Source: Nocardioides guangzhouensis | GTDB taxonomy: Bacteria > Actinomycetota > Actinomycetes > Propionibacteriales > Nocardioidaceae | NCBI RefSeq assembly: GCF_004519545.1 | Contig: NZ_SDKM01000006.1 | Location: 1 to 64,000, forward strand | DNA: 64,000 bases | Direction of reading: 5' to 3' | Part shown: piece by piece, positions 1 to 64,000 of the stretch | Layout: each line of letters opens with the position of its first letter | Numbering within the stretch: position 1 is the first letter of the stretch | Program-made: the position numbers and the translations under genes | The notes under the pieces: generated by a model | What the model saw: the letters and a program-made list of their open reading frames with translations, nothing else | Databases searched by the model: none | What the model was told of the DNA's origin: nothing

Positions 1-3000
1 TGTCCTGGTACTCCGAGTGGATCGACCACTTCGAGTGCGGGGTCAGGTAGCGCACGGTGACCTGCGCCGCGCCGTCCGGCCCGATCCTGGGCTCCCCGAA
101 CAGGCGGTGCATGTCCAGAGGCGGCCGGTACGTCGGCAGCGACTCGCCGACGTCCTGCATCCAGTCGTGGTCGAGGTAGAAGTGCATCCGGCCGGTCAGC
201 GTGTGGAACGGCTTGAGCCGCTCGATGTTGACCGTGAACGGCGCGTAGCGCCGGCCACCGGTCTCCGAGCCCGACCACTCCGGCGAGGTGATCACCGGGA
301 CCGGGGCGACCTGGGTGTCGGCGAAGGTGATCCGCTTCTCCTCCGACCCCTCGGCCAGGTCCGCGAGCTCCATGCCGACCCGCTGCTCGAGGGTCTTGAA
401 GCCCTGCACGGCCAGCTCGCCGTTGGTGGTGCCGGAGAAGGTGAGGATCGCCTGCGCCATCTTGGCGTCGGTGTCGATCGCCGGCCGGCCGTCCGCCGCC
501 CCGCCCAGCATCACGCCGTTCTCGCGCGCCAGCCGCCGGGTCTGCTCCTCCAGCCGGTAGGTCACGTTCTTGACCGTGAATCCCAGCGAGTCCGCGAGCG
601 GCCCCACCGCGGCGAGCTTGTCGGCGATCGCGGTGTAGTCGCGCTCGACGACCGTGAACACCGGCATGTTCCGGCCGGGGGTGCCCGGGGCGCCGCTCCC
701 CCGCCAGTCGTCGACCCGGCCGCCCGGCTGCGCGGTCTCGCCCGGGGTGTCGTGCTGGAGCGGCACGCTGACCAGGTCCTTGCGCACCCCGAGGTGGGTC
801 GTCGCCATCGCCGAGAGCCGCCGGGCCAGCAGGTGGAAGGTCTCGAAGTCGGTCTTCGCCTCCCACGGCGGGTCGATCGCCGGGGAGAACGCGTGCACGA
901 ACGGGTGCATGTCGGTCGAGGAGAGGTCGTGCTTCTCGTACCAGGTGGCGGCCGGGAACACGACGTCCGAGAGCAGCGTGGTCGAGGTCATCCGGAAGTC
1001 GGCCGAGACCAGGAGGTCGAGCTTCCCCTCCGGCGCCTCGTCGTACCACCGGACGTCGCTCGGTCGCGGTGCCTCGGGGTTCTCGCTGCCCAGCACGTTG
1101 GAGTGGGTGCCGAGCAGGTGCTTGAGGAAGTACTCGTTGCCCTTCGCCGAGGAGCCCATCAGGTTCGAGCGCCACAGCACCAGGGTCCGGGGCCAGTTCT
1201 CCGGCGCGTCCACGTCCTCGATCGCCGGCGTCAGGGTGCCCTCGTGCAGCGCCTGCGCGACGTACGACGCGGGGTCGGGGGCCCGTCCCTCGTCCACCGC
1301 GGCCTGGGCGTCCTCGGCGACCTGGAGCGGGTTGGTGCCGAACTGCGGGTAGAACGGCATCCAGCCGAGCCGCGCGGACTGCGCGATGGTGTCGGCGGTG
1401 TGCTTGCCGGCAAGGTGACCGCGCGCCAGCGGCGAGGACAGCGAGTCGGCGGAGTAGCCGTCGGTGCGCCACTGCCCGGTGTGCATGTACCAGTACGCCG
1501 TGCCGATCATGGTCCGCGGCGGCCGGGTCCAGTCCAGCGCGTTCGCCAGCGAGATCCAGCCGGTGATCGGGCGGCACTTCTCCTGCCCGACGTAGTGCGC
1601 CCAGCCACCGCCGTTGCGGCCCATGCAGCCGGTCAGCACGAGCAGCGACAGGATCGAGCGGTACGTCGCGTCGCCGTGGAACCACTGGCAGATCCCGGCG
1701 CCCATGATGATCATCGACCGGCCCTCGGACTCCTCGGCGTTCGTCGCGAACTCGCGCGCCACCCGGATGCACTGGTCGGCCGGGACGCCGGTGACCTCCG
1801 CCTGCCAGGCCGGGGTGTACGGCGTCCCCGCGTCGTCGTAGCCGGTCGGCCACTCGCCGGGCAGGCCGTCGCGGGCCACGCCGTACTGCGCGAGCATCAG
1901 GTCGTAGACCGTGGTGACCAGGTGCCCGCCGACGCGCCGGGTCGGCACGCCGCGGCGCAGCACCGAGCCGCTGCCGTCGGGGTCGTCGAACGCCGGCAGC
2001 AGCACCTCGACCGGCGCGCTGCCCTCGCCGGCCATCGTCAGCGCCGGCGAGACGCCCTCGAGGTCGAGGTTCCAGCGGCCGATGCCGGAGTCGGCGTACC
2101 GGAAGCCCATCGAGCCGTTGGGGACCACCGGCTCGCCGCTGGCCCCGTCGAGGAGCACGGTCTTCCAGGCGTCCTCGGACGCGGTGCCGCCGAGGTCGGT
2201 CGCGGTGAGGAACTTGCCGGGGACCAGGCCGCCGTCGGGGTGCTCGTCGAGGTGCACCAGGAACGGCAGGTCGCTGTAGGTGCGGACGTAGTCGACGAAG
2301 AACGGCGTGCGCCGGTCGACGAAGAACTCCTTGAGCACGACGTGCCCCATCGCCATCGCCAGCGCGGCGTCGGTGCCGGCCTGCGCGGGCATCCACTCGT
2401 CGGCGAACTTGGTGTTGTCGGCGTAGTCGGGGCTGACCGTGACCACCTTGGTGCCGCGGTAGCGGACCTCGGCCATCCAGTGCGCGTCCGGCGTGCGGGT
2501 GACGGGGACGTTGGAGCCCCACATCATGAGGTACGTCGCGTCCCACCAGTCACCGGACTCGGGGACGTCGGTCTGGTCGCCGAACACCTGCGGGCTGGCC
2601 ACCGGGAGGTCGGCGTACCAGTCGTAGAACGAGGTCATCACCCCGCCGATGAGCTGGATGAAGCGGGTGCCGACGCAGTGCGACACCATCGACATCGCCG
2701 GGATCGGCGAGAAGCCGGCACACCGGTCCGGGCCGTAGGTCTTGATCGTGTGCACGTGCGCGGCGGCGACCATCTCGACCGCCTCGTCCCAGGACGCGCG
2801 CACCAGCCCGCCCTTGCCGCGGGCCTGCTGGTAGCGGCGCCGCCGCTCCGGGTCGCCGGTGATCTCGGCCCACGCCAGCACCGGGTCGCCGAGCCGGGCC
2901 CGGGCATCGCGGAACATCTCGAGCAGGACGCCGCGCACGTAGGGGTAGCGGACCCGCGTCGGCGAGTAGGTGTACCAGGAGAACGCGGCCCCGCGGGGGC

Positions 3001-3319
3001 AGCCGCGGGGCTCGTACTCCGGCCGGTCCGGCCCGACCGAGGGATAGTCGGTCTCCTGGGTCTCCCAGGTGATGATCCCGTCCTTGACGTAGACCTTCCA
3101 CGAGCAGGAGCCCGTGCAGTTCACGCCGTGGGTGGAGCGGACGACCTTGTCGTGGCTCCAGCGGTCGCGGTAGAACACGTCGCCCTGCCGGCCGCCCTCG
3201 CGGAACACGGCGCGCCCGTCGTCCGTCTCGTCCCAGCGCGTGAAGAAGCGCCCCAGGCCGAGCAGGGCGTCGGCCGCCGGGCCGTCGGTCCGCGCTCCTC
3301 TGTCCCGAGCCTCCGTCAT
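1..3319 (-). CDS. narG: Respiratory nitrate reductase alpha subunit NarG (C-terminus off the window)
   Basis: Catalytic subunit of the membrane-bound quinol:nitrate oxidoreductase, which reduces nitrate to nitrite on the cytoplasmic face and carries Mo-bisMGD and a 4Fe-4S cluster. From ATG 3319 the protein shows the NarG cluster motif H64-x3-C68-x3-C72 (HGVNCTGSC), then CPRGAAFSWY, the WYADLP segment near residue 236 that should hold the Asp ligand of molybdenum, and PVTRTPDAHW. The last residues visible are LTPHSKWSIHSEYQD, so about 1106 of the usual roughly 1230 residues are present and narHJI should follow to the left of the window. The start gives a normal N-terminus; ATG 3339 is out of frame. 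A long open frame on the other strand is an antisense artefact of high GC. Confidence 0.97.
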   Translation of the reverse strand, partial: MTEARDRGARTDGPAADALLGLGRFFTRWDETDDGRAVFREGGRQGDVFYRDRWSHDKVVRSTHGVNCTGSCSWKVYVKDGIITWETQETDYPSVGPDRPEYEPRGCPRGAAFSWYTYSPTRVRYPYVRGVLLEMFRDARARLGDPVLAWAEITGDPERRRRYQQARGKGGLVRASWDEAVEMVAAAHVHTIKTYGPDRCAGFSPIPAMSMVSHCVGTRFIQLIGGVMTSFYDWYADLPVASPQVFGDQTDVPESGDWWDATYLMMWGSNVPVTRTPDAHWMAEVRYRGTKVVTVSPDYADNTKFADEWMPAQAGTDAALAMAMGHVVLKEFFVDRRTPFFVDYVRTYSDLPFLVHLDEHPDGGLVPGKFLTATDLGGTASEDAWKTVLLDGASGEPVVPNGSMGFRYADSGIGRWNLDLEGVSPALTMAGEGSAPVEVLLPAFDDPDGSGSVLRRGVPTRRVGGHLVTTVYDLMLAQYGVARDGLPGEWPTGYDDAGTPYTPAWQAEVTGVPADQCIRVAREFATNAEESEGRSMIIMGAGICQWFHGDATYRSILSLLVLTGCMGRNGGGWAHYVGQEKCRPITGWISLANALDWTRPPRTMIGTAYWYMHTGQWRTDGYSADSLSSPLARGHLAGKHTADTIAQSARLGWMPFYPQFGTNPLQVAEDAQAAVDEGRAPDPASYVAQALHEGTLTPAIEDVDAPENWPRTLVLWRSNLMGSSAKGNEYFLKHLLGTHSNVLGSENPEAPRPSDVRWYDEAPEGKLDLLVSADFRMTSTTLLSDVVFPAATWYEKHDLSSTDMHPFVHAFSPAIDPPWEAKTDFETFHLLARRLSAMATTHLGVRKDLVSVPLQHDTPGETAQPGGRVDDWRGSGAPGTPGRNMPVFTVVERDYTAIADKLAAVGPLADSLGFTVKNVTYRLEEQTRRLARENGVMLGGAADGRPAIDTDAKMAQAILTFSGTTNGELAVQGFKTLEQRVGMELADLAEGSEEKRITFADTQVAPVPVITSPEWSGSETGGRRYAPFTVNIERLKPFHTLTGRMHFYLDHDWMQDVGESLPTYRPPLDMHRLFGEPRIGPDGAAQVTVRYLTPHSKWSIHSEYQD

Positions 3320-3411
3320 CGGTCCCGGTCCACGTCCATGAGCCCTCCTCCGTCGCCCGAGTCGACGTCCTCGGTCCCCTGATCGTGGCGTGGATCACAT
3401 CGGGGCGGCAA

Positions 3412-3425
3412 GGGACCTTGGTCCC
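3412..3425. promoter_or_regulatory. DosR/DevR-like palindrome upstream of narG
   Basis: The perfect 14-bp palindrome GGGACC-TT-GGTCCC lies about 93 bases upstream of the narG start. It matches the core of the actinobacterial DosR box (GGGACT-WW-AGTCCC) except for a symmetrical T-to-C change in each half. Hypoxia control of nar genes would fit, but which regulator binds is inferred. Confidence 0.5.
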
Positions 3426-3458
3426 CGGCGAGTCGCGCACCCGGTGCGCGAGGGGAGG

Positions 3459-3669
3459 TCAGTGGCCGGCGGACCGGGGCGCCGCCCTGACCCGCATCGC
3501 GAGCTCACGGGTGCGGAACGGCTTGGTGATGTAGCCACCGGCGCCCGCGGCGAAGGCCTGTTCGAGGTCCTTCCCCAGCGACCGCGCGGTGAGCATGATG
3601 ATCGGCGCGGTGGCGTACTCCCGGTGCCCGTCGCGGGCACAGGTCCAGACCATCGGGCCCGGCGAGGTG
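3459..3669 (-). pseudogene. Response-regulator receiver domain relic
   Basis: The minus strand encodes PIIMLTARSLGKDL, then AFAAGAGGYITKPFRTREL, the last third of a CheY-like receiver domain including the conserved Thr/Ser region and the K-P dipeptide. The preceding part, PDGLDLC (the 'MPxxDGLE' strand-3 region), continues in a different frame just upstream (about 3636-3669). The N-terminal half with the phospho-accepting Asp is missing altogether. The 64-residue open frame starting at 3653 is therefore a decayed fragment rather than a working protein. It could once have been a regulator of the adjacent nar genes, but that is speculation. Confidence 0.55.
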
Positions 3670-3724
3670 CCGCGACCTCGAACCGGCCGGCGGGGCGGCC
3701 GGGGCCCGTCAGTTCGGGGTGGTC

Positions 3725-3913
3725 TCAGTTCTGGGTGGTCTCGGCGGTCTCCCGGACGTCGTCGTACGAGCGGCGCGGGGCCGGCACGACGTCGTCGCTG
3801 TGGAACTCCTGCCAGCAGTCGCGGCAGTACGCGACGACCTGGAACGACACGGAGCGCAGGATCGCGTCACCGTTGCCCACGGTCTCCAGACAGTCTCGAC
3901 AGATGTAGCTCAT
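3725..3913 (-). CDS. Small CxxC/CxxC protein, paralogue 1
   Basis: A 62-residue protein with two CxxC pairs (C5-x2-C8 and C30-x2-C33, the latter in VAYCRDCW), which looks like a four-cysteine zinc ribbon. It starts at ATG 3913 behind a good Shine-Dalgarno sequence (GGGAGG). It shares the framework 'C-x2-CL...LRS[VI]SF..VAYCRDCW...VVPAPRRS' with the protein at 4092-4277, so the two arose by tandem duplication. I do not recognise a named family. The tail (residues 42-62) is polar and probably disordered. Position beside narG suggests co-regulation with anaerobic respiration, an inference only. Confidence 0.8.
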   Translation of the reverse strand: MSYICRDCLETVGNGDAILRSVSFQVVAYCRDCWQEFHSDDVVPAPRRSYDDVRETAETTQN

Positions 3914-4091
3914 GATGGTGGCCCCTCCCGCTGGTCAAGCGTTCCCCTGCGCCAAGTGTCGGGACCCCGGGGGGCCGGGTCAAGGAGGCGCGGGCGTGGC
4001 GTGGAAAAACTGGGGTTCCGCGCTATCCACTGGGGTCACGTCCTGCCCTCAGAACAGGCGTCCCCGCCCGGGCCGTCGGGCGCGGCGTCGG

Positions 4092-4277
4092 TCAGGCCTC
4101 GACCGAGACCGGCCGCCAGGCGTCCTCCGGGCTGCGCCGCGGAGCCGGGACGACACCGTGGTGCTCCTGCTCCCAGCAGTCGCGGCAGTAGGCGACCTGG
4201 TGGAAGGAGATGGAGCGCAGCAGCGCCTCACCTGCCGGGACCGGCCCGAGGCAGTCATGGCACGTGTAGATGGTCAC
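4092..4277 (-). CDS. Small CxxC/CxxC protein, paralogue 2
   Basis: A 61-residue protein with cysteine pairs C6-x2-C9 and C31-x2-C34 (VAYCRDCW), clearly homologous to its neighbour at 3725-3913; the spacing between the pairs is the same in both. The start is GTG 4277 with AAGGAG ten bases upstream. The 178-base gap to paralogue 1 holds no obvious gene. A zinc-binding adaptor or DNA/RNA-binding role is possible, but nothing in the sequence fixes the function. Retention of all four cysteines in both copies argues that the metal site is under selection. Confidence 0.8.
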   Translation of the reverse strand: MTIYTCHDCLGPVPAGEALLRSISFHQVAYCRDCWEQEHHGVVPAPRRSPEDAWRPVSVEA

Positions 4278-4351
4278 GGGGGTGCTCCTTGTCGGCCTGT
4301 CTAGACCCTCACTCCGAGTGAATCGCCCGGCGGCGCCGCGGTCAAGACCCG

Positions 4352-4357
4352 TAGCCT
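4352..4357 (+). promoter_or_regulatory. -10 hexamer of a probable leaderless transcript
   Basis: TAGCCT is followed by six bases and GTG 4364. This spacing is that of leaderless actinobacterial mRNAs and favours GTG 4364 over the in-frame GTG 4358, which touches the hexamer. Confidence 0.5.
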
Positions 4358-4363
4358 GTGCCG

Positions 4364-5143
4364 GTGCCGGAAATCCTGAGGATCTCGTTCGTCGCCGGCG
4401 TCACCCCCGACAAGTGGGCCCGCACCTGGCGCGAGCGGGAGCCCGGCACCCCGCTCGAGCTCTCCCTGGTCGAGCAGCCGGACCAGCTGGCCCCGCTCCG
4501 CGACGGCGCCGCCGACATGGCGTTCGTGCGGCTGCCGGTGGACCGCGAGGGTCTGCACCTGATCCCGCTCTACGAGGAGCTCGCGGTCGTGGTGGTGCCC
4601 GTCGAGCACCCGGTCGCGGCGTACGACGAGGTGACGCTCGCCGACCTCGCCGACGAGCAGCTGGTGGCCGGCGCGGCCGAGGGCTGGGCGGAGGGCTGGG
4701 ACGCGGTGGCCACGGCCGAGCCGCTGCCGTTCCCGCCGATGACCACCAAGCAGGCGCTCGAGGTGGTGGCCTCCGGGACCGGGATCGCGGTCGTTCCGAT
4801 GTCGGTGGCCCGGCTGCTGCACCGCAAGGACCTCACCTTCCGCCCGGTGTCCGACGTGCCACCGACTCGCGTGGGGCTGGCCTGGCCGACCAGCTCCGAC
4901 GACCCGGACCTCGACGCGTTCGTGGGCGTCGTCCGCGGCCGCACCGTCCGCAGCTCCCGCGGCGAGCAGCAGGCCGGCACGAAGAAGGGCGCGGCCGTCG
5001 GTGGCGGTACGCCACCCGGCTCGGGTGGCAGACAGGGCGCGAGCCAGGGCAGCGGGCGGACGGCCCGCGGCCAGGGCCGCAACCAGGCGGGCCGCGGCGG
5101 CAGGTCGAACCGGCGTGGCTCGGGCGGGCGACGCCGGGGCTAG
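4364..5143 (+). CDS. LysR-type substrate-binding domain protein without HTH, with Arg/Gly-rich tail
   Basis: About residues 3-195 resemble the periplasmic-binding-protein-like effector domain of LysR regulators: an ILRISFV opening strand, a substrate cleft around LRDGAADMAFVRLP, and GTGIAVVPMSVARL. The winged-helix DNA-binding domain that should precede it is absent, since the open frame begins directly with the effector fold. Instead the last 65 residues form a low-complexity tail rich in Gly, Arg, Gln and Lys (SGGRQGASQGSGRTARGQG, RSNRRGSGGRRRG). Such stand-alone domains are known in actinobacteria, but I cannot name a ligand. The basic tail might contact nucleic acid. The protein is 259 residues from GTG 4364. 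Confidence 0.8.
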   Translation: MPEILRISFVAGVTPDKWARTWREREPGTPLELSLVEQPDQLAPLRDGAADMAFVRLPVDREGLHLIPLYEELAVVVVPVEHPVAAYDEVTLADLADEQLVAGAAEGWAEGWDAVATAEPLPFPPMTTKQALEVVASGTGIAVVPMSVARLLHRKDLTFRPVSDVPPTRVGLAWPTSSDDPDLDAFVGVVRGRTVRSSRGEQQAGTKKGAAVGGGTPPGSGGRQGASQGSGRTARGQGRNQAGRGGRSNRRGSGGRRRG

Positions 5144-5171
5144 GTCGCCCCCGACCGGCCACCGGGGCTGG

Positions 5172-6419
5172 CTAGCCCCGGCCGGCAACCGGGGATCCCG
5201 CGACCTCGGCGGCGGCCGGCACGAAGTAGCCGGCGACCGCCCGGACCCGGACGCCGATCCGGTGCCCCTCGTCGCCGAGACCCAGCCGGTAGAACCGGTA
5301 CACCTGTCCCGGGATCGGCTCGCCGTCCCGCAGCCACTGGTAGGTCACCCGGTCCGGGGTGCGCGACCAGGTGCCGGCCGTGGCGAACACGGTCTCCCCC
5401 GCGACGTACGTGCCGATCACCTCGGGCGCCTGGACCGGCTGCAGCGCCCGGTCGGGGCGGACCAGCGTCACCGTCCACGCGACCGGGGCGAGCACCCGCC
5501 CGTTCCGACGGATCCCGGCGACCCGCACGCGGTAGCCCGCGTCGGTGGCCAGCGTCGGCCGGACCAGGCCGCGCACCCTCCACACCAGCGTGTTCGGGCC
5601 CATGCCGTTGCGCACGGCGTACCGGTCGACCGCCAGGCGAACCCCGTCCGGCCCCCGGACCTCGACCCGGGCCCGGCGGAAGTCCGTGCCCGGCCGCGAC
5701 GCGCTGAGCGACCAGCGCCCGCGCGGCTCGAGCGGGGCCGGGAAGTAGCCGGCGCTCGGCCAGGGGACGTAGCGGGGCACGGCGTCGCGGTGCTGCGGCA
5801 TGCCGACGACCACGAGGGCGTTCGCGCGCTCGGTGCTGCCACTGGCCATGACCGCGGTGTGCGGGCTGAACAGCCAGCGGCGGTGCCCCACCGGCCGGTT
5901 GCCCGCGCCGGCGTCCTCGACGTACCGGGTCACCGCCTGCGCACCGCGCGCCCGGCCGGCCGTGCCGAGGGCGAGGTTGGACCGGGACGCCAGCCAGGCG
6001 GCCGCCTTCGTCCGGCACCGCCATCCCAGCGGCGGGTGGTGGCTCAGCGCCCTGTTGGCGTCCATGATCAGCGCGGTCCGCTGGGCCAGGCCGCCGGTCG
6101 CGTCGTCGAAGCGGACCCGGCGCAGCCCGGCGAGCATCCGGAAGTAGTTGACCTGGGAGAGGGTCGCGGCCCGGGTCCGCGCGGAGACGCTGCCGGCGCG
6201 GCAGCCGTCGCGGGACCCGGTCCAGCCGAGCGGCACCTGCTGGTTGCGCAGCCAGACGTCGTAGAAGGTGTCGATCACCTGGCGGCGGTCGTGCGGGTCG
6301 TAGCCACCCGAGCGCTGCAGTGACGCGCCCGGGTCGTCCCCGCCCCCGTCGTGCCAGACCGCCACCAGCCCACGACGCCGAGCAGCAGCACGACCAGGAC
6401 GACGCGTGTTCTCATCCAA
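5172..6419 (-). CDS. CAP/SCP-domain secreted protein with Ig-like tail; apparent frameshift in the signal peptide
   Basis: A probable exported protein of the CAP (SCP/PR-1) superfamily. Residues about 88-200 carry the bacterial CAP pattern: VNYFRMLAGL, SNLALG, then GAGNRPVGHRRWLFSP. The C-terminal 80 residues form an Ig-like repeat (YQWLRDGEPIPG). In this frame the protein begins at TTG 6419 with MDENTRRPGRAAARRRG, which is no signal peptide. A different frame starting at ATG 6415 gives an ideal one, MRTRVVLVVLLLGVVGWW, and runs into a stop further on. A one-base shift near 6360-6375 would join the two. Either the gene has lost its export signal or the assembly has an indel. Downstream the gene ends 28 bases from its convergent neighbour. 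Confidence 0.8.
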   Translation of the reverse strand: MDENTRRPGRAAARRRGLVAVWHDGGGDDPGASLQRSGGYDPHDRRQVIDTFYDVWLRNQQVPLGWTGSRDGCRAGSVSARTRAATLSQVNYFRMLAGLRRVRFDDATGGLAQRTALIMDANRALSHHPPLGWRCRTKAAAWLASRSNLALGTAGRARGAQAVTRYVEDAGAGNRPVGHRRWLFSPHTAVMASGSTERANALVVVGMPQHRDAVPRYVPWPSAGYFPAPLEPRGRWSLSASRPGTDFRRARVEVRGPDGVRLAVDRYAVRNGMGPNTLVWRVRGLVRPTLATDAGYRVRVAGIRRNGRVLAPVAWTVTLVRPDRALQPVQAPEVIGTYVAGETVFATAGTWSRTPDRVTYQWLRDGEPIPGQVYRFYRLGLGDEGHRIGVRVRAVAGYFVPAAAEVAGSPVAGRG

Positions 6420-6665
6420 GGACTCCCCACGGGATGAAGCCGTCGGTCATCCCCCGTGTCGGAGCGTAGGAATCGGGGTACGACGGTCAGCGGCGACACG
6501 CGGAGCGCCTCCCGTCCGGCCGTCCCGGTCTGGACCGGCTCGTCCGGACCTCGTGGGCGAGGTCACGTCGTCAGAAGTTGCACTCTTCAACCGAACCTTG
6601 ACACGGTCGAAGACGCCCTGTGTCCCCTTCCGACAGGAGGAAGGCGCCCGTCGGCGCCGTACGTA

Positions 6666-8429
6666 GTGAACCCACCGACGACGACCGAGACGTCGACAAC
6701 GAAGCCCGAGTCCGCCGAGCACGCTGCGAAGAAGAACCCCGTGGCCGGCAGGCGGACGCCACCTCCGGACGTGATCCCTCACCCCGCTCTCGACGTGCCC
6801 GTCGAGGTCGCGGAGCCCGAGAAGTCCGGCGTCGACAAGCTAGTCTTCGGCGTCACCGCGCTGATCGCGATCGGGTTCCTCGTCTGGGGCTTCGTGAGCA
6901 CCTCCTCGCTGGCGTCGGTCTCCTCCGACAGCCTGACGTTGACGATGACCAACGCCGGCTGGCTGTTCGTGACCACCGCGAGCGCGTTCGTCGTGTTCGT
7001 CATCTGGCTGGCGCTCGGCAAGTTCGGCAACATCCCGCTCGGCCGTGACGACGAGGAGCCGGAGTTCCGGACCGTCTCGTGGGTCGCGATGATGTTCTCC
7101 GCCGGGATGGGCATCGGCCTGATGTTCTACGGCGTCTCCGAGCCGATCTCGCACTTCGCGACTCCCCCGCCGGGCACCGGCGAGGCGGGCAACCCGGAGG
7201 CCGCGCAGACCGCGATGGCCACCACCCTCTTCCACTGGACCCTGCACCCGTGGGCGATCTACGCCGTGGTCGGCCTGGCCATCGCGTACGGCGTCTACCG
7301 CAAGGGCCGCCTGCAGCTGATCAGCTCGGCCTTCGAGCCGCTGCTCGGCGATCGGGCGAACGGCCCGTGGGGCAAGGTCATCGACATGCTCGCGATCTTC
7401 GCGACGCTGTTCGGGTCCGCCGCCTCGCTGGGCCTGGGTGCGCTCCAGATCCAGAGCGGCCTGCAGATCGTCGCCGGCATCGGCGAGGTCGGGAACTCGG
7501 TCCTGATCGCGATCATCGCGGTGCTGACCGTCGCCTTCGTGCTGTCGGCGGTGTCCGGCGTCGCGAAGGGCATCCAGTGGCTGTCGAACATCAACATGGT
7601 GCTCGCGGTCGTGCTGGCGCTGTTCGTGTTCATCGTCGGCCCGACGGTGTTCATGCTCAACCTGGTCCCGACCTCGATCGGCACCTACGTCGGCGACCTG
7701 CCGATGATGTCCGCGCGCACCAGCGCCGAAGGCACCGAGACCCGCGACTGGCTCGCCGGCTGGACGGTCTTCTACTGGGCCTGGTGGCTGTCGTGGACGC
7801 CGTTCGTCGGCATGTTCATCGCCCGCATCTCGCGCGGGCGCACCATCCGCCAGTTCGTCACCGGCGTGCTGCTCGTGCCGAGCCTGGTCAGCCTGGTGTG
7901 GTTCTGCATCTTCGGCGGCGCGGCCATCCACCTGCAGAAGACCGGCACCGACATCGCCGGTGCGGCGACGCCCGAGTCGCAGCTCTTCGACACGCTCGCG
8001 GCCTACCCGGCGGCCACGGCCGCCTCGGTCCTGGTGATGGTCCTGGTCGCGATCTTCTTCGTGTCGGGCGCGGACGCCGCGTCGATCGTGATGGGGTCGC
8101 TGTCCGAGCGCGGCGCGCTCGAGCCGTCCAAGGCGACGGTCATCTTCTGGGGCGTCGCCACCGGTGCGGTCGCGGCGGTGATGCTGCTCGTCGGCGGCGA
8201 GGACGCCCTGAGCGGCCTCCAGACGATCACGATCGTGGCGGCCCTGCCGTTCGTGGTGGTGATGGTCGGCCTCGCGGTCGCGCTGGTGAAGGACCTGTCC
8301 TCCGACCCGATGGTGGTCCGGCGCCAGTACGCCCTCGACGCGGTGGATGCGGCGGTCGTTGCCGGTGTCACCGAGCACGGCGACGACTTCGTCATCCCCG
8401 TCGAGAAGGACCCCAACGCCGACGCCTGA
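6666..8429 (+). CDS. BCCT-family betaine/choline/carnitine-type transporter
   Basis: A secondary transporter for quaternary-ammonium or related compatible solutes, with the twelve hydrophobic segments of the BCCT family between about residues 60 and 545. The family core is plain: FYWAWWLSWTPFVGMFIARI followed by SRGRTIRQF, plus FSAGMGIGLMFYGVSEP near residue 150. The N-terminal 55 residues are hydrophilic and rich in Thr, Lys and Pro. The start is uncertain: GTG 6666 is in frame, but the nearest Shine-Dalgarno sequence (AGGAGG, 6635-6640) lies 25 bases upstream. A TTGACA hexamer occurs at 6598-6603. Substrate cannot be told from sequence; glycine betaine or choline is likely. Confidence 0.92.
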   Translation: MNPPTTTETSTTKPESAEHAAKKNPVAGRRTPPPDVIPHPALDVPVEVAEPEKSGVDKLVFGVTALIAIGFLVWGFVSTSSLASVSSDSLTLTMTNAGWLFVTTASAFVVFVIWLALGKFGNIPLGRDDEEPEFRTVSWVAMMFSAGMGIGLMFYGVSEPISHFATPPPGTGEAGNPEAAQTAMATTLFHWTLHPWAIYAVVGLAIAYGVYRKGRLQLISSAFEPLLGDRANGPWGKVIDMLAIFATLFGSAASLGLGALQIQSGLQIVAGIGEVGNSVLIAIIAVLTVAFVLSAVSGVAKGIQWLSNINMVLAVVLALFVFIVGPTVFMLNLVPTSIGTYVGDLPMMSARTSAEGTETRDWLAGWTVFYWAWWLSWTPFVGMFIARISRGRTIRQFVTGVLLVPSLVSLVWFCIFGGAAIHLQKTGTDIAGAATPESQLFDTLAAYPAATAASVLVMVLVAIFFVSGADAASIVMGSLSERGALEPSKATVIFWGVATGAVAAVMLLVGGEDALSGLQTITIVAALPFVVVMVGLAVALVKDLSSDPMVVRRQYALDAVDAAVVAGVTEHGDDFVIPVEKDPNADA

Positions 8430-8456
8430 CCGACGAGGCGCCCGGTCTTGACGCCC

Positions 8457-8500
8457 GAGGTGCCCCTTCTTGCGCACGACTCCGCAAGAAGGGGCACCTC
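8457..8500. terminator. 18-bp perfect inverted repeat between convergent genes
   Basis: The arms 8457-8474 (GAGGTGCCCCTTCTTGCG) and 8483-8500 are perfect reverse complements around an 8-base loop. There is no U-tract. It sits between the 3' ends of the BCCT gene and guaB1, so it probably ends transcription from both sides. Confidence 0.75.
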
Positions 8501-8552
8501 GCGGCGCAATTCCGGGCACGTCGGCGTGGCCGCTGGTCGAGGAGGGCGCGGG

Positions 8553-10025
<1,473 letters not shown>

Positions 10026-10032
10026 GGCGGCC

Positions 10033-11199
10033 ATGGCCCTCGTCGACCCCGGCAGCACCAGCGACCTGCGCGCACGGGTGGCGCACGCGTTCGAGCAGCG
10101 GCTCGGGCGACCGCCGACCGTGGTCGGGCGGGCGCCGGGGCGGGTGAACCTGATCGGCGAGCACACCGACTACAACGGCGGCCTGTGCCTGCCGCTCGCG
10201 CTTCCCCACGCGACGTACGCCGCCGCGGCGTCCCGCGACGACGAGGTGCTTCGGATCTCGGCGGCCGCGTTCGACACGCCCTGGGAGGGCCGGGTCGCCG
10301 ACCTGGCAGCCGGCAAGGTCGACGGCTGGGCGACGTACGCCGCGGGCGTGGTGTGGGCGCTCGCCGACGAGGGCGTCACGGTCCCGGGTCTCGACGTGCA
10401 CATCGACTCCACGGTCCCGGTCGGCGCCGGCCTGTCCAGCTCGGCCGCGGTCGAGTGCGCGGTCGCGGTCGCCGTCGCCGCGCTGGCGGGCCGCGACCTC
10501 ACCGACGACCTGCGGCACGTGCTGCTCGCCGCCTGCATCCGCGCCGAGTCGGAGATGGCCGGGGCGCCGACCGGCGGGATGGACCAAGCGGTCGCCCTCT
10601 TCGGTGCGCCCGACTCCGCGCTGCTGCTGGACTTCGACGCCGGCAGCCAGGCGCAGGTCCCGCTGCACCTCGCCGGCTCCGGGCTGGCGCTGCTGGTCGT
10701 CGACACCCGGGTGTCGCACGCCCTCACCGACGGCTCGTACGGCGACCGGCGGGCCGAGTGCGACCGCGCGGCCGCCCTGCTCGGCGTGCCGGTGCTGTCG
10801 CGGGCCACGGGCTGGGAGGGGCTCGCCGACCCGGTCCTCGCCCGCCGTGCCCGTCACGTGCTCACCGAGAACCGGCGCGTCCGCGACGTGGTCGACGCCT
10901 GCACTGCCGGCGACTGGCCGGCGGTCGGGGTGCTCTTCGCCGCCTCCCACCTCTCGATGCGCGACGACTTCGAGATCAGCTGCGCCGAGCTCGACACCGC
11001 CGTCTCCACCGCCGTCGAGGCCGGCGCCCTCGGCGCCCGCATGACCGGCGGCGGCTTCGGCGGCTCCGCCGTCGTGCTGGTCCCCGAGGAGCGGGTCGCC
11101 GCCGTGCAGCGCGCCGTCGACGCGGCGTTCGTCCAGGCCGGCTGGGGAGCCCCGGCGTACCTCCTCGCCGTCCCCGGCCCCGCCGCCGCGGTCGTCTGA
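10033..11199 (+). CDS. galK: Galactokinase
   Basis: ATP-dependent phosphorylation of galactose to galactose 1-phosphate, first step of the Leloir pathway. The 388-residue GHMP kinase shows the galactokinase signature GRVNLIGEHTDYNGG near residue 40, the GHMP glycine/serine loop PVGAGLSSSAAVE near residue 133, and the C-terminal MTGGGFGGSAV. ATG 10033 was chosen over the upstream GTG 10024 because it stands seven bases behind TAGGGT and GTG 10024 falls inside that hexamer. No galT or galE lies next to it here, so galactose genes must be scattered in this genome. Confidence 0.93.
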   Translation: MALVDPGSTSDLRARVAHAFEQRLGRPPTVVGRAPGRVNLIGEHTDYNGGLCLPLALPHATYAAAASRDDEVLRISAAAFDTPWEGRVADLAAGKVDGWATYAAGVVWALADEGVTVPGLDVHIDSTVPVGAGLSSSAAVECAVAVAVAALAGRDLTDDLRHVLLAACIRAESEMAGAPTGGMDQAVALFGAPDSALLLDFDAGSQAQVPLHLAGSGLALLVVDTRVSHALTDGSYGDRRAECDRAAALLGVPVLSRATGWEGLADPVLARRARHVLTENRRVRDVVDACTAGDWPAVGVLFAASHLSMRDDFEISCAELDTAVSTAVEAGALGARMTGGGFGGSAVVLVPEERVAAVQRAVDAAFVQAGWGAPAYLLAVPGPAAAVV

Positions 11200-11207
11200 G
11201 TCGGCGA

Positions 11208-13645
11208 CTACCGCGCCTCGCCGAGGACCTGGCGTACGTCGTCCGGTCCGGCCGCAGTCAGGCATCGGCCCACCAGGTCGGCATCGGTCGCTCGCGCCGT
11301 CTCCCGCACCGCCTGCTTGACCGCCGCCACCGACGGCGGGGCCACGCTCAGCTCGCGCACGCCCAGGGCGACCAGCAGGGCGGCCGCCCGCTCGTCGGCG
11401 GCGAGCTCACCGCAGACCGCGACCAGCGTGTCGTCACCGGCCGCCCGGCACACGGCGCCGACCAGCTGGAGCACCGCCGGGTCGAGCGGGTCGCCGAGCG
11501 CCGCCACGGATGCGTTCCCCCGCTCGGCGGCGAGGGTGTACTGCGTGAGGTCGTTGGTGCCGATGCTGAAGAAGTCGACGTACGGCGCGAACGCGGCCGC
11601 CTTCAGCGCTGCCGCCGGCACCTCCACCATGATCCCGACCTGCAACCCTTCCGGTCGCCCCCTCCCGACGGCGGCGATCGCGTCGTCCAGGCAGCGGCGG
11701 GCGTCCTCGAGCTCGGCGAGCGTGCTGACCATCGGGAACATCACGCTCACCGGGGTCTCGTGGGCCACGGTCACGAACGCCGTCAGCTGCTGCTCCAGGA
11801 GGGCCCGCTCCGCCAGCGCCAGCCGGATTCCGCGCATGCCCAGGAACGGGTTCGCCTCCACCGGCTGCGAGGCGAACGGCAGCGGCTTGTCGCCGCCGAC
11901 GTCGAGGGTGCGCAGGGTGAGCCGCCGGCCGCCCAGGGCGGCGGCCATCGCCCGGTACACCTCGACCTGCTCGTCGACCGCCGGTGCCTCCTCGCGCCCC
12001 AGGTAGAGGAACTCGGTGCGCACCAGGCCGGCCACGTCGGCACCGTTGGCGGCCGCCGCCCGGGCGTCGTCGAGGGACCCGAGGTTGGCGCTGACGAGGA
12101 CGTCGACGCCGTCGCCGGTGGACGCCGGCAGGTGGGCACCGGCCCGGGCCGTGTCGGCCTTCGCCCGGGCCTGCTCGTCCGCGGCGAGCAGCGCGTCGAG
12201 CACGTCGCCCGTGGGCTCGACGTACAGCTCGCCGGTCGAGCCGTCGAGCGCGACCGTGCTGCCCGGAGCGACGGTGAGCACCGTCGGCCCGGCACCGACC
12301 ACGGCGGGAATCCCGCGCGCCCGGGCCAGGATCGCGCTGTGGCTGGTCGGGCTGCCCGACGCCAGCACCAGTCCCCTGATCCGGCCGGGCTCGAGCTCCG
12401 CGACCTGCGCGGGCAGCAGGTCGTCGGCGAGCAGGACACCGTCGCCCTCGATCCTGGACGCCGGCGCACCGGTCAGGGCCCGGGCCACCTGCTGGCCGAC
12501 GGCGTGGACGTCGGCCGCGCGCTCGCGAAGGTAGACGTCCTCGACCGTCGCGAACTGGGCCTCGACCCCGGAGGTCGCGTCGGCCCAGGCGCGGGGCGCG
12601 GCCGCGCCTGCGTCGATCCGGGCCCGGACGTCGTCCACGAGGTCGGTGTCGTCGAGGAGCATGAGGTGCGCGTCGAAGATCCGGGCCTCGGCCTCGCCGT
12701 TGTCCCGGGCGGTGACGGCGCGGATGCGCTGCAGGTCGCGGCGTACCTCTGCGATCGCCCCGCGCACCCGCCGCCACTCGACCGAGGGGTCGTCGCCGAC
12801 CTCGTCGGGGACCACCACGTCGGAGGTCGAGAGGAGGACGGCCGGACCGATCGCGATGCCCGGGGCTGCGGCCAGCGCGCCGGCCGACCGGGCGGGCGGA
12901 GCGACGTCGGCGGCGACGTGCTCGGGCTCGTCGAAGCGTCGCTCGGAGAGCGCCACGAGGTGGTCGACCGCCTCACGCGCCTGGCTGCCGGTCGCGCTCA
13001 GCTCCACCCGGTGACCACACAGGGCGCCCAGCGTCGCCACCCGGGACAGGCTGGTCGCGGGCACCGGCCCCGCCCCGGTGTCCAGGTTGCGGAGCTCGAC
13101 GCGCGCGTCGAAGAACCTCGCCTCCTGGACCAGCCGGGCCGCGGGCCGGGCGTGCAGGCCGTGCGGGTTGAGGATCTTGACCACCGCCACCAGTGCGTCG
13201 GGGGGCGGGCCGCCACCCGGGTCGGTCCCGGACGACGGGGCCGGGTCGGCCACCTGGGACTGCTTGGCGGCCAGCGAGCCGACCGCCTCCGCCGCCACGT
13301 CCGCCGGTGCCGCGCCGCCGGCCGCGGCGACCGCCGCGACCACCAGGCCCTCGACCAGCGGGGCCGGGCACAGCAGGGTCCGCTCCCGTACGTCGGCCGA
13401 CAGCATGTCGAGCGCCAGCTCGGCGGACAGGACCGCGCTGCCGAGGTCCATCAGCACCACGACTCCCTGCCCGTCGTCGGCGACCTCGATCGCCGCGACG
13501 ATGGCCGTGGCGTCCGTGCCGAACGTGGTGGGGTCGAGCCCGGCCGCCACCGCGATGCGGAGGTCGGAGCCGTGCAGCATCTCCCCGGCCAGCTCGACCG
13601 CGGCGTCGGCGAGGGCCCGGCTGTGCGAGACGACCACCAGTCCGG

Positions 13646-13649
<4 letters not shown>
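11208..13649 (-). CDS. dhaM: PTS-dependent dihydroxyacetone kinase phosphoryl donor DhaM (EIIA-HPr-full-length EI fusion)
   Basis: Supplies phosphate from PEP to DhaL-ADP. Three modules follow in one 813-residue chain: an EIIA-Man-like domain with the active His9 in VVSHS; HPr at about 152-240 with phospho-His166 in GLHARPA; and enzyme I from about 255 to the end, with His437 in SGSPTSHSAIL and the complete PEP-binding barrel (VGIMVEVPAAALKAAAFAP, SIGTNDLTQY). E. coli DhaM carries only the N-terminal part of EI, so this protein may run the whole relay without separate PtsI or PtsH. GTG 13649 overlaps the dhaL stop by four bases (GTGA), implying coupled translation. Confidence 0.92.
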
Positions 13650-14284
<635 letters not shown>

Positions 14285-14313
14285 TGCACTCACCTCTCGG
14301 GTCCTCGTCGCGT

Positions 14314-15303
14314 TCACGCTCCCCACCGCAGGGCGGAGGTCCTGACCGGAGCGTCCCACAACCGGAGCAGCTCGTCGTCGAGCTTGAGCAGGGTCACCGA
14401 GCACCCCGCCATGTCCAGGCTGGTGATGTAGCTGCCGACCAGTGAGCGGGCGACGGTGATCCCGGCCTTGCCCAGCAGGCGGTTGACCTCGTGGTACATG
14501 AGGTACAGCTCGATGAGCGGTGAGCCGCCCATGCCGTTGACGAACGCCAGGACGCCGTCCCCGCCGGTGAACTCGTGGTCGTCGAGGATCGGGTCCACCA
14601 GCATCTGCGCCATCTCGCTCGCGGGTGCCAGCGGGACGCGGGTGCGCCCCGGCTCGCCGTGGATCCCGATGCCGACCTCGATCTGGTCCTCCGGCAGGTC
14701 GAACGTCGGGCTGCCGGCGGCAGGCACGGTGCACGACGTGAGCGCCAGGCCCATGCTGCGGCCCTGCGCGTTCACCTTCCGCGCGACGTCCGCGACCTCG
14801 GACAGGCTGCGTCCGGACTCCGCGGCGGCGCCGGCGATCTTCTCGACCAGGACGGTCACACCGACCCCGCGACGGCCGACGGTGTAGAGACTGTCCTGCA
14901 CGGCCACGTCGTCGTCGGTCACCACCGCGACGACCTCGGTGTCCGCGAGCTCCGCGGCCATCTCGAAGTTCATGACGTCGCCGGTGTAGTTCTTCACGAT
15001 GTGGAGCACGCCCGCGCCGCCGTCGACGCCGCGGGTGGCGGCGAGGATCTGGTCCGGCACCGGCGAGGTGAAGACCTCGCCGCAGGCGGCCGCGTCGAGC
15101 ATGCCCGGGCCGACGAAGCCGCCGTGCAGCGGCTCGTGTCCGGAGCCACCGCCGGAGACCAGGCCGACCTTGCCCGCCCGGGGAGCGTCGCCGCGGAAGA
15201 TGACCCGGTTCTGGTGGTCGACGCGCAGGTCGGGGTGGGCGGCCTCGACCCCGAGCAGGGCCTCGGCCAGGACGTCGGCGGGAGCGTTGATGAGCTTCTT
15301 CAT
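14314..15303 (-). CDS. dhaK: Dihydroxyacetone-binding kinase subunit DhaK
   Basis: Binds dihydroxyacetone covalently as a hemiaminal and receives phosphate from DhaL, giving dihydroxyacetone phosphate for glycolysis. The 329-residue protein has [19 protein letters not shown] near residue 47, [16 protein letters not shown] near 99, and the substrate-binding His215 in [12 protein letters not shown] 15303 follows GAGAGAGG. The gap to the upstream MIP channel is only 28 bases, so channel, DhaK, DhaL and DhaM form one operon for glycerol or dihydroxyacetone uptake and phosphorylation. Confidence 0.95.
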
Positions 15304-15331
15304 GGTTGCGTCCTCTCTCGGATCGTGGCGC

Positions 15332-16111
15332 TCAGGCCTGGCCGGCGGGCTCGCGGACCGGGGCTGCAGGGGCGGGTGCTTCCACTGTCTCAGCAGCGGG
15401 CTCGTCGGAGCCACGGACGAGCGCGGTGTACGCCAGGGCGGCGACGGCACCGGCCGCGAGCTCGGCCAGCACGTAGACCGGCAGCTGCTCCCACTTCACC
15501 GTGCCCCCGGCGATCTGCTGCACGAGCATCGGACCGAAGGTGCGGGCCGGGTTGATCGACGCGCCTGTCGTCGGCGCGACCGGGATGATCGCGGCGAACA
15601 CCACGAGGCCGATGGCCACGCCGGCGAAGCCCGCCGGCGCCTTGGCGTGGATGACGCCGAAGATCGTGAACACCAGGATGAACGTGCCGACGAACTCGGC
15701 GGCGAACGCCTGGCCGACCCCGACCGAGTCGGCGTACGACGCGACGCCGAGGCCGACGTCGCTGGCCTTCTGGCCGAGGACCGCGATGATCGCGGCGGCT
15801 CCGGCCGTGGCTCCGACGAGCTGGGCGGCGATGTAGCCCGGCACCTCGCGCCACGGGAACTTGCCGGTCACGGCGAGCCCCAGCGTGACCGCGGGGTTGA
15901 TGTGGTTGCCGCTGACGTGGCCGAGCGCGTAGACGGTGGCCACGACGATGGTGCCGAAGGCCAGGGAGATCATCCCGAGGTCGGCCATGGTGAACGGCGC
16001 GTCCCCGTTGACGATCAGCGTCGCGGGCACCGAGCCCACACCGATGAAGACGAGGAACGCGGTCCCGATGGCTTCCGAGGCCAGTTTCTGGGTGGTGGAC
16101 GGTACGTGCAT
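15332..16111 (-). CDS. MIP-family channel (glycerol facilitator or aquaporin)
   Basis: A six-helix membrane channel of 259 residues with both half-helix signatures, HINPAVTLG near residue 70 and [10 protein letters not shown] near 186. The residue after the second NPAR is Thr, as in aquaporins (Ser/Thr) rather than the Asp of E. coli GlpF, so the selectivity filter does not by itself prove glycerol transport. Its position as first gene of the dhaKLM operon, opposite an IclR regulator, favours glycerol or dihydroxyacetone. The C-terminus (last 30 residues) is Pro/Ala/Glu-rich and cytoplasmic. Confidence 0.9.
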
Positions 16112-16170
16112 GAGGTTCCCTCCGACAGACGGTCGTCGCGCGAGGTGCGGCGATCGCAGATCCGTGTTTG

Positions 16171-16194
16171 AATATCATTCGATATTGTCGAATG
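16171..16194. promoter_or_regulatory. Overlapping inverted repeats, probable IclR-regulator operator
   Basis: Two overlapping palindromes lie between the divergent MIP and IclR genes: AATATC-N4-GATATT (16171-16186) and CATTCGA-N5-TCGAATG (16176-16194). The AT-rich block is conspicuous in its GC-rich surroundings. It is about 60 bases upstream of the MIP start and 90 bases upstream of the regulator start. Confidence 0.6.
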
Positions 16195-16283
16195 GTTCTC
16201 GGAGGCTACGCTTCTGTTTCACAACTTCGCAAGACCCCTCTCACGGCCGGTCCACACCGGTCCCCCGCTCCGGAGGTGAGCCG

Positions 16284-17090
16284 ATGATCCAGTCGATCGA
16301 CCGTGCGCTCCGCGTGCTCACGGTGCTGGCCGGCGACCACCGGCTGAGCCTCGGCGAGATCGCCCAGCGCCTGGACCTTCCCCCGTCGACGGTGCACGGG
16401 ATCGTGCGCACGCTGCTCCCCCACCGGATGGTGGTGCAGGAGCACGACTCCGGGCACTACCGGCTCGGGCCCGCCGTGCTCACGCTGGGCAACGTCTACC
16501 TCGACACCCTCGAGCTGCGGTCCCGGGTCGCTCCCTGGGCCGAGGACCTCGCCCGGCGGACCGGGCTCGCTGTCCGCACCGCCGTCATGCTCGTCGAGGA
16601 CGTGGTGGTGGTCCACCACGAGCCGCGTCCCGACGGTTCACGCCAGATGCCGGAGGTCGGGATCGTGATCCCCGCCCACGCGTCCGCGCTGGGCAAGGCC
16701 CTGCTCGCCTTCGACGACGAGGCCGCCGAGACGGTGCTGGGCGGCCCGCTCCGCAGCATGAGCGGCGACACGGTCACCGACGTGCGGGCCCTGCGCGGGC
16801 AGCTGAAGACGATCCGCCAGACCGGCCTCGCGGAAGAGGTCGAGGAGGCCGTGCTCGGCGAGTGCGAGCTCGCCGCCGTGCTCTGCGACCGGCTGGGCAG
16901 CCCGGTCGGCGCGATCGGGCTGGTGGCCCCGGCCGAGGAGTGGCCGCTCGACGCGGCAGTGGTCACGGCGCTGCGCACCGCCGCACGCTCGGTGTCCCGC
17001 GAGCTCGGGGCCACGTCCTGGCCGCCCCACGGCGATGCGCCGAAGGCCTCCGACATGGGCACCCGCCGCAAGCGGCCGCGGCCCGCCTAG
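16284..17090 (+). CDS. IclR-family transcriptional regulator of the dha/MIP operon
   Basis: A 268-residue regulator with an N-terminal winged helix (IQSIDRALRVLTVLAG, then LSLGEIAQRLDLPPSTVHGI) and a C-terminal IclR effector domain (SALGKALLAF, LGECELAAVLCDRLG, VGAIGLVAP). ATG 16284 has an excellent Shine-Dalgarno sequence (GGAGGTGAG). It is divergent from the MIP-dhaKLM operon, an arrangement like that of GylR and the glycerol operon in Streptomyces, so it probably responds to glycerol, glycerol 3-phosphate or dihydroxyacetone. The last 20 residues are basic and not part of the domain. Confidence 0.9.
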   Translation: MIQSIDRALRVLTVLAGDHRLSLGEIAQRLDLPPSTVHGIVRTLLPHRMVVQEHDSGHYRLGPAVLTLGNVYLDTLELRSRVAPWAEDLARRTGLAVRTAVMLVEDVVVVHHEPRPDGSRQMPEVGIVIPAHASALGKALLAFDDEAAETVLGGPLRSMSGDTVTDVRALRGQLKTIRQTGLAEEVEEAVLGECELAAVLCDRLGSPVGAIGLVAPAEEWPLDAAVVTALRTAARSVSRELGATSWPPHGDAPKASDMGTRRKRPRPA

Positions 17091-17103
17091 GCAGGCTCCC
17101 CGG

Positions 17104-18417
17104 CTACGTGGCCGAGACCCCGATCCGGCCCTCGCGGAACGCGTTGACGAACAGCGCGTGGTCCTTGCGCACGCGCGCCGCGTAGTCGATCCCGAAGTCC
17201 TGAACCCAGGCGGTGAACTCCTTGCGCCGCCGGTCGAGGCTGGTCGCGATCGCCTCCTCGACCTGGAAGTCGACGAGGTCCTGTTGGCTGTCCTCGTCGG
17301 AGGCGCAGTGGATCTTCGCGGTGGCCCGGCCGAGCAGGTCGACGACCTGCGCGATGTCCTCGGGCTCGGTGAGGTCGCTCCAGTCCAGGTCGACCTCGTA
17401 CGGCGACACCTCGGCCACCACGAAGCCCACGCCGTCGAGCGTGGTGTGGCCGAGCATCGGGTCGGTGTGCGCCTGGAGCGCGCGCTGGCTGACCACGGTC
17501 CGGTGGCCCTCGTTGTCGAAGTACGCATCCACGTCGGAGGTGTCGACGAACCGGCTGACCGCCGGCACGTTCGCCTGCTTCATCGACAGCACCACGTCGT
17601 TGTCGAGCGCCTGGCTGAACCCCTCGACCAGCAGGTTGTACGCCGGGAGGCCGGCGCTGCCGATCCCGAACCCGGACTTCGCGACCACGTCGCGCAGGTC
17701 GTAGAAGAGCGCCCGGTCGACCCGCTTGTGCTCGGGGATGGTCTCCAGGTAGCGCTCGAACGCCCGCACGACCTTGCCCCGCTCGGTCTTCGACAACTGC
17801 CGCACCGACGCGTCCTCGCGGAACATCCGCACCCCGTCGACGATCCGGGTCGAGCCGTCGAGCAGGTCGGCCCGACGCTGCAACCGGGCCGAGACCAGCG
17901 CCTCGTGCACCGGCCCCTCGGTGTTGTCGAGGTGCAGCGCGAAGTCGGAGTCGTCGTCGGTGCCGCGGTAGTGGTCGACCTGCGCGAGGTAGGCGCGGAC
18001 GTAGCGGCCGATGAGACGCCGCACGTCGTCCTCGGGCAGCGCCTTCTGCCAGCCCACCAGCGCCAGCGAGGCGGCGAAGCGCTGGAGGTCCCAGGTGAAC
18101 CGGCCGAGGTAGGCCTCGTCGAAGTCGTTGACGTCGAAGACCATGCGGCCGTCGGAGTTGAGGTAGGTGCCGAAGTTCTCGACGTGCAGGTCGCCGTGGA
18201 TCCAGATCCGGCTGCTCCGCTCGTCGACGAACGGGTCCTTCGCCTTCGTCTGGTCGGCGTAGAACAGGCAGGCCGAGCCGCGGTAGAACGCGTGCGGGTC
18301 GGCGGCCATCTTGCGGTACTTCCCGCGGAACGCCACCGGGTCGGCCTTCATCAGCGGCGCGAACGCGTCGTCGAGGACGTCGATGATCAGGGCGGTGCGC
18401 GTGTCTGTCGCGGGCAT
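17104..18417 (-). CDS. DUF2252 family protein
   Basis: A 437-residue protein of the DUF2252 family, whose fold and sequence patterns resemble aminoglycoside-phosphotransferase-like kinases. Recognisable segments are WIHGDLHVENFGTY near residue 90 (comparable to the kinase HGDxxxxN loop), VFDVNDFDEAYLGRFTWDL near 113 (comparable to the metal-binding D), and VDLLGRATAKIHC near the C-terminus. The molecular function is unknown. The start ATG 18417 stands seven bases after CAGACT, a leaderless-type arrangement. The 3' end is only 13 bases from the IclR gene, with no hairpin between. Confidence 0.88.
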   Translation of the reverse strand: MPATDTRTALIIDVLDDAFAPLMKADPVAFRGKYRKMAADPHAFYRGSACLFYADQTKAKDPFVDERSSRIWIHGDLHVENFGTYLNSDGRMVFDVNDFDEAYLGRFTWDLQRFAASLALVGWQKALPEDDVRRLIGRYVRAYLAQVDHYRGTDDDSDFALHLDNTEGPVHEALVSARLQRRADLLDGSTRIVDGVRMFREDASVRQLSKTERGKVVRAFERYLETIPEHKRVDRALFYDLRDVVAKSGFGIGSAGLPAYNLLVEGFSQALDNDVVLSMKQANVPAVSRFVDTSDVDAYFDNEGHRTVVSQRALQAHTDPMLGHTTLDGVGFVVAEVSPYEVDLDWSDLTEPEDIAQVVDLLGRATAKIHCASDEDSQQDLVDFQVEEAIATSLDRRRKEFTAWVQDFGIDYAARVRKDHALFVNAFREGRIGVSAT

Positions 18418-18422
18418 GGCGG

Positions 18423-19088
18423 TCAGTCTGCCCGAGGGGCCATGAGCGGTCCGGGGCCCGCTCCACCCGAGGGCGGGGCCAGCGCCCGGCGCGGGTGCAG
18501 GCCGACCCGGTCGAGCTCGAGCATCGCGAGTCGCTGCACGACGTGCGGGTCCCTGGCCCGCCAGGCGCCGGCCGGGTCGGGGCAGATCCGGGCCAGCGCG
18601 TGCAGCGGCTGGTTTGCGAGTGCCCGCAGCGCGAACAGGTCGAGGTCGTCCGCGGAGTCGACGAACCGGGCACCCGCACTGGCGTCGCGCACGAACCCGA
18701 CCCGGGGCGGCAGGTAGAACCCGAGCACGATCAGCGTCGGCATCAGCGCCAGCCCGAGGCCCAGCCGGAAGGCGAGCGTGTCGACCGCCTCGACGCCGCG
18801 GGCGCTGGCGGCGGCCAGGTCGTCGGAGTAGCCGGCCGCCTCGTCCAGCGGCTGCGCGGCCGTGCCGCCGATCAGGGGGATGTCGCCGAGCGAGTCGGCG
18901 GTGTCCCGCAGGCTGCCGGCCATCCCGGTCGCCGCCGCGCCGGTGTGCTCGGCGGGGCGGGCCAGCTCCTGGACGGTGTCGTTCACGGACACCCCCGCCC
19001 AGATCCAGAACGCCACCCAGAGGAGGACCAGGAGGTCCGCGACGATCTGGCGGGTACGTCGGGCGGGGGTGTCGGCGTACAGCTTCAT
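18423..19088 (-). CDS. Two-helix membrane protein of unknown function
   Basis: A 221-residue protein starting at ATG 19088. Residues about 20-38 (VADLLVLLWVAFWIWAG) and 130-150 (LGLGLALMPTLIVLGFYL) form membrane helices, separated by a roughly 90-residue extracytoplasmic loop rich in Ala, Gly and Asp. The C-terminal 70 residues are cytoplasmic, with Arg/Asp-rich stretches. I do not recognise a family name. It ends six bases upstream of the DUF2252 start on the same strand, so the two may be co-transcribed. Confidence 0.75.
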   Translation of the reverse strand: MKLYADTPARRTRQIVADLLVLLWVAFWIWAGVSVNDTVQELARPAEHTGAAATGMAGSLRDTADSLGDIPLIGGTAAQPLDEAAGYSDDLAAASARGVEAVDTLAFRLGLGLALMPTLIVLGFYLPPRVGFVRDASAGARFVDSADDLDLFALRALANQPLHALARICPDPAGAWRARDPHVVQRLAMLELDRVGLHPRRALAPPSGGAGPGPLMAPRAD

Positions 19089-19200
19089 GCCGCCATCCGA
19101 CCAGCGCACCGGGCGGCTGTCGAGGTCTGGGCCCGCGTACTCAGCCCGGTCGAGTGCGGCGGCGGATCGCCCGGCCAGCCGTTTCCCGGAGCCTTGACCC

Positions 19201-19488
19201 ATGGACGCTCCCACCCACCCGAAGAACACCAACGCCTTCTTCCTGCAGGCCGGCCTCTCGTTCGGCGTCGCCCTGCTGAGCATGGTCCTCGCGGTCGTCT
19301 ACCTGCCCGTCGACCCGTGGATCCGGGCCTTCCTCGGCCTCGGGGTCCTCTACCTCACGACCTCCGCGTTCACGCTCGCGAAGTGCGTGCGCGACAGCCA
19401 GGAGAACCAGGCCGTGCACGCCCGGCTCGACCAGGCCCGGGTGGACAAGATCCTCGCCGAGCACGACCCGTTCCGGCCGGTCTCCTGA
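19201..19488 (+). CDS. YiaA/YiaB-like two-helix membrane protein
   Basis: A 95-residue protein matching the YiaAB two-helix pattern: a helical hairpin of about residues 12-35 (FFLQAGLSFGVALLSMVLAV) and 41-63 (WIRAFLGLGVLYLTTSAFTL), followed by a short charged tail (KCVRDSQENQAV). The family has no established function. ATG 19201 is preceded by CGGAG. A strong hairpin follows the gene. Confidence 0.8.
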   Translation: MDAPTHPKNTNAFFLQAGLSFGVALLSMVLAVVYLPVDPWIRAFLGLGVLYLTTSAFTLAKCVRDSQENQAVHARLDQARVDKILAEHDPFRPVS

Positions 19489-19516
19489 CCGCTCCACGCT
19501 CGCCCCACCGACCCGG

Positions 19517-19559
19517 GCACGACGGGCGTCGGCACGTCGGTGCCGACGCGCCGTCGTGC
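19517..19559 (+). terminator. Long hairpin after the YiaA/B-like gene
   Basis: The arms GCACGACGGGCGTCGGCAC (19517-19535) and 19540-19559 pair almost perfectly (two 9-bp blocks with a small bulge) around a 4-base loop. It separates two genes on the same strand. Confidence 0.7.
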
Positions 19560-19592
19560 TTGACTGCACCCGTCCACCCGCGAGGAGTCCCG

Positions 19593-21050
19593 ATGAGCGA
19601 GCGCCTGCCCGACCCCGCCCTCGTCGTGCTGGTCGGCGCGTCGGGCTCGGGCAAGTCGACGTGGGCCCGGGACCGCTACCGCGCCGAGGAGGTGGTGTCC
19701 TCCGACGCCCTGCGCGGCGTGGTCGGCAGCGGCCCGCACGACCTCGACGCCTCCGCCGACGCGTTCGCCCTCCTCGAGACGATCGTCGCCGCCCGGCTCG
19801 GGCGCGGGCTGACCACGGTCGTGGACACGCTCGGGCTCGAACCCGAACGGCGCCGGGCCTGGCTGGCGGCCGGCCGGGCGGCCGGGCTGCCGGCCGTGGC
19901 GGTGCTGCTCGCGACGCCGGACGGCGAGTGCCGCCGGCGCAACGCCGCACGTGACCGACCCGTGCCGGCTCCCGTGCTGGCCGCGCAGCTCACGCGGGTG
20001 CGCGCGGTCGCGGACGAGCTGGTGGACGAGGGCTGGGACGTCGTGCGCGAGGTGACGGGCCCCGAACCCCCGGCCCCGACGACACCTGCGGCCGCGCCGG
20101 CCACCGCCCCCGACCGCCGTACGTCGGCGGGGCTGGAGGTGGTCCTCCAGGTCTCGCGGTTCCCGTGGGGCGAGGACCCGTCCGCCTGGCTGCGCGCGGT
20201 GGCGCTCGCCGCGGACCGGGCCGGGTTCGCCGGGCTGGCGCTGATGGACCACCTCGTGCAGATCCCGCAGGTCGGCCGGGCCTGGGACCCGATCCCCGAG
20301 CCGTGGGTGACGCTCGGCCACCTCGCGGCACTCGACACCTCGCTCACGCTGGGCACCCTGGTCACGCCGGCCAGCTTCCGGCCGGCCGGGATCGTCGCCA
20401 AGCACGCCGCGACCCTCGACGTGCTCTCCGGCGGCCGCGCGTTCGTCGGCGTCGGCGCCGGCTGGTGGGAGCGCGAGCACCTCGGCTTCGGTCTCCCGTT
20501 CCCCTCCGACCGCGAGCGGCTCGACCTGCTCGAGAGCGGGATCGAGACGATGCGCGCACTGTGGGGTCCCGGCACCAGGGCGTACGACGGTCGCCGGGTG
20601 TCCCTGCCCGAGACCACCGCCTACCCGCGGCCGGTCGGGCCGCTGCCGGTGATCGTCGGCGGCGGGGGCGAGCGCCGGACGCTGCGGATCGCGGCCCGGC
20701 TCGGCGACGCGGTCAACGTGCGCTTCGACCCGGCGACGTTCGACCACAAGGTCGCCGTGCTGCGAGGGCACTGCCGTGAGGTCGGGCGTGACCCCTCCGA
20801 CGTGGCGCTGACCGTGCTCGACCTGCCGGTGGTCGGCCGTGACCGGGACGACGTCTGGGCCCGGGTCGAGAGGCTGCGGGGACGGACCGCCGCGGCGGCG
20901 TACGCCCGGCGTACCCATGCCGGCACCGTCGCCGACCACCGGGAGCGGTACGCCGACCTGGCCGCCCGCGGCGTGTCCACCGTGTTCGTCTCGCTGCACG
21001 ACCTGGCCGGTCCCGACGACGTCGAGGCGCTGGCCGGCCTCACCCGCTGA
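19593..21050 (+). CDS. P-loop kinase fused to F420-type LLM oxidoreductase
   Basis: A 485-residue two-part protein. Residues 1-150 form a zeta-toxin/polynucleotide-kinase-like P-loop domain: Walker A GASGSGKST (15-23), SSDALRG near 35 and a later RNAARDRPVP arginine lid. A Pro/Ala/Thr linker (about 150-180) leads to a luciferase-like monooxygenase domain (VLQVSRFPWG, LALMDHLVQIPQVG, GRAFVGVGAGWWEREH, GPLPVIVGGGG), which resembles the Rv1855c-type F420-dependent oxidoreductases. The domains are in one uninterrupted frame from ATG 19593 (Shine-Dalgarno GAGGAG). The pairing suggests that a phosphorylated substrate is reduced or oxidised, but neither substrate is known. Confidence 0.88.
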   Translation: MSERLPDPALVVLVGASGSGKSTWARDRYRAEEVVSSDALRGVVGSGPHDLDASADAFALLETIVAARLGRGLTTVVDTLGLEPERRRAWLAAGRAAGLPAVAVLLATPDGECRRRNAARDRPVPAPVLAAQLTRVRAVADELVDEGWDVVREVTGPEPPAPTTPAAAPATAPDRRTSAGLEVVLQVSRFPWGEDPSAWLRAVALAADRAGFAGLALMDHLVQIPQVGRAWDPIPEPWVTLGHLAALDTSLTLGTLVTPASFRPAGIVAKHAATLDVLSGGRAFVGVGAGWWEREHLGFGLPFPSDRERLDLLESGIETMRALWGPGTRAYDGRRVSLPETTAYPRPVGPLPVIVGGGGERRTLRIAARLGDAVNVRFDPATFDHKVAVLRGHCREVGRDPSDVALTVLDLPVVGRDRDDVWARVERLRGRTAAAAYARRTHAGTVADHRERYADLAARGVSTVFVSLHDLAGPDDVEALAGLTR

Positions 21051-21089
21051 CGCTCGCCCCGCCTCGGTCCCGGGTGTTCAATCGAGGGC

Positions 21090-21953
21090 ATGGCCCTGCG
21101 GATGAAGTGGCACCTCGGCAAGGCGACCCCGGAGCTCGGGTGGGAGCCGGTCCCGGCACGCCTGCGGGCGTACGTCGACGACTCCCCCGCGCTGGACACC
21201 CGTGCGGGCGTGCTGGTGTGGGAGCCGCGGCGGATCGTCCCCGTCTATGCGGTCCCGGAGGACGACCTGCTGCTGGCCGTCGAGCCCACCGACCCGCAGC
21301 CGGAGCCGCCGGACCTCGCCGCGTTCCCGCCGATGCTCGGGCCGGACAGCTTCGAGCCGCACACCACCCCGGGCACGGTCGTCGACCTGGCCGCCGGCGA
21401 CCGGCGGCTGGAGCGGGCCGGGTTCCGGCCCGACGACCCGGACCTGGCCGGGCTGGTGGTGGTCGACTTCGCTGCCTTCGACCGTTGGCAGGCCGAGGAC
21501 GAGGAGCTGGTCGGGCACCCGCACGACCCGTTCAAGCGGATCGACGTGCTGGCCTGCCACCGGCCGGTCGAGGTCTCGCTGGACGGCACCGTGCTCGGCT
21601 CCTCCACGAACGCACTGCTGCTGCTCGAGACCCACCTGCCGGTGCGCTACTACCTCCCGCACGACGACGTCGCGCTCGACCTGCTGGTGCCGACCGAGAC
21701 CCGTACCACCTGCGCGTACAAGGGCCACGCGTCGTACTTCTCCACCGCGGACGGGCAGCCCGAGGGCCGCGACATCGGGTGGACCTACCGGGAGCCGCTG
21801 CACGACGCGCTGCGTGTGCAGGCCCACGTCGCGTTCTGGAACGAGCGCGTCGACATCCGGGTCGACGGCGAGCTGCAGCGCCGCCCGGTCACGCCGTGGT
21901 CGACGCCCGCGGAGCAGGCGTCCGCCGACGCCGAGCGGCTGGAGTTCGGCTGA
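21090..21953 (+). CDS. DUF427 domain protein (tandem)
   Basis: A 287-residue protein with two copies of the DUF427 beta-barrel. The second copy is typical: VEVSLDGTVLGSSTNALLLLE, PVRYYLPHDDV, then TCAYKGHASYFST and YREPLHDA; the first copy (about 35-125) is more divergent. Function is unknown. ATG 21090 is seven bases after TTCAAT, again a leaderless-like start. It converges on the acyl-CoA dehydrogenase at 21993 with 39 bases between and no hairpin. Confidence 0.85.
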   Translation: MALRMKWHLGKATPELGWEPVPARLRAYVDDSPALDTRAGVLVWEPRRIVPVYAVPEDDLLLAVEPTDPQPEPPDLAAFPPMLGPDSFEPHTTPGTVVDLAAGDRRLERAGFRPDDPDLAGLVVVDFAAFDRWQAEDEELVGHPHDPFKRIDVLACHRPVEVSLDGTVLGSSTNALLLLETHLPVRYYLPHDDVALDLLVPTETRTTCAYKGHASYFSTADGQPEGRDIGWTYREPLHDALRVQAHVAFWNERVDIRVDGELQRRPVTPWSTPAEQASADAERLEFG

Positions 21954-21992
21954 CGGAAACATCCGCCCGCACCCCGACGAAGCGGTGAGGGT

Positions 21993-23210
21993 CTACTTCA
22001 GCTCGGAGCTGGACAGGCCGAGGATCCGGCGGGCCACGATCAGCTGCTGGATCTGCTGGGTGCCCTCGAAGATGTCGAGGATCTTGGAGTCGCGGGCCCA
22101 CTTCTCCAGCAGCTCGCCCTCGCCGTACCCGACGGACCCGGCGAGCTCGACGCAGCCCAGCGTGATGTCCGAGCCGACCCGGCCGGCCTTCGCCTTGGCC
22201 ATCGAGGCCTCCAGCGAGTTCGGCTTGCGGTTGTCGGCCATCCAGGCGGCCTGCATCATCAGCAGCTTCGCGCCCTCCCAGTCGGCCTCCATCTGGAGGA
22301 ACCGGGCAGCCGCGGCGGACTGGGTCTGGGCCGGGCGGTCGTAGTCGACGACCACGCCGGCCTGCTCCAGCAGCTCGCGGGTGAGGTCGAGCGAGGCCCG
22401 GGCGCAACCGACCGCCATCCCGGCCACCAGCGGCCGGGTGTTGTCGAAGGTCGCCATCGCGCCGGCGAAGCCCTGCTTGGTGTCGATCTCCGGGGTGCCG
22501 AGCAGGTTGGCGGCCGGCACCCGGCAGTCGGTGAACGTGATCGCGGCGGTGTCGGAGGCGCGGATGCCCAGCTTCTGCTCGAGCCGCTCCACCCTCATGC
22601 CGGGCGTGCCCTTGGGCACCACGAACGACTTGATCGCGGCCCGGCCCAGCGACCGGTCGAGGGTCGCCCACACCACGACCGCGTCGGCGCGCTCGCCGGA
22701 GGTGACGTAGATCTTCTCGCCGTTGATGACGTACTCGTCGCCGTCCTGCACCGCCGTGGTGCGGATGCTCGCGGAGTCCGAGCCGGTGCCCGGCTCGGTG
22801 ATCGCCATCGCCGCCCACATCCCGGCGAACCGCTGCGCCTGCTCGTCGTCCGCGACCGAGGCGATCGCGGAGTTGCCGAGGCCCTGACGGGGCAGGCTGA
22901 GCAGCAGCCCGGTGTCGCCCCAGCACATCTCGGCGATCGAGAGCACGCTGGCCAGGTTGGCGCCGTTCTTCACCCGGCCGTCGTCGTCCTTGCGCTCCTC
23001 GCCGCGACGTACGCCGGACGCGCCGGCTCCGCTGTTCTGGCCGGAGTCGCTCAGCCCGTCGATCATCGCGGCGAGCATGTCGAGCTCCTTGGGGTACTCG
23101 TGCTCGGCGCGGTCGTACTTGCGGCTGATCGGGCGCAGCATGTTCATCGCGACCTGGTGCGCGTTGTCGATCAGGCCGCGGTGCTTCTTCGGGGTCTCGA
23201 GGTTGATCAC
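21993..23210 (-). CDS. Acyl-CoA dehydrogenase (second of a pair)
   Basis: FAD-dependent alpha,beta-dehydrogenation of an acyl-CoA. The 405-residue protein has the usual flavin/substrate segments (MAITEPGTGSDSASIRTTA, YVINGEKIYVTSGERAD) and ends with the canonical ILDIFEGTQQIQQLIVARRI. A polar insertion near residues 55-80 (GQNSGAGASGVRRGEERKDD) is probably a surface loop. The GTG start 23210 is 49 bases downstream of the partner dehydrogenase, so both are likely one operon and may form a heteromeric enzyme, as in several actinobacterial steroid or fatty-acid pathways. Substrate is not evident. Confidence 0.92.
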   Translation of the reverse strand: MINLETPKKHRGLIDNAHQVAMNMLRPISRKYDRAEHEYPKELDMLAAMIDGLSDSGQNSGAGASGVRRGEERKDDDGRVKNGANLASVLSIAEMCWGDTGLLLSLPRQGLGNSAIASVADDEQAQRFAGMWAAMAITEPGTGSDSASIRTTAVQDGDEYVINGEKIYVTSGERADAVVVWATLDRSLGRAAIKSFVVPKGTPGMRVERLEQKLGIRASDTAAITFTDCRVPAANLLGTPEIDTKQGFAGAMATFDNTRPLVAGMAVGCARASLDLTRELLEQAGVVVDYDRPAQTQSAAAARFLQMEADWEGAKLLMMQAAWMADNRKPNSLEASMAKAKAGRVGSDITLGCVELAGSVGYGEGELLEKWARDSKILDIFEGTQQIQQLIVARRILGLSSSELK

Positions 23211-23259
23211 GCGGGGTCCCCTCCTGTCCGCGAGCGGAGCGAGTGGGCGGGTGGGGTGC

Positions 23260-24627
23260 TCATACCAGGACGCCTCCTTCCATCACGCCGATCGCCCGGA
23301 GGTCGCGGTACCACCGCTCCACCGGGTGCTCCTTCACGAACCCGTGGCCGCCGAGCAGCTGCACGCCGTCGAGGCCGATCTGCATGCCCTTGTCCGCACA
23401 CAGCTTGCGGGCCAGGGCGACCTCGCGGGCGAACTCCTTGCCCTGCGCGGCGCGGGCCGCGGCCTTCCAGGTGACCAGCCGCATCGCCTGCAGCTCGATC
23501 GCGATGTTCGCGACCATGAACGCCACCGACTGGCGGTGGCTGATCGGCTCGCCGAAGGCCTCCCGCTCGTTGACGTACGTCGTGACGTAGTCCAGGACCG
23601 CCTGTCCGGTGCCCACCGCGAGGGCGCACCAGGCCAGGCGCGAGAGCCGCACGCACTCGACGTACGTCGACCCGTCGGTGTCGCCCAGCACCGCGCCGTC
23701 GGCGACCCGCACCCCGTCGAGGGTGAGCCTCGTGAGCCCGGCGGCGCGGACGCCCATCGCGGGGTCGGCCTCGACCGTGAGGCCCTGCGCGCCGGACTCG
23801 ACGAGGAACAGCACCGGCGTGCCGTCGAGGCGGGCGCCGATGACGAACAGCTCGGCGTCGGAGCCGCGCGGGACCAGGGTCTTGGTGCCGTCCAGGACGT
23901 AGCCGTCGTCGGTGCGGGTGGCGGTGGTGGCCGGCTCCAGCACGTCGTAGAGGACGCCGGGCTCGGTGAGCGCCAGGGCCGCGGCGGGGACGTCGTCGCC
24001 GGTGAATTCGGGGAGGTAGGTCGCCTGCTGCTCGTCGGTGCCCCAGAGGCTGATCGCGGTGGCGACCGCGCCGGGTGCGAGGGTGGCCACGGCCAGGCCC
24101 ATGTCGCCCGTGGCGAGCGCCTCGGCGACCAGGGTGCCGGCGACCGCCGAGCGCTCCTCGGAGATGCCGCCGAGCTTCTCGGGCACGCCCAGGATCGGCA
24201 GCCCGATGTCGAGGCTGGCCTTCAGCAGGTCCTCCGGGGCGGCGCAGGTCTCGTCGGCCTCGGCAGCGGCCGGGCGGAGCACCTCGTCGGCGAGCTCGGT
24301 GACCACGTCCACGAGCATCTGCTCGTCCTCGGTCGGGGTGAGGTCGAAGACGCCCGGGCGGTCGACGACCGGCGCGCGCACGCCGGGCTCGCCCCGCTTG
24401 CCGCGCCGCTGGAACGCGCGGCTTGCGGCCCCGGCGGCGCGGAAGCCGCCGCGGGTCAGGGTGAAGACCGTCTGCTCGGTGGGCCGGCGGAGGCCGAACC
24501 GGTCCAGCAGGTCGAGCTGGGCGACCTTGTTGAGCGCGGCCACCGCGATCCCGATCGGGTCGCGGGTCTCGCCGCTGGCCAGTCCGTGCTTGCCGCCGGC
24601 GTTCCGGGTGGCTCTGAGGAGGGACAT
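23260..24627 (-). CDS. Acyl-CoA dehydrogenase (first of a pair)
   Basis: A 455-residue acyl-CoA dehydrogenase-family protein with an extra N-terminal stretch of about 90 residues before the helical domain (LTPTEDEQMLVDVVTELADEV). The FAD region is variant: ALTEPGVLYDVLEPATTAT instead of the usual TEPxAGSD, and the C-terminus reads RAIGVMEGGVLV rather than IYEGTxxIQ. Either its substrate differs or it is the non-catalytic partner of the downstream enzyme. ATG 24627 lies six bases after TACATT with no Shine-Dalgarno sequence. A palindromic operator overlaps that hexamer. Confidence 0.9.
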   Translation of the reverse strand: MSLLRATRNAGGKHGLASGETRDPIGIAVAALNKVAQLDLLDRFGLRRPTEQTVFTLTRGGFRAAGAASRAFQRRGKRGEPGVRAPVVDRPGVFDLTPTEDEQMLVDVVTELADEVLRPAAAEADETCAAPEDLLKASLDIGLPILGVPEKLGGISEERSAVAGTLVAEALATGDMGLAVATLAPGAVATAISLWGTDEQQATYLPEFTGDDVPAAALALTEPGVLYDVLEPATTATRTDDGYVLDGTKTLVPRGSDAELFVIGARLDGTPVLFLVESGAQGLTVEADPAMGVRAAGLTRLTLDGVRVADGAVLGDTDGSTYVECVRLSRLAWCALAVGTGQAVLDYVTTYVNEREAFGEPISHRQSVAFMVANIAIELQAMRLVTWKAAARAAQGKEFAREVALARKLCADKGMQIGLDGVQLLGGHGFVKEHPVERWYRDLRAIGVMEGGVLV

Positions 24628-24633
24628 GGCTCG

Positions 24634-24652
24634 AATGTAACTCTCTGTTACA
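24634..24652 (-). promoter_or_regulatory. Operator overlapping the -10 element of the acyl-CoA dehydrogenase operon
   Basis: TGTAAC-TCTCT-GTTACA (24636-24652) is a perfect 17-bp palindrome. On the minus strand its outer half overlaps the TACATT hexamer (24639-24634) placed six bases before ATG 24627. A repressor, probably TetR-type, bound there would block RNA polymerase. The regulator gene is not in the window. Confidence 0.7.
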
Positions 24653-24745
24653 CACAGCGCTACACCCGGTCGGTGTGTCGCGGGCCACGGACGCGCTCAC
24701 CCCTCGACGAGCGAGGTCGAGAGGGCCGGCACGCACCACCGTCCG

Positions 24746-24751
24746 TAGACT
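24746..24751 (+). promoter_or_regulatory. -10 hexamer of a leaderless def transcript
   Basis: TAGACT is followed by seven bases and ATG 24759; no Shine-Dalgarno sequence is present. Confidence 0.5.
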
Positions 24752-24758
24752 CCGCCGC

Positions 24759-25355
24759 ATGCCGAAGCCGCCCTCCCCGCCCGACCACGCGCCGTACGGC
24801 CAGCTGCCCGAGGGCGGCACCGTCCGTCCGATCACGCGCTGGGGCACGCCGGTGATGCACGTCCCGCAGGCGAAGGTCGCGGCGTACGACGAGGAGCTGG
24901 CGACGCTGGTCGCCGACATGGTGGCGACCATGTACGCCGCCGACGGGGTCGGCCTGGCCGCCTGCCAGATCGGCGTCGACCGCGCCGTGTTCGTGTTCGA
25001 CTGCCCCGACGAGGACGGTGAGCGCTGGGTGGGCGTGGTGTGCAACCCGGTGCTCACGCTGCCCGAGGGCCGCGACCGGCGCCTGGACGCCGACGACGAG
25101 GGCTGCCTGTCCTTCCCCGGCGCCTACACCGAGTGCGCCCGCCCCGACCGGGCGAAGGTCGAGGGCTTCGGCGTCGACGGCGAGCCCGTGGTCTTCGAGG
25201 GCACCGGCCTGCTCTCCCGCTGCCTGCAGCACGAGACCGACCACACCTACGGCACCGTGTTCGGCGACCGGCTCAGCGCCAAGGCCCGCAAGAAGCTCGG
25301 CAAGCAGCAGGAGAAGGCCGCCGAGGAGTTCCCCGACGGCTGGCCCGCGGAGTAG
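24759..25355 (+). CDS. def: Peptide deformylase
   Basis: Removes the N-formyl group from nascent proteins. All three metalloenzyme motifs are intact: GVGLAACQIG (motif I), EGCLSFPG with the metal-binding Cys (motif II) and QHETDHTYG with the HExxDH-type metal ligands and catalytic Glu (motif III). The 198-residue length is normal. A Lys/Gln-rich tail (KARKKLGKQQEK) is common in actinobacterial enzymes. No fmt gene is adjacent. It ends just before a dispersed palindromic repeat that separates it from trmH. Confidence 0.95.
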   Translation: MPKPPSPPDHAPYGQLPEGGTVRPITRWGTPVMHVPQAKVAAYDEELATLVADMVATMYAADGVGLAACQIGVDRAVFVFDCPDEDGERWVGVVCNPVLTLPEGRDRRLDADDEGCLSFPGAYTECARPDRAKVEGFGVDGEPVVFEGTGLLSRCLQHETDHTYGTVFGDRLSAKARKKLGKQQEKAAEEFPDGWPAE

Positions 25356-25364
25356 CGCTCCGCT

Positions 25365-25458
25365 GGTTTCGAGACACTCGGACGACGCTCCCCCGACGCC
25401 TGCCCGACGGACGTCCTCCGCTGGTTGAGGAGCGAGCGCCAGCGAGCGTCTCGAAACC
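25365..25458. repeat. Dispersed palindromic repeat between def and trmH
   Basis: GGTTTCGAGAC (25365-25375) is repeated inverted as GTCTCGAAACC (25448-25458). The right part reads GCTGGTTGAGGAGCGAGC, then GCCAGCGAGC and GTCTCGAAACCACC. The same ends (GCTGGTTGAGGAG, GTCTCGAAACC) occur at 44441-44478, so this is a REP-like element with at least two copies. Here it lies between convergent 3' ends. Confidence 0.7.
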
Positions 25459-25486
25459 ACCGGAGTCCCGCCATGCACCCGGTTGG

Positions 25487-26290
25487 TCAGCGGTGGGAGG
25501 TGACGTAGCAGGCGACCGCGGTGGCGGCGGCGACGTTGAGGGAGTCGATGCCGGGAGCCATCGGGATGATCGCGCGCTTGTCCGCCATGGCTTCCCAGCG
25601 AGCGGACAGGCCGTGCCCCTCGGAGCCGAGCACGAGCGCGACCTTGTCGACCCCGCGCACCGCCTCGGCGACGTCGACCGCGTCCTCGGCGAGGGTGAGC
25701 GCGATGGTGGTGAACCCCAGCTGGGACAGGGACGGCAGGGCCTCGAACCAGTCGTCGAGCCGGGTCCAGGGCATCGAGAACACCGCCCCCATGCCGACCT
25801 TGATCGAGCGGCGGTACAGCGGGTCGGCGCAGCGCGGCGCCAGCAGCACCGCGTCGAAGCCGAGAGCCGCGCCGCTGCGGAAGATCGCGCCCACGTTGGT
25901 GTGGTCGACGATGTCCTCCAGCACCAGGATCGAGCGGGCGTCCTCGAGCACCGACCACAGCGTCGGCAGCGGCTGCCGCTCCAGCGAGGCGAGCGCACCG
26001 CGGTGCACGTGGAAGCCGGTCACCTCCTCGGCGAGGTCCTCCGGGACCACGAAGCACGGTGCGTCGGTCGACTCCAGCACGTCGGCGAGCCCGTCCAGCC
26101 AGCGCTCGGCCATGAGGAACGACCGGGGCCGGTAGCCGGCCTCGACCGCGCGACGTACCACCTTCTCCCCCTCGGCCAGGAACAGCCCGTGCTCGGCCTC
26201 CAGGTTCTTGCGGAGCTCGACGTCGCGCAGGTCGCGGTAGTCCGCCAGCCGGGGGTCGCCCGCGTCCTCGACCGGAACCAGCTCAGCCAT
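25487..26290 (-). CDS. TrmH/SpoU-family RNA 2'-O-methyltransferase
   Basis: A SAM-dependent RNA ribose methyltransferase of the SPOUT class, 267 residues. The three family motifs are present: HTNVGAIFRSGAALG (catalytic Asn/Arg), LVLGSEGHGLS (SAM-binding knot) and IPMAPGIDSLNVAAATAVACY. The N-terminal domain (about 1-110) is a substrate-binding module. Whether tRNA or rRNA is modified cannot be decided. The start overlaps the cysG-like 3' end by eight bases, making it the last gene of a cobT-cysG-trmH unit. Confidence 0.9.
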   Translation of the reverse strand: MAELVPVEDAGDPRLADYRDLRDVELRKNLEAEHGLFLAEGEKVVRRAVEAGYRPRSFLMAERWLDGLADVLESTDAPCFVVPEDLAEEVTGFHVHRGALASLERQPLPTLWSVLEDARSILVLEDIVDHTNVGAIFRSGAALGFDAVLLAPRCADPLYRRSIKVGMGAVFSMPWTRLDDWFEALPSLSQLGFTTIALTLAEDAVDVAEAVRGVDKVALVLGSEGHGLSARWEAMADKRAIIPMAPGIDSLNVAAATAVACYVTSHR

Positions 26291-27515
26291 ACCGCTCCGG
26301 GTTCGCGACCGCGACCACCTCGCCGACGACGATGATCGCCGGCGGCTTCACGGCGTACGTCGTGAGGTCGGCCTCCAGCGTCGCCAGCGTCGACAGCACC
26401 ACCCGCTCCTCCGGCATCGTGCCCTCGACCACCGTCGCCACCGGGGTCGACGAGGCCCGGCCGCCGGCGACCAGTGCCGCCGCGATCGCCGGCGCGTTCT
26501 GCACCGCCATCAGCAGCACCACGGTGCCGCGCAGCCGCGCGACCGCGTCCCACTCCACCAGCGACTCCGGGTGTCCGGGCGGCAGGTGGCCCGAGATCAC
26601 CGTGAACTCGTGCGCCACGCCCCGGTGCGTCACCGGGATGCCCACCCGAGCAGGGACGGAGATCGCCGACGACAGCCCCGGTACGACGGTCACGGGGACG
26701 CCCGCCTCCGCGCACGCGAGCAGCTCCTCGTAGCCGCGACCGAACACGAAGTTGTCGCCGCCCTTGAACCGCACCACCCGCTTGCCGGCCAGCGCCCGCT
26801 CGACGATGACCCGGTTGATCTCGTCCTGGGACGCCGAGCGCCCGCGCGGCAGCTTGGCCACGTCGACCAGCTCGACGTCGGGGCTCAGCTCGTCGAGCAG
26901 CTCGCGCGGGGCCAGCCGGTCCGCGACCACGACATCGGCGGAGGCCAGCGCGTTGCGGGCGGCGATGGTGACCAGCTCGGGGTCACCGGGCCCGCCGCCG
27001 ACGAGCACCACGCCCGGGGTGCGGTCGTGGACGGCGCTGATCACGCCCTCGCGCAGCGCGTGCAGGATCTCGTCACGGATCGCCGCGGACTTCCGGGGCT
27101 CGCGGTTGCCGAGCACCGCCACGGTCACGCCCTCGTGCCGCCCGACCGCGGGCGTCCAGGCGCTCGCCTGCCGGGCGTCGTCGGCGCGGACGCAGAAGAT
27201 CCGCCGCTTCTCGGCCGCGTCGGCGACGGACGCGTTGACGGCAGGGTCGTTGGTGGCGGCGATGGCGTACCACGTCTCGTCGAGGTCGCCCTGCTCGAAC
27301 TCCCGCAGGTGCACGGTGATCTCGTGACCCAGGCCCTCGATCGCCGGGGTGACCTCCGGCGCCACCACGACCACGTCCGCGCCGGCCGCAATCAGCACCG
27401 GTACCCGGCGCTGCGCGACGTGGCCGCCGCCGACCACGACCACCCGGCGGCCGGAGAGCCGCAGCCCCGAGGGGTACGGCGGGTGGTCGGCCCCGACGTC
27501 GACCGGGTCGGTCAT
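26283..27515 (-). CDS. cysG: Siroheme synthase-like fusion: precorrin-2 dehydrogenase + uroporphyrinogen-III methyltransferase
   Basis: A 410-residue bifunctional enzyme with the CysG domain order. The N-terminal half (about 18-150) is the NAD-binding precorrin-2 dehydrogenase/ferrochelatase (RRVVVVGGGHVAQRRV). The C-terminal half (about 165-405) is the SAM uroporphyrinogen-III C-methyltransferase with VVLVGGGPGDPELVT, ADVVVADRLAP, VRFKGGDNFVFGRGYEE and PGLSSAISVPARVGIPVTHR. It makes siroheme, cofactor of nitrite and sulfite reductases, and precorrin-2 for cobalamin. ATG 27515 overlaps the cobT stop by four bases (ATGA). Siroheme supply may serve nitrate assimilation as well as B12. Confidence 0.93.
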   Translation of the reverse strand: MTDPVDVGADHPPYPSGLRLSGRRVVVVGGGHVAQRRVPVLIAAGADVVVVAPEVTPAIEGLGHEITVHLREFEQGDLDETWYAIAATNDPAVNASVADAAEKRRIFCVRADDARQASAWTPAVGRHEGVTVAVLGNREPRKSAAIRDEILHALREGVISAVHDRTPGVVLVGGGPGDPELVTIAARNALASADVVVADRLAPRELLDELSPDVELVDVAKLPRGRSASQDEINRVIVERALAGKRVVRFKGGDNFVFGRGYEELLACAEAGVPVTVVPGLSSAISVPARVGIPVTHRGVAHEFTVISGHLPPGHPESLVEWDAVARLRGTVVLLMAVQNAPAIAAALVAGGRASSTPVATVVEGTMPEERVVLSTLATLEADLTTYAVKPPAIIVVGEVVAVANPERYG

Positions 27516-28573
27516 GTCGGGATCCCGGCGGAGTCGAAGGTGGCCATGTCGCGGAGCACGGCGGACGCGGACCGCACCAGGGGCAGCGCCAGCACGGCGC
27601 CGCTCCCCTCGCCCAGCCGCAGGTCGAGATCGACCAGCGGCCGCAGCCCGAGCGTGGCGAGCGCGGTGGCGTGGCCGGGCTCGACGCTGCGGTGACCGGC
27701 GAAGCAGTGGTCGACGGCGGCGGGCGCGAGCGCCTGCGCGACCAGCGCGGCCGCCCCGGCGATCACGCCGTCGAGGACGACCGGCACCCGGTGCGCGGCG
27801 GCGCCGAGGACCAGCCCGGCCAGCCCGGCATGCTCGAGGCCGCCCACCTCGGCCAGCACGTCGAGGGGGTCGGCCCCGGCCGGCACCCGGGCGACGGCGG
27901 CGGCCACGACGGCCGTCTTGTGGGCCAGCATGACGTCGTCGATGCCGGTGCCGCGGCCGGTGATCCCGGCGGCGGGCCGCCCGGTCAGGTGCGCGATCAG
28001 GCAGGCGGAGGCGGTGGTGTTGCCGATACCCATGTCGCCGGTGGCGAGGACGTCGTACCCCCGCCGCACCAGGTCGTCCGCGACCCGGATCCCGGTGCCG
28101 ACCGCGGCGGCCGCCTCGGCCCGGGTCATCGCGGGCCCCGCGGACAGGTCCGCGGTGCCGGGCCGGACCTTGCGGGCCCAGACGACCTCGTCCTCCTTCA
28201 CGTCCGAGGCGACCCCGATGTCGACGACCACCACGTCCGCGCCCGCCTCGCGGGCCAGGACGTTGACCGCGGCGCCGCCGGCCCGGAAGTTCTCGACCAT
28301 CGCGGTGGTCACCTCCTGAGGCCACGGCGTCACGCCGCTGGCGACCACCCCGTGGTCGGCGGCGAAGACCGCGACGACGGCCCGCTGCGGTCGCGGCGGC
28401 GGGCAGGCGCCGGCGATCCCGGCCAGCCGGACCGACACCTCCTCGAGGACGCCCAGCGAGCCCGGCGGCTTGGTCAGGGAGCCCTGGCGGGAGCGGGCGG
28501 CGTCCATGGCCTTGTCGTCGAGCGGCCGGACGGCGGAGACGGTCTGGTCGAGGAGCTGCTCGGGCGTGGTCAC
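27512..28573 (-). CDS. cobT: Nicotinate-nucleotide-dimethylbenzimidazole phosphoribosyltransferase
   Basis: Transfers phosphoribose to the lower-ligand base in cobalamin nucleotide-loop assembly. The 353-residue protein carries SLTKPPGSLGVLEE near residue 33, FAADHGV, GDMGIGNTTASACL near 200, and the C-terminal HRSVEPGHATAL followed by LRLGEGSGA with the catalytic Glu. The GTG start 28573 is six bases after CACAAT, a weak leaderless-type hexamer. First gene of the cobT-cysG-trmH unit. Confidence 0.94.
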   Translation of the reverse strand: MTTPEQLLDQTVSAVRPLDDKAMDAARSRQGSLTKPPGSLGVLEEVSVRLAGIAGACPPPRPQRAVVAVFAADHGVVASGVTPWPQEVTTAMVENFRAGGAAVNVLAREAGADVVVVDIGVASDVKEDEVVWARKVRPGTADLSAGPAMTRAEAAAAVGTGIRVADDLVRRGYDVLATGDMGIGNTTASACLIAHLTGRPAAGITGRGTGIDDVMLAHKTAVVAAAVARVPAGADPLDVLAEVGGLEHAGLAGLVLGAAAHRVPVVLDGVIAGAAALVAQALAPAAVDHCFAGHRSVEPGHATALATLGLRPLVDLDLRLGEGSGAVLALPLVRSASAVLRDMATFDSAGIPT

Positions 28574-28638
28574 CGGCCCATTGTGTCGGGTGTCCGCGGC
28601 CCCGGCGCGAGGGGCTGGAAGCCGCTCACTCCTCGGAC

Positions 28639-28644
28639 TAGGTT
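28639..28644 (+). promoter_or_regulatory. -10 hexamer of a leaderless transcript
   Basis: TAGGTT stands six bases before ATG 28651, with no Shine-Dalgarno sequence in between. Confidence 0.5.
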
Positions 28645-28650
28645 CGGGCC

Positions 28651-29172
28651 ATGAGCATCGAGCGCCCCGTGTCCCCGAACCCCTACGACCTGCTGCCGGC
28701 GACCGCGTCCTTCACGGTCACCTCCACCGACGTCGCCGACGGACAGCCGCTGAAGGACGACCAGGTCGCCGCCCTCGGCAACACCTCCCCGCAGCTGTCG
28801 TGGGAGGGCGCCCCCGAGGGCACCAGGTCGTACGTCGTCACCTGCTTCGACCCGGACGCCCCCACGCCCAGCGGCTTCTGGCACTGGGTGCTCGTCGACC
28901 TGCCGGCCGACGTCACCTCCCTCGACACGGGAGCCGCGTCCGGATCGCTGCCCGGCAAGGCGTTCCACGTGCGCAACGACGGCGGCGAGGCCGGGTTCAT
29001 GGGGGCCGCCCCGCCGCCCGGCGACCAGGTGCACCGCTACTTCTTCGTCGTCCACGCCGTCGGCGAGGACCGCCTCGGCGTCGATGCGAGCGCCTCCCCC
29101 GCCGTGGTGTCGTTCAACCTGGCGTTCAAGACCCTCGGCCGCGCGATCATCCACGGCACCTACCGGCACTGA
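28651..29172 (+). CDS. YbhB/YbcL-type phosphatidylethanolamine-binding-like protein
   Basis: A cytoplasmic PEBP/Raf-kinase-inhibitor-like protein, 173 residues, close to the usual 160-180. The ligand-pocket motifs are DPDAPTPSGFWHWVLVDLP near residue 68 and the HRYFFVVHAV strand near 128 that follows the MGAAPPPGDQ loop. Physiological function of the bacterial family is unclear. It stands alone, divergent from cobT with 77 bases between starts. Confidence 0.93.
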   Translation: MSIERPVSPNPYDLLPATASFTVTSTDVADGQPLKDDQVAALGNTSPQLSWEGAPEGTRSYVVTCFDPDAPTPSGFWHWVLVDLPADVTSLDTGAASGSLPGKAFHVRNDGGEAGFMGAAPPPGDQVHRYFFVVHAVGEDRLGVDASASPAVVSFNLAFKTLGRAIIHGTYRH

Positions 29173-29259
29173 CCGGGCTGTTGTCCTGACCTTCGACCCT
29201 TGCGCCACCGCACGGCCCGGGTCTGTGCTGGTGGCAGTCGAGGGACGAGGAGGAACCCC

Positions 29260-29568
29260 ATGGACACCGGCGCACACCCACCGACGGCAACGGCCGGCTT
29301 CCACGCCGTGAAACGCTGGAACGTCGAGGTCTTCATCGGCGAGCACGAGGGCAGGACCCGGGCCGAGGCCCGGCTGCACACCGAGGAGCCGACCGGCCAC
29401 ATCGGGACCGGCACGGCGCGGCTGAACCCGACCGACAGCGACGTGCCCGAGATCGGGGACGAGCTCGCGGTGGCGCGGGCGCTCTCGGAGCTGGCCCACC
29501 AGCTGCTGCACGCCGCGGCCGAGGACATCGGCCAGATGACGCACGAGCGGGTCCGGCTGACCCGCTGA
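29260..29568 (+). CDS. DUF1876 (dsRBD-like) protein
   Basis: A 102-residue protein of the DUF1876 type: KRWNVEVFIGEHEGRTRAEA, then GTGTARLNPTDSDVPEIGDE and a C-terminal helix LAVARALSELAHQLLHAAAE. The family has a dsRBD-like fold and no known function in actinobacteria. ATG 29260 follows GAGGAGG. In mycobacteria members belong to the dormancy regulon, but no DosR-type box is visible upstream here. Confidence 0.87.
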   Translation: MDTGAHPPTATAGFHAVKRWNVEVFIGEHEGRTRAEARLHTEEPTGHIGTGTARLNPTDSDVPEIGDELAVARALSELAHQLLHAAAEDIGQMTHERVRLTR

Positions 29569-29589
29569 CGCACCCGACCGACAGACCCG

Positions 29590-29605
29590 GACGGGCCAGC
29601 CCGTC
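29590..29605 (+). terminator. Short hairpin after the DUF1876 gene
   Basis: GACGGGC-CA-GCCCGTC, a 7-bp stem 21 bases after the stop codon. Modest evidence for a terminator. Confidence 0.4.
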
Positions 29606-29718
29606 GGTGCCACGCGGCATGACGTCATGGGGTCGTCCTCTCGACGGGGGTTGCCCCGCGTCGCCGCACGGGAGCAGTGTCGGAGACGCCCACCATCAGC
29701 GCGCTCTCGGGAGGGAAC

Positions 29719-31350
29719 ATGCGCACTCGAAGGGTCGTCTCCGGCATCGCCTCGGCCGTCCTGGCCGCCGCCATCACGATGGTCGCCACCGGCGGGGAGG
29801 GCGCCACCGGCGCCGCGCCGCCCGCGAAGCCGCCCCGGATCGCCGGCCACTTCAAGCAGGTCGTGGTGATCTACCAGGAGAACCACAGCTTCGACAACCT
29901 GTACGGCGCGTGGGGCGACGTCGGCGGCGAGCACGTCGACGGCACTGCTGACGCACCGGCGGCCCGGACCCTCCAGGTGGCCCAGGACGGGTCGACGTAC
30001 GCCTGCCTGCGGCAGAACGACGTCAACCTGACCTCCCCGCCACTCACCTCGATCTGCTCGGACCCGGCCCACGGCACCCCGGCGAGCGCGTTCAGCAACG
30101 ACCCGTTCACGATCGACGACCACATCGCGCCGACCGACACGACCTGCCCCAAGCCACCGGGTGCCTCCGCGCCGTTCGGCGTGCCGAAGGGCAGCGGCCT
30201 CGAGGGGGGCTGCACGCGCGACCTCGTGCACCGCTTCTACCAGGAGCAGTACCAGCTCAACGGCGGGCAGCAGAACCGCTACGTCACCGGCTCCGACGCC
30301 GTCGGGCTCACGATGGGCACCTACGACACGACGAAGCTTCCGGTCTACCGCTACCTGCACCGCAAGGGCGCCCCGAAGTACGTCGTCGCCGACCGGTTCT
30401 TCCAGGGCGCGTTCGGCGGGTCCTTCCTCAACCACCAGTGGCTGATCGCCGGTCGGGCGCCGCTCGACCCGACGGCCGGCACTCCCGGGCACACCCAGTA
30501 CTCGAAGGTCGACACGAACGGCATGCCGACCAGCTACCCGCAGTACACCGCCACAGGAGCGGTCGCCGACAACGCCCTCACGGTCGCCTGCCCGGACGGC
30601 AACCCGGCCGACTACCAGCACGCCTGCGGGAACTTCGCCGTGAACACGGTGCAGCCGGCCAGCCCGCCGGCCCGACCCGGACAGGTGAGCATCCCGCTCA
30701 TCGACGACGACGCCTACCCGAACATCGGCGACCGGCTCAGCGACGCCGGGATCTCGTGGAACTGGTACTCCGGCGGCTGGGACGACGCCGTCGCCGGCAA
30801 CCCCGGCGCGCTGTTCCAGTACCACCACCAGCCGTTCAACTACTTCGCCGACTACGCCCCCGGCCAGCCCGGCCGGGCCCACCTCCAGGACGAGGACGAC
30901 TTCTTCGACGCGGCCGAGGCCGGCACCCTGCCCACGGTCAGCTTCGTGAAGCCGTACGGCGCGGAGAACGAGCACCCCGGGTACGCCTCGGCCGCCGACG
31001 GCAGCAGCCACCTCGTGCGGCTGCTCGATGCGATCCTCACCGGGCCGCAGGCCGGCAACACGCTGGTGATCGTGACCTACGACGAGTTCGGGGGCCAGTG
31101 GGACCACGTGCCCCCGCCCGGGCAGGGCGACTCGCCCGGCGCGCACGACGCGTTCGGGCCGGGCACCCGGATCCCGGCCCTGCTCCTGGCCCGGTCGTTC
31201 ACCCGCTCCGGCGTCGACCACACGGTCCTCGACACGACGTCGATCATCGCGACGCTGGAGCGCTCGTTCGGGCTGGCACCCGTGGGCATCCGCGACACGG
31301 CGGTCAACGACCTGACCAGCGCGATCCGGATCGGCCGCGGCAAGCACTAG
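29719..31350 (+). CDS. Secreted phosphoesterase (phospholipase C/acid phosphatase family)
   Basis: An exported 543-residue member of the bacterial phosphoesterase family that includes PLC and AcpA. A Sec-type signal peptide covers residues 1-33 (RRVVSGIASAVLAAAITMV). The metal-binding opening motif VVVIYQENHSFDNLYG (about 48-63) and the closing TYDEFGGQWDHVPPP (near 455) are both intact, as is the ADRFFQGAFGGSFLNHQW segment. The phosphodiester or phosphomonoester substrate is unknown; phosphate scavenging is plausible. ATG 29719 follows GGAGGG. The gene stands between unrelated units. Confidence 0.9.
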   Translation: MRTRRVVSGIASAVLAAAITMVATGGEGATGAAPPAKPPRIAGHFKQVVVIYQENHSFDNLYGAWGDVGGEHVDGTADAPAARTLQVAQDGSTYACLRQNDVNLTSPPLTSICSDPAHGTPASAFSNDPFTIDDHIAPTDTTCPKPPGASAPFGVPKGSGLEGGCTRDLVHRFYQEQYQLNGGQQNRYVTGSDAVGLTMGTYDTTKLPVYRYLHRKGAPKYVVADRFFQGAFGGSFLNHQWLIAGRAPLDPTAGTPGHTQYSKVDTNGMPTSYPQYTATGAVADNALTVACPDGNPADYQHACGNFAVNTVQPASPPARPGQVSIPLIDDDAYPNIGDRLSDAGISWNWYSGGWDDAVAGNPGALFQYHHQPFNYFADYAPGQPGRAHLQDEDDFFDAAEAGTLPTVSFVKPYGAENEHPGYASAADGSSHLVRLLDAILTGPQAGNTLVIVTYDEFGGQWDHVPPPGQGDSPGAHDAFGPGTRIPALLLARSFTRSGVDHTVLDTTSIIATLERSFGLAPVGIRDTAVNDLTSAIRIGRGKH

Positions 31351-31479
31351 GGCCGACGCGCCGGTACGGCGTGTCGCACGTCCTGGTCGTTCCGGCACCA
31401 CCCCCCGGACACCGTCGACGGCGAGACGACGACGTACTGCGTGGGGTTCGCGCACCGCATGGCCGACGGGTGACGCATG

Positions 31480-31502
31480 GCCGGCCCGGCAGTTGGGCCG
31501 GC
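31480..31502. terminator. Hairpin between convergent genes
   Basis: GCCGGCCC-N7-GGGCCGGC, an 8-bp GC stem just before the 3' end of the minus-strand FMN reductase gene. The remainder of the 159-base gap contains nothing I can identify. Confidence 0.45.
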
Positions 31503-31509
31503 AGATGGG

Positions 31510-32160
31510 TCAGGGAACCTGACCGACCTGCCGGAGCAGCTCGTCGAACGGCACCGACTCGTCCAGCTCGAGTCCGGTCCCGTCGAGGCCGGCCGGTCGG
31601 GCAGCGGGCCTGACCGCCGGACGCCCCGCGACCAGCGCCGCGAGCTCGGCCCCGGCGCGGTCGATCCGCTCGGTCAGCCTGCCGTCCGTGGTGTCACCGA
31701 AGTCGCCGGACGCCGCGAACACCGCGGTCGGGACCACGATCGTCTTGAGGTGGGCGAACAGCGGCCGCATCGCGTGCTCGAGCACGAGCGAGTGCCGGGC
31801 GGTGCCGGCGGTCGCGCCCAGCAGCACCGGCCGCCCCTCCAGCAGGCCCGGCTCGAGGACGTCGAAGAACAGCTTGAACAGCCCGCTGTACGACGCCTGG
31901 AAGACCGGCGAGACGACCACGAGCGCGTCCGCCCGGCGTACCTTCTCGACCGCGGCCGCGAGGTCACCGGACGGGAACCCGGTGAGCACCGCGTCGGCCA
32001 GCGGCCGCGCCAGCGGACGCAGCTCGATCACGTCGACCAGGACGTCCTCGCCGCCGTCCCGGAGCGCGCCGGCCGCGGCCTCGGACAGCCGGTCGGCGAG
32101 CAGCCGGGTGCTGGACGGGACGCTGGTGCCGCCCGAGACGACCACGATCCGGCGGGTCAT
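31510..32160 (-). CDS. NADPH-dependent FMN reductase, LLM partner (CE1759-like)
   Basis: Flavodoxin-like flavin reductase of 216 residues: IVVVSGGTSVPSSTRLLAD at the N-terminus binds the FMN phosphate, and VVVSPVFQASYSGLFKLFFD near 83 is the family strand-loop. It should supply reduced FMN to the neighbouring monooxygenase. Its start overlaps the LLM stop by four bases (ATGA), so the pair is translationally coupled. The order and type match the LLM/FMN-reductase duo known from corynebacteria (CE1758/CE1759). Residues 170-216 form a Pro/Ala-rich tail. Confidence 0.88.
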   Translation of the reverse strand: MTRRIVVVSGGTSVPSSTRLLADRLSEAAAGALRDGGEDVLVDVIELRPLARPLADAVLTGFPSGDLAAAVEKVRRADALVVVSPVFQASYSGLFKLFFDVLEPGLLEGRPVLLGATAGTARHSLVLEHAMRPLFAHLKTIVVPTAVFAASGDFGDTTDGRLTERIDRAGAELAALVAGRPAVRPAARPAGLDGTGLELDESVPFDELLRQVGQVP

Positions 32161-33302
32161 CGACCGGCCTCGACGGTGTCGTCGATCGTGTCGTCACCGG
32201 TCAGGTCGGCCTGCGCAGCCTGCTCGGCGTCGGTCAGCGCGGCCACCCGGGCCGCGTGGGTCGGCGCCTCCGGCACGTGGGCCGGCTTCAGCGCGGCGAA
32301 CTCCTTGCGGAGCACCGGGACGACCTCCTCACCGAGGATGTCGAGCTGCTCGAGCACCGTCTTCAGCGGCAGGCCGGCGTGGTCCATGAGGAACAGCTGG
32401 CGCTGGTAGTCGCCGACGTACTCGCGGAACCCGAGCGTGCGCTCGATGACCTGCTGCGGCGAGCCCACGGTGAGCGGGGTCTGCGCCGTGAAGTCCTCCA
32501 GTGACGGGCCGTGCCCGTACACCGGGGCGTTGTCGAAGTACGGCCGGAACTCCCGGACCGCGTCCTGGCTGTTCTTGCGCATGAACACCTGGCCGCCGAG
32601 CCCGACGATCGCCTGGTCGGCCGAGCCGTGGCCGTAGTGCTCGAACCGGCGGCGGTAGAGCGAGACCATCGCCTCGGTGTGCGCGGCCGGCCAGAAGATG
32701 TGGTTGGCGAAGAACCCGTCGCCGTAGTACGCCGCCTGCTCGGCGATCTCGGGCGTGCGGATCGAGCCGTGCCACACGAACGGGGGTACGCCGTCGAGCG
32801 GACGCGGGGTGGCGGTGAAGCCCTGGAGCGGAGTGCGGAAGCGCCCCTCCCAGTTCACGACGTCCTCGCGCCACAGCCGGTGCAGCAGGGCGTAGTTCTC
32901 GACCGCGAGCGCGACGCCCTCCCGGATGTCCTTGCCGAACCACGGGTAGACCGGGCCGGTGTTGCCGCGACCCATCATCAGGTCCATCCGGCCCTCGGTG
33001 AGGTGCTGGAGCGTGGCGTAGTCCTCGGCGATCCGCACCGGGTCGGTGGTGGTGATCAGCGTGGTCGAGGTGCTGAGGATGATCCGCTCGGTCTGCGCGG
33101 CGATGTAGGCCATGGTGGTGGTCGGCGACGAGGCCACGAACGGCGGGTTGTGGTGCTGCCCGACGGCCACCACGTCCAGGCCGACCTCGTCGGCCTTCTT
33201 GGCGATGGTGACGGTGTTGCTGATCCGCTCGTGCTCGGTCGGCGTCCTCCCCGTGGTCGGGTCCTCGGTGACGTCACCGACTGTGAAGATGCCGAACTGC
33301 AT
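32157..33302 (-). CDS. LLM-class flavin-dependent oxidoreductase (CE1758-like)
   Basis: A 381-residue luciferase-like TIM-barrel monooxygenase: MQFGIFTVGDV at the N-terminus, VVAVGQHHNPPF near 45, and LTEGRMDLMMGRG near 105. Substrate is unknown. ATG 33302 follows GGGAGGG, and an upstream in-frame ATG would add an unlikely 21-residue leader. It is transcribed ahead of its FMN reductase. The C-terminal 30 residues (about 350-381) are acidic and Ala-rich, probably disordered. Confidence 0.9.
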   Translation of the reverse strand: MQFGIFTVGDVTEDPTTGRTPTEHERISNTVTIAKKADEVGLDVVAVGQHHNPPFVASSPTTTMAYIAAQTERIILSTSTTLITTTDPVRIAEDYATLQHLTEGRMDLMMGRGNTGPVYPWFGKDIREGVALAVENYALLHRLWREDVVNWEGRFRTPLQGFTATPRPLDGVPPFVWHGSIRTPEIAEQAAYYGDGFFANHIFWPAAHTEAMVSLYRRRFEHYGHGSADQAIVGLGGQVFMRKNSQDAVREFRPYFDNAPVYGHGPSLEDFTAQTPLTVGSPQQVIERTLGFREYVGDYQRQLFLMDHAGLPLKTVLEQLDILGEEVVPVLRKEFAALKPAHVPEAPTHAARVAALTDAEQAAQADLTGDDTIDDTVEAGR

Positions 33303-33392
33303 CGTGCCCTCCCTGGGAGCCGTGGGGGTTATGGTTGAAACTGCAATCACACCGCTCAACCGCACCGGCCCCCACGGTATTCCGTCCGGGCC

Positions 33393-34055
33393 TCACCCGG
33401 GACGGGCGACCACGACCACGTTCGACAGGTAGCGCTCGCCGTCCCAGTCCGCGCAGGTCACGAGCACGAGCTGGCCGGGCCCCCGCTGGCCGAACAGGGT
33501 CTCGGCACGCTCGGCCACCGTGCCTTTGGTGAAGGTGCGCACCGACCGGACGGCGTACCGGAGCTCGCCCCGCGTGGTGGTCACCGTGAGCCGGTCGCCC
33601 GGGCGGAGGTCGGCCAGGTGGTCGAGCGCGCCGCCCCCGGCGTGCACCGTGTGGCCGGCGACCAGGGCGGTGCCGCGCGGGTCGCCCGGGCGGGCGCCGG
33701 CCGCCCACCAGCCGAGCACCGCGGGGTTCGACGGTGGCACCAGCAGGCCGCCGACCGTCCGCACGGGGCGCACGTCGGCCCGGACGTCGAGCGACGGCAC
33801 CGTGATCTCGACCGGCGCTCCGGCGCGCGTGGGCGCGGGCGCCGCTGTGGGCAGAGCGTCGGGTACGTCGCCCGGGGCTGCCGGGCTTCCGCCCGCCGGG
33901 CCCGGCGCGTGCGCACGCGCCGGGCTGTCGGTCCCCCCGGCGCCCGGCTGGGCGTGCCAGGAGATCCCGCCGAGCACGACGAGCAGCAGGCCGAGGACCG
34001 CGAGCGGCCAGGGGTGGCGACCGGATCCGGTCGCCACCCCTGCCTTCGCCGTCAC
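33393..34055 (-). CDS. Class F-like sortase
   Basis: A membrane-anchored transpeptidase, 220 residues. One membrane helix (about 17-32, LAVLGLLLVVLGGISW) is followed by an Ala/Pro linker and the sortase barrel. The catalytic triad can be read as H135 or H138 in VAGHTVHAG, C201 in VLVTCADWD and R208 in GERYLSN. The domain is compact like class E/F sortases. ATG 34055 overlaps the stop codon of the preceding surface protein by four bases, so that protein is the obvious substrate candidate. Confidence 0.88.
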   Translation of the reverse strand: MTAKAGVATGSGRHPWPLAVLGLLLVVLGGISWHAQPGAGGTDSPARAHAPGPAGGSPAAPGDVPDALPTAAPAPTRAGAPVEITVPSLDVRADVRPVRTVGGLLVPPSNPAVLGWWAAGARPGDPRGTALVAGHTVHAGGGALDHLADLRPGDRLTVTTTRGELRYAVRSVRTFTKGTVAERAETLFGQRGPGQLVLVTCADWDGERYLSNVVVVARPG

Positions 34056-35647
34056 CTGCGCCGGGCCACCGCGACCTGGCGGCGCCGTACGAGCACGGCG
34101 CCACCGGCCAGGCCACCTCCGAGGGCGACCAGCAGCAGCGGCACGGACGATGCGGTCGTGTCGTCACTCCGGGCGAGCCCGGCCTCGACCACCGTCGGCA
34201 CCTCGGGGCCGGACGGGGGCGAGCCCTGCGGCGTCCCGGGACCGATCACCAGCGTGGGCGGCAGGCCCGGGCCCGAGGGGTACGCCGGCTCCGGCGGTCC
34301 GGCCGCCGGCGGGTGCTCCTCGGGGGGCGTCTGTCCCGGCGGGGTCTCCCCCGGCGGCTGCTCCCCCGGCGGCTGCTCCCCCGGCGGCTGCTCCCCCGGC
34401 GGCTGCTCCCCCGGCGGCTGCTCCCCCGGCGGCTGCTCCCCCGGCGGCTGCTCCCCCGGCGGCTGCTCCCCCGGCGGCTGCTCCCCCGGCGGCTGCTCCC
34501 CCGGCGGCTGCTCCCCCGGCGGCTGCTCCCCCGGCGGCTGCTCCCCCGGCGGCTGCTCCCCCGGCGGCTGCTCCCCCGGCGGCTGCTCCCCCGGCGGCTG
34601 CTCCCCCGGCGGCTGCTCCCCCGGCGGCTGCTCCCCCGGCGGCTGCTCCCCCGGCGGCTGCTCCCCCGGCGGCTGCTCCCCCGGCGGCTGCTCCCCCGGC
34701 GGCTGCTCCCCCGGCGGCTGCTCCCCCGGCGGCTGCTCCCCCGGCGGCTGCTCCCCCGGCGGCTGCTCCCCCGGCGGCTGCTCCCCCGGCGGCTGCTCCC
34801 CCGGCGGCTGCTCCCCCGGCGGCTGCTCCCCCGGCGGCTGCTCCCCCGGCGGCTGCTCCCCCGGCGGCTGCTCCCCCGGCGGCTGCTCCCCCGGCGGCTG
34901 CTCCCCCGGCGGCTGCTCGGGAGGCAGGTCGCAGCCGCGGACCCAGAAGACCTTCTGCTTGGTGTCGTTGCCGCGTGAGCGCGGCGTGTGCACGGTCAGC
35001 CGGACGTGGTAGCCCTGCTTCGGGTGAGCCGCGCCCGCGAACGAGAGCGTGTAGACCGCGACGGCGTCCAAGCCCGTGCCGGTGCCGGCACCGCTCTGCG
35101 GGTCACCGCCGACGAGCACCCGGGACGGCCCGTCGACGTCCATTCCCACGTCCCCGGTCGGCGCGTGCGGCGTGAACGCGACCTGCGAGACCACGTCGCT
35201 GCCGCCGTCGAAGCCGTACCACTCGACCTGGAACGTGCACCCGACGTGCGGGTGGTTGTCCGGGATCCGGTCGACCGTGCCTGCCGGCGCGATCTTCACG
35301 GTCCCGTTGTTGCCACCGCCGGCACCCTTGCCGCCGGGCGCCGTCGGGCGGCTGTGGGCCTTGCGGCCCTTCGGCGCCGGCCGGAACCGGTCGGCGTGCT
35401 GCCGGCCGGTCCGGCGCTGCTCGTCCTGCGTGCGGGCCTCCCGGCCCTTCCCCTTGGTCCCGGACCCGTTCCCGCGGCCCTTGTCCAGGCCGTGTGACCG
35501 TCCGTTCGTCGTGCTGCTGCGTTCGACGCCATGACCGTTCCCGTTGCCCGGGTCCGCGGCGGCGGGCAGGACCCCCGTCGACCACGATGCGACCGCGACC
35601 ACCGCGGTCAGGGCAAGCGAACGCCTGGCATCCAGATGCCGAAGCAT
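34052..35647 (-). CDS. Surface protein with GEQPP repeat array and C-terminal membrane anchor
   Basis: A 531-residue exported protein. The signal peptide covers residues 1-31 (SLALTAVVAVASWSTGVLPAA). A basic, Gly/Asn-rich stretch (about 32-110) precedes a beta-sandwich-like domain to about 240 containing two cysteines (DNHPHVGCTF, WVRGCDLPP). Residues about 243-433 are 38 identical GEQPP pentapeptides. A Pro-rich spacer leads to LARSDDTTASSVPLLLVALG, a hydrophobic helix, and RRRQVAVARRR. The tail has the layout of a sortase signal, with LARSD where an LAxTG/LPxTG motif is expected. Coupled to the sortase gene downstream. ATG 35647 follows GGGGG. Confidence 0.88.
   Translation of the reverse strand: MLRHLDARRSLALTAVVAVASWSTGVLPAAADPGNGNGHGVERSSTTNGRSHGLDKGRGNGSGTKGKGREARTQDEQRRTGRQHADRFRPAPKGRKAHSRPTAPGGKGAGGGNNGTVKIAPAGTVDRIPDNHPHVGCTFQVEWYGFDGGSDVVSQVAFTPHAPTGDVGMDVDGPSRVLVGGDPQSGAGTGTGLDAVAVYTLSFAGAAHPKQGYHVRLTVHTPRSRGNDTKQKVFWVRGCDLPPEQPPGEQPPGEQPPGEQPPGEQPPGEQPPGEQPPGEQPPGEQPPGEQPPGEQPPGEQPPGEQPPGEQPPGEQPPGEQPPGEQPPGEQPPGEQPPGEQPPGEQPPGEQPPGEQPPGEQPPGEQPPGEQPPGEQPPGEQPPGEQPPGEQPPGEQPPGEQPPGEQPPGEQPPGEQPPGEQPPGEQPPGEQPPGETPPGQTPPEEHPPAAGPPEPAYPSGPGLPPTLVIGPGTPQGSPPSGPEVPTVVEAGLARSDDTTASSVPLLLVALGGGLAGGAVLVRRRQVAVARRR
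34348..34918 (-). repeat. Perfect 15-bp tandem repeat, about 38 units
   Basis: The unit (plus strand CCCCGGCGGCTGCTC in one phase) is repeated without a visible substitution over about 570 bases and encodes GEQPP on the minus strand. As the unit is a multiple of three, every frame stays open across it. Confidence 0.95.
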
Positions 35648-35662
35648 GTGAAACCCCCGAAC

Positions 35663-35682
35663 GCGCCGGGCTGGCCCGGCGC
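35663..35682 (-). other. 5'-UTR hairpin of the surface-protein gene
   Basis: GCGCCGGGC-TG-GCCCGGCGC forms a perfect 9-bp stem about 16 bases upstream of ATG 35647, next to the Shine-Dalgarno sequence. It may modulate translation or mRNA stability; it does not match a riboswitch class I know. Confidence 0.5.
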
Positions 35683-35757
35683 TCTCGATCCCCCCGAGAA
35701 CCGCACTCTGCGGTGCAGACACCCTGCTCAACGACCGGTATCCGGATAGGTCACGGA

Positions 35758-38229
35758 TCAGGCGAGCGGCGCCTTCAACGACACCCGTACGTCGTGCCGG
35801 TCGCCGGCCACGTCGACCTGCCAGGCCCCGGAGTCCAGCCACGCCCGGGTGACCGGCTCGTCGTGCCGGACGTAGGCCAGCCCGACCGCGGCCCGGACCG
35901 TGGCGCCCCACGCGGCGCTGGTCACCTGCCCGGCCGGGGTCCCGTCCCGCAGCACCAGCTCGCCGCCCCAGAGCATCGGGTCCGGGTCGTCGAGCACGAA
36001 CGAGACCAGGCGGCGGCGCGGGCCGGGCGAGCGCAGCCGCTCGCGGTGCTCCTCGAGCGCCGCCCGCCCCAGGAACGGCTTGTCGCCGGAGAGCGCGGTC
36101 GCGAACACCAGGCCGGCCTCGACCGGGGTGTAGTCGGGGGTCAGGTCGCGGCCGAACGCCCGGTAGCCCTTCTCCAGGCGCAGCGCCTCGATCGCGTAGT
36201 AGCCCGCGTCCACCAGGCCGTGCTCACTCCCGGTCGCGTGCAGCAGCGCGTGCACGCCGGTGGCGAATTCGACCGGCACCATCAGCTCCCAGCCCAGCTC
36301 CCCGACGTACGTCATCCGCGTGGCCCGGACCGTGGCCGGGCCCAGCCCGAGCTCCCGGCTGGTCGCGAACGGGAACGCCTCCTCGGACAGGTCCGCGTCC
36401 GTGAGCGGCCGGAGCAGGTCGCGGGAGCGGGGACCCATCACGCCGAGCACGGCGAACTGGGTGGTCACGTCGCGGACCCGGGCGTCGCAGCCGTCGGGCA
36501 GGTGGCGGCGGATCAGGTCCTGGTCGCGGACCGTGGTCGCCGAGCTGCTGACCAGCAGGAACTCCTGCTCGGCCACGCGGGTGACGGTGAGGTCCGACTC
36601 GTAGGCGCCGCGGGCGTTCAGCAGCGGGGTGTAGACCGCGCGCCCGGGCTCGACGTCCACGTCGTTGGCGCACACCCACTGGAGTGCCTCGAGCGCGCCC
36701 GGTCCGTCGACGACGTACTTCGAGAACGAGGTCTGGTCGAACACCGCCACCGCCTCGCGGGTGGCGCGGTGCTCCGCCGCGACCCACGGCACCCACGACG
36801 GCCGGGTCCAGGAGTACGTCAGCTCGGTGGACTCCCCCGGCGGCGCGAAGAAGTTCGGCCGCTCCCAGCCCATCTTCGAGCCGAAGCTCGAGCCCGCAGC
36901 GGCCAGTCGGTCGTGCAGCGGAGAGCACCGGAACGGCCGGGCAGTGCTCATCTCCTGGTTCGGCCAGGGCACCGCGTAGTGCAGGCCGAGCACCTCGGAG
37001 ACCCGCGCCCGCAGCCAGCGGTTGTTGCCCTGGAAGGCGCCGAACCGGCGGATGTCCACCGCCACCAGGTCCGAGGTCGGCTCTCCCGCGACCACCCACT
37101 CCGCCAGGGCGCGTCCGGCGCCGCCCGCGGAGGCGATGCCCACCGAGTTGAAGCCGGCGCCGACGAAGTAGCCGCGCAGGCCGGGCGCCTCCCCCATCAC
37201 GAACTGGTTGTCCGGGGTGAACGACTCGGGGCCGTTGTAGAACTTCCGGATCCCGGTCTCCGCCAGCGCCGGCACCCGGCGTACGGCCTCGTCCATGAGC
37301 ACGGCGAAGTGGTCCCAGTCCTCCTCGAGCAGCTGGAACTCGAACGGGTACGGCAGGTCGTCGGGGCTGCGCCAGGGCTTGGCCTCGGGCTCGAAGCCGC
37401 CGACCACGAGGCCGCCGACCTCCTCCTTGAAGTAGGTGTAGCCGTCCGGGTCCCGCAGCAGCGGCAGGTCGGGGTGCACGCCGTCGATCCCCTCGGTGAC
37501 CACGTAGAAGTGCTCGGCGGAGTGCAGCGGCACGGTGACGCCGAGGGGGTCGGCGAGCGCCTTGGCCCACTGGCCGGCGCAGTTGACCACCACCTCGGCC
37601 TCGACGGTCCCGGCGTCGGTGCGCACGCCGGTCACCCGCCGGCCGAACGGGCCCTCCGTGACGTCGACGCCGAGCACCCGCACGCGCTCCACCACCCGGG
37701 CACCGCCGGCCCGGGCGCCGCGGGCCAGCGCCATGGTGAGGTCGGTCGGGTTGACCTTGCCGTCGCCGGGGAGCCAGAGCGCGCCGCGCAGGTCCTCGAC
37801 CTGCATGACCGGCCATGCCTCCAGCGCCTCCTCGGGGCTGAGCAGCGCGCACTCCATGTCGTACGCCGCCGCGTTGGCCGCCGTACGCCGGAGCTGGACC
37901 AGGCGGTCCTCGGTGCGGGCCACGATCACGCCGCCCACCTGCTTGTAGCCGGTCGCCTGCCCGGTCTCCTCCTCCAGGCGGGCGTAGAGCTCCGCGGAGT
38001 ACTGCACCAGCCGGGTGCCGCTCTCGGTCGCCCGCAGCGGGCCGACCAGCCCGGCGGCGTGCCAGGTGGTGCCGCACGACAGCGTGCCCTGCTCCAGCAG
38101 CAGCACGTCGGTCCAGCCGTTCCGGACGAGGTGGTAGGCGGTCGAGGTCCCGATCACGCCGCCGCCGATGATCACCGCGCGGGCCCGGTCGGGCAGGGTC
38201 ACGCCGGAGCGGGACGGCTCAGTCGTCAC
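35758..38229 (-). CDS. FAD-dependent oxidoreductase/GcvT fusion (dimethylglycine or sarcosine dehydrogenase-like)
   Basis: An 823-residue N-demethylase-type protein. Residues 1-410 are a D-amino-acid-oxidase-fold flavoprotein with GGGVIG (22-27) and TTWHAAGL, where His57 corresponds to the histidine that carries FAD covalently in dimethylglycine dehydrogenase. Residues about 430-815 form the folate-binding GcvT-like domain (WLRARVSEVLGLHY, SKMGWERPNFFAPP, RLEKGYRAFGRDL). Such fusions oxidise an N-methyl group and pass formaldehyde to tetrahydrofolate. GTG 38229 overlaps the preceding kinase-like gene by 11 bases. Last gene of the permease-kinase-oxidase unit. The substrate is not known. Confidence 0.9.
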   Translation of the reverse strand: MTTEPSRSGVTLPDRARAVIIGGGVIGTSTAYHLVRNGWTDVLLLEQGTLSCGTTWHAAGLVGPLRATESGTRLVQYSAELYARLEEETGQATGYKQVGGVIVARTEDRLVQLRRTAANAAAYDMECALLSPEEALEAWPVMQVEDLRGALWLPGDGKVNPTDLTMALARGARAGGARVVERVRVLGVDVTEGPFGRRVTGVRTDAGTVEAEVVVNCAGQWAKALADPLGVTVPLHSAEHFYVVTEGIDGVHPDLPLLRDPDGYTYFKEEVGGLVVGGFEPEAKPWRSPDDLPYPFEFQLLEEDWDHFAVLMDEAVRRVPALAETGIRKFYNGPESFTPDNQFVMGEAPGLRGYFVGAGFNSVGIASAGGAGRALAEWVVAGEPTSDLVAVDIRRFGAFQGNNRWLRARVSEVLGLHYAVPWPNQEMSTARPFRCSPLHDRLAAAGSSFGSKMGWERPNFFAPPGESTELTYSWTRPSWVPWVAAEHRATREAVAVFDQTSFSKYVVDGPGALEALQWVCANDVDVEPGRAVYTPLLNARGAYESDLTVTRVAEQEFLLVSSSATTVRDQDLIRRHLPDGCDARVRDVTTQFAVLGVMGPRSRDLLRPLTDADLSEEAFPFATSRELGLGPATVRATRMTYVGELGWELMVPVEFATGVHALLHATGSEHGLVDAGYYAIEALRLEKGYRAFGRDLTPDYTPVEAGLVFATALSGDKPFLGRAALEEHRERLRSPGPRRRLVSFVLDDPDPMLWGGELVLRDGTPAGQVTSAAWGATVRAAVGLAYVRHDEPVTRAWLDSGAWQVDVAGDRHDVRVSLKAPLA

Positions 38230-39133
38230 GCACGACCTCCTCGAGAAGTCGTTCGAAGCGGGGGGAGGTGAAGGTCGCGGCCGCCTTGTCGAACCGCTCC
38301 TGCCCCCACGAGTCGAAGTCGAAGTCGAGGCTGCTGGCCGAGGCCTGGATGGCGCCCCACAGCGACCAGCCGTACTCCGAGACCAGCGACTGGAGCCGGA
38401 CCCGGGCGCGCAGGTGACGCAGCGGCTCGCCGAAGTACGCCGCCACCAGGGCATCGACGGTGTCCTCGTCGAGGTCGCACTCGGTGGCGGTGTTGCCGAG
38501 CTCGAAGCAGGCGTCGTTGTTGCCGGAGTACTCGTAGTCGATCAGCCAGATCCGCTCGCCGTCGTCGACGAAGTTGCCCGCCAGCAGGTCGTTGTTGCAG
38601 GGCACGGTCGGCGTGGCGCGGACCGCGAGCGCCCGGCGTACCCGCTGGAAGGAGTCGTCGAAGCCGGCGTAACCGTCGAAGAGGCGGTAGCCGCGCTCCC
38701 GCACGGTCGCGAGGTACGTCGCCTGGCGCCGGAACATGTCGAAGTCGCCGGTGAAGCGCGGTCCCGCGTGGAGCCGGCGGCAGGCGTCCGCGGCCCGGGC
38801 CAGGACCGCGGGGTCGGAGAACGAGTCGTTGTCGAGGGTGGTGCCGGTGAGGAAGCCGATCACCAGGCAGCCGAGGTCCGGGTGGTAGCTCACCACCGGA
38901 GCCCCGACGCCCGCCTCGGCGGCCGCTCCCGTGTTGTCGTGCTCGGCGTCGCGGTCGATCCCCAGCAGGGCCGCGTCGCCCCGGAACACCCGGACCACGT
39001 AGTCGCCCTCCGGTGTGGTGACGTGGAGGTTCTGGTTGGTCAGTCCGCCGGGGAGCTCCGCGACCGCGCGGGAACGGCCCTGCAAGACCGGGATCCGGTC
39101 CAGCAGGGCCGCCACCTCGTCCGCGAGCGGCAC
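38219..39133 (-). CDS. Choline/ethanolamine kinase-like phosphotransferase
   Basis: A 304-residue protein of the choline kinase/aminoglycoside phosphotransferase superfamily. The nucleotide-binding N-lobe (LPGGLTNQNLHVTTPEGDYVVRVF in two parts) and the catalytic loop CNNDLLAGNFVDDGERIWLIDY, followed by EYSGNNDACFELGN, match LicA-type choline kinases; the loop begins CNND rather than the common HND. It probably phosphorylates an amino alcohol. Starts at GTG 39133, nine bases after the permease stop, and overlaps the FAD/GcvT gene. Confidence 0.88.
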   Translation of the reverse strand: MPLADEVAALLDRIPVLQGRSRAVAELPGGLTNQNLHVTTPEGDYVVRVFRGDAALLGIDRDAEHDNTGAAAEAGVGAPVVSYHPDLGCLVIGFLTGTTLDNDSFSDPAVLARAADACRRLHAGPRFTGDFDMFRRQATYLATVRERGYRLFDGYAGFDDSFQRVRRALAVRATPTVPCNNDLLAGNFVDDGERIWLIDYEYSGNNDACFELGNTATECDLDEDTVDALVAAYFGEPLRHLRARVRLQSLVSEYGWSLWGAIQASASSLDFDFDSWGQERFDKAAATFTSPRFERLLEEVVRDD

Positions 39134-39142
39134 CCGTCGCCG

Positions 39143-40747
39143 TCAGTCGCCGAACGCCTCGACGACGGCCTCGTCGATCGTGTGCTTCGGGCCGGTGAAC
39201 CACTTCTTCGCCGACACGTTCCACCAGATGACCAGCAGGAGCAGGGCACCCAGCGTCACGATCGGCGCGTAGTTCACGAACTTCCACTCGAACTCGTCGC
39301 GGAACGGGTTCGCCGCCGGCGTGGTCGGCATCATCAGGTAGACCGACACGATCAGGATCTCGGCGACCGCGATCGGGTTCATCCACTTGTACTTCGCGCC
39401 GTTGTTCCACGAGCCGACGTCGAACTTGTCGCCGTGCCGCCAGCGCAGCCAGATCGGGATCGCGAACGCCAGGTAGAGGCCGATCACCGCGATCGAGGTG
39501 ACCGCGTAGAACGCCAGCGGCACCGGCGTGCCGTTGACGTCGACCTCGATCAGCGCCGGCAGGCTCAGGACCGCCGAGGCGACCCCGACCATGACCACGG
39601 CGTTGGCCGGGACCCGGGACGCGGTGAGCTTCTGCAGCGTCTTCGAGCCCGGGATCGCGCCGTCCCGGCTGAAAGCGAACGTCATCCGCGACGCCGACGT
39701 CATGCAGGACGTGGCGCAGAAGAACTGCGCGGACGCCGAGATGAACAGCACGAACGTCGCCCAGTTCTTCCCCAGCGCCTCGAGGAAGATCGGCTGGACG
39801 CCCAGGCCGGCCAGCGCGTTGTCCGGCTGCCCGTCCGCGGTGTCCGGGATCGCGAACACCACGCACAGCAGCAGGACGTAGCCGCCGAGCACGGAGTAGA
39901 GGATCGAGCGCCAGATGCCCTTGGCCGCCGCCGTCGACGCCGCGCCGGTCTCCTCGGACAGGTGGGCCGAGGCGTCGAAGCCGGTGATGGTGTACTGCGT
40001 GAGCAGGAAGCCGAACGGCACGATCGCGAACCAGAACGCGACGCTGGTGGTGCTGCCGTCGGCGTACCCGGAGTTGTTGAAGCGCTCCGTGAACACGTAG
40101 CTGAAGCTCTGGTGCTGGTCGGGGACCAGGATCAGCACGACCACGATGGCCGCGGCACCCACGACGTGCCACCACACCGACACGTTGTTCATGATCGCCA
40201 TGAGGTGGCCGCTGAAGATGTTGAGCACCGAGACCAGCGCCAGGACGATCACGAAGATGATGAACACCCGGGTCAGCGAGTAGTCCGCCGCGAACGACTC
40301 GGAGTAGGTGCTGATGGTCAGGTCGATGAACGTGGCGCACCCGTAGGACACACCGGCCGTCACCGCGACCAGGCCGATCAGGTTCAGCCAGCCGGTGAAG
40401 AAGCCGGCCGCCGGACCGCCGAGCTTGGAGGCCCACCAGTAGATCCCGCCCGAGGTGGGGTACGCCGAGACCAGCTCGGACATGGTGAAGCCGATGATCA
40501 GGATGAACAGGCCGAGGATCGGCCACGACCACGAGATCGAGATCGGGCCGCCGTTGTTGAAGCCGGCACCGAAGTTGGTGAAGCAGCCGGCGAGGATGGA
40601 GATGATCGAGAACGAGATAGCGAAGTTGGAGAATCCGGACCACGACCGGTTGAGCTCCTGCTTGTACCCGAGCTTGGCAAGGTGCTTCTCGTCGTCGGTG
40701 AGGTGCGGGACTTCGTGCTCTTCTACGTGTTCGTGTCCTTCGGGCAT
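39143..40747 (-). CDS. APC-family amino acid/amine permease
   Basis: A 534-residue transporter with about twelve hydrophobic segments and the APC pattern FSNFAISFSIISILAG near residue 35, SELVSAYPTSGGIYWWASKL near 80 and TQYTITGFDASAHLSEETG near 260. It resembles the GABA/choline/ethanolamine branch. ATG 40747 follows GAGAAGGTG. It opens the minus-strand operon with the kinase-like and FAD/GcvT genes and should import the compound degraded by this locus. Both termini are hydrophilic; the N-terminus is His/Glu-rich. Confidence 0.92.
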   Translation of the reverse strand: MPEGHEHVEEHEVPHLTDDEKHLAKLGYKQELNRSWSGFSNFAISFSIISILAGCFTNFGAGFNNGGPISISWSWPILGLFILIIGFTMSELVSAYPTSGGIYWWASKLGGPAAGFFTGWLNLIGLVAVTAGVSYGCATFIDLTISTYSESFAADYSLTRVFIIFVIVLALVSVLNIFSGHLMAIMNNVSVWWHVVGAAAIVVVLILVPDQHQSFSYVFTERFNNSGYADGSTTSVAFWFAIVPFGFLLTQYTITGFDASAHLSEETGAASTAAAKGIWRSILYSVLGGYVLLLCVVFAIPDTADGQPDNALAGLGVQPIFLEALGKNWATFVLFISASAQFFCATSCMTSASRMTFAFSRDGAIPGSKTLQKLTASRVPANAVVMVGVASAVLSLPALIEVDVNGTPVPLAFYAVTSIAVIGLYLAFAIPIWLRWRHGDKFDVGSWNNGAKYKWMNPIAVAEILIVSVYLMMPTTPAANPFRDEFEWKFVNYAPIVTLGALLLLVIWWNVSAKKWFTGPKHTIDEAVVEAFGD

Positions 40748-40785
40748 GTGGCACCTTCTCGGGATGCGGAGCAGCGATTGGTTGG

Positions 40786-40815
40786 AGGCTAGACCCGCCC
40801 GGATCGGCTTGTGAA
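40786..40815 (-). promoter_or_regulatory. Candidate promoter of the permease operon
   Basis: On the minus strand TTCACA (40815-40810), 18 bases, TAGCCT (40791-40786). The region up to the FadR-type gene also contains TGGT-N10-ACCA (about 40833-40850), a possible GntR-type half-site pair, and TTGACA at 40849-40854 on the plus strand. Confidence 0.35.
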
Positions 40816-40875
40816 GATGCGCGCCGAAATTGGTATGAACTCCGACCATTGACAGCCCAACGGGGTCGCCCGAGG

Positions 40876-41625
40876 ATGACTCACGTGATCCCTTCCCCGG
40901 ACGACGCGCACGACCTCACCCGCGCCGTGCTCCGTCCCGCCCGGGGCTACCACGCGTTCGAGGCGTGCGTGGAACAGCTGGCGACCACGATCCGGCTGGG
41001 GGTCTACCCGCGCGGGACGACCTTGCCGCCCGAGCGTGAGCTGGCCACCCGGCTCAACGTGTCGCGCTCGACGCTGCGCGAGGCGATGGCGGCACTGCGC
41101 CAGGCCGGACTGGTCGAGACCAGGCGCGGCCGTGGCGGGGGCACCGTGGTCACGCTCAAGCCGCGCACGCCGTCCGCCCGGGCCGCCTCCCGGCTCACCG
41201 CGGCCCAGCGCCAGGACTGGCTGGACGCCCTGGAGTTCCGCCGCATCGTCGAGCCGGGCGCCGCCGAGCTCGCTGCCGGCCAGCGCCTCGGCGACACCGG
41301 TCGGGCCCAGCTCGAAGCGGCCCACGCGGACGTGGTGGCAGCACGCAAGCCCGCGCAGCACCGGCAGGCCGACTCCCGGTTCCACCTCACCGTGGCCACG
41401 CTCACCGGGTCGCCGCGGGTGATCGAGGCGGTGACCTCGGTCCAGGCGACCCTGCACGAGATGCTGCTGGCGATCCCGGTCCTGGAGGCGAACATCGGAC
41501 ACTCGGACCGGCAGCACGCCGCGCTGGTCCGGGCCATCCTGGCCGGCGACCAGGAACGCGCCGGGCGCGTGATGACCGAGCACTGCGACGACACCGCCGC
41601 GCTGCTGCGCGGCCTGGTGGGCTGA
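40876..41625 (+). CDS. FadR-subfamily GntR regulator
   Basis: A 249-residue regulator: an N-terminal winged helix (LPPERELATRLNVSRSTLREAM near residue 47) and an all-helical FCD domain with metal-binding residues (LEFRRIVEPGAAELAA, HRQADSRFHLTVATL, HSDRQHAALVRAI). Divergently placed between the two operons of the amine locus and probably controls both. ATG 40876 was chosen with CGAGG close upstream; TTG 40849 and GTG 40885 are alternatives. Confidence 0.9.
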   Translation: MTHVIPSPDDAHDLTRAVLRPARGYHAFEACVEQLATTIRLGVYPRGTTLPPERELATRLNVSRSTLREAMAALRQAGLVETRRGRGGGTVVTLKPRTPSARAASRLTAAQRQDWLDALEFRRIVEPGAAELAAGQRLGDTGRAQLEAAHADVVAARKPAQHRQADSRFHLTVATLTGSPRVIEAVTSVQATLHEMLLAIPVLEANIGHSDRQHAALVRAILAGDQERAGRVMTEHCDDTAALLRGLVG

Positions 41626-41667
41626 CCCACCGACCGACCGACCGGACAGGCGACAGAGGGAGACACC

Positions 41668-43035
41668 GTGGCACCGCGCAACGACCGGCACCTGACCAGG
41701 GAGGAGCTCGTCTCCCTCATAGAGACGGGTGAGATCGACACCGTCATCGTCGCCTTCACCGACATGCAGGGCCGGCTCCAGGGCAAGCGGCTGCACGGGA
41801 GGTACTTCGTCGACGTGGTGCTGCACCACGGCACCGAGGGCTGCAACTACCTCCTCGCCGTCGACGTGGAGATGAACACTGTCGACGGCTACGCGATCTC
41901 CTCGTGGGACAAGGGCTACGGCGACATGGAGTTCGTCCTCGACGAGGACACCATCCGGCTGCTCACCCACCTCCCCGGCACCGCGATGGTGCAGTGCGAC
42001 CTGGTCTGGCCCGACCACTCCCCCGTGCTGCAGTCGCCCCGCGCCATGCTCCAGCAACAGCTCGACCGGGTGGCCGCGCGCGACTGGGTGGCGCTGGCCG
42101 GCACCGAGCTGGAGTTCATCGCCTTCGACACGTCGTACGAGGACGCCTCGGACCTCGGCTACCGCGACCTCACGCCGGTCAACCAGTACAACGTCGACTA
42201 CTCGATCCTCGGCACCTCGCGAGCCGAGCCGCTGCTGCGCGACATCCGCAACCACATGTACGCGGCCGGGATGGACGTGGAGGGCGCCAAGGGCGAGTGC
42301 AACTTCGGCCAGCACGAGGTCGGGTTCCTCTACAACGAGGCACTGGTGACCGCGGACAACCACGCGGTCTACAAGAACGCCGCCAAGGAGATCGCCGCCC
42401 AGCAGGGCCGCTCGATCACGTTCATGGCGAAGTACAACCAGCGCGAGGGCAGCTCCTGCCACATCCACCTGTCGCTGCGCGGCCGCGACGGCGACCTGGT
42501 GTTCTGGGACGACGACGCGGGCGAGCGGACTCCGCTCTACGACCAGTTCGTGGCGGGTGTGCTGGCGACCACCGCCGACTTCACGCTCCTCTACGCCCCG
42601 AACATCAACTCCTACAAGCGGTTCGCGGACGGCTCGTTCGCACCGACCACCATCGCCTGGGGGCTCGACAACCGCACCTGCGCGGTGCGGCTGGTCGGCC
42701 GGGGGGCCGGGGCCCGCATGGAGAACCGGGTGCCCGGGGCGGACGTCAACCCCTACCTCGCGCTCACCGCCATGCTGGCCGGCGGCCTGCACGGCATCGA
42801 GAACGAGCTTCCGCTCGAGGACGAGCTGGTCGGCAACGCCTACCACTCCGGCAAGGCCAAGGTGCCGCACACGATGCGCGAGGCACGTGACCGGTTCCAC
42901 TCCTCGGAGGTGGCCCGGGCGGCCCTCGGTGACGACGTGGTCGACCACTACGTCAACATGGCCGACGTCGAGCTCGCGGCGTACGACTCCACGGTCACCG
43001 ACTGGGAGCTGCGCCGCGGCTTCGAGCGACTCTGA
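41668..43035 (+). CDS. Glutamine synthetase-like gamma-glutamyl-amine ligase
   Basis: A 455-residue GS-fold ligase that should join glutamate to an amine with ATP. Residues expected for the metal and glutamate sites are seen in AGTELEFIAFD, GECNFGQHEVGFLY, REGSSCHIHLSL (the nucleotide/metal His), NSYKRFADGSFAPT and RMENRVPGADVNPYLAL. It is not the housekeeping GlnA: there is no adenylylation-site Tyr context and the neighbourhood is catabolic. PuuA and the Streptomyces GlnA3/GlnA4 enzymes are the closest known types. GTG 41668 follows GAGGGAG. Confidence 0.9.
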   Translation: MAPRNDRHLTREELVSLIETGEIDTVIVAFTDMQGRLQGKRLHGRYFVDVVLHHGTEGCNYLLAVDVEMNTVDGYAISSWDKGYGDMEFVLDEDTIRLLTHLPGTAMVQCDLVWPDHSPVLQSPRAMLQQQLDRVAARDWVALAGTELEFIAFDTSYEDASDLGYRDLTPVNQYNVDYSILGTSRAEPLLRDIRNHMYAAGMDVEGAKGECNFGQHEVGFLYNEALVTADNHAVYKNAAKEIAAQQGRSITFMAKYNQREGSSCHIHLSLRGRDGDLVFWDDDAGERTPLYDQFVAGVLATTADFTLLYAPNINSYKRFADGSFAPTTIAWGLDNRTCAVRLVGRGAGARMENRVPGADVNPYLALTAMLAGGLHGIENELPLEDELVGNAYHSGKAKVPHTMREARDRFHSSEVARAALGDDVVDHYVNMADVELAAYDSTVTDWELRRGFERL

Positions 43036-43072
43036 CCCACCCTCCCCCGGCACCTTCCCTGGAGCACCGTCC

Positions 43073-44431
43073 ATGACCGACACGTACACCGTGATCAACC
43101 CGGCGACGGCCACCCCCGTCACCGACGTCCCGCTCGCGGACGTCGCCGCCACCGACGCCGCGATCGAGGCCGCGCACGCAGCGTTCCTGCGCTGGCGCAC
43201 GATGGCCCCCGGCGACCGGGCCAATGTCCTGCGCCGGTTCGCCGCCGTGGTCGACGCGCACGTCGACGAGCTGGCCGAGCTCGAGGTCCGCAACGCCGGC
43301 CACACCTGGGGCAACGCCAGCTGGGAGGCCGGCAACGTCCGGGACTGCCTCAACTACTACTCCGCCGCGCCCGAGCGGCTCTTCGGCCGCCAGATCCCGG
43401 TTGCGGGCGGCGTCGACATCACCTTCCACGAGCCGCTCGGCGTGGTCGGCGTGATCGTGCCGTGGAACTTCCCGATGCCGATCGCCGGCTGGGGCTTCGC
43501 GCCCGCGCTGGCCGCCGGCAACGCGGTCGTGCTCAAGCCGGCCGAGCTGACCCCGCTCACCGCGGTCCGGATCGGCGAGCTCGCGCTCGAGGCCGGGCTC
43601 CCCGAGCACGTGCTCACGATCATCCCCGGCAAGGGCTCGGTGGTCGGCGAGCGCTTCGTCACCCACCCGCTGGTCCGCAAGGTCTGCTTCACCGGGTCCA
43701 CCGAGGTCGGGAAGCGGATCATGGCCGGCTGCGCCGAGCAGGTGAAGCGGGTGACCCTGGAGCTCGGCGGCAAGTCCGCGAACATCGTGTTCGCCGACGC
43801 CGACCTGGCTGCGGCGGCCGCCAGCGCGCCGTACGCCGTCTTCGACAACGCCGGCCAGGACTGCTGCGCGCGCTCGCGGATCCTCGTCGAGCGCTCGGCG
43901 TACGACGAGTTCCTGTCGCTGATGGAGCCGGCGGTGACCGGGATGCGGGTGCTGGACCCGTCCGACGAGTCCAGCGAGATGGGGCCGCTGATCTCGGCGC
44001 AGCAGAAGGACGCCGTGGAGGGCTACCTCGCCGACGTCGACGTGGCCTTCGCGGGCTCGACGCCGGGGGGCGACGGCTTCTGGGTGCCGCCGAGCGTGGT
44101 GCTCTCCGAGGACCCGCAGGAGCGGATCTGGCGCGAGGAGGTGTTCGGCCCGGTGGTCGCGGTGATGCCGTTCGACGACGAGGCGGACGCGGTGGCGCGC
44201 GCCAACGACACGGAGTACGGCCTCTCGGGGTCGATCTTCACCTCCGACCTCGGTCGCGGGCTCCGGGTGGCCCGCGCCGTCGAGGCCGGGAACCTCAGCG
44301 TGAACTCACACTCGTCGGTGCGCTACTGGACGCCGTTCGGCGGCTACAAGCAGTCCGGCCTCGGCCGCGAGCTCGGCCCGGACGCGCCGAACGCGTTCAC
44401 CGAGGAGAAGAACGTCTACATCGCCCACTGA
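43073..44431 (+). CDS. Aldehyde dehydrogenase
   Basis: NAD(P)-dependent aldehyde oxidation, 452 residues. The cofactor and catalytic motifs are PWNFPMPIAGWGFAPALAAG, KPAELTPLTA, FTGSTEVGK, the general base Glu in LELGGKSANI and the nucleophile in NAGQDCCARSR. The protein is shorter than many family members (about 480-500) at the N-terminus, which opens with YTVINPAT. Within the locus it would oxidise the aldehyde produced from the glutamylated amino alcohol, the PuuC role. ATG 43073 follows CTGGAG; 37 bases separate it from the ligase gene. Confidence 0.93.
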   Translation: MTDTYTVINPATATPVTDVPLADVAATDAAIEAAHAAFLRWRTMAPGDRANVLRRFAAVVDAHVDELAELEVRNAGHTWGNASWEAGNVRDCLNYYSAAPERLFGRQIPVAGGVDITFHEPLGVVGVIVPWNFPMPIAGWGFAPALAAGNAVVLKPAELTPLTAVRIGELALEAGLPEHVLTIIPGKGSVVGERFVTHPLVRKVCFTGSTEVGKRIMAGCAEQVKRVTLELGGKSANIVFADADLAAAAASAPYAVFDNAGQDCCARSRILVERSAYDEFLSLMEPAVTGMRVLDPSDESSEMGPLISAQQKDAVEGYLADVDVAFAGSTPGGDGFWVPPSVVLSEDPQERIWREEVFGPVVAVMPFDDEADAVARANDTEYGLSGSIFTSDLGRGLRVARAVEAGNLSVNSHSSVRYWTPFGGYKQSGLGRELGPDAPNAFTEEKNVYIAH

Positions 44432-44440
44432 CCCTTCGCC

Positions 44441-44478
44441 GCTGGTTGAGGAGGTCGCGCTGCGACCGTCTCGAAACC
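44441..44478. repeat. Second copy of the dispersed palindromic repeat
   Basis: Begins GCTGGTTGAGGAG and ends GTCTCGAAACC, the same ends as the element near 25.4 kb, with GGTCGC-GCT-GCGACC between them. It lies inside an operon, between the aldehyde dehydrogenase stop and the short-chain dehydrogenase start. Confidence 0.7.
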
Positions 44479-44502
44479 GAGGCAACCAGAAAGGACCCGC
44501 AC

Positions 44503-45282
44503 ATGGCAGGACGCATCCAGGGCAAGGTCGCCGTGGTCACCGGGGGCTGCTCCGGCATCGGGCTGGCGACCGTGCAGCGGTTCGTCGAGGAGGGCGCGAA
44601 GGTCGTCATCGGCGACATCGACGAGGAGCGCGGGCATGCGCTGGTCGGCCAGCTCGGCGGCACCGACATCGCGACGTTCGTGCAGGTCGACGTCACCGAC
44701 AAGGAGCAGGTCGAGGCGCTGTTCCGCACCGCGAAGGACACCTACGGCTCGGTCGACATCGCCTTCAACAACGCCGGCATCTCGCCGCCGGAGGACGACT
44801 CGATCCTCGACACCGACCTCGACGCGTGGCGGCGGGTGCAGGAGGTCAACCTCACCAGCGTCTACCTGTGCTGCAAGGCGGCCCTCCCCCACATGCTCGA
44901 GCAGCGCAGCGGGTCGATCATCAACACCGCATCGTTCGTCGCCGTGATGGGCGCGGCCACCTCGCAGATCTCCTACTCCGCCTCCAAGGGCGGCGTGTTG
45001 TCGATGAGTCGCGAGCTCGGTGTCCAGTTCGCGCGCGACGGCGTGCGGGTCAACGCGCTCTGCCCGGGCCCGGTGAACACGCCGCTGCTCCAGGAGCTGT
45101 TCGCCAAGGACCCCGAGCGGGCTGCCCGCCGGCTCGTGCACGTGCCCATGGGCCGGTTCGCGGAGCCGGAGGAGATGGCCAACGCCGTGCTGTTCCTCGC
45201 CTCCGACGAGTCCAGCTTCATCACCGCCAACACCTTCCTGGTCGACGGCGGCATCTCCGGCGCCTACGTCACACCGCTGTGA
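44503..45282 (+). CDS. Short-chain dehydrogenase/reductase
   Basis: A 259-residue classical SDR with TGGCSGIG for NAD binding, NNAGIS, the catalytic Ser in NTASFVAVMG, and YSASKGG holding the Tyr-x3-Lys pair. Automatic annotation would call it 3-oxoacyl-ACP reductase, but its place between an aldehyde dehydrogenase and a gamma-glutamyl hydrolase suggests oxidation of the alcohol group of a glutamylated amino alcohol. ATG 44503 follows AGAAAGGA. Its stop overlaps the next start (GTGA). Confidence 0.92.
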   Translation: MAGRIQGKVAVVTGGCSGIGLATVQRFVEEGAKVVIGDIDEERGHALVGQLGGTDIATFVQVDVTDKEQVEALFRTAKDTYGSVDIAFNNAGISPPEDDSILDTDLDAWRRVQEVNLTSVYLCCKAALPHMLEQRSGSIINTASFVAVMGAATSQISYSASKGGVLSMSRELGVQFARDGVRVNALCPGPVNTPLLQELFAKDPERAARRLVHVPMGRFAEPEEMANAVLFLASDESSFITANTFLVDGGISGAYVTPL

Positions 45283-46010
45283 GCGCTCCCGTCATCGGCC
45301 TGACCACCTACCGCGAGGACGCGGCCTGGGGGGTCTGGCAGCAGACCGCCGACGTGCTGCCGCACGCCTACGCGCTGGCCGTCGAGGCCACCGGTGGGGT
45401 GCCGGTGCTGCTGCCCCCGGTGACCCAGGTCGGTGCCGCGGACGCCCTGATGGCGCGGCTGGACGGGCTGGTGATCAGCGGCGGCGCCGACGTCGACCCC
45501 GACCGGTACGGCGCCGAGCCGCACCCGCAGACCAGCAACTGGCGGCCGGACCGGGACGCGTGGGAGGTGGCGCTGCTCGACGCGGCCGAGGCCGCCGGGC
45601 TGCCGGTGCTCGGCGTCTGCCGGGGCATGCAGCTCATGGCCGTCCACGCGGGCGGGCACCTGCACCAGCACACGCCCGACCTGGTGGACCACGAGGAGCA
45701 CAGCCCCGGCGGCGACGTGTTCGGCGATATCGAGGTGGACACGGTCCCCGGGACCCGCCTGTCCGCGCTGGTCGGCGACCGGCTGACCGTGAGCTGCCAC
45801 CACCACCAGTCGGTGGACCGGTTCCCCGGGTTCGTCGCGTCCGCGCGGGCCGCGGACGGCACCCTGGAGGCGATGGAGGCCCCGGGTGACCGATTCTGCC
45901 TGGCCGTGCAGTGGCACCCGGAGACCGCCGCCGACGTGGGGCTGCTGGCCGGGCTCGTGCGGGCGGCGTCCGAGTTCGCGGCCGCCCGGCGCGCACCCGC
46001 CGACGCCTGA
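45279..46010 (+). CDS. Gamma-glutamyl-GABA hydrolase-like class I amidotransferase (PuuD type)
   Basis: A 243-residue class I glutamine-amidotransferase-fold hydrolase. The nucleophilic Cys is in LGVCRGMQLM and the catalytic His and Glu in VQWHPETAAD. GLVISGGADVDPDRYG is typical of the PuuD family, which cleaves gamma-glutamyl amides to release glutamate and the processed amine. Coupled to the dehydrogenase by a 4-base GTGA overlap, it closes the plus-strand operon and recycles the glutamate used by the ligase. Confidence 0.9.
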   Translation: MSAPVIGLTTYREDAAWGVWQQTADVLPHAYALAVEATGGVPVLLPPVTQVGAADALMARLDGLVISGGADVDPDRYGAEPHPQTSNWRPDRDAWEVALLDAAEAAGLPVLGVCRGMQLMAVHAGGHLHQHTPDLVDHEEHSPGGDVFGDIEVDTVPGTRLSALVGDRLTVSCHHHQSVDRFPGFVASARAADGTLEAMEAPGDRFCLAVQWHPETAADVGLLAGLVRAASEFAAARRAPADA

Positions 46011-46022
46011 CAGACTGCGGGC

Positions 46023-46967
46023 ATGACCGACGAGCAGGACGTCCTCGGCGCGCCGTACACGACGGAGATGATCGAGCTCCCCGACGACGCCGAGGGGCCG
46101 GTCCACGCGACCCTGGTCCGGCGCCGCGCCGAGCAGCCCACCTCCCGTGCGGTGCTGCACGTGCACGGGTTCGCGGACTACTTCTTCCAGACGTCGTACG
46201 CCGAGTGGTGGAACGAGCGTGGCTACGACTTCTACGCGATCGACCTGCGGAAGTACGGCCGCTCCCTCGGCGAGCATCAGACGCCCAACTACGTCGCCGA
46301 CCTGCGGGAGTACTTCCCGGAGCTGGACGAGGCCTGGGACCGGGTCACCGGCCGCGACGAGCACGACCACGTCGTCCTCAGTGCGCACTCGACGGGCGGG
46401 CTGACCCTCCCGCTGTGGGCCGCCGACCGCAAGCCCGACCTGGCCGGGATGGTGCTGAACTCACCGTGGTTCGACCTGCAGGGGTCCCTGTTCAACCGCA
46501 CCGTGGGCACCGAGATCCTCAAGCAGGTCGGCAAGCGGCAGCCCATGCGCATCATCCCGCGCACGGTCTCCGGGCTCTACGCTCGCAGCCTGCACCGCGA
46601 CCACGAGGGCGAGTTCGACTTCGACGTCGCGTGGAAGCCGATCGAGAGCTGGCCCGTGTACGCCGGGTGGCTGCGCGCGATCCGGCAGGGTCATGCGGAC
46701 CTGCACCGCGGCATCGAGGTCGGCTGCCCGGTGCTGGTGCTCACCTCGGGCGCGACCGCGTGGCCCAAGGAGATGGGCGAGGACGTGCACGGGCACGACA
46801 TCGTGCTGGAGGTCGACCAGATCCGCCGCTGGGCGCCGTCGCTGGGGCGGCACGTCACGCTGGTGTCGATCGACGGCGCCCGTCACGACGTCGTGCTCTC
46901 CCGCGAGCCGGTGCGCTCCCGCGTCTACGACGAGATCGCCCGCTGGCACGCGGCGTACGTCGGCTGA
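46023..46967 (+). CDS. Alpha/beta hydrolase
   Basis: A 314-residue serine hydrolase. HVHGFADYFFQ forms the oxyanion-hole region, the nucleophile elbow is SAHSTGG (A-H-S-T-G in place of GxSxG), and the catalytic His lies in IDGARHDVVLS near the C-terminus. It resembles monoacylglycerol-lipase/lysophospholipase-like enzymes. ATG 46023 stands six bases after CAGACT, so it may have its own leaderless promoter despite being only 12 bases from the puuD-like stop. Substrate unknown. Confidence 0.88.
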   Translation: MTDEQDVLGAPYTTEMIELPDDAEGPVHATLVRRRAEQPTSRAVLHVHGFADYFFQTSYAEWWNERGYDFYAIDLRKYGRSLGEHQTPNYVADLREYFPELDEAWDRVTGRDEHDHVVLSAHSTGGLTLPLWAADRKPDLAGMVLNSPWFDLQGSLFNRTVGTEILKQVGKRQPMRIIPRTVSGLYARSLHRDHEGEFDFDVAWKPIESWPVYAGWLRAIRQGHADLHRGIEVGCPVLVLTSGATAWPKEMGEDVHGHDIVLEVDQIRRWAPSLGRHVTLVSIDGARHDVVLSREPVRSRVYDEIARWHAAYVG

Positions 46968-46968
46968 C

Positions 46969-47036
46969 GGGATAGTCCCAAACCCTCGAGGGGTTCCGGC
47001 GCGCCTGAGGACCCCTCGAACGTTTGGGACTATCCC
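46969..47036. terminator. Long hairpin after the alpha/beta hydrolase gene
   Basis: GGGATAGTCCCAAA (46969-46982) pairs perfectly with TTTGGGACTATCCC (47023-47036); the interior (CCCTCGAGGGGTTCC against GGACCCCTCGA) pairs further with small bulges. Confidence 0.75.
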
Positions 47037-47046
47037 GAGAGACGGC

Positions 47047-47160
47047 TCAGAGGCCGCCGCCGGCCCGGTCGCCCCGGCGCATGTCCCGGGCCCGCTGCCG
47101 ACCGACGTTGTCGCTGATCCCGACGCCCTGCTCGACCCGGTACCTCGTCCCCGGCCGACG
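47047..47160 (-). pseudogene. Possible coding remnant, unidentified
   Basis: Between two hairpins the minus strand reads TRYRVEQGVGISDNVGRQRA and RDMRRGDRAGGGL before a stop at 47047. The composition looks like protein, but the frame has no start codon and is closed by a stop within the upstream hairpin. I do not recognise it. Confidence 0.25.
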
Positions 47161-47169
47161 GCGGGATCC

Positions 47170-47217
47170 TCCCCAACGAAATGGCTGTCGGAGAGAGCAC
47201 GACCATTTCGTTGGGGA
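47170..47217. terminator. 15-bp perfect inverted repeat before the TauE-like gene
   Basis: TCCCCAACGAAATGG (47170-47184) and its reverse complement (47203-47217) enclose 18 bases. With the hairpin at 46969 it fills the gap between convergent genes. Confidence 0.7.
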
Positions 47218-47242
47218 CTATCCGAAGCGAGGCAGGGGATGG

Positions 47243-48004
47243 TCAGACGAGGAAGCTGACGACGGCGACGATGCCGACCACGACGATGACCGCGCGGAGG
47301 CCGGCGGCGGGCAGGCGGCGGCCCCAGGTGGCGCCGATCTGGCCGCCGACGACCGAGCCGAGGGCGATCAGGCCGGCCACGGTCCAGTCGACGTGGGCCA
47401 TCACGATGAACAGCACCGCGGCCACGCCGTTGACGATCAGGGCGAGGACGTTCTTGGTGGCGTTGGACCGCTGGAGCGAGTCGGGTACGCCGATGCCGAG
47501 GATCGCCATCAGCAGCACGCCCTGGGCGGCCCCGAAGTAGCCGCCGTACACGCCGGTCAGGAAGACCAGCGGCCAGACCCACCAGGCACCGTGGTCGGGC
47601 AGCCCGCCGCGGGCGTCGTGGCGCCGCGCCACCCACGCGGACACGCGCGGCTGGAACACCACGAGGATGCAGCCGAGGACGATCAGCGCCGGCACGATCG
47701 CCGAGAAGGCCTCCTCGGGGAGCACCAGCAGGAGCAGCGCCCCGGCGATGCCACCGACCAGCGACGCCGGGCCGAGGCGGAGCAGCCGGGACCGCTGCCC
47801 CTCGAGCTCGCGGCGGTAGCCGATGGTGCCCGAGAGGGTGCCCGGGACCAGGCCGACGGTGTTGGAGACGTTCGCGGTGACCGGGGGTACGCCGAACGCC
47901 AGGAGGGTCGGGAACGTGATCAACGTCCCCGACCCCACCACGGTGTTGATGGTCCCGGCGGCGACCCCGGCCAGCGTGATCGCCAGTGCTTCGAACAGCG
48001 TCAC
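47243..48004 (-). CDS. TauE/SafE-family membrane transporter
   Basis: A 253-residue integral membrane protein with about eight hydrophobic segments in two halves, the TauE/SafE (sulfite exporter-like) layout: AGTINTVVGSGTLITFPTLL near the N-terminus and GYFGAAQGVLLMAIL with NATKNVLALIVN in the second half. Members export sulfite, sulfoacetate or other organic anions; the substrate here is unknown. ATG 48004 overlaps the stop of the SPFH gene by four bases, so it is the second gene of that unit. Confidence 0.9.
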   Translation of the reverse strand: MTLFEALAITLAGVAAGTINTVVGSGTLITFPTLLAFGVPPVTANVSNTVGLVPGTLSGTIGYRRELEGQRSRLLRLGPASLVGGIAGALLLLVLPEEAFSAIVPALIVLGCILVVFQPRVSAWVARRHDARGGLPDHGAWWVWPLVFLTGVYGGYFGAAQGVLLMAILGIGVPDSLQRSNATKNVLALIVNGVAAVLFIVMAHVDWTVAGLIALGSVVGGQIGATWGRRLPAAGLRAVIVVVGIVAVVSFLV

Positions 48005-49182
48005 TGCGTGGGCTGCTCCCCGGCGTCCGGAGGCGGGTCACCCGGCATCGGGTCGGTCAGCGGGTCCCCGGCGGGGCCACCGAACGAACCGGCCGCGCTC
48101 GGAGGCGGCGTACCGGATCCCTTGCCGGGGTTCGCGGCGGAGGCGGCCTCGGCGATCGCCGCCTCCACGGCGGCGTTGGTGTTGCTCAGCTCGCGGTCGA
48201 CGGAGTCCCGGGTCGCGATCGGCTCGCTGGAGCCCATGTCGACCCGCTTGCGCGGCCCGCCGGACTCCTTCGGGATGCCCGCGACCTCGTGGATCGAGGA
48301 GCCGAGGCCCTCGAGCGCCTTGGTGATCTCGGAGGGGATCACCCAGACCTTGTTGGCGTTGCCCTCGGCGATCTTCGGCATCATCTGGAGGTACTGGTAG
48401 GCCAGCAGCGACTGGTCCGGCTGCCCGTCGTGGATCGCCTGGAACACCGTCTGGATCGCCTGCCCCTCACCCTGCGCCCGCAGGATCGCCGCCTCGCGGT
48501 CGGCCTGCGCCCGCAGGATCTGCGACTCGCGGTCACCCTCGGCGGACAGGATCGCGGACTGCTTCTGGCCCTCGGCGGTGAGGATCGCGGACTGGCGCTG
48601 GCCCTCGGCGGTGAGGATCGCGGCGCGCTTGTCGCGGTCGGCGCGCATCTGCTTCTCCATCGAGTCCTTGATCGACGGCGGCGGGTCGATGCCCTTGATC
48701 TCCACGCGGTTCACACGGATGCCCCACTTGCCGGTGGCCTCGTCGAGGACGCCGCGCAGGCCGGAGTTGATCATCTCGCGGCTGGTCAGCGTCTCCTCGA
48801 GGTCCATGCCACCGACGATGTTGCGCAGCGTGGTCATGGTGAGCTGCTCGACGGCCTGGATGTAGTTGGCGATCTCGTACGTCGCGGCGACCGGGTCGGT
48901 GACCTGGAAGTAGATGACGGTGTCGATCGAGACCACGAGGTTGTCCTCGGTGATCACCGGCTGCGGCGGGAACGAGACCACCTGCTCGCGCAGGTCGATG
49001 AGGTAGCGGACGCGGTCGATGAACGGGACGATGATGTTCAGTCCCGCGGGCATCGTCTCCTTGTACTTGCCGAACCGCTCCACGATGCCGGCACGCGCCT
49101 GCGGGACGATCCGCACCGTCTTGGCGAGGGTCACCGCCACCAGCAGCATCAGCAGGACCAGTACGACCAGAGCGGCTGTCAT
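48001..49182 (-). CDS. SPFH/Band 7 (stomatin-like) membrane protein
   Basis: A 393-residue membrane scaffold protein. One N-terminal helix (1-20, ALVVLVLLMLLVAVTLA) is followed by the SPFH domain (VPQARAGIVERFGKYKETM, PFIDRVRYLIDLREQ, SIDTVIYFQVTDP) and a coiled coil with near-repeats AILTAEGQRQS, AILTAEGQKQS, AILSAEGDRES. The last 110 residues are Pro/Gly/Ser-rich. Stomatin-like proteins cluster in membrane microdomains and typically pair with NfeD proteins, as here (the NfeD gene is 78 bases upstream). Confidence 0.93.
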   Translation of the reverse strand: MTAALVVLVLLMLLVAVTLAKTVRIVPQARAGIVERFGKYKETMPAGLNIIVPFIDRVRYLIDLREQVVSFPPQPVITEDNLVVSIDTVIYFQVTDPVAATYEIANYIQAVEQLTMTTLRNIVGGMDLEETLTSREMINSGLRGVLDEATGKWGIRVNRVEIKGIDPPPSIKDSMEKQMRADRDKRAAILTAEGQRQSAILTAEGQKQSAILSAEGDRESQILRAQADREAAILRAQGEGQAIQTVFQAIHDGQPDQSLLAYQYLQMMPKIAEGNANKVWVIPSEITKALEGLGSSIHEVAGIPKESGGPRKRVDMGSSEPIATRDSVDRELSNTNAAVEAAIAEAASAANPGKGSGTPPPSAAGSFGGPAGDPLTDPMPGDPPPDAGEQPTQ

Positions 49183-49260
49183 GCGTTCGTTCCTCTCAGG
49201 GGTGGGTGGCGGTGCGATGCCCGCCGTGGTGCTGCGTCAAACCTCGTCGTCACGGCCCGG

Positions 49261-49722
49261 TCAGGACTCCAGCCTGGGGACCGGGTGCACGAGGGCGGTG
49301 GCGCCTTTGATCTGGAGGACGTCGACGGTCTCTCCGGGCTCGATCACGAGCGTGTCGTCGTAGGGCTGGGCCGACCAGATCTCCCCCGCCAGCTTGATCC
49401 GGCCGGGGTTCATCGCGGTGATCCGTTCCGTGACCAGACCCTGCTGGCCGACCAGCTTGCCGTGCCCGAGCGCGAGGTCCGGTCCCTGGTGGAGCCGCTT
49501 CACGACGTTCGGGCGGACCACGACCAGCGCGGCCAGGGCCGCGGCCGAGGCAAGGATCACCTGGGCCACGAACGGAGCGCCGAGCAACGCGGCGATCATG
49601 CCGACGGCGGCGCCACCTGCCAGCATCAGGAGCACGAAGTCCAGGCTGAACATCTCCGCGACCCCGAGCAGGATCGTCAGACCCAGCCAGGTCTCGAAGG
49701 CATGGTCCTTCAGCCACTCCAT
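49261..49722 (-). CDS. NfeD-family membrane protein
   Basis: A 153-residue short NfeD: two to three hydrophobic segments (about 10-75) followed by an OB-fold domain (GKLVGQQGLVTERI, AGEIWSAQPYDDTLVIEPGE in part). Short NfeD proteins act with an adjacent SPFH protein in membrane organisation. ATG 49722 is six bases after TAGGGT with no Shine-Dalgarno sequence, which marks the beginning of the NfeD-SPFH-TauE unit. Confidence 0.92.
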   Translation of the reverse strand: MEWLKDHAFETWLGLTILLGVAEMFSLDFVLLMLAGGAAVGMIAALLGAPFVAQVILASAAALAALVVVRPNVVKRLHQGPDLALGHGKLVGQQGLVTERITAMNPGRIKLAGEIWSAQPYDDTLVIEPGETVDVLQIKGATALVHPVPRLES

Positions 49723-49728
49723 GCGTCG

Positions 49729-49734
49729 ACCCTA
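49729..49734 (-). promoter_or_regulatory. -10 hexamer of the leaderless nfeD transcript
   Basis: On the minus strand TAGGGT lies six bases before ATG 49722. Confidence 0.55.
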
Positions 49735-49803
49735 TCCGCTGGACGGTTGCTGCGCGGCCGTTCCGCGGCGGCTGCGGGACCGTGTCGCGAGCGGGTGTTC
49801 GGC

Positions 49804-50604
49804 TCAGCCGCTGTGCCGGCCGACCCGGCGCCGGGCGGTCCAGCGCGCGTCCTCGTGGGACACCTGGAGGGACATGCCGAAGGTGTCGCTCAGCGCCTCG
49901 GCGGTGACGACCTCCTCGACCGGCCCGGACGCGACGACGCGTCCTTCGCGCAGCAGCATGCCGTGGGTGAAGCCTGGCGGGATCTCCTCGACGTGGTGGG
50001 AGACCAGGACGGTGGCCGGCGACATCTCGTCCATCGCCAGCACCGACAGGGTGGAGACCAGGTCCTCGCGGCCGCCGAGGTCGAGCCCGGCCGCGGGCTC
50101 GTCGAGCAGCAGCAGCTCGGGGTCGGTCATCAGCGCGCGAGCGATCTGCACCCGCTTGCGCTCGCCCTCGGACAGGGTGCCGAAGGTGCGGTCGAGCAGC
50201 GCCTTCGCCCCGACCTCGATCAGCAGCGCGTTGGCCCGTCCGTGGTCGAGGTCGTCGTACTCCTCGCGCCAGCGCCCGACCACGCCGTACGACGCGGAGA
50301 CGACGACGTCGCGCACCTTCTCGTGGCGCGGGATCCGCTCCCCCAGCGCCGCGCTGGTCAGGCCGATGCGGGGGCGGAGCTCGAAGACGTCGACGGTGCC
50401 GAGCACCTCACCGAGGATCCCGGCCACGCCCGACGTCGGGTGGATCTGCGCGGCGGCGACCTGGAGCAGGGTGGTCTTGCCGGCCCCGTTGGGGCCGAGG
50501 ACGACCCAGCGCTCGTCCTCCTCGACGGTCCAGTTGACCGCGTCGAGCAGGGTGGCGTTGCCGCGGCGCACGGTGACGTCGGCGAACTCCAGCACGGCGG
50601 TCAT
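49804..50604 (-). CDS. ABC transporter ATP-binding protein
   Basis: A 266-residue ABC ATPase with Walker A LGPNGAGKTTL, signature LSEGERKRVQIARAL, Walker B LLLLDEPAAGLDL and H-loop SHHVEEI. Stand-alone proteins with this HHVEEI pattern resemble the ModF/YlmA group of ABC ATPases, which lack a dedicated membrane subunit nearby; none is seen here. ATG 50604 was preferred to ATG 50616 because the latter is inside the TATGGT hexamer that precedes 50604 by seven bases. Confidence 0.9.
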   Translation of the reverse strand: MTAVLEFADVTVRRGNATLLDAVNWTVEEDERWVVLGPNGAGKTTLLQVAAAQIHPTSGVAGILGEVLGTVDVFELRPRIGLTSAALGERIPRHEKVRDVVVSASYGVVGRWREEYDDLDHGRANALLIEVGAKALLDRTFGTLSEGERKRVQIARALMTDPELLLLDEPAAGLDLGGREDLVSTLSVLAMDEMSPATVLVSHHVEEIPPGFTHGMLLREGRVVASGPVEEVVTAEALSDTFGMSLQVSHEDARWTARRRVGRHSG

Positions 50605-50611
50605 GCAGGAA

Positions 50612-50636
50612 ACCATAGAGGTAGCCCGCCTACGCT
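50612..50636. promoter_or_regulatory. Back-to-back leaderless promoters
   Basis: TATGGT (minus strand, 50617-50612) is seven bases before ATG 50604; TACGCT (plus strand, 50631-50636) is six bases before ATG 50643. Confidence 0.55.
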
Positions 50637-50642
50637 TCGGGC

Positions 50643-51392
50643 ATGCCCACGCCGCTGCCCCACGACGCCGCCCGGATGGCCTGGTGGCTCTCGGCCTGGT
50701 TGCGCGGGGACGCGGGCCCGGACGACGTGCTCGACCACGTGGTCGGGGACGACGCGGCGCACGACGTGGCCGGGCTGGACGGTGGCGGCGCGGCTGCCGG
50801 TGAGAGCGTGCCGCTGGTGCTGGCGCTGGGGAGGTTCCGGGCGGCCGGGGCCCGGTCCGCGGGCCTGGCGCTGCCCGCTCCCGGAGACCCGGTGGGGCTG
50901 GGCGGGCCGCGGGCGTTCAACGCCGCGGCACTGGACGCCGGCGAGGCTGTGGTCCTGGAGGGAGCCGACCTGGGCCTGGTGCCGTACCGGGCCGGCGCCG
51001 GCGTCGTGTGGCAGGCGCTGCCCGCGGCGCGGCGGCCGCTCGCCGACCTCGGCGAGGCCAACCGCGGGCTGCGGGCCGGGCTGTCGCAGAGCGCCGACGT
51101 GCTGGCCGCGCTGGACGTGGCCCGCTGGCGGCCCGAGGTGGCCGACGAGCTGATGGACCTCCGGCACCGCGCGACGTACGACGCTCCGGCCGGGACCCCG
51201 CCCCGCGCGGTCGAGCTCGCCGGCCGCGCGCTCCAGGCGATCGGCATCGTGGAGCTGGCGCTCGAGGACCACGGCGGCGCGGCCACCGCCCAGGAGATCA
51301 TGCGCCGCGAGGACGCGCTGCGCCCGCTCGACGCCGCCGGGCGCCGGGCCCTGGTCGCGGCCTGCTCGCCGGAGGTCTGGCCGCCGGCCTGA
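50643..51392 (+). CDS. Conserved hypothetical actinobacterial protein
   Basis: A 249-residue soluble, Ala-rich protein with no membrane segment, signal peptide or metal-binding motif. Residues 1-60 include a helix MAWWLSAWLRGDAGPDDVLD; the middle has GLVPYRAGAGVVWQAL; the C-terminal half is helical with ELMDLRHRATYDAPAGTPPRA. I recognise it only as an actinobacterial protein of unknown role. Its promoter is back to back with that of the ABC ATPase. Confidence 0.75.
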   Translation: MPTPLPHDAARMAWWLSAWLRGDAGPDDVLDHVVGDDAAHDVAGLDGGGAAAGESVPLVLALGRFRAAGARSAGLALPAPGDPVGLGGPRAFNAAALDAGEAVVLEGADLGLVPYRAGAGVVWQALPAARRPLADLGEANRGLRAGLSQSADVLAALDVARWRPEVADELMDLRHRATYDAPAGTPPRAVELAGRALQAIGIVELALEDHGGAATAQEIMRREDALRPLDAAGRRALVAACSPEVWPPA

Positions 51393-51407
51393 CGGGTCGC
51401 GAGGCGC

Positions 51408-51764
51408 TCAGTCGCTCTGGAAGACGCCGAGCACGGTGCCGGCCGGGTCGGCGAACGTGAACCGCCGGCCGCCCGAGTAGGCCTCGACGGGCGTGACGAC
51501 GCGACCACCCGTGGTCTCGACCGCGGCCAGCGACGCGTCGACGTCGTCGGAGGTCAGCAGCACCAGCGCCCCGCCCGGCCCGCCGCTGTTGCTGGTGTTG
51601 AGCCCGCCGACCTCGCCGTCACCCGACGACGCCCGGATCCCGGCGTACGTCGGGCCGTAGTCGTCGACGGACCACCCGAAGGCCGCCGCGTAGAACGCCG
51701 TGGACACCGCGAGGTCGTCGGCGGCGAGCTCGACGTCAGCGATGGTGTGGTGTGTGCTCTCCAT
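51408..51764 (-). CDS. VOC-superfamily (glyoxalase-like) protein
   Basis: A 118-residue single VOC module (two beta-alpha-beta-beta-beta units): VELAADDLAVSTAFYAAAFGW at the N-terminus and RFTFADPAGTVLGVFQSD at the end. It resembles small glyoxalase/bleomycin-resistance-like proteins whose substrates cannot be guessed. ATG 51764 is 62 bases from the divergent serB start. Its 3' end lies 16 bases from the convergent hypothetical gene. Confidence 0.88.
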   Translation of the reverse strand: MESTHHTIADVELAADDLAVSTAFYAAAFGWSVDDYGPTYAGIRASSGDGEVGGLNTSNSGGPGGALVLLTSDDVDASLAAVETTGGRVVTPVEAYSGGRRFTFADPAGTVLGVFQSD

Positions 51765-51826
51765 GCGGCCACGCTACGAGCGCCCACCGACAACGTGCAC
51801 CCGACGGGGATAGCCTCGGCGACGAC

Positions 51827-53071
51827 ATGAGCACGGACATCGACGCGCCGGGCCACGAGCCCGCGGAGCAGCCCAGGACCCTGCTGATCACGCTCACCGG
51901 GACGGACCGGCCGGGCGTGACCTCCAGCATCTTCAGCGCGCTCTCCGGGGCCGGCGTCGAGGTGCTCGACATCGAGCAGATCGTGCTCCGCCGCCGGCTG
52001 GTCCTCGGTGTGCTGGTGACCGCGCCGCGGGACTGGAAGAAGCTGCGGGACGCCGTCGAGCGCACCGCTGCCGACCTCGGGATGTCCGTCGAGGTGGACC
52101 GGGGCGTCGGCGACAACACCGCCCGCAAGGACGGCCGCAGCCACGTCACCATCATCGGCGCCCCGCTGCGGGCCTCGGCGATGGCAGCGATGGCCGGCCG
52201 GATCGCCGACGCCGGCGCGAACATCGACCGGATCGAGCGGATGGCCCGCTACCCGGTCACCGCGATCGAGCTGCACGTCTCGGGCGTCGAGCCGGACAAG
52301 CTGCGGACCTCGCTGGTCGAGGAGGCGTCCCGCCAGTCCGTCGACGTGGCCGTGCAGCCGGCGAACCTGATGCGCCGCGGCATGCGCCTGATCGTGATGG
52401 ACGTCGACTCCACGCTGGTCCAGGGCGAGGTCATCGAGATGCTCGCCTCCCGGGTCGGCTGCGAGGCCGAGGTCGCCCGGGTGACCGAGCAGGCGATGCG
52501 CGGCGAGGTCGACTTCGAGGAGTCGTTGCGGGCCCGCGTCGCGCTGCTCGAGGGGCTGGAGGTCTCGGCGCTGGACGACGTCTACGAACAGCTCGACTAC
52601 GCTCCCGGGGCGCGCACGATGGTCCGCACCCTCAAGAGGCTCGGCTACCGGTTCGCGATGGTCTCCGGCGGCTTCACCGCGGTCACCGACCGGATCGCCG
52701 AGGACCTCGGCTTCGACTTCGCGCACGCCAACGAGCTCGAGGTCGTGGACGGCCGGCTCACCGGCCGGATCGTCGGCGACGTCGTCGACCGGGCCGGCAA
52801 GGCCGCCGCGCTGCGCCGGTTCGCGGCCGAGGTGGGGGTCCCCGAGGGCGCGGTGATCGCGATCGGCGACGGCGCCAACGACCTCGACATGCTCTCCGCC
52901 GCCGGGCTGGGCATCGCCTACAACGCCAAGCCGGTGGTGCAGCAGGCTGCCCACACCGCCGTCAACGTGCCGTACCTCGACACGATCATGTACCTCCTCG
53001 GGATCTCCCGGGAGGAGGTCGTCGCCGCGGACGCCGACGCCGGGATCGTGACGCCGGCACCTCCGGTGTAG
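51827..53071 (+). CDS. serB: Phosphoserine phosphatase
   Basis: Last step of serine biosynthesis, hydrolysis of O-phosphoserine. The 414-residue protein has two ACT domains (about 18-90, beginning LLITLTGTDRPGVTSSIFSAL, and 103-175) followed by the HAD phosphatase: DVDSTLVQGE (nucleophile motif, near 192), MVSGGFTAVTD and AIGDGANDLDMLSAAGLG. This ACT-ACT-HAD layout is that of mycobacterial SerB2, in which the ACT domains sense serine. ATG 51827 follows TAGCCT by ten bases. Confidence 0.95.
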   Translation: MSTDIDAPGHEPAEQPRTLLITLTGTDRPGVTSSIFSALSGAGVEVLDIEQIVLRRRLVLGVLVTAPRDWKKLRDAVERTAADLGMSVEVDRGVGDNTARKDGRSHVTIIGAPLRASAMAAMAGRIADAGANIDRIERMARYPVTAIELHVSGVEPDKLRTSLVEEASRQSVDVAVQPANLMRRGMRLIVMDVDSTLVQGEVIEMLASRVGCEAEVARVTEQAMRGEVDFEESLRARVALLEGLEVSALDDVYEQLDYAPGARTMVRTLKRLGYRFAMVSGGFTAVTDRIAEDLGFDFAHANELEVVDGRLTGRIVGDVVDRAGKAAALRRFAAEVGVPEGAVIAIGDGANDLDMLSAAGLGIAYNAKPVVQQAAHTAVNVPYLDTIMYLLGISREEVVAADADAGIVTPAPPV

Positions 53072-53085
53072 GGCCGCCGGTGTCC

Positions 53086-53117
53086 GCAGGATTCCCCGGT
53101 GGACCGGGGAATCCTGC
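53086..53117. terminator. Perfect inverted repeat after serB
   Basis: GCAGGATTCCCCGGT (53086-53100), two bases, then its exact reverse complement. It lies between the convergent serB and sixA 3' ends. Confidence 0.75.
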
Positions 53118-53200
53118 ACATGACGGGCGAAGTTCCGGCCGACAAGCGCAAGAACTGCCCGTCAAGTCAGGCCGATGCGGGCGTACGGCGCGAGCCCGCT

Positions 53201-53716
53201 TCAGCCGCGGCCGACGTGGAAGGCGCGGAGGGTGGCGCCGCTCATCTCGAGCTCCGCCCACGACCCGTCGTGGGCGAGCACCGCGACCGCCGTGGTCGGG
53301 AACCCTTCGGCCATCGCGCTCGACGCGCCGGCGTCGCCCTCGCCGTCCTCCAGCATCTGGGCGAGGAAGGCCATCGTCGGGTTGTGCCCGATCACGAGCA
53401 GCGTGGTCACCTCGTCGGAGGTCTCGCGCAGCAGGTCGAGGGCGGTCTCCGGCCCCGCGGCGTACAGCGAGTCGTCGAACACCGGCTCGACGGCGTACGC
53501 CGCGCCCTCCGCCAGGCTCTCCCAGGTGTCCCGGGTGCGGGCGGCGGACGAGACCAGGACCCGGTCCGGGACCACGCCGAAGCCGGCCAGCCAGTCCCCG
53601 GCCTCGCCCGCGTCCGCCCGCCCCGCGTCGGTGAGGCGGCGCTCGTGGTCGGTGGCGGCGGACGGTTCGGCCTTGGCGTGCCGGATGATCACCAGCACGC
53701 GGGAGACGGAGTTCAC
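53201..53716 (-). CDS. sixA: SixA-type histidine phosphatase
   Basis: A 171-residue phosphohistidine-type phosphatase of the histidine phosphatase superfamily. The catalytic arm is VIIRHAKAEPS and the second histidine is in LLVIGHNPTMAFL; LVSSAARTRDTWE carries the conserved Arg. It lacks the longer C-terminal region of phosphoglycerate mutases. GTG 53716 is six bases after CAGAGT. It is divergent from the cyanophycinase gene with 34 bases between starts. Target protein unknown. Confidence 0.88.
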   Translation of the reverse strand: MNSVSRVLVIIRHAKAEPSAATDHERRLTDAGRADAGEAGDWLAGFGVVPDRVLVSSAARTRDTWESLAEGAAYAVEPVFDDSLYAAGPETALDLLRETSDEVTTLLVIGHNPTMAFLAQMLEDGEGDAGASSAMAEGFPTTAVAVLAHDGSWAELEMSGATLRAFHVGRG

Positions 53717-53722
53717 GGGGCC

Positions 53723-53742
53723 ACTCTGGCAGCCGCTAGGCT
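53723..53742. promoter_or_regulatory. Back-to-back promoters of sixA and cphB
   Basis: CAGAGT (minus strand, 53728-53723) precedes GTG 53716 by six bases; TAGGCT (plus strand, 53737-53742) precedes ATG 53751 by eight bases. No Shine-Dalgarno sequence for either. Confidence 0.45.
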
Positions 53743-53750
53743 CGCGTGTC

Positions 53751-54803
53751 ATGCCACCGGAGTGGGACAGTGCGTCGCAGCAGCAGCCGGCCCCGGGACC
53801 CCTGATGATCATCGGCGGGGCCGAGGACAAGCTCCGGCGGAGGTCGGTCCTCAAGCGCTTCGTCGAGGCCAGCGGAGGACCGGACGCGAGGATCGCGGTC
53901 ATCGCCACCGCGTCGTCGCTCGGTCCCGAGATCGTCGAGGTGTACGACGCCCTGTTCCGCAAGCTGGGCGCCGCCGACGTGGTCTCGGTGCGGCCGGAGA
54001 GCCGCGACCAGGCGCACGACCCGTCGTACGTCGAATCGCTGCGGGACGTGACCGGCATCTTCATGACCGGCGGCAACCAGCTCAAGCTCTCGGCGGTCGT
54101 CAGCGGCACGCCGTTCGGCGACGCCATCCACGCCGCGCGGGCCCGGGGCGCGGTCATCGCCGGCACCTCCGCGGGTGCCAGCATCCAGTCCTCGCACATG
54201 GTCGCGTTCGGTGTCGGCGGCGCCACGCCCAAGCAACGGATGACCCAGGTCGCCGCCGGGCTGGGCCTGCTCACCGAGTCCGTGGTGGACCAGCACTTCG
54301 ACCAGCGCAACCGCTACGGCCGGCTGCTGATGATCGTCTCCCAGTCACCGCAGCTGCTCGGCATGGGCGTCGACGAGGACACCGCCGCCGTGGTCACCGT
54401 CGAGGACGACCACGAGGTGATGCGGGTGATCGGCCGTGGCGCGGTCACCATCTTCGACCCGTCCCGGATCGTCACCAACGCGTTCGAGGCCAAGCGGTCC
54501 GCACCCCTGCTCGCCTCGGGCGTGGTGCTCCACGTGCTCCCCGAGGGCTCCGAGTTCGATCTGACCACGCGCAGCCTGGTCCCCTCACACCAACGGGTCG
54601 ACGAGGCCGAGGCGCACGAGATCATCGAGGCCGGCCGCGACCTGCGCCAGCTGGCCCGCGACATCGCAGCCGACGACGCGTCCCCGTCCGTGTGGCGACG
54701 GCGCAGGAACCGTCGCCGGCACGCCGCAGTCCACGACGAGCTGGGCGACCCGCCCGGCGACGCCGCTCCCCCGCACACCGTCGACCAGGAAGGTGACCGA
54801 TGA
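53751..54803 (+). CDS. cphB: Cyanophycinase
   Basis: Serine-type exopeptidase of the S51 family that cuts cyanophycin into beta-Asp-Arg dipeptides. The 350-residue protein opens with PLMIIGGAEDKL and has the nucleophile elbow IAGTSAGAS near residue 143, FMTGGNQLKL near 104 and DQHFDQRNRYGRL near 182, all typical of CphB. The C-terminal 70 residues (RRRRNRRRHAAV and on) are basic and extra. The stop overlaps the cphA start by four bases (ATGA), so synthesis and breakdown of the polymer are co-expressed. Confidence 0.94.
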   Translation: MPPEWDSASQQQPAPGPLMIIGGAEDKLRRRSVLKRFVEASGGPDARIAVIATASSLGPEIVEVYDALFRKLGAADVVSVRPESRDQAHDPSYVESLRDVTGIFMTGGNQLKLSAVVSGTPFGDAIHAARARGAVIAGTSAGASIQSSHMVAFGVGGATPKQRMTQVAAGLGLLTESVVDQHFDQRNRYGRLLMIVSQSPQLLGMGVDEDTAAVVTVEDDHEVMRVIGRGAVTIFDPSRIVTNAFEAKRSAPLLASGVVLHVLPEGSEFDLTTRSLVPSHQRVDEAEAHEIIEAGRDLRQLARDIAADDASPSVWRRRRNRRRHAAVHDELGDPPGDAAPPHTVDQEGDR

Positions 54804-57589
54804 CCGACACCCCGCTCGCCGGCGGACGCCCCAGCCCCGACCTCAGGATCGTGGAGACGCGGGTCTACCGCGGCGCCAACGTCTGGGCCTACGACAAGTC
54901 GATCCACCTCGTGGTGGACCTCGGCTCGCTGGAGCAGTTCCCGACCAACACGATCCCGGGGTTCACCGACAACCTCCTGCAGATGCTGCCCGGGCTGCGC
55001 GAGCACTCGTGCTCGCGCGGGCGCCGTGGCGGGTTCGTGGAGCGGCTCAACGAGGGCACCTGGCTCGGGCACGTCGCCGAGCACACCGCGCTGGCGCTGC
55101 AGCAGGTGGTCGGCCACGACATCCGGCGGGGGAAGACCCGGCAGGTCAAGGGCGAGCCGGGTCACTACAACGTGATCTTCGGGTACGTCGACGAGCAGGT
55201 CGGGCTGGCCGCCGCACGCCTCGCCGTACGCCTCGTCAACCACCTCGTCGAGGCCGACCCCGAGTTCGACTGGGACGCGGAGCTCGAGGCGTACATCAAG
55301 CGTGCGGAGCGTACGGCGTTCGGTCCCTCGACCCAGGCCATCGTCGACGAAGCGGTCTCCCGGGACATCCCGTGGATCCGCCTCAACCAGTACTCCCTCG
55401 TCCAGCTCGGCCAGGGCGTCCACGCCAAGCGGATCCGGGCCACCATGACCTCGGCGACCAGCTCGATCGCGGTCGACGTCGCCTCGGACAAGGACCTCAC
55501 CACCCGGCTGCTCGGCGCGGCCGGCCTCCCGGTGCCCAAGCAGGACTCGGTGCGCAGCGTCGACCAGGCGGTGAAGGTGGCCGAGCGGATCGGCTACCCG
55601 GTGGTGGTGAAGCCGCTCGACGGCAACCACGGACGCGGCGTCTGCTTGAACCTCCAGGACGCCGACGAGGTGCGCGAGGCGTTCCCGGTCGCACAGGAGC
55701 AGAGCCGCCGCGGCTGGGTGATCGTCGAGTCGTTCGTGACCGGCAAGGACTACCGCTGCCTCATCATCGACGGCCGGCTGGCCGCGGTCGCCGAGCGGGT
55801 GCCGGCCAGCGTCACCGGTGACGGCGTCAGCACCGTCGAGCAGCTCGTCGACACGGCGAACGCCGACCCGCGCCGCGGCGTCGGCCACGAGAAGGTGCTG
55901 ACCCGGATCAAGGTCGACGACGCCGCGATCGAGCTGGTCCGCGAGCAGGGCTACGCCATGACCGACGTACCCCCCGAGGACGAGATGGTGAAGCTCGCGC
56001 TCACCGGCAACATGTCCACCGGCGGCATCTCGATCGACCGCACCGTCGAGGCGCACCCGGAGAACGTCGAGATCGCCGAGGAGGCGGCCCGCATGATCGG
56101 GCTCGACATCGCCGGCATCGACTTCATCTGCCCCGACATCACCGAGCCGGTGCGCGAGACCGGCGGCGCGATCTGCGAGGTCAACGCGGCGCCCGGCTTC
56201 CGGATGCACACGCACCCGACGATCGGCGAGCCGCAGTTCATCGCCAAGCCGGTGGTGGACATGCTGTTCCCGCCCGGTGCCCCGAGCCGGATCCCGATCG
56301 TGGCCGTGACCGGCACCAACGGCAAGACCACCACCTCGCGGATGATCTCCCACATCTTCAAGGGCATGGGTCGCAAGGTCGGCATGACCTCGACCGACGG
56401 CGTGGTCATCGACGAGCGGCTCCTGATCAAGGCCGACGCGTCCGGCCCGCGCAGCGCCCGGATGGTGCTGCAGAACCCCCGGGTGGACTTCGCGGTGTTC
56501 GAGGTGGCCCGCGGCGGCATCCTGCGCGAAGGCCTCGGCTACGAGCGCAACGACGTCGCGGTGGTGCTCAACGTGCAGCCCGACCACCTCGGCCTGCGCG
56601 GCATCGACACCGTCGAGCAGCTCGCCGACGTGAAGGCGGTCCTCGTCGAGGCGGTGCCCCGGGACGGGCACGCCGTGCTCAACGCCGACGACCCGCTGGT
56701 CCGCGAGATGCGGCGCCGCTGCTCCGGCCAGGTCGTCTGGATCTCGATGGAGGAGCCGGGCAGCGAGGTGCGCGACATGATCGACGCCCACTGCCGGCGC
56801 GGGGGCAAGGCGCTGGTGCTGAACCCCTCCGACCGCGGCGAGATGATCGTGGTCAAGCACGGTCGCCGCGAGATGCAGCTCGCGTGGACGCACCTGCTGC
56901 CCGCCACGTTCAGCGGCCGGGCCCGGATGAACGTGCAGAACGCGCTGGCCGCCGCGGCCGCCGCGTTCGCCGCCGGCGCCCCGCTGCACGACATCCGCCA
57001 GGGCCTGCGCACGTTCTCGACGAACTACTACCTCTCCCCCGGTCGCCTCAACGAGGTCGAGGTGAACGGCGTCAACGTGGTCGTCGACTACTGCCACAAC
57101 GCGCCCGGCATGCGCATGCTCGGCGACTTCGTCGATCGGGTCGGCGACTCGTTGGAGTCCTCGCACGAGCTGGCGCGGCCGTCCCGGATCGGCGTCATCG
57201 CCACCGCCGGCGACCGCCGCGATGACGACATGCGCGAGCTCGGCCACATCGCCGCGCAGCACTTCGACGTGGTCGTGGTCCGGGAGGACGAGGCACTGCG
57301 GGGCCGGGAGCGCGGCGAGGTCGCCGGCCTCGTCGCCGAGGGCGTGCGTACGGCGATCGACGAAGGCTCGCGCTGCAAGCAGGTCGAGGTGGTGCTCACC
57401 GAGATCGAGGCCGTGCGCCACGCGATGAGCCGGGCCAACAAGGGCGACCTGGTGGTGCTGTGCGTCGACAAGCACCCGGCGGTGATGTCCGAGCTGGAGA
57501 CCTGGTCCCAACAGGCGCAGGCCGGCTCCGGCACCACCGACGACAAGGCCACCGCCGACCCCGACTACCAGCCGGCGTCGGGCGAGTAG
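54800..57589 (+). CDS. cphA: Cyanophycin synthetase
   Basis: Builds multi-L-arginyl-poly-L-aspartate, a nitrogen reserve, from Asp, Arg and ATP without a ribosome. The 929-residue protein has the full CphA layout: N-terminal domain (about 1-160), ATP-grasp domain that adds Asp (VVVKPLDGNHGRGV near 268, AICEVNAAPGFRMH near 455) and Mur-ligase-like domain that adds Arg (VAVTGTNGKTTTSRM near 500, HNAPGMRM near 768). The C-terminal 25 residues are polar. It follows cphB with a 4-base overlap and ends before a cluster of hairpins. Confidence 0.96.
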   Translation: MTDTPLAGGRPSPDLRIVETRVYRGANVWAYDKSIHLVVDLGSLEQFPTNTIPGFTDNLLQMLPGLREHSCSRGRRGGFVERLNEGTWLGHVAEHTALALQQVVGHDIRRGKTRQVKGEPGHYNVIFGYVDEQVGLAAARLAVRLVNHLVEADPEFDWDAELEAYIKRAERTAFGPSTQAIVDEAVSRDIPWIRLNQYSLVQLGQGVHAKRIRATMTSATSSIAVDVASDKDLTTRLLGAAGLPVPKQDSVRSVDQAVKVAERIGYPVVVKPLDGNHGRGVCLNLQDADEVREAFPVAQEQSRRGWVIVESFVTGKDYRCLIIDGRLAAVAERVPASVTGDGVSTVEQLVDTANADPRRGVGHEKVLTRIKVDDAAIELVREQGYAMTDVPPEDEMVKLALTGNMSTGGISIDRTVEAHPENVEIAEEAARMIGLDIAGIDFICPDITEPVRETGGAICEVNAAPGFRMHTHPTIGEPQFIAKPVVDMLFPPGAPSRIPIVAVTGTNGKTTTSRMISHIFKGMGRKVGMTSTDGVVIDERLLIKADASGPRSARMVLQNPRVDFAVFEVARGGILREGLGYERNDVAVVLNVQPDHLGLRGIDTVEQLADVKAVLVEAVPRDGHAVLNADDPLVREMRRRCSGQVVWISMEEPGSEVRDMIDAHCRRGGKALVLNPSDRGEMIVVKHGRREMQLAWTHLLPATFSGRARMNVQNALAAAAAAFAAGAPLHDIRQGLRTFSTNYYLSPGRLNEVEVNGVNVVVDYCHNAPGMRMLGDFVDRVGDSLESSHELARPSRIGVIATAGDRRDDDMRELGHIAAQHFDVVVVREDEALRGRERGEVAGLVAEGVRTAIDEGSRCKQVEVVLTEIEAVRHAMSRANKGDLVVLCVDKHPAVMSELETWSQQAQAGSGTTDDKATADPDYQPASGE

Positions 57590-57637
57590 CCGACCGCCGG
57601 GCCGCCGTACGGGCTGGTTTGGTCAGGGAAATCTGTT

Positions 57638-57728
57638 GCTGGTCAGGGAATGCTTTCCCTGACCAGCATGAGATTCCCCGGACGTCCGGGGAATCTTGGG
57701 GCTGGTGTGATTCACCCCTAACGGGTGA
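57638..57728. terminator. Cluster of three hairpins after cphA
   Basis: GCTGGTCAGGGAA (57638-57650) pairs with 57655-57667; AGATTCCCCGGAC (57671-57683) pairs with 57684-57696 as a perfect 26-bp palindrome; TCACCC (57712-57717) pairs with GGGTGA (57723-57728). A direct copy of GGTCAGGGAA also lies at 57621-57630. They probably stop cphA transcripts before the next gene on the same strand. Confidence 0.65.
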
Positions 57729-57763
57729 TCGACGGACCGCCCCCGGCACCGCAGGCTGGTCGG

Positions 57764-59280
57764 GTGACCTCTCGCGGAGCTTCTCGGGGCGTGGTCGAGG
57801 TGCGGGTCCGCACAGCCCGGCTCGGCGCGCTGGCCGTCGGGCTGCTCCTGGTCGCGCTGGCGTTGGTGGCGGCAGCGGTGTGGCTGTCGCTCGACGGCGG
57901 CGGCACGGACCGGGTGGGACACCTGCCGATCGACGTGGAGTACTCCGCGCCCCGGGTGGCGGTGCTGATGGCCGCGGTGGCGAGCGTGCTGGCGGTCGCG
58001 GTCGGGTTCGCGGCCCTCCAGGCCGCCGGCGCGATGCGGGTGCTCGCCCGCGACCGCCCGGCGCCGGAGCCGCTGCCGGTGTCGGTTCGGTTGTCGCGCA
58101 GCCTCGTCCTCGGTCCGGCCGGCGAGGTGGCACTACGCTCGGAGGAGGCCCGGGAGCTCTCCCCCGAGTCGTTCGCACGCCGCCCGCCGCCGGGGCCGGG
58201 GACCACGGTGCGCTGCACGGTGCTGATTCCCGCCCACAACGAGGAGGCGGTGCTCGGCCGCACCCTGGACTCGCTGGACGAGCAGACCCGGACGCCCGAC
58301 CGGGTGGTCCTGGTGGCCGACAACTGCACCGACCGGACCGAGGAGATCGCCCGGGAGCGCGGCCTCGAGGTGATCGCCACGGTCGACAACGCCGAGAAGA
58401 AGGCCGGAGCGCTCAACCAGGTCCTCGCCCGACTGCTCCCGGACACCGACGAGCACGACGTCTTCCTGGTCATGGACGCGGACTCGACGATCGCCCGGGA
58501 GTACCTCGAGGTGGGCTCGGGATGCTCGAGGCAGACGGGGACCTGATGGCGGTCTCCGGCCTGTTCTACGGCGAGGACGGCGGCGGCTTCATCGGCCAGT
58601 GCCAGCGCAACGAGTTCGCCCGCTACCAGCGCTACGTCTCCCGGTCGAAGGGGCGGGTGTTCGTCCTCACCGGCACCGCCTCGCTCTTCCGTGCCTGCGC
58701 CTACCAGGCCGTCTCCGACGCGCGCGGCACCCTGGTCCCCGGGCCACCCGGCAAGGTCTACGACACCCTCGCGCTCACGGAGGACAACGAGCTCACCCTC
58801 GCCCTCAAGACGCTTGGCGCGGCGATGCTCTCGCCGATCGAGTGCCGGGTGGTGACCGAGGTGATGCCGGACTGGCGCGCGCTCTACCGGCAGCGGCTGC
58901 GCTGGCACCGCGGAGCCCTGGAGAACATCGGTGCGTACGGCTTCACCCGGGCGACCGCCATCTACTGGTTCCAGCAGCTCGCGCTCGGGTACGGCGTGGT
59001 CGCGCTGCAGTCCTACTTCCTGCTCCTGCTGATCACCGTGCTCGCCGCCGACACGTTCACGATCTCGTGGTTCTGGGCGGTCATCGGCGCCATCTTCGTG
59101 GTCGAGCGGGTGGTGACCGCGTGGAGCGAGGGTTGGCGCGGCCGGCTGCTCGCAGCGCCGATCTTCCTCGAGCTGGGGTACGTCGTGTTCCTCCAGTACA
59201 CCTTCCTGAGCGGGCTGGTGCAGATCGTCCTCGGCCGCCAGGCCGGGTGGAACTACGTCCCGAGGGAGGTGGGCACGTGA
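57764..59280 (+). pseudogene. Family 2 membrane glycosyltransferase, frameshifted
   Basis: A processive-type glycosyltransferase with two N-terminal hydrophobic segments (about residues 15-37 and 65-90), GT-A domain VLIPAHNEEAVLGRTLDSL with the MDADS metal site, then QRLRWHRG and three or four C-terminal membrane helices. The first frame runs to DADSTIAREYLEVGSG and stops at 58546; the rest (LGMLEADGDLMAVSGLFYG and on) is in another frame. One missing base near 58511-58515 accounts for it. Both halves are otherwise intact, so this is a recent mutation or an assembly error. The start is GTG 57764 or GTG 57725. Confidence 0.8.
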
Positions 59281-59450
59281 CCGGACTCGGCATCCTGCTG
59301 CCGGTGGAGGTGCTGAGCAGTGGCTGGTTCCAGGTGCTGGCGGTGTTCGTCGCGATCAACACCCTCGTGTTCGCGGGGCTGAGCGTTGCGAAGCTGTTGC
59401 CGAAGCCTCGGTTCCGGGGTCTCAGTCCCGGTCAGCCCGGTCAGCGCTGA
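59277..59450 (+). CDS. Small membrane protein coupled to the glycosyltransferase
   Basis: A 57-residue protein beginning at GTG 59277, which overlaps the glycosyltransferase stop by four bases (GTGA). One membrane helix spans about residues 17-40 (WFQVLAVFVAINTLVFAGLS), followed by a short basic tail (KLLPKPRFRGLS). It is probably an accessory subunit of the glycosyltransferase, inferred only from the coupling. Confidence 0.65.
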   Translation: MTGLGILLPVEVLSSGWFQVLAVFVAINTLVFAGLSVAKLLPKPRFRGLSPGQPGQR

Positions 59451-59916
59451 CCGGACCACCCGGTGGCCCCGAGCTCCGAGACAAAGGCGAGCACCACCTC
59501 GTGCGCGGGGTCGATGACATGTCCTCGACCGACCACCACGTGACGAGCCCGGGAATTGCTGCGGCGAGCGCCTCGTCGACCGCGCGCGCCCGGGTACGAC
59601 GCGTCCCCGGACAGGACGAGCGTCGGGACGTCGATCCCGCCCAGGTCGTCGGTGGTCGGCGAGAACGGATGGTCGCTCAGGTCGAGGCCTCGTCCCCGGA
59701 TCTCGGCCACCATGGCTGCACCCCCGCCGGCCAGGACGTCGCGACCTCGCTGGGCAGATCTGGTCGCCCGTGCTGCGCCCGATCACGGTGGCCGGTGCCG
59801 CCTCGAGCAGGTCCAGCAGCGCCACCGCGTCGACGAGGTGGTCGTCGAGGTCCAGCGTCTCCACCGGGGCTGCCCCGGCTGCGGTGGAAGCCTCGTCGGT
59901 CGTAGGTCACGCAGCG
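59441..59916 (-). pseudogene. Decayed alpha/beta hydrolase
   Basis: Pieces of one alpha/beta hydrolase are spread over frames: CVTYDRRGFHRS, then in another frame METLDLDDHLVDAVALLDLL and EAAPATVIGRSTG (nucleophile elbow GRSTG), and later LGGIDVPTLVLSGDASYPG and RHVVVGRGHVIDPAHEVVLA with the catalytic His region. At least three frameshifts and an internal deletion between the elbow and the DVPTLVLSG strand are needed to explain it, so it is a true pseudogene. Confidence 0.75.
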
Positions 59917-59926
59917 TACGGCTCGG

Positions 59927-61612
59927 TCAGGCTCGTGCGGCCCGGACCTTCTCCCGCAGCGTCTCGGGGTCGTCGGCGGTGCCCCCGCGCCCGGCGATCC
60001 AGTCGTAGACGCCCTGCCGGTCCTCGTGGCACATCAGCCCGACCACGTCGCCCGGCTGGGCCTGGTCGACCAGTGCCTCCAGGCCCGCCACCTCGGTCGG
60101 GTACGACGGCACGTCCTCGACGCCCACACGTGCGGCGCCGGCCCGCAGCAGGTCGTCGAGCTCCTCCATCGTGCGCCCGCGCAGGTAGCGTGCCTTGTGC
60201 GCGATCACCACGAGGTCCGCGTCCCGGGCGCCGATCTCGCCGAGCTTGTCGACCAGCTCGTCCTGCCGGTCCCCCACGGCGCCCAGGCCGAGCAGGAGGC
60301 GTGCGCCCGGCCGGCGTACGCCGTTCATGATCTCCAGCAGGGCCTCGAGGCCGGCCTCGTTGTGCGCGAGGTCCACGACCACGCTCACCGCACCGACGGA
60401 GAAGAAGTTCATCCGGCCGGGGTTGTGCTCGGGGTCCGGCCGGAAGGTCTGGAGCCCCTTGGTCACGACCGCCTTGGGGATGCCGACCGCGAGCGCCGCG
60501 GACGCCGCGGCCAGGGTGTTCTCCACGTTGAAGCGGGACAGCCCGGCCAGCGTCATCGGCACGTCCACCAGCTCGACGAGGGGGTCGGGATCGGTGTCCG
60601 GCTTGAGCACCGAGACCCAGCCGTCGATCACGGTGGTCGCCCGGCCGCCGGACGACAGCACCTCGCGGATGGCGGGCGAGTCGGGGTCGCGGGAGAACAC
60701 CCACGGCTGCGCCTTGATCGTGGTCCGCATCGCGTAGACCCGGGGGTCGTCCGCGTTGAGCACCGCCCAGCCGCCCGGCCGGGTGATCCGGGGCACCACG
60801 CCCTTGACCTCGGCGAGCTGGTCGACGGTGTCGATGCCCTGGAGGCCGAGGTGGTCGGCGGAGACATTGGTGACCACCGAGACGTCGTTGCGGGTCAGGC
60901 CGATGCCCTTGAGCAGGATGCCGCCGCGGGCGGTCTCGGTGACCGCGAGCTTCACGTTCTTGTGCGCCAGCACCCGCCCGGCCCCGCTGGGTCCCGAGTA
61001 GTCGCCGGCCTCGACCAGCTCGCCGTCGATGTAGATGCCGTCGGTGTTGGACCAGCCGACCATGGTGCCGTCGGTGCGGGCGAGGTGGGCGATCATCCGC
61101 GACGTCGTGGTCTTGCCGTTGGTGCCGGTCACCGCGACGACGGGGATCCGCGGGGTGATCGTGGTCGGTCCTGGGCCCGCGTCGGCCGCGGTCACGGTCT
61201 CCGCGGCCGCCGTGACCGCCTGCTCGATCTCGCCGCCGGGGATCGCGTCCAGCACGTCGGCGACCGCCCGGCCCAGGGCCTGCGCCCGGCCCCGGCGGCG
61301 CCAGGGGTAGGCGACCACGATCCGCAGCGGGTCACTGGTCGGGCGCACCCGCACCGCGAGCCGCGCCGTACCGGCCTCGGCCGCGACGGCGCGCACCAGC
61401 CGGGCCACCGCCCGCGTGGCGAACCGCTGCCGGAACCCCGAGCCGGCCTGCCCCGGCCGGGCGTTCTTCAACCCGATCCGGGTCGCGAACCGGCGCGCGG
61501 AGGCCTCGGAGACCTCGGCCAGCTCGGTGATGTCCAGCGTCAGCTTGATCGCCGCCCGCGGGAAGTAGAGGTTCGGGCCCTCCAGTACACGCAGCTCGAT
61601 GAGTGAGGTCAC
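59927..61612 (-). CDS. CphA-like Mur-ligase protein without ATP-grasp domain
   Basis: A 561-residue ATP-dependent amide ligase. The N-terminal 145 residues (SLIELRVLEGPNLYFPRAAI, then KLTLDI) look like the N-terminal domain of CphA, and the Mur-ligase part begins at VVAVTGTNGKTTTSRM (P-loop 162-170), with GGILLKGIGLTRNDVSVVTN, NVENTLAAASAAL and DLAHNEAGLEALL. The ATP-grasp domain that sits between these parts in CphA is absent. It might ligate Arg or another amino acid to a cyanophycin-like or unrelated peptide. GTG 61612 is six bases after TAGCGT. Same strand as fabI but 17 bases from its stop. Confidence 0.88.
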   Translation of the reverse strand: MTSLIELRVLEGPNLYFPRAAIKLTLDITELAEVSEASARRFATRIGLKNARPGQAGSGFRQRFATRAVARLVRAVAAEAGTARLAVRVRPTSDPLRIVVAYPWRRRGRAQALGRAVADVLDAIPGGEIEQAVTAAAETVTAADAGPGPTTITPRIPVVAVTGTNGKTTTSRMIAHLARTDGTMVGWSNTDGIYIDGELVEAGDYSGPSGAGRVLAHKNVKLAVTETARGGILLKGIGLTRNDVSVVTNVSADHLGLQGIDTVDQLAEVKGVVPRITRPGGWAVLNADDPRVYAMRTTIKAQPWVFSRDPDSPAIREVLSSGGRATTVIDGWVSVLKPDTDPDPLVELVDVPMTLAGLSRFNVENTLAAASAALAVGIPKAVVTKGLQTFRPDPEHNPGRMNFFSVGAVSVVVDLAHNEAGLEALLEIMNGVRRPGARLLLGLGAVGDRQDELVDKLGEIGARDADLVVIAHKARYLRGRTMEELDDLLRAGAARVGVEDVPSYPTEVAGLEALVDQAQPGDVVGLMCHEDRQGVYDWIAGRGGTADDPETLREKVRAARA

Positions 61613-61618
61613 ACCGGC

Positions 61619-61624
61619 ACGCTA
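61619..61624 (-). promoter_or_regulatory. -10 hexamer of a leaderless transcript
   Basis: TAGCGT on the minus strand lies six bases before GTG 61612. Confidence 0.5.
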
Positions 61625-61629
61625 TCGAG

Positions 61630-62400
61630 TCACGCACCCATGGCGTGGAAGCCCCCGTCCACGTGCAGGATCTCGCCGGTGGTGGCCGGGAACAGGTCGG
61701 ACAGCAGGGCCACGACGGCCTTCGCGGTCGGCTCGTGGTCGCCCTCGTCCCAGCCCAGTGGTGCGCGGTCCTTCCACATCGTCTCGAGGTCCTCGAAGCC
61801 CGGGATCGCCTTGGCGGCCAGGGTCTTCAGCGGACCGGCGGAGACCAGGTTGCAGCGGATCCCCTTCGGCCCGAGGTCGCGCGCGAGGTAGCGCGAGGTG
61901 GACTCGAGGCCGGCCTTCGCCACACCCATCCAGTCGTACGCCGGCCACGCGACGCCGGCGTCGAAGGTCATGCCGACGATCGACCCGCCCGGGGACATCA
62001 GCGGCAACACCGCGGCCGACAGCGACTTCAGCGAGTACGCCGACACCTGGACCGCCTGCGCGACGTCCGGCCACGGACCGTCGAGGAACTTGCCGCCGAG
62101 CAGCGTCTCGGGGTTGCCGTACGCGATCGAGTGCACCACGCCGTCCAGCCCGTCGACGTGCTCGCGCACGGCGTCCGCCAGTCCGGCCAGGTGCTCGTCG
62201 TTGGTCACGTCGAGCTCCAGCACCGGCGGCTCGGTCGGCAGCCGCTTGGCGATCCGCTTGGTGATGCCGAGCGCGCGCCCGAAGTTCGAGATCAGCACGG
62301 TTGCGCCCTGCTCCTGGGCCACCCGGGCCACCGCGAAGCCGATCGAGGTGTCCATGGTGACCCCGGCGACCAGGATCCGCTTGCCGTCGAGAATGCCCAT
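61630..62400 (-). CDS. fabI: Enoyl-ACP reductase (NADH)
   Basis: Reduces trans-2-enoyl-ACP in fatty-acid elongation. The 256-residue FabI/InhA-type SDR opens with ILDGKRILVAGVTMDTSIGF (variant NAD loop) and carries HSIAYGNPETLLG and the catalytic Tyr-x6-Lys within YDWMGVAKAGLES, then LVSAGPLKTLAAKAI. ATG 62400 follows AAGGAG. It is downstream of fabG on the same strand with an 83-base gap that contains short direct repeats, so the two elongation-cycle reductases are probably co-transcribed. Confidence 0.95.
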   Translation of the reverse strand: MGILDGKRILVAGVTMDTSIGFAVARVAQEQGATVLISNFGRALGITKRIAKRLPTEPPVLELDVTNDEHLAGLADAVREHVDGLDGVVHSIAYGNPETLLGGKFLDGPWPDVAQAVQVSAYSLKSLSAAVLPLMSPGGSIVGMTFDAGVAWPAYDWMGVAKAGLESTSRYLARDLGPKGIRCNLVSAGPLKTLAAKAIPGFEDLETMWKDRAPLGWDEGDHEPTAKAVVALLSDLFPATTGEILHVDGGFHAMGA

Positions 62401-62427
62401 CGTCCGTGTCTCCTTGCCGAAGCCTCA

Positions 62428-62475
62428 GTGTCGAATGCGTTGTCGAGTGCGGTGTCGATTGCGGTGCCGATGACG
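62428..62475. repeat. Short degenerate direct repeats between fabG and fabI
   Basis: About four imperfect copies of a 12-base unit close to GTGTCGAATGCG occur in succession (GTGTCGAATGCG, TTGTCGAGTGCG, GTGTCGATTGCG, GTGCCGATGACG). Confidence 0.5.
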
Positions 62476-62483
62476 CGGATGGG

Positions 62484-63188
62484 TCAATGCCCCATGCCGA
62501 GTCCGCCGTCGACCGGGATCACGGCCCCGGTGACGTACGCCGCGCCGTCACCGGCCAGCCAGGTCACGGCCGCCGCGATCTCGTCCGGCGACGCGTAGCG
62601 GCCCAACGGGACCTGGTCCTTGATCTTCGCCTGCTGGTCGTCGGTGAGCACCGCGGTCATGTCGGTCTCGACGAAGCCGGGCGCGACGACGTTCGCGGTG
62701 ATCGAGCGGGAGCCGAGCTCGCGGGCCAGCGACCGGGCCATGCCGACCAGGCCCGCCTTGGAGGCGGCGTAGTTGACCTGGCCGGCGGAGCCGAGGAGGC
62801 CGACCACCGACGAGATGAAGATCAGGCGGCCCTTGCGCTGCCGCAGCATCCCCTTCGAGGCCCGCTTGGCGACCCGGAAGGTGCCGGTTAGGTTGGTCTC
62901 GATCACGGTGTTCCAGTCGTCCTCGGACATCCGCAGCAAGAGCGTGTCCTTGGTGACGCCGGCGTTGGCGACCAGGACCTCGACCGGGCCGTGCGCCTCC
63001 TCGACCTGCGCGAACGCGGCCTCGACGGCGTCGGGGTCGGTGATGTCGCAGCGGACGTCGAGCGCTCCCTCGGGGGCGCCGCCGTTGCGGGTGGTGACGG
63101 CGACCTTGTCGCCCTGGGCCAGGAACGCCTCCGCGATCGCACGGCCGATGCCGCGATTGCCGCCGGTGACGAGGACTGATCTGCTCAC
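62484..63188 (-). CDS. fabG: 3-oxoacyl-ACP reductase
   Basis: NADPH-dependent beta-ketoacyl-ACP reduction. The 234-residue SDR has TGGNRGIG, ANAGVTKDTLLLRM, ISSVVGLLGSAGQVNYAASKAG in consecutive pieces (catalytic Ser, Tyr, Lys) and APGFVETDMT, all typical of FabG rather than of catabolic SDRs. With fabI it resembles the MabA-InhA pair of mycobacteria. GTG 63188 is eight bases after TAGCGT, so the transcript may be leaderless or nearly so. Confidence 0.94.
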   Translation of the reverse strand: MSRSVLVTGGNRGIGRAIAEAFLAQGDKVAVTTRNGGAPEGALDVRCDITDPDAVEAAFAQVEEAHGPVEVLVANAGVTKDTLLLRMSEDDWNTVIETNLTGTFRVAKRASKGMLRQRKGRLIFISSVVGLLGSAGQVNYAASKAGLVGMARSLARELGSRSITANVVAPGFVETDMTAVLTDDQQAKIKDQVPLGRYASPDEIAAAVTWLAGDGAAYVTGAVIPVDGGLGMGH

Positions 63189-63232
63189 GCTCAGTGACGC
63201 TAGCGACTACCCGCGGGTAGGCGAAAGCGGTC

Positions 63233-63445
63233 TCACTCGTCCTCGAGGCGGAAGCCGACCTTCAGCCCGACCTGGAAGTGCTCGACGGCCCCGTCCTTGA
63301 CCTGGCCGCGCACCTGGGTGACCTCGAACCAGTCGAGGTGGCGCAGGGTCTTGCTGGCACGTTCGATGCCGTTCCTGATCGCCTGGTCGATGCCGTCCTG
63401 GGACGTGCCGACGATCTCGGTGACGCGGTAGGTGCGGTTGGACAT
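63233..63445 (-). CDS. Dodecin (flavin storage protein)
   Basis: A 70-residue dodecin that assembles into a hollow dodecamer binding riboflavin or FMN. The flavin-stacking Trp and the Gln/Arg of the pocket are in LDWFEVTQVRG, with RVTEIVGTSQDGIDQAI at the N-terminus. ATG 63445 follows GGAGG. The gene is 45 bases downstream-side of fabG on the same strand but has its own ribosome-binding site. Confidence 0.93.
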   Translation of the reverse strand: MSNRTYRVTEIVGTSQDGIDQAIRNGIERASKTLRHLDWFEVTQVRGQVKDGAVEHFQVGLKVGFRLEDE

Positions 63446-63497
63446 CGGGAACCTCCGGGCTGGTGGGCTGGCGGCTGGAGTCCCGAGCCTAGCGACG

Positions 63498-63503
63498 TAG
63501 AGT
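63498..63503 (+). promoter_or_regulatory. -10 hexamer of a leaderless transcript
   Basis: TAGAGT lies six bases before ATG 63510. Confidence 0.5.
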
Positions 63504-63509
63504 GGGTCC

Positions 63510-63833
63510 ATGGCTCTGCGGGACCGGCACCATGCACCGGAGGCGGTCCGTATCACCACCGCCCCGCGCTCCCGCGCCGACGACATCGCCGCGCGGCAGA
63601 AGCGCTACATCTTCTCGATGGGGTTGCGCACCGTCTGCTTCGTCGGCGCGGTCCTGACCCGGGACAGCTGGGCCATGTGGGCGTTCCTCGTCGGCGCCAT
63701 CTTCCTGCCCTACGTCGCAGTGGTCATGGCGAACGTCGGGGCGGGCCGCGGGGACGAGGCCGGACTGCCCACGGCGGGCGATGTCGGGCGGGAGCTGCCG
63801 CCCTCCGGGACCGGACCGGACCGGCTCGACTGA
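63510..63833 (+). CDS. DUF3099 membrane protein
   Basis: A 107-residue actinobacterial protein of the DUF3099 type: RQKRYIFSMGLRTVCFVGAV, then WAMWAFLVGAIFLPYVAVVM followed by AN, giving two membrane helices with a short loop. The N-terminal 30 residues and the Gly/Pro-rich C-terminus are cytoplasmic. Function unknown. It is divergent from the dodecin gene and leads into the 6C RNA region. Confidence 0.88.
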   Translation: MALRDRHHAPEAVRITTAPRSRADDIAARQKRYIFSMGLRTVCFVGAVLTRDSWAMWAFLVGAIFLPYVAVVMANVGAGRGDEAGLPTAGDVGRELPPSGTGPDRLD

Positions 63834-63875
63834 CACGCGTCCCGCAGTGCATTCGACACCCTGTCGTGCAACAAT

Positions 63876-63955
63876 GAACCAGTGAGCTCAGCCTCCCCCG
63901 TCTGAGTTCACCTCGATGCCGGACGGCTCCCCCCGTGGTCGTCCGGCATCCCCCA
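63876..63955 (+). ncRNA. 6C small RNA (two C-rich-loop hairpins)
   Basis: Two adjacent hairpins match the actinobacterial 6C RNA. The first pairs GAGCTCAG (63884-63891) with CTGAGTTC (63902-63909) around the loop CCTCCCCCGT. The second pairs ATGCCGGACG (63916-63925) with CGTCCGGCAT (63940-63949) around a loop with six consecutive cytosines. The same layout occurs in the mycobacterial B11 sRNA. The second hairpin probably also acts as terminator. The last 45 bases of the window show nothing further. Confidence 0.8.
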
Positions 63956-64000
63956 TTTCCAGGCTCAGCATGTCCGGAAGGTCGTGAATGTCCCCCGCGC

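Follow-up and report, generated by a model that had tools for sequence, protein, structure and literature searches.

The closest described system is the ethanolamine utilisation cluster of Streptomyces built around the ligase GlnA4 (SCO1610-SCO1615; mBio 2019, PMC6529630), for which the available text of the article proposes a route from ethanolamine to glycine and glutamate with an SDR step included, and a figure legend reports the S. coelicolor GlnA4 as ethanolamine-specific. As described there (orf1-orf5), the cluster contains a GS-like ligase, an aldehyde dehydrogenase (ALDH), an SDR, a glutamine-amidotransferase-type hydrolase, a GntR-type repressor beside the ligase and a permease; it has no kinase and no FAD/GcvT fusion, and 'phosphotransferase' has no match in the available text. 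The Puu putrescine pathway of E. coli follows the same logic of glutamylation, oxidation and hydrolysis, and shares the C26 hydrolase fold. Another type of enzyme, the FAD proteins PbfB/C/D, oxidises N-methyl-2-aminoethylphosphonate, with phosphonoacetaldehyde as the reported product (iScience 2023, PMC10590968); these are taken to lack GcvT because neither 'GcvT' nor 'tetrahydrofolate' occurs in the text of that paper.

The locus described here lies in a 64,000-nucleotide stretch of DNA from the soil actinobacterium Nocardioides guangzhouensis (the window; contig NZ_SDKM01000006.1). Gene families were assigned by Pfam and NCBIfam profiles, which placed all eight genes of the original prediction in the positions and families given there, as two divergent operons flanking a FadR-type regulator; an alpha/beta hydrolase gene, missing from that set, follows:

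35758-38202, minus strand: FAD/GcvT fusion, dimethylglycine dehydrogenase (DMGDH)-like, candidate THF-coupled N-demethylase (Pfam DAO, FAO_M, GCV_T and GCV_T_C; start codon GTG 38202 or GTG 38229)
38219-39133, minus strand: kinase of the choline/ethanolamine kinase family (Pfam Choline_kinase 76.5 bits, gathering cut-off 29; also APH 61.2)
39143-40747, minus strand: APC permease (AA_permease_2; 291 bits over the full length against TIGR00907, under the cut-off of 598)
40831-40848, no strand: likely operator TGGTATGA-AC-TCCGACCA between the divergent operons, a conserved palindrome
40849-41625, plus strand: FadR-type regulator (Pfam GntR and FCD; start codon TTG 40849 or ATG 40876)
41668-43035, plus strand: GlnA4-like ligase, candidate gamma-glutamylethanolamide synthetase (Gln-synt_C; GlnA4 residues; published cluster order)
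43073-44431, plus strand: aldehyde dehydrogenase (Aldedh 512 bits)
44503-45282, plus strand: SDR alcohol dehydrogenase (NF004713 493 bits, cut-off 404; nearest PDB entry 4wec)
45279-46010, plus strand: Peptidase C26/PuuD-like gamma-glutamyl hydrolase (Peptidase_C26 201.8 bits; Cys/His motifs)
46023-46967, plus strand: alpha/beta hydrolase (Hydrolase_4), a frequent next gene after the C26 gene (8 of 14 same-genus loci)

The locus has the same combination as the available description of the Streptomyces cluster, a permease and a GntR-type regulator with ligase, SDR, ALDH and a hydrolase of the glutamine-amidotransferase type, and by their gene families these six genes are of the GlnA4 ethanolamine type already known. 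The ligase is a candidate gamma-glutamylethanolamide synthetase: matched by motif and numbering offset rather than by direct alignment with SCO1613, it has the metal, glutamate and ATP residues given for GlnA4 in the available text (E147, E149, E210, E217, H265, H267, R318, F324, E352, R354), with Phe at the E327-flap position as in GlnA4. This gene set supports the gamma-glutamylation route for an amino alcohol that had been proposed for the locus, as far as the GlnA4 cluster is described in that text; the accompanying statement that no described pathway has exactly this set does not hold for the six GlnA4-type genes and stands for the kinase and the FAD/GcvT fusion only. Two other loci (L217, L218) have the gene order of the published cluster and likewise carry neither of these two genes. 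In comparison with Puu, the SDR stands here in place of PuuB, and the equivalog scores are far under the cut-offs (PuuA NF045547, 181.6 vs 650; PuuC, 334 vs 850, NF007352 in the score listing and also given as NF009847; PuuD NF008471, 84 vs 266), on which ground the assignment of the whole set to Puu was rejected. No pathway combining a kinase with a DMGDH-like enzyme was found in the open-licence literature searched, a result that applies to that literature and not to print at large.

The kinase and FAD/GcvT genes are well supported by their distribution as a separate two-gene unit. Same-genus loci of the eight-gene type numbered 14, one of them truncated at the edge of its contig. Among the 13 informative ones, nine have all eight genes (in two of these, L040 and L041, the permease is on the FadR strand instead) and four lack exactly the kinase and the FAD/GcvT gene, neither of which occurs alone in any. 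The genes are conserved together beyond what chance would give, which was one of the checks proposed for the original reading. The FAD/GcvT gene is at most 0.7 kb from the kinase in 79 of the 80 named loci, and the ligase is present in the fetched stretch in 32 and absent from it in 48 (some loci duplicate one genome, e.g. L041/L131 and L176/L212). Across 394 genomes of the class, uncorrected for kinship, 53 of 75 kinase matches (28 genera, 10 families) have a FAD/GcvT gene within 6 kb and 22 do not; this adjacency is undercounted, because only the two best-scoring FAD/GcvT candidates per genome were considered. On the FAD/GcvT tree (three short rows excluded) the labels of pair-bearing clades switch five times, so that different FAD/GcvT types partner kinases, and these types may differ in substrate too. 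In Rhizobium and Shinella the pair adjoins an ABC transporter of the choline type, and in Ruegeria it forms an operon; related kinases are also encoded together with a Zn hydrolase, in operons that lack FAD/GcvT. The survey of neighbours from raw ORFs was blurred by the shadow ORFs of high-GC DNA, and in streamlined genomes the annotated neighbours of the pair (DnaB, UbiA) were uninformative.

A link between the pair and GlnA4 is well supported by nesting in ligase-bearing genomes and by predicted operators in common. A GlnA4-like ligase is encoded in 61 of 63 pair-bearing genomes, compared with 28.9 expected (kinship uncorrected) from its presence in 181 of the 394 genomes of the class. Classical FadR half-site patterns were not found in the divergent promoter; instead, an alignment of 36 divergent promoters revealed a conserved palindrome with 8-bp arms, for which 46 sites occur in 2.91 Mb of loci, 42 of them at FadR or APC starts. 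Position 40831-40848 is the sole perfect match genome-wide, and Markov controls gave 0-3. Since this palindrome sits in the divergent promoter, one regulator likely serves both operons through a predicted shared operator, in agreement with the single regulon originally proposed. Moreover, in three genomes (L096, L101, L112) a GGTCTAGACC site found at the kinase/ligase promoter appears again at that of the permease or the FAD/GcvT gene. A common motif of mycobacterial kinase promoters and permease/ligase promoters was not convincing.

The kinase is assigned, from profiles and its structure model (pLDDT 95.3), to the choline/ethanolamine kinase family, with a predicted substrate. Structural comparison ranked choline/ethanolamine kinases in all of the first 35 places (Z 34.9 to 22.1), the first other entry being a homoserine kinase at rank 36 (Z 21.8). 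The fold and the C-terminal W..W..Q motif, which aligns with human choline kinase, are those of human CK and pneumococcal LicA; the protein described here differs from them in its catabolic gene context and in its PCNND sequence, which we take to be the Brenner motif, with Asn where that motif has His.

The FAD/GcvT protein has the DAO-FAO_M-GCV_T-GCV_T_C domain order of dimethylglycine dehydrogenase/oxidase (DMGDH/DMGO), its best PDB matches, and shares with them the covalent-FAD His position, the His/Tyr dyad (H233/Y259, counted along the alignment; AgDMGO His225, Tyr259 as reference) and the GcvT Asp (D539); dyad and D539 are invariant in 19 sequences. It differs from these enzymes in its kinase partner and at residues 271 and 359, which are Gly and Ala instead of Pro/Ser and Ile/Thr; none of the 53 kinase-linked rows shares the DMGDH and DMGO residues at these two positions (short rows and L090 excluded, L129 not tabulated; the 33-row 'hi' group includes L112, whose kinase is just over 6 kb away). 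Its substrate is predicted from context, and the kinase neighbours, like the phosphonate genes near a sister clade, point away from dimethylglycine. Dimethylglycine, the substrate of its relatives, is anionic.

Methylated ethanolamines derive from phospholipid head groups, and the bacterial routes for them are, to our knowledge, poorly mapped. In the route we propose, the permease would import N-methyl- or N,N-dimethylethanolamine, the kinase would phosphorylate the hydroxyl to give N-methyl-phosphoethanolamine, and the FAD/GcvT enzyme would oxidise the N-methyl group and pass it to THF as methylene-THF, leaving phosphoethanolamine. A phosphatase presumably encoded elsewhere (no phosphatase gene was found in the window) would free ethanolamine, which the GlnA4-like ligase, SDR, ALDH and C26 hydrolase would convert via gamma-glutamyl-ethanolamide, -acetaldehyde and -glycine to glycine and glutamate. 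Such a single regulon for methylated ethanolamines, with kinase and then demethylase feeding the GlnA4 route, has in our estimation not quite an even chance of being correct. The known part is GlnA4-type ethanolamine breakdown; the added part is a conserved kinase and demethylase pair under one switch, which probably lets the cell use methylated ethanolamines also. If true, kinase-primed, folate-coupled demethylation would tie the remnants of membrane lipids to the one-carbon and nitrogen metabolism of many actinomycetes, and a widespread pair, annotated merely as 'phosphotransferase' and 'FAD-dependent oxidoreductase', would gain a function. Two phosphatase candidates were considered. In 14 of 31 mycobacterial loci a HAD gene adjoins the kinase, but DFNGTL replaces the usual DxDGT in all 18 HAD homologues listed, making HAD activity doubtful; a plasmid of Arthrobacter sp. 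U41 has a HisN-like phosphatase next to a choline-kinase-like gene, which was dropped as support because it belongs to another locus type (Zn hydrolase or M20 with kinases, without FAD/GcvT).

An N-methylated substrate, as first suggested, is supported as possible; the suggested order, with glutamylation first and sarcosine last, is less well supported, the FAD/GcvT gene being associated with the kinase and not with the last steps of the glutamyl route. A kinase step followed by demethylation ahead of the ligase fits better, because the two genes are present or absent together, adjoin each other in many named loci that show no ligase cluster, and the partner is a kinase each time. In the sarcosine-last order, which we judge decidedly unlikely, the ligase would glutamylate N-methylethanolamine directly, SDR, ALDH and hydrolase would lead to sarcosine, the FAD/GcvT enzyme would convert this to glycine, and the kinase would be a side branch. 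The solved structures nearest to FAD/GcvT (DMGDH) and the predicted inclusion of the whole gene set in one regulon agree with it, but the constancy of the kinase neighbour compared with that of the ligase (79 vs 32 of the 80 loci), the unlike residues 271 and 359 and the ethanolamine specificity given for GlnA4 in the figure legend (PMC6529630) argue against it. The plain DMGDH/sarcosine reading is weakened by the gene partnership and was retained as a rival. Choline salvage and dimethylglycine/sarcosine oxidation are established roles of the two families elsewhere, and the two genes might have such unrelated housekeeping roles (the latter on glycine-betaine-derived substrate) and be merely co-induced; that the two pair up repeatedly in lineages far apart, and with FAD/GcvT proteins of different clades, makes this very improbable.

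Kinase and demethylase might also act consecutively on another N-methylated hydroxy-amine (a larger amino alcohol or a betaine-derived one), with a product that need not be ethanolamine. The variety of transporters accompanying the pair (APC permease, choline/betaine-type ABC, polyamine-type ABC in L105) and the NCBIfam model closest to the kinase (GntI, 182 bits, under cut-off) are consistent with this; however, nesting in GlnA4-bearing genomes and operators common with the ligase point to ethanolamine, and we regard it as unlikely. Finally, the order could be reversed, the FAD/GcvT enzyme demethylating the free amine and the kinase phosphorylating ethanolamine for phospholipid use in competition with the ligase. 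Membership of the choline/ethanolamine kinase family would suit such a role, but the annotated neighbours of the pair included no cytidylyltransferase, and DMGDH-type enzymes use anionic substrates according to the available text of PMC5082570, so that this order appears highly unlikely.

Returning to the phosphorylation-first route, a kinase-less sister clade of FAD/GcvT, represented in Ensifer/Sinorhizobium, has 2-aminoethylphosphonate genes within 12 kb in five of six plasmid loci (10 kb away in Aminobacter; none found within 9 kb in L240). In a wider and more tentative proposal of a new enzymatic principle, which we hold to be possible but rather doubtful, the phosphate added by the kinase would let a DMGDH-type enzyme, normally carboxylate-anchored, move the methyl group onto THF; the sister clade would do likewise with N-methyl-2-aminoethylphosphonate, and in actinomycetes at large, also those with streamlined genomes, ethanolamine breakdown of the GlnA4 type would be supplied by this module. 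This would predict a new N-methyl-aminoethylphosphonate demethylase. The candidate substrate of the sister clade already carries a phosphonate, hence the absence of a kinase in that reading. PbfB/C/D (PMC10590968) are similar in the FAD-dependent oxidation of an N-methylated 2-aminoethyl phospho compound and in their phosphonate clusters; their pattern is a single PF01266 domain without GcvT, whereas the FAD/GcvT protein has GCV_T and GCV_T_C, and would yield a primary amine and methylene-THF where PbfB/C/D are reported to release phosphonoacetaldehyde.

The minus-strand operon of the window encodes the FAD/GcvT protein (a DMGDH-like fusion and candidate THF-coupled N-demethylase), a choline/ethanolamine-kinase-like protein (the kinase) and the permease; the divergent plus-strand operon encodes FadR (a GntR/FCD regulator), the GS-like ligase, an ALDH, an SDR and the PuuD-like C26 hydrolase, with an alpha/beta hydrolase downstream (window ORFs and family assignment). 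The eight genes which the original prediction had arranged in two divergent operons around FadR are all present as ORFs with assigned families. The kinase and FAD/GcvT genes lie 16-17 bases apart or overlap, according to the start codon chosen. ORF 34052-35911 (minus strand), a predicted surface-type protein, carries PPGEQ repeats encoded by a 15-base unit (34335-34918, 38.9 copies, 99% matching).

Six of the eight genes have counterparts in the Streptomyces GlnA4 cluster, which PMC6529630 describes as comprising SDR, ALDH and glnA4 together with the gene of its repressor, a glutamine amidotransferase and a presumed transporter for ethanolamine; the route proposed there runs from ethanolamine through gamma-glutamylethanolamide, the aldehyde and gamma-glutamylglycine to glycine and glutamate. 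The GlnA4 residues listed in the same text were found in the window ligase, matched by motif and offset. Gene order in two large-genome relatives (L217, L218) is that of the published cluster, and both kinase and FAD/GcvT are missing from the 17 kb fetched. The pathway set had been predicted to be undescribed; the alcohol-oxidising SDR is not new, because the published cluster and route already include it (PMC6529630, accessible text), and the claim narrows to the kinase and FAD/GcvT, the new element being a probable feeder module attached to a known pathway.

The two accessory genes behave as a pair. The ligase was found (E ≤ 1e-100) in 27 of the 58 relatives searched. The window type of locus was found 14 times in the same genus, with 13 cases informative (L031 is cut by a contig end): nine carry both kinase and FAD/GcvT, four neither and none a single one. 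From the larger number of kinase loci in named genomes, the best 80 were taken. The two genes are no more than 0.7 kb apart in 79 of them, and the remaining locus (L165) stops 0.5 kb past the kinase; the ligase falls within the fetched stretch, short in several cases, in just 32, and Mycolicibacterium and Nonomuraea mostly have the pair without the ligase alongside. An even sample of the class (394 genomes; cut-offs E ≤ 1e-30 for the kinase, E ≤ 1e-150 for FAD/GcvT and ligase) contained the kinase in 72 genomes, FAD/GcvT in 77 and both in 63, compared to 14.1 expected if kinship is ignored. FAD/GcvT was within 6 kb of 53 of the 75 kinase matches (52 genomes, 28 genera, 10 families) and was not found within that distance of the other 22. 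The ligase, present in 181 of the 394 genomes, occurred in 61 of the 63 genomes with both genes (28.9 expected) and in 68 of the 72 kinase genomes (33.1 expected), kinship again being ignored. Pair and ligase likewise go together in small genomes of 1.2-2.2 Mb, where GC is 40-50% in the fetched loci and the ligase cluster occupies a separate genome site (L215). In mycobacterial HAD-family proteins divergent from the adjoining kinase (L156, L166, L170, L185 and others), DFNGTL replaces the usual DxDGT (18 of the 18 displayed).

The structure model of the kinase (pLDDT 95.3) ranked choline/ethanolamine kinases first to 35th (Z 34.9 to 22.1), followed by homoserine kinase (21.8). Its Trp256, Trp259 and Gln263 align to human choline kinase alpha, both tryptophans being invariant in 22 relatives. 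The best matches of the window FAD/GcvT were rat DMGDH, human DMGDH and AgDMGO: H233 and Y259 align with AgDMGO His225 and Tyr259, a dyad whose function is described in the accessible part of PMC5082570, and D539 with the Asp replaced by Ala in entry 3gsi. In contrast to DMGDH/AgDMGO, with Pro/Ser at position 271 and Ile/Thr at 359, all 53 kinase-linked rows tabulated have Gly and Ala; both residues occur in 3 of 17 kinase-free rows, all on Sinorhizobium or Aminobacter plasmids. Two further FAD/GcvT paralogues of the window's genome (C112:100739-103180, 46%; C79:216294-218549, 36%) have no kinase nearby in the fetched stretch.

In the 73-row FAD/GcvT tree, kinase labels required 5 changes (shuffled mean 16.9). 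Besides the window clade, kinase-linked enzymes occur in one made up of Nonomuraea and small genomes, in a third and in rhizobial clades; one kind of kinase therefore partners different FAD/GcvT types. For the nearest kinase-free clade, at about 59-60% identity, six plasmid loci were inspected. Five of them (S. meliloti, Aminobacter, 'Roseateles' XES5, Ensifer canadensis and E. adhaerens) have genes for 2-aminoethylphosphonate, the phosphonate look-alike of phosphoethanolamine, within 12 kb, though not on the same side in S. meliloti and Ensifer; none were found within 9 kb in Sinorhizobium sp. RAC02. The XES5 locus continues with APC permease, GS, GMC oxidoreductase, N-formylglutamate amidohydrolase and ALDH. 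PMC10590968, whose text does not mention GcvT, reports FAD enzymes that act on N-methyl-2-aminoethylphosphonate and yield phosphonoacetaldehyde. In Aminobacter L114 (3373-8201), a ring-hydroxylating dioxygenase, a reductase and an adjoining second FAD/GcvT gene look like a quaternary-amine demethylation set.

Taken together, these observations suggest that FAD/GcvT acts on N-methylated 2-aminoethyl compounds with a terminal phosphate or phosphonate; where the substrate is an alcohol, the kinase would provide the phosphate. The kinase would phosphorylate the alcohol, FAD/GcvT would demethylate the phosphate-bearing compound, and a phosphatase unlinked to the cluster would free ethanolamine, which would enter the GlnA4 route. 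These opening steps and the removal of the phosphate are inferred, and the bold element of the proposal is that demethylation is primed by phosphorylation.

The palindrome TGGT(A/C)TGA-AC-TCA(G/T)ACCA is kept in 36 divergent permease/FadR promoters. Allowing two mismatches, 46 sites were found in 2.91 Mb of fetched loci (3, 0 and 3 in three Markov resamples): 42 adjoin FadR or permease starts, one a kinase start (L110) and three lie elsewhere. It was not found in L040 and L041, where the permease shares the FadR strand, and window position 40831 is the one place in the whole genome that matches it perfectly. Elsewhere, 35 of the best 80 named-genome loci have a GntR-UTRA gene no more than 4 kb from the kinase. 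GGTCTAGACC-like sites (at most one mismatch), which resemble DasR-type operators, number 177 in 2.84 Mb, with 43 at kinase, FAD/GcvT or permease starts; in the comparison with resamples, 172 real sites stood against 85-99. L096, L101 and L112 have them at the kinase/ligase promoter and also at the permease or FAD/GcvT promoter.

Alphaproteobacterial plasmids carry the pair again, as ABC transporter, kinase and FAD/GcvT in Rhizobium rosettiformans and Shinella, the Rhizobium ABC permease clearing the choline-transporter cut-off (411.5 vs 363); Ruegeria has a DeoR gene, FAD/GcvT and kinase together. By contrast, four other kinase matches examined (Agrobacterium, R. leguminosarum, Acidisoma, Pantoea) lack FAD/GcvT; their neighbours are a Zn hydrolase and another kinase. 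In proteobacterial loci L234, L235, L236 and L237, genes for a Zn-dependent hydrolase, a phosphotransferase and a choline-kinase-like protein recur as an operon. Another amino-alcohol system may be encoded on an Arthrobacter sp. U41 plasmid (L118, 1140-12925), where the GS, C26, ALDH and SDR genes are grouped with those for an amidase, a sodium:solute symporter, a HisN-like phosphatase and a choline-kinase-like protein.
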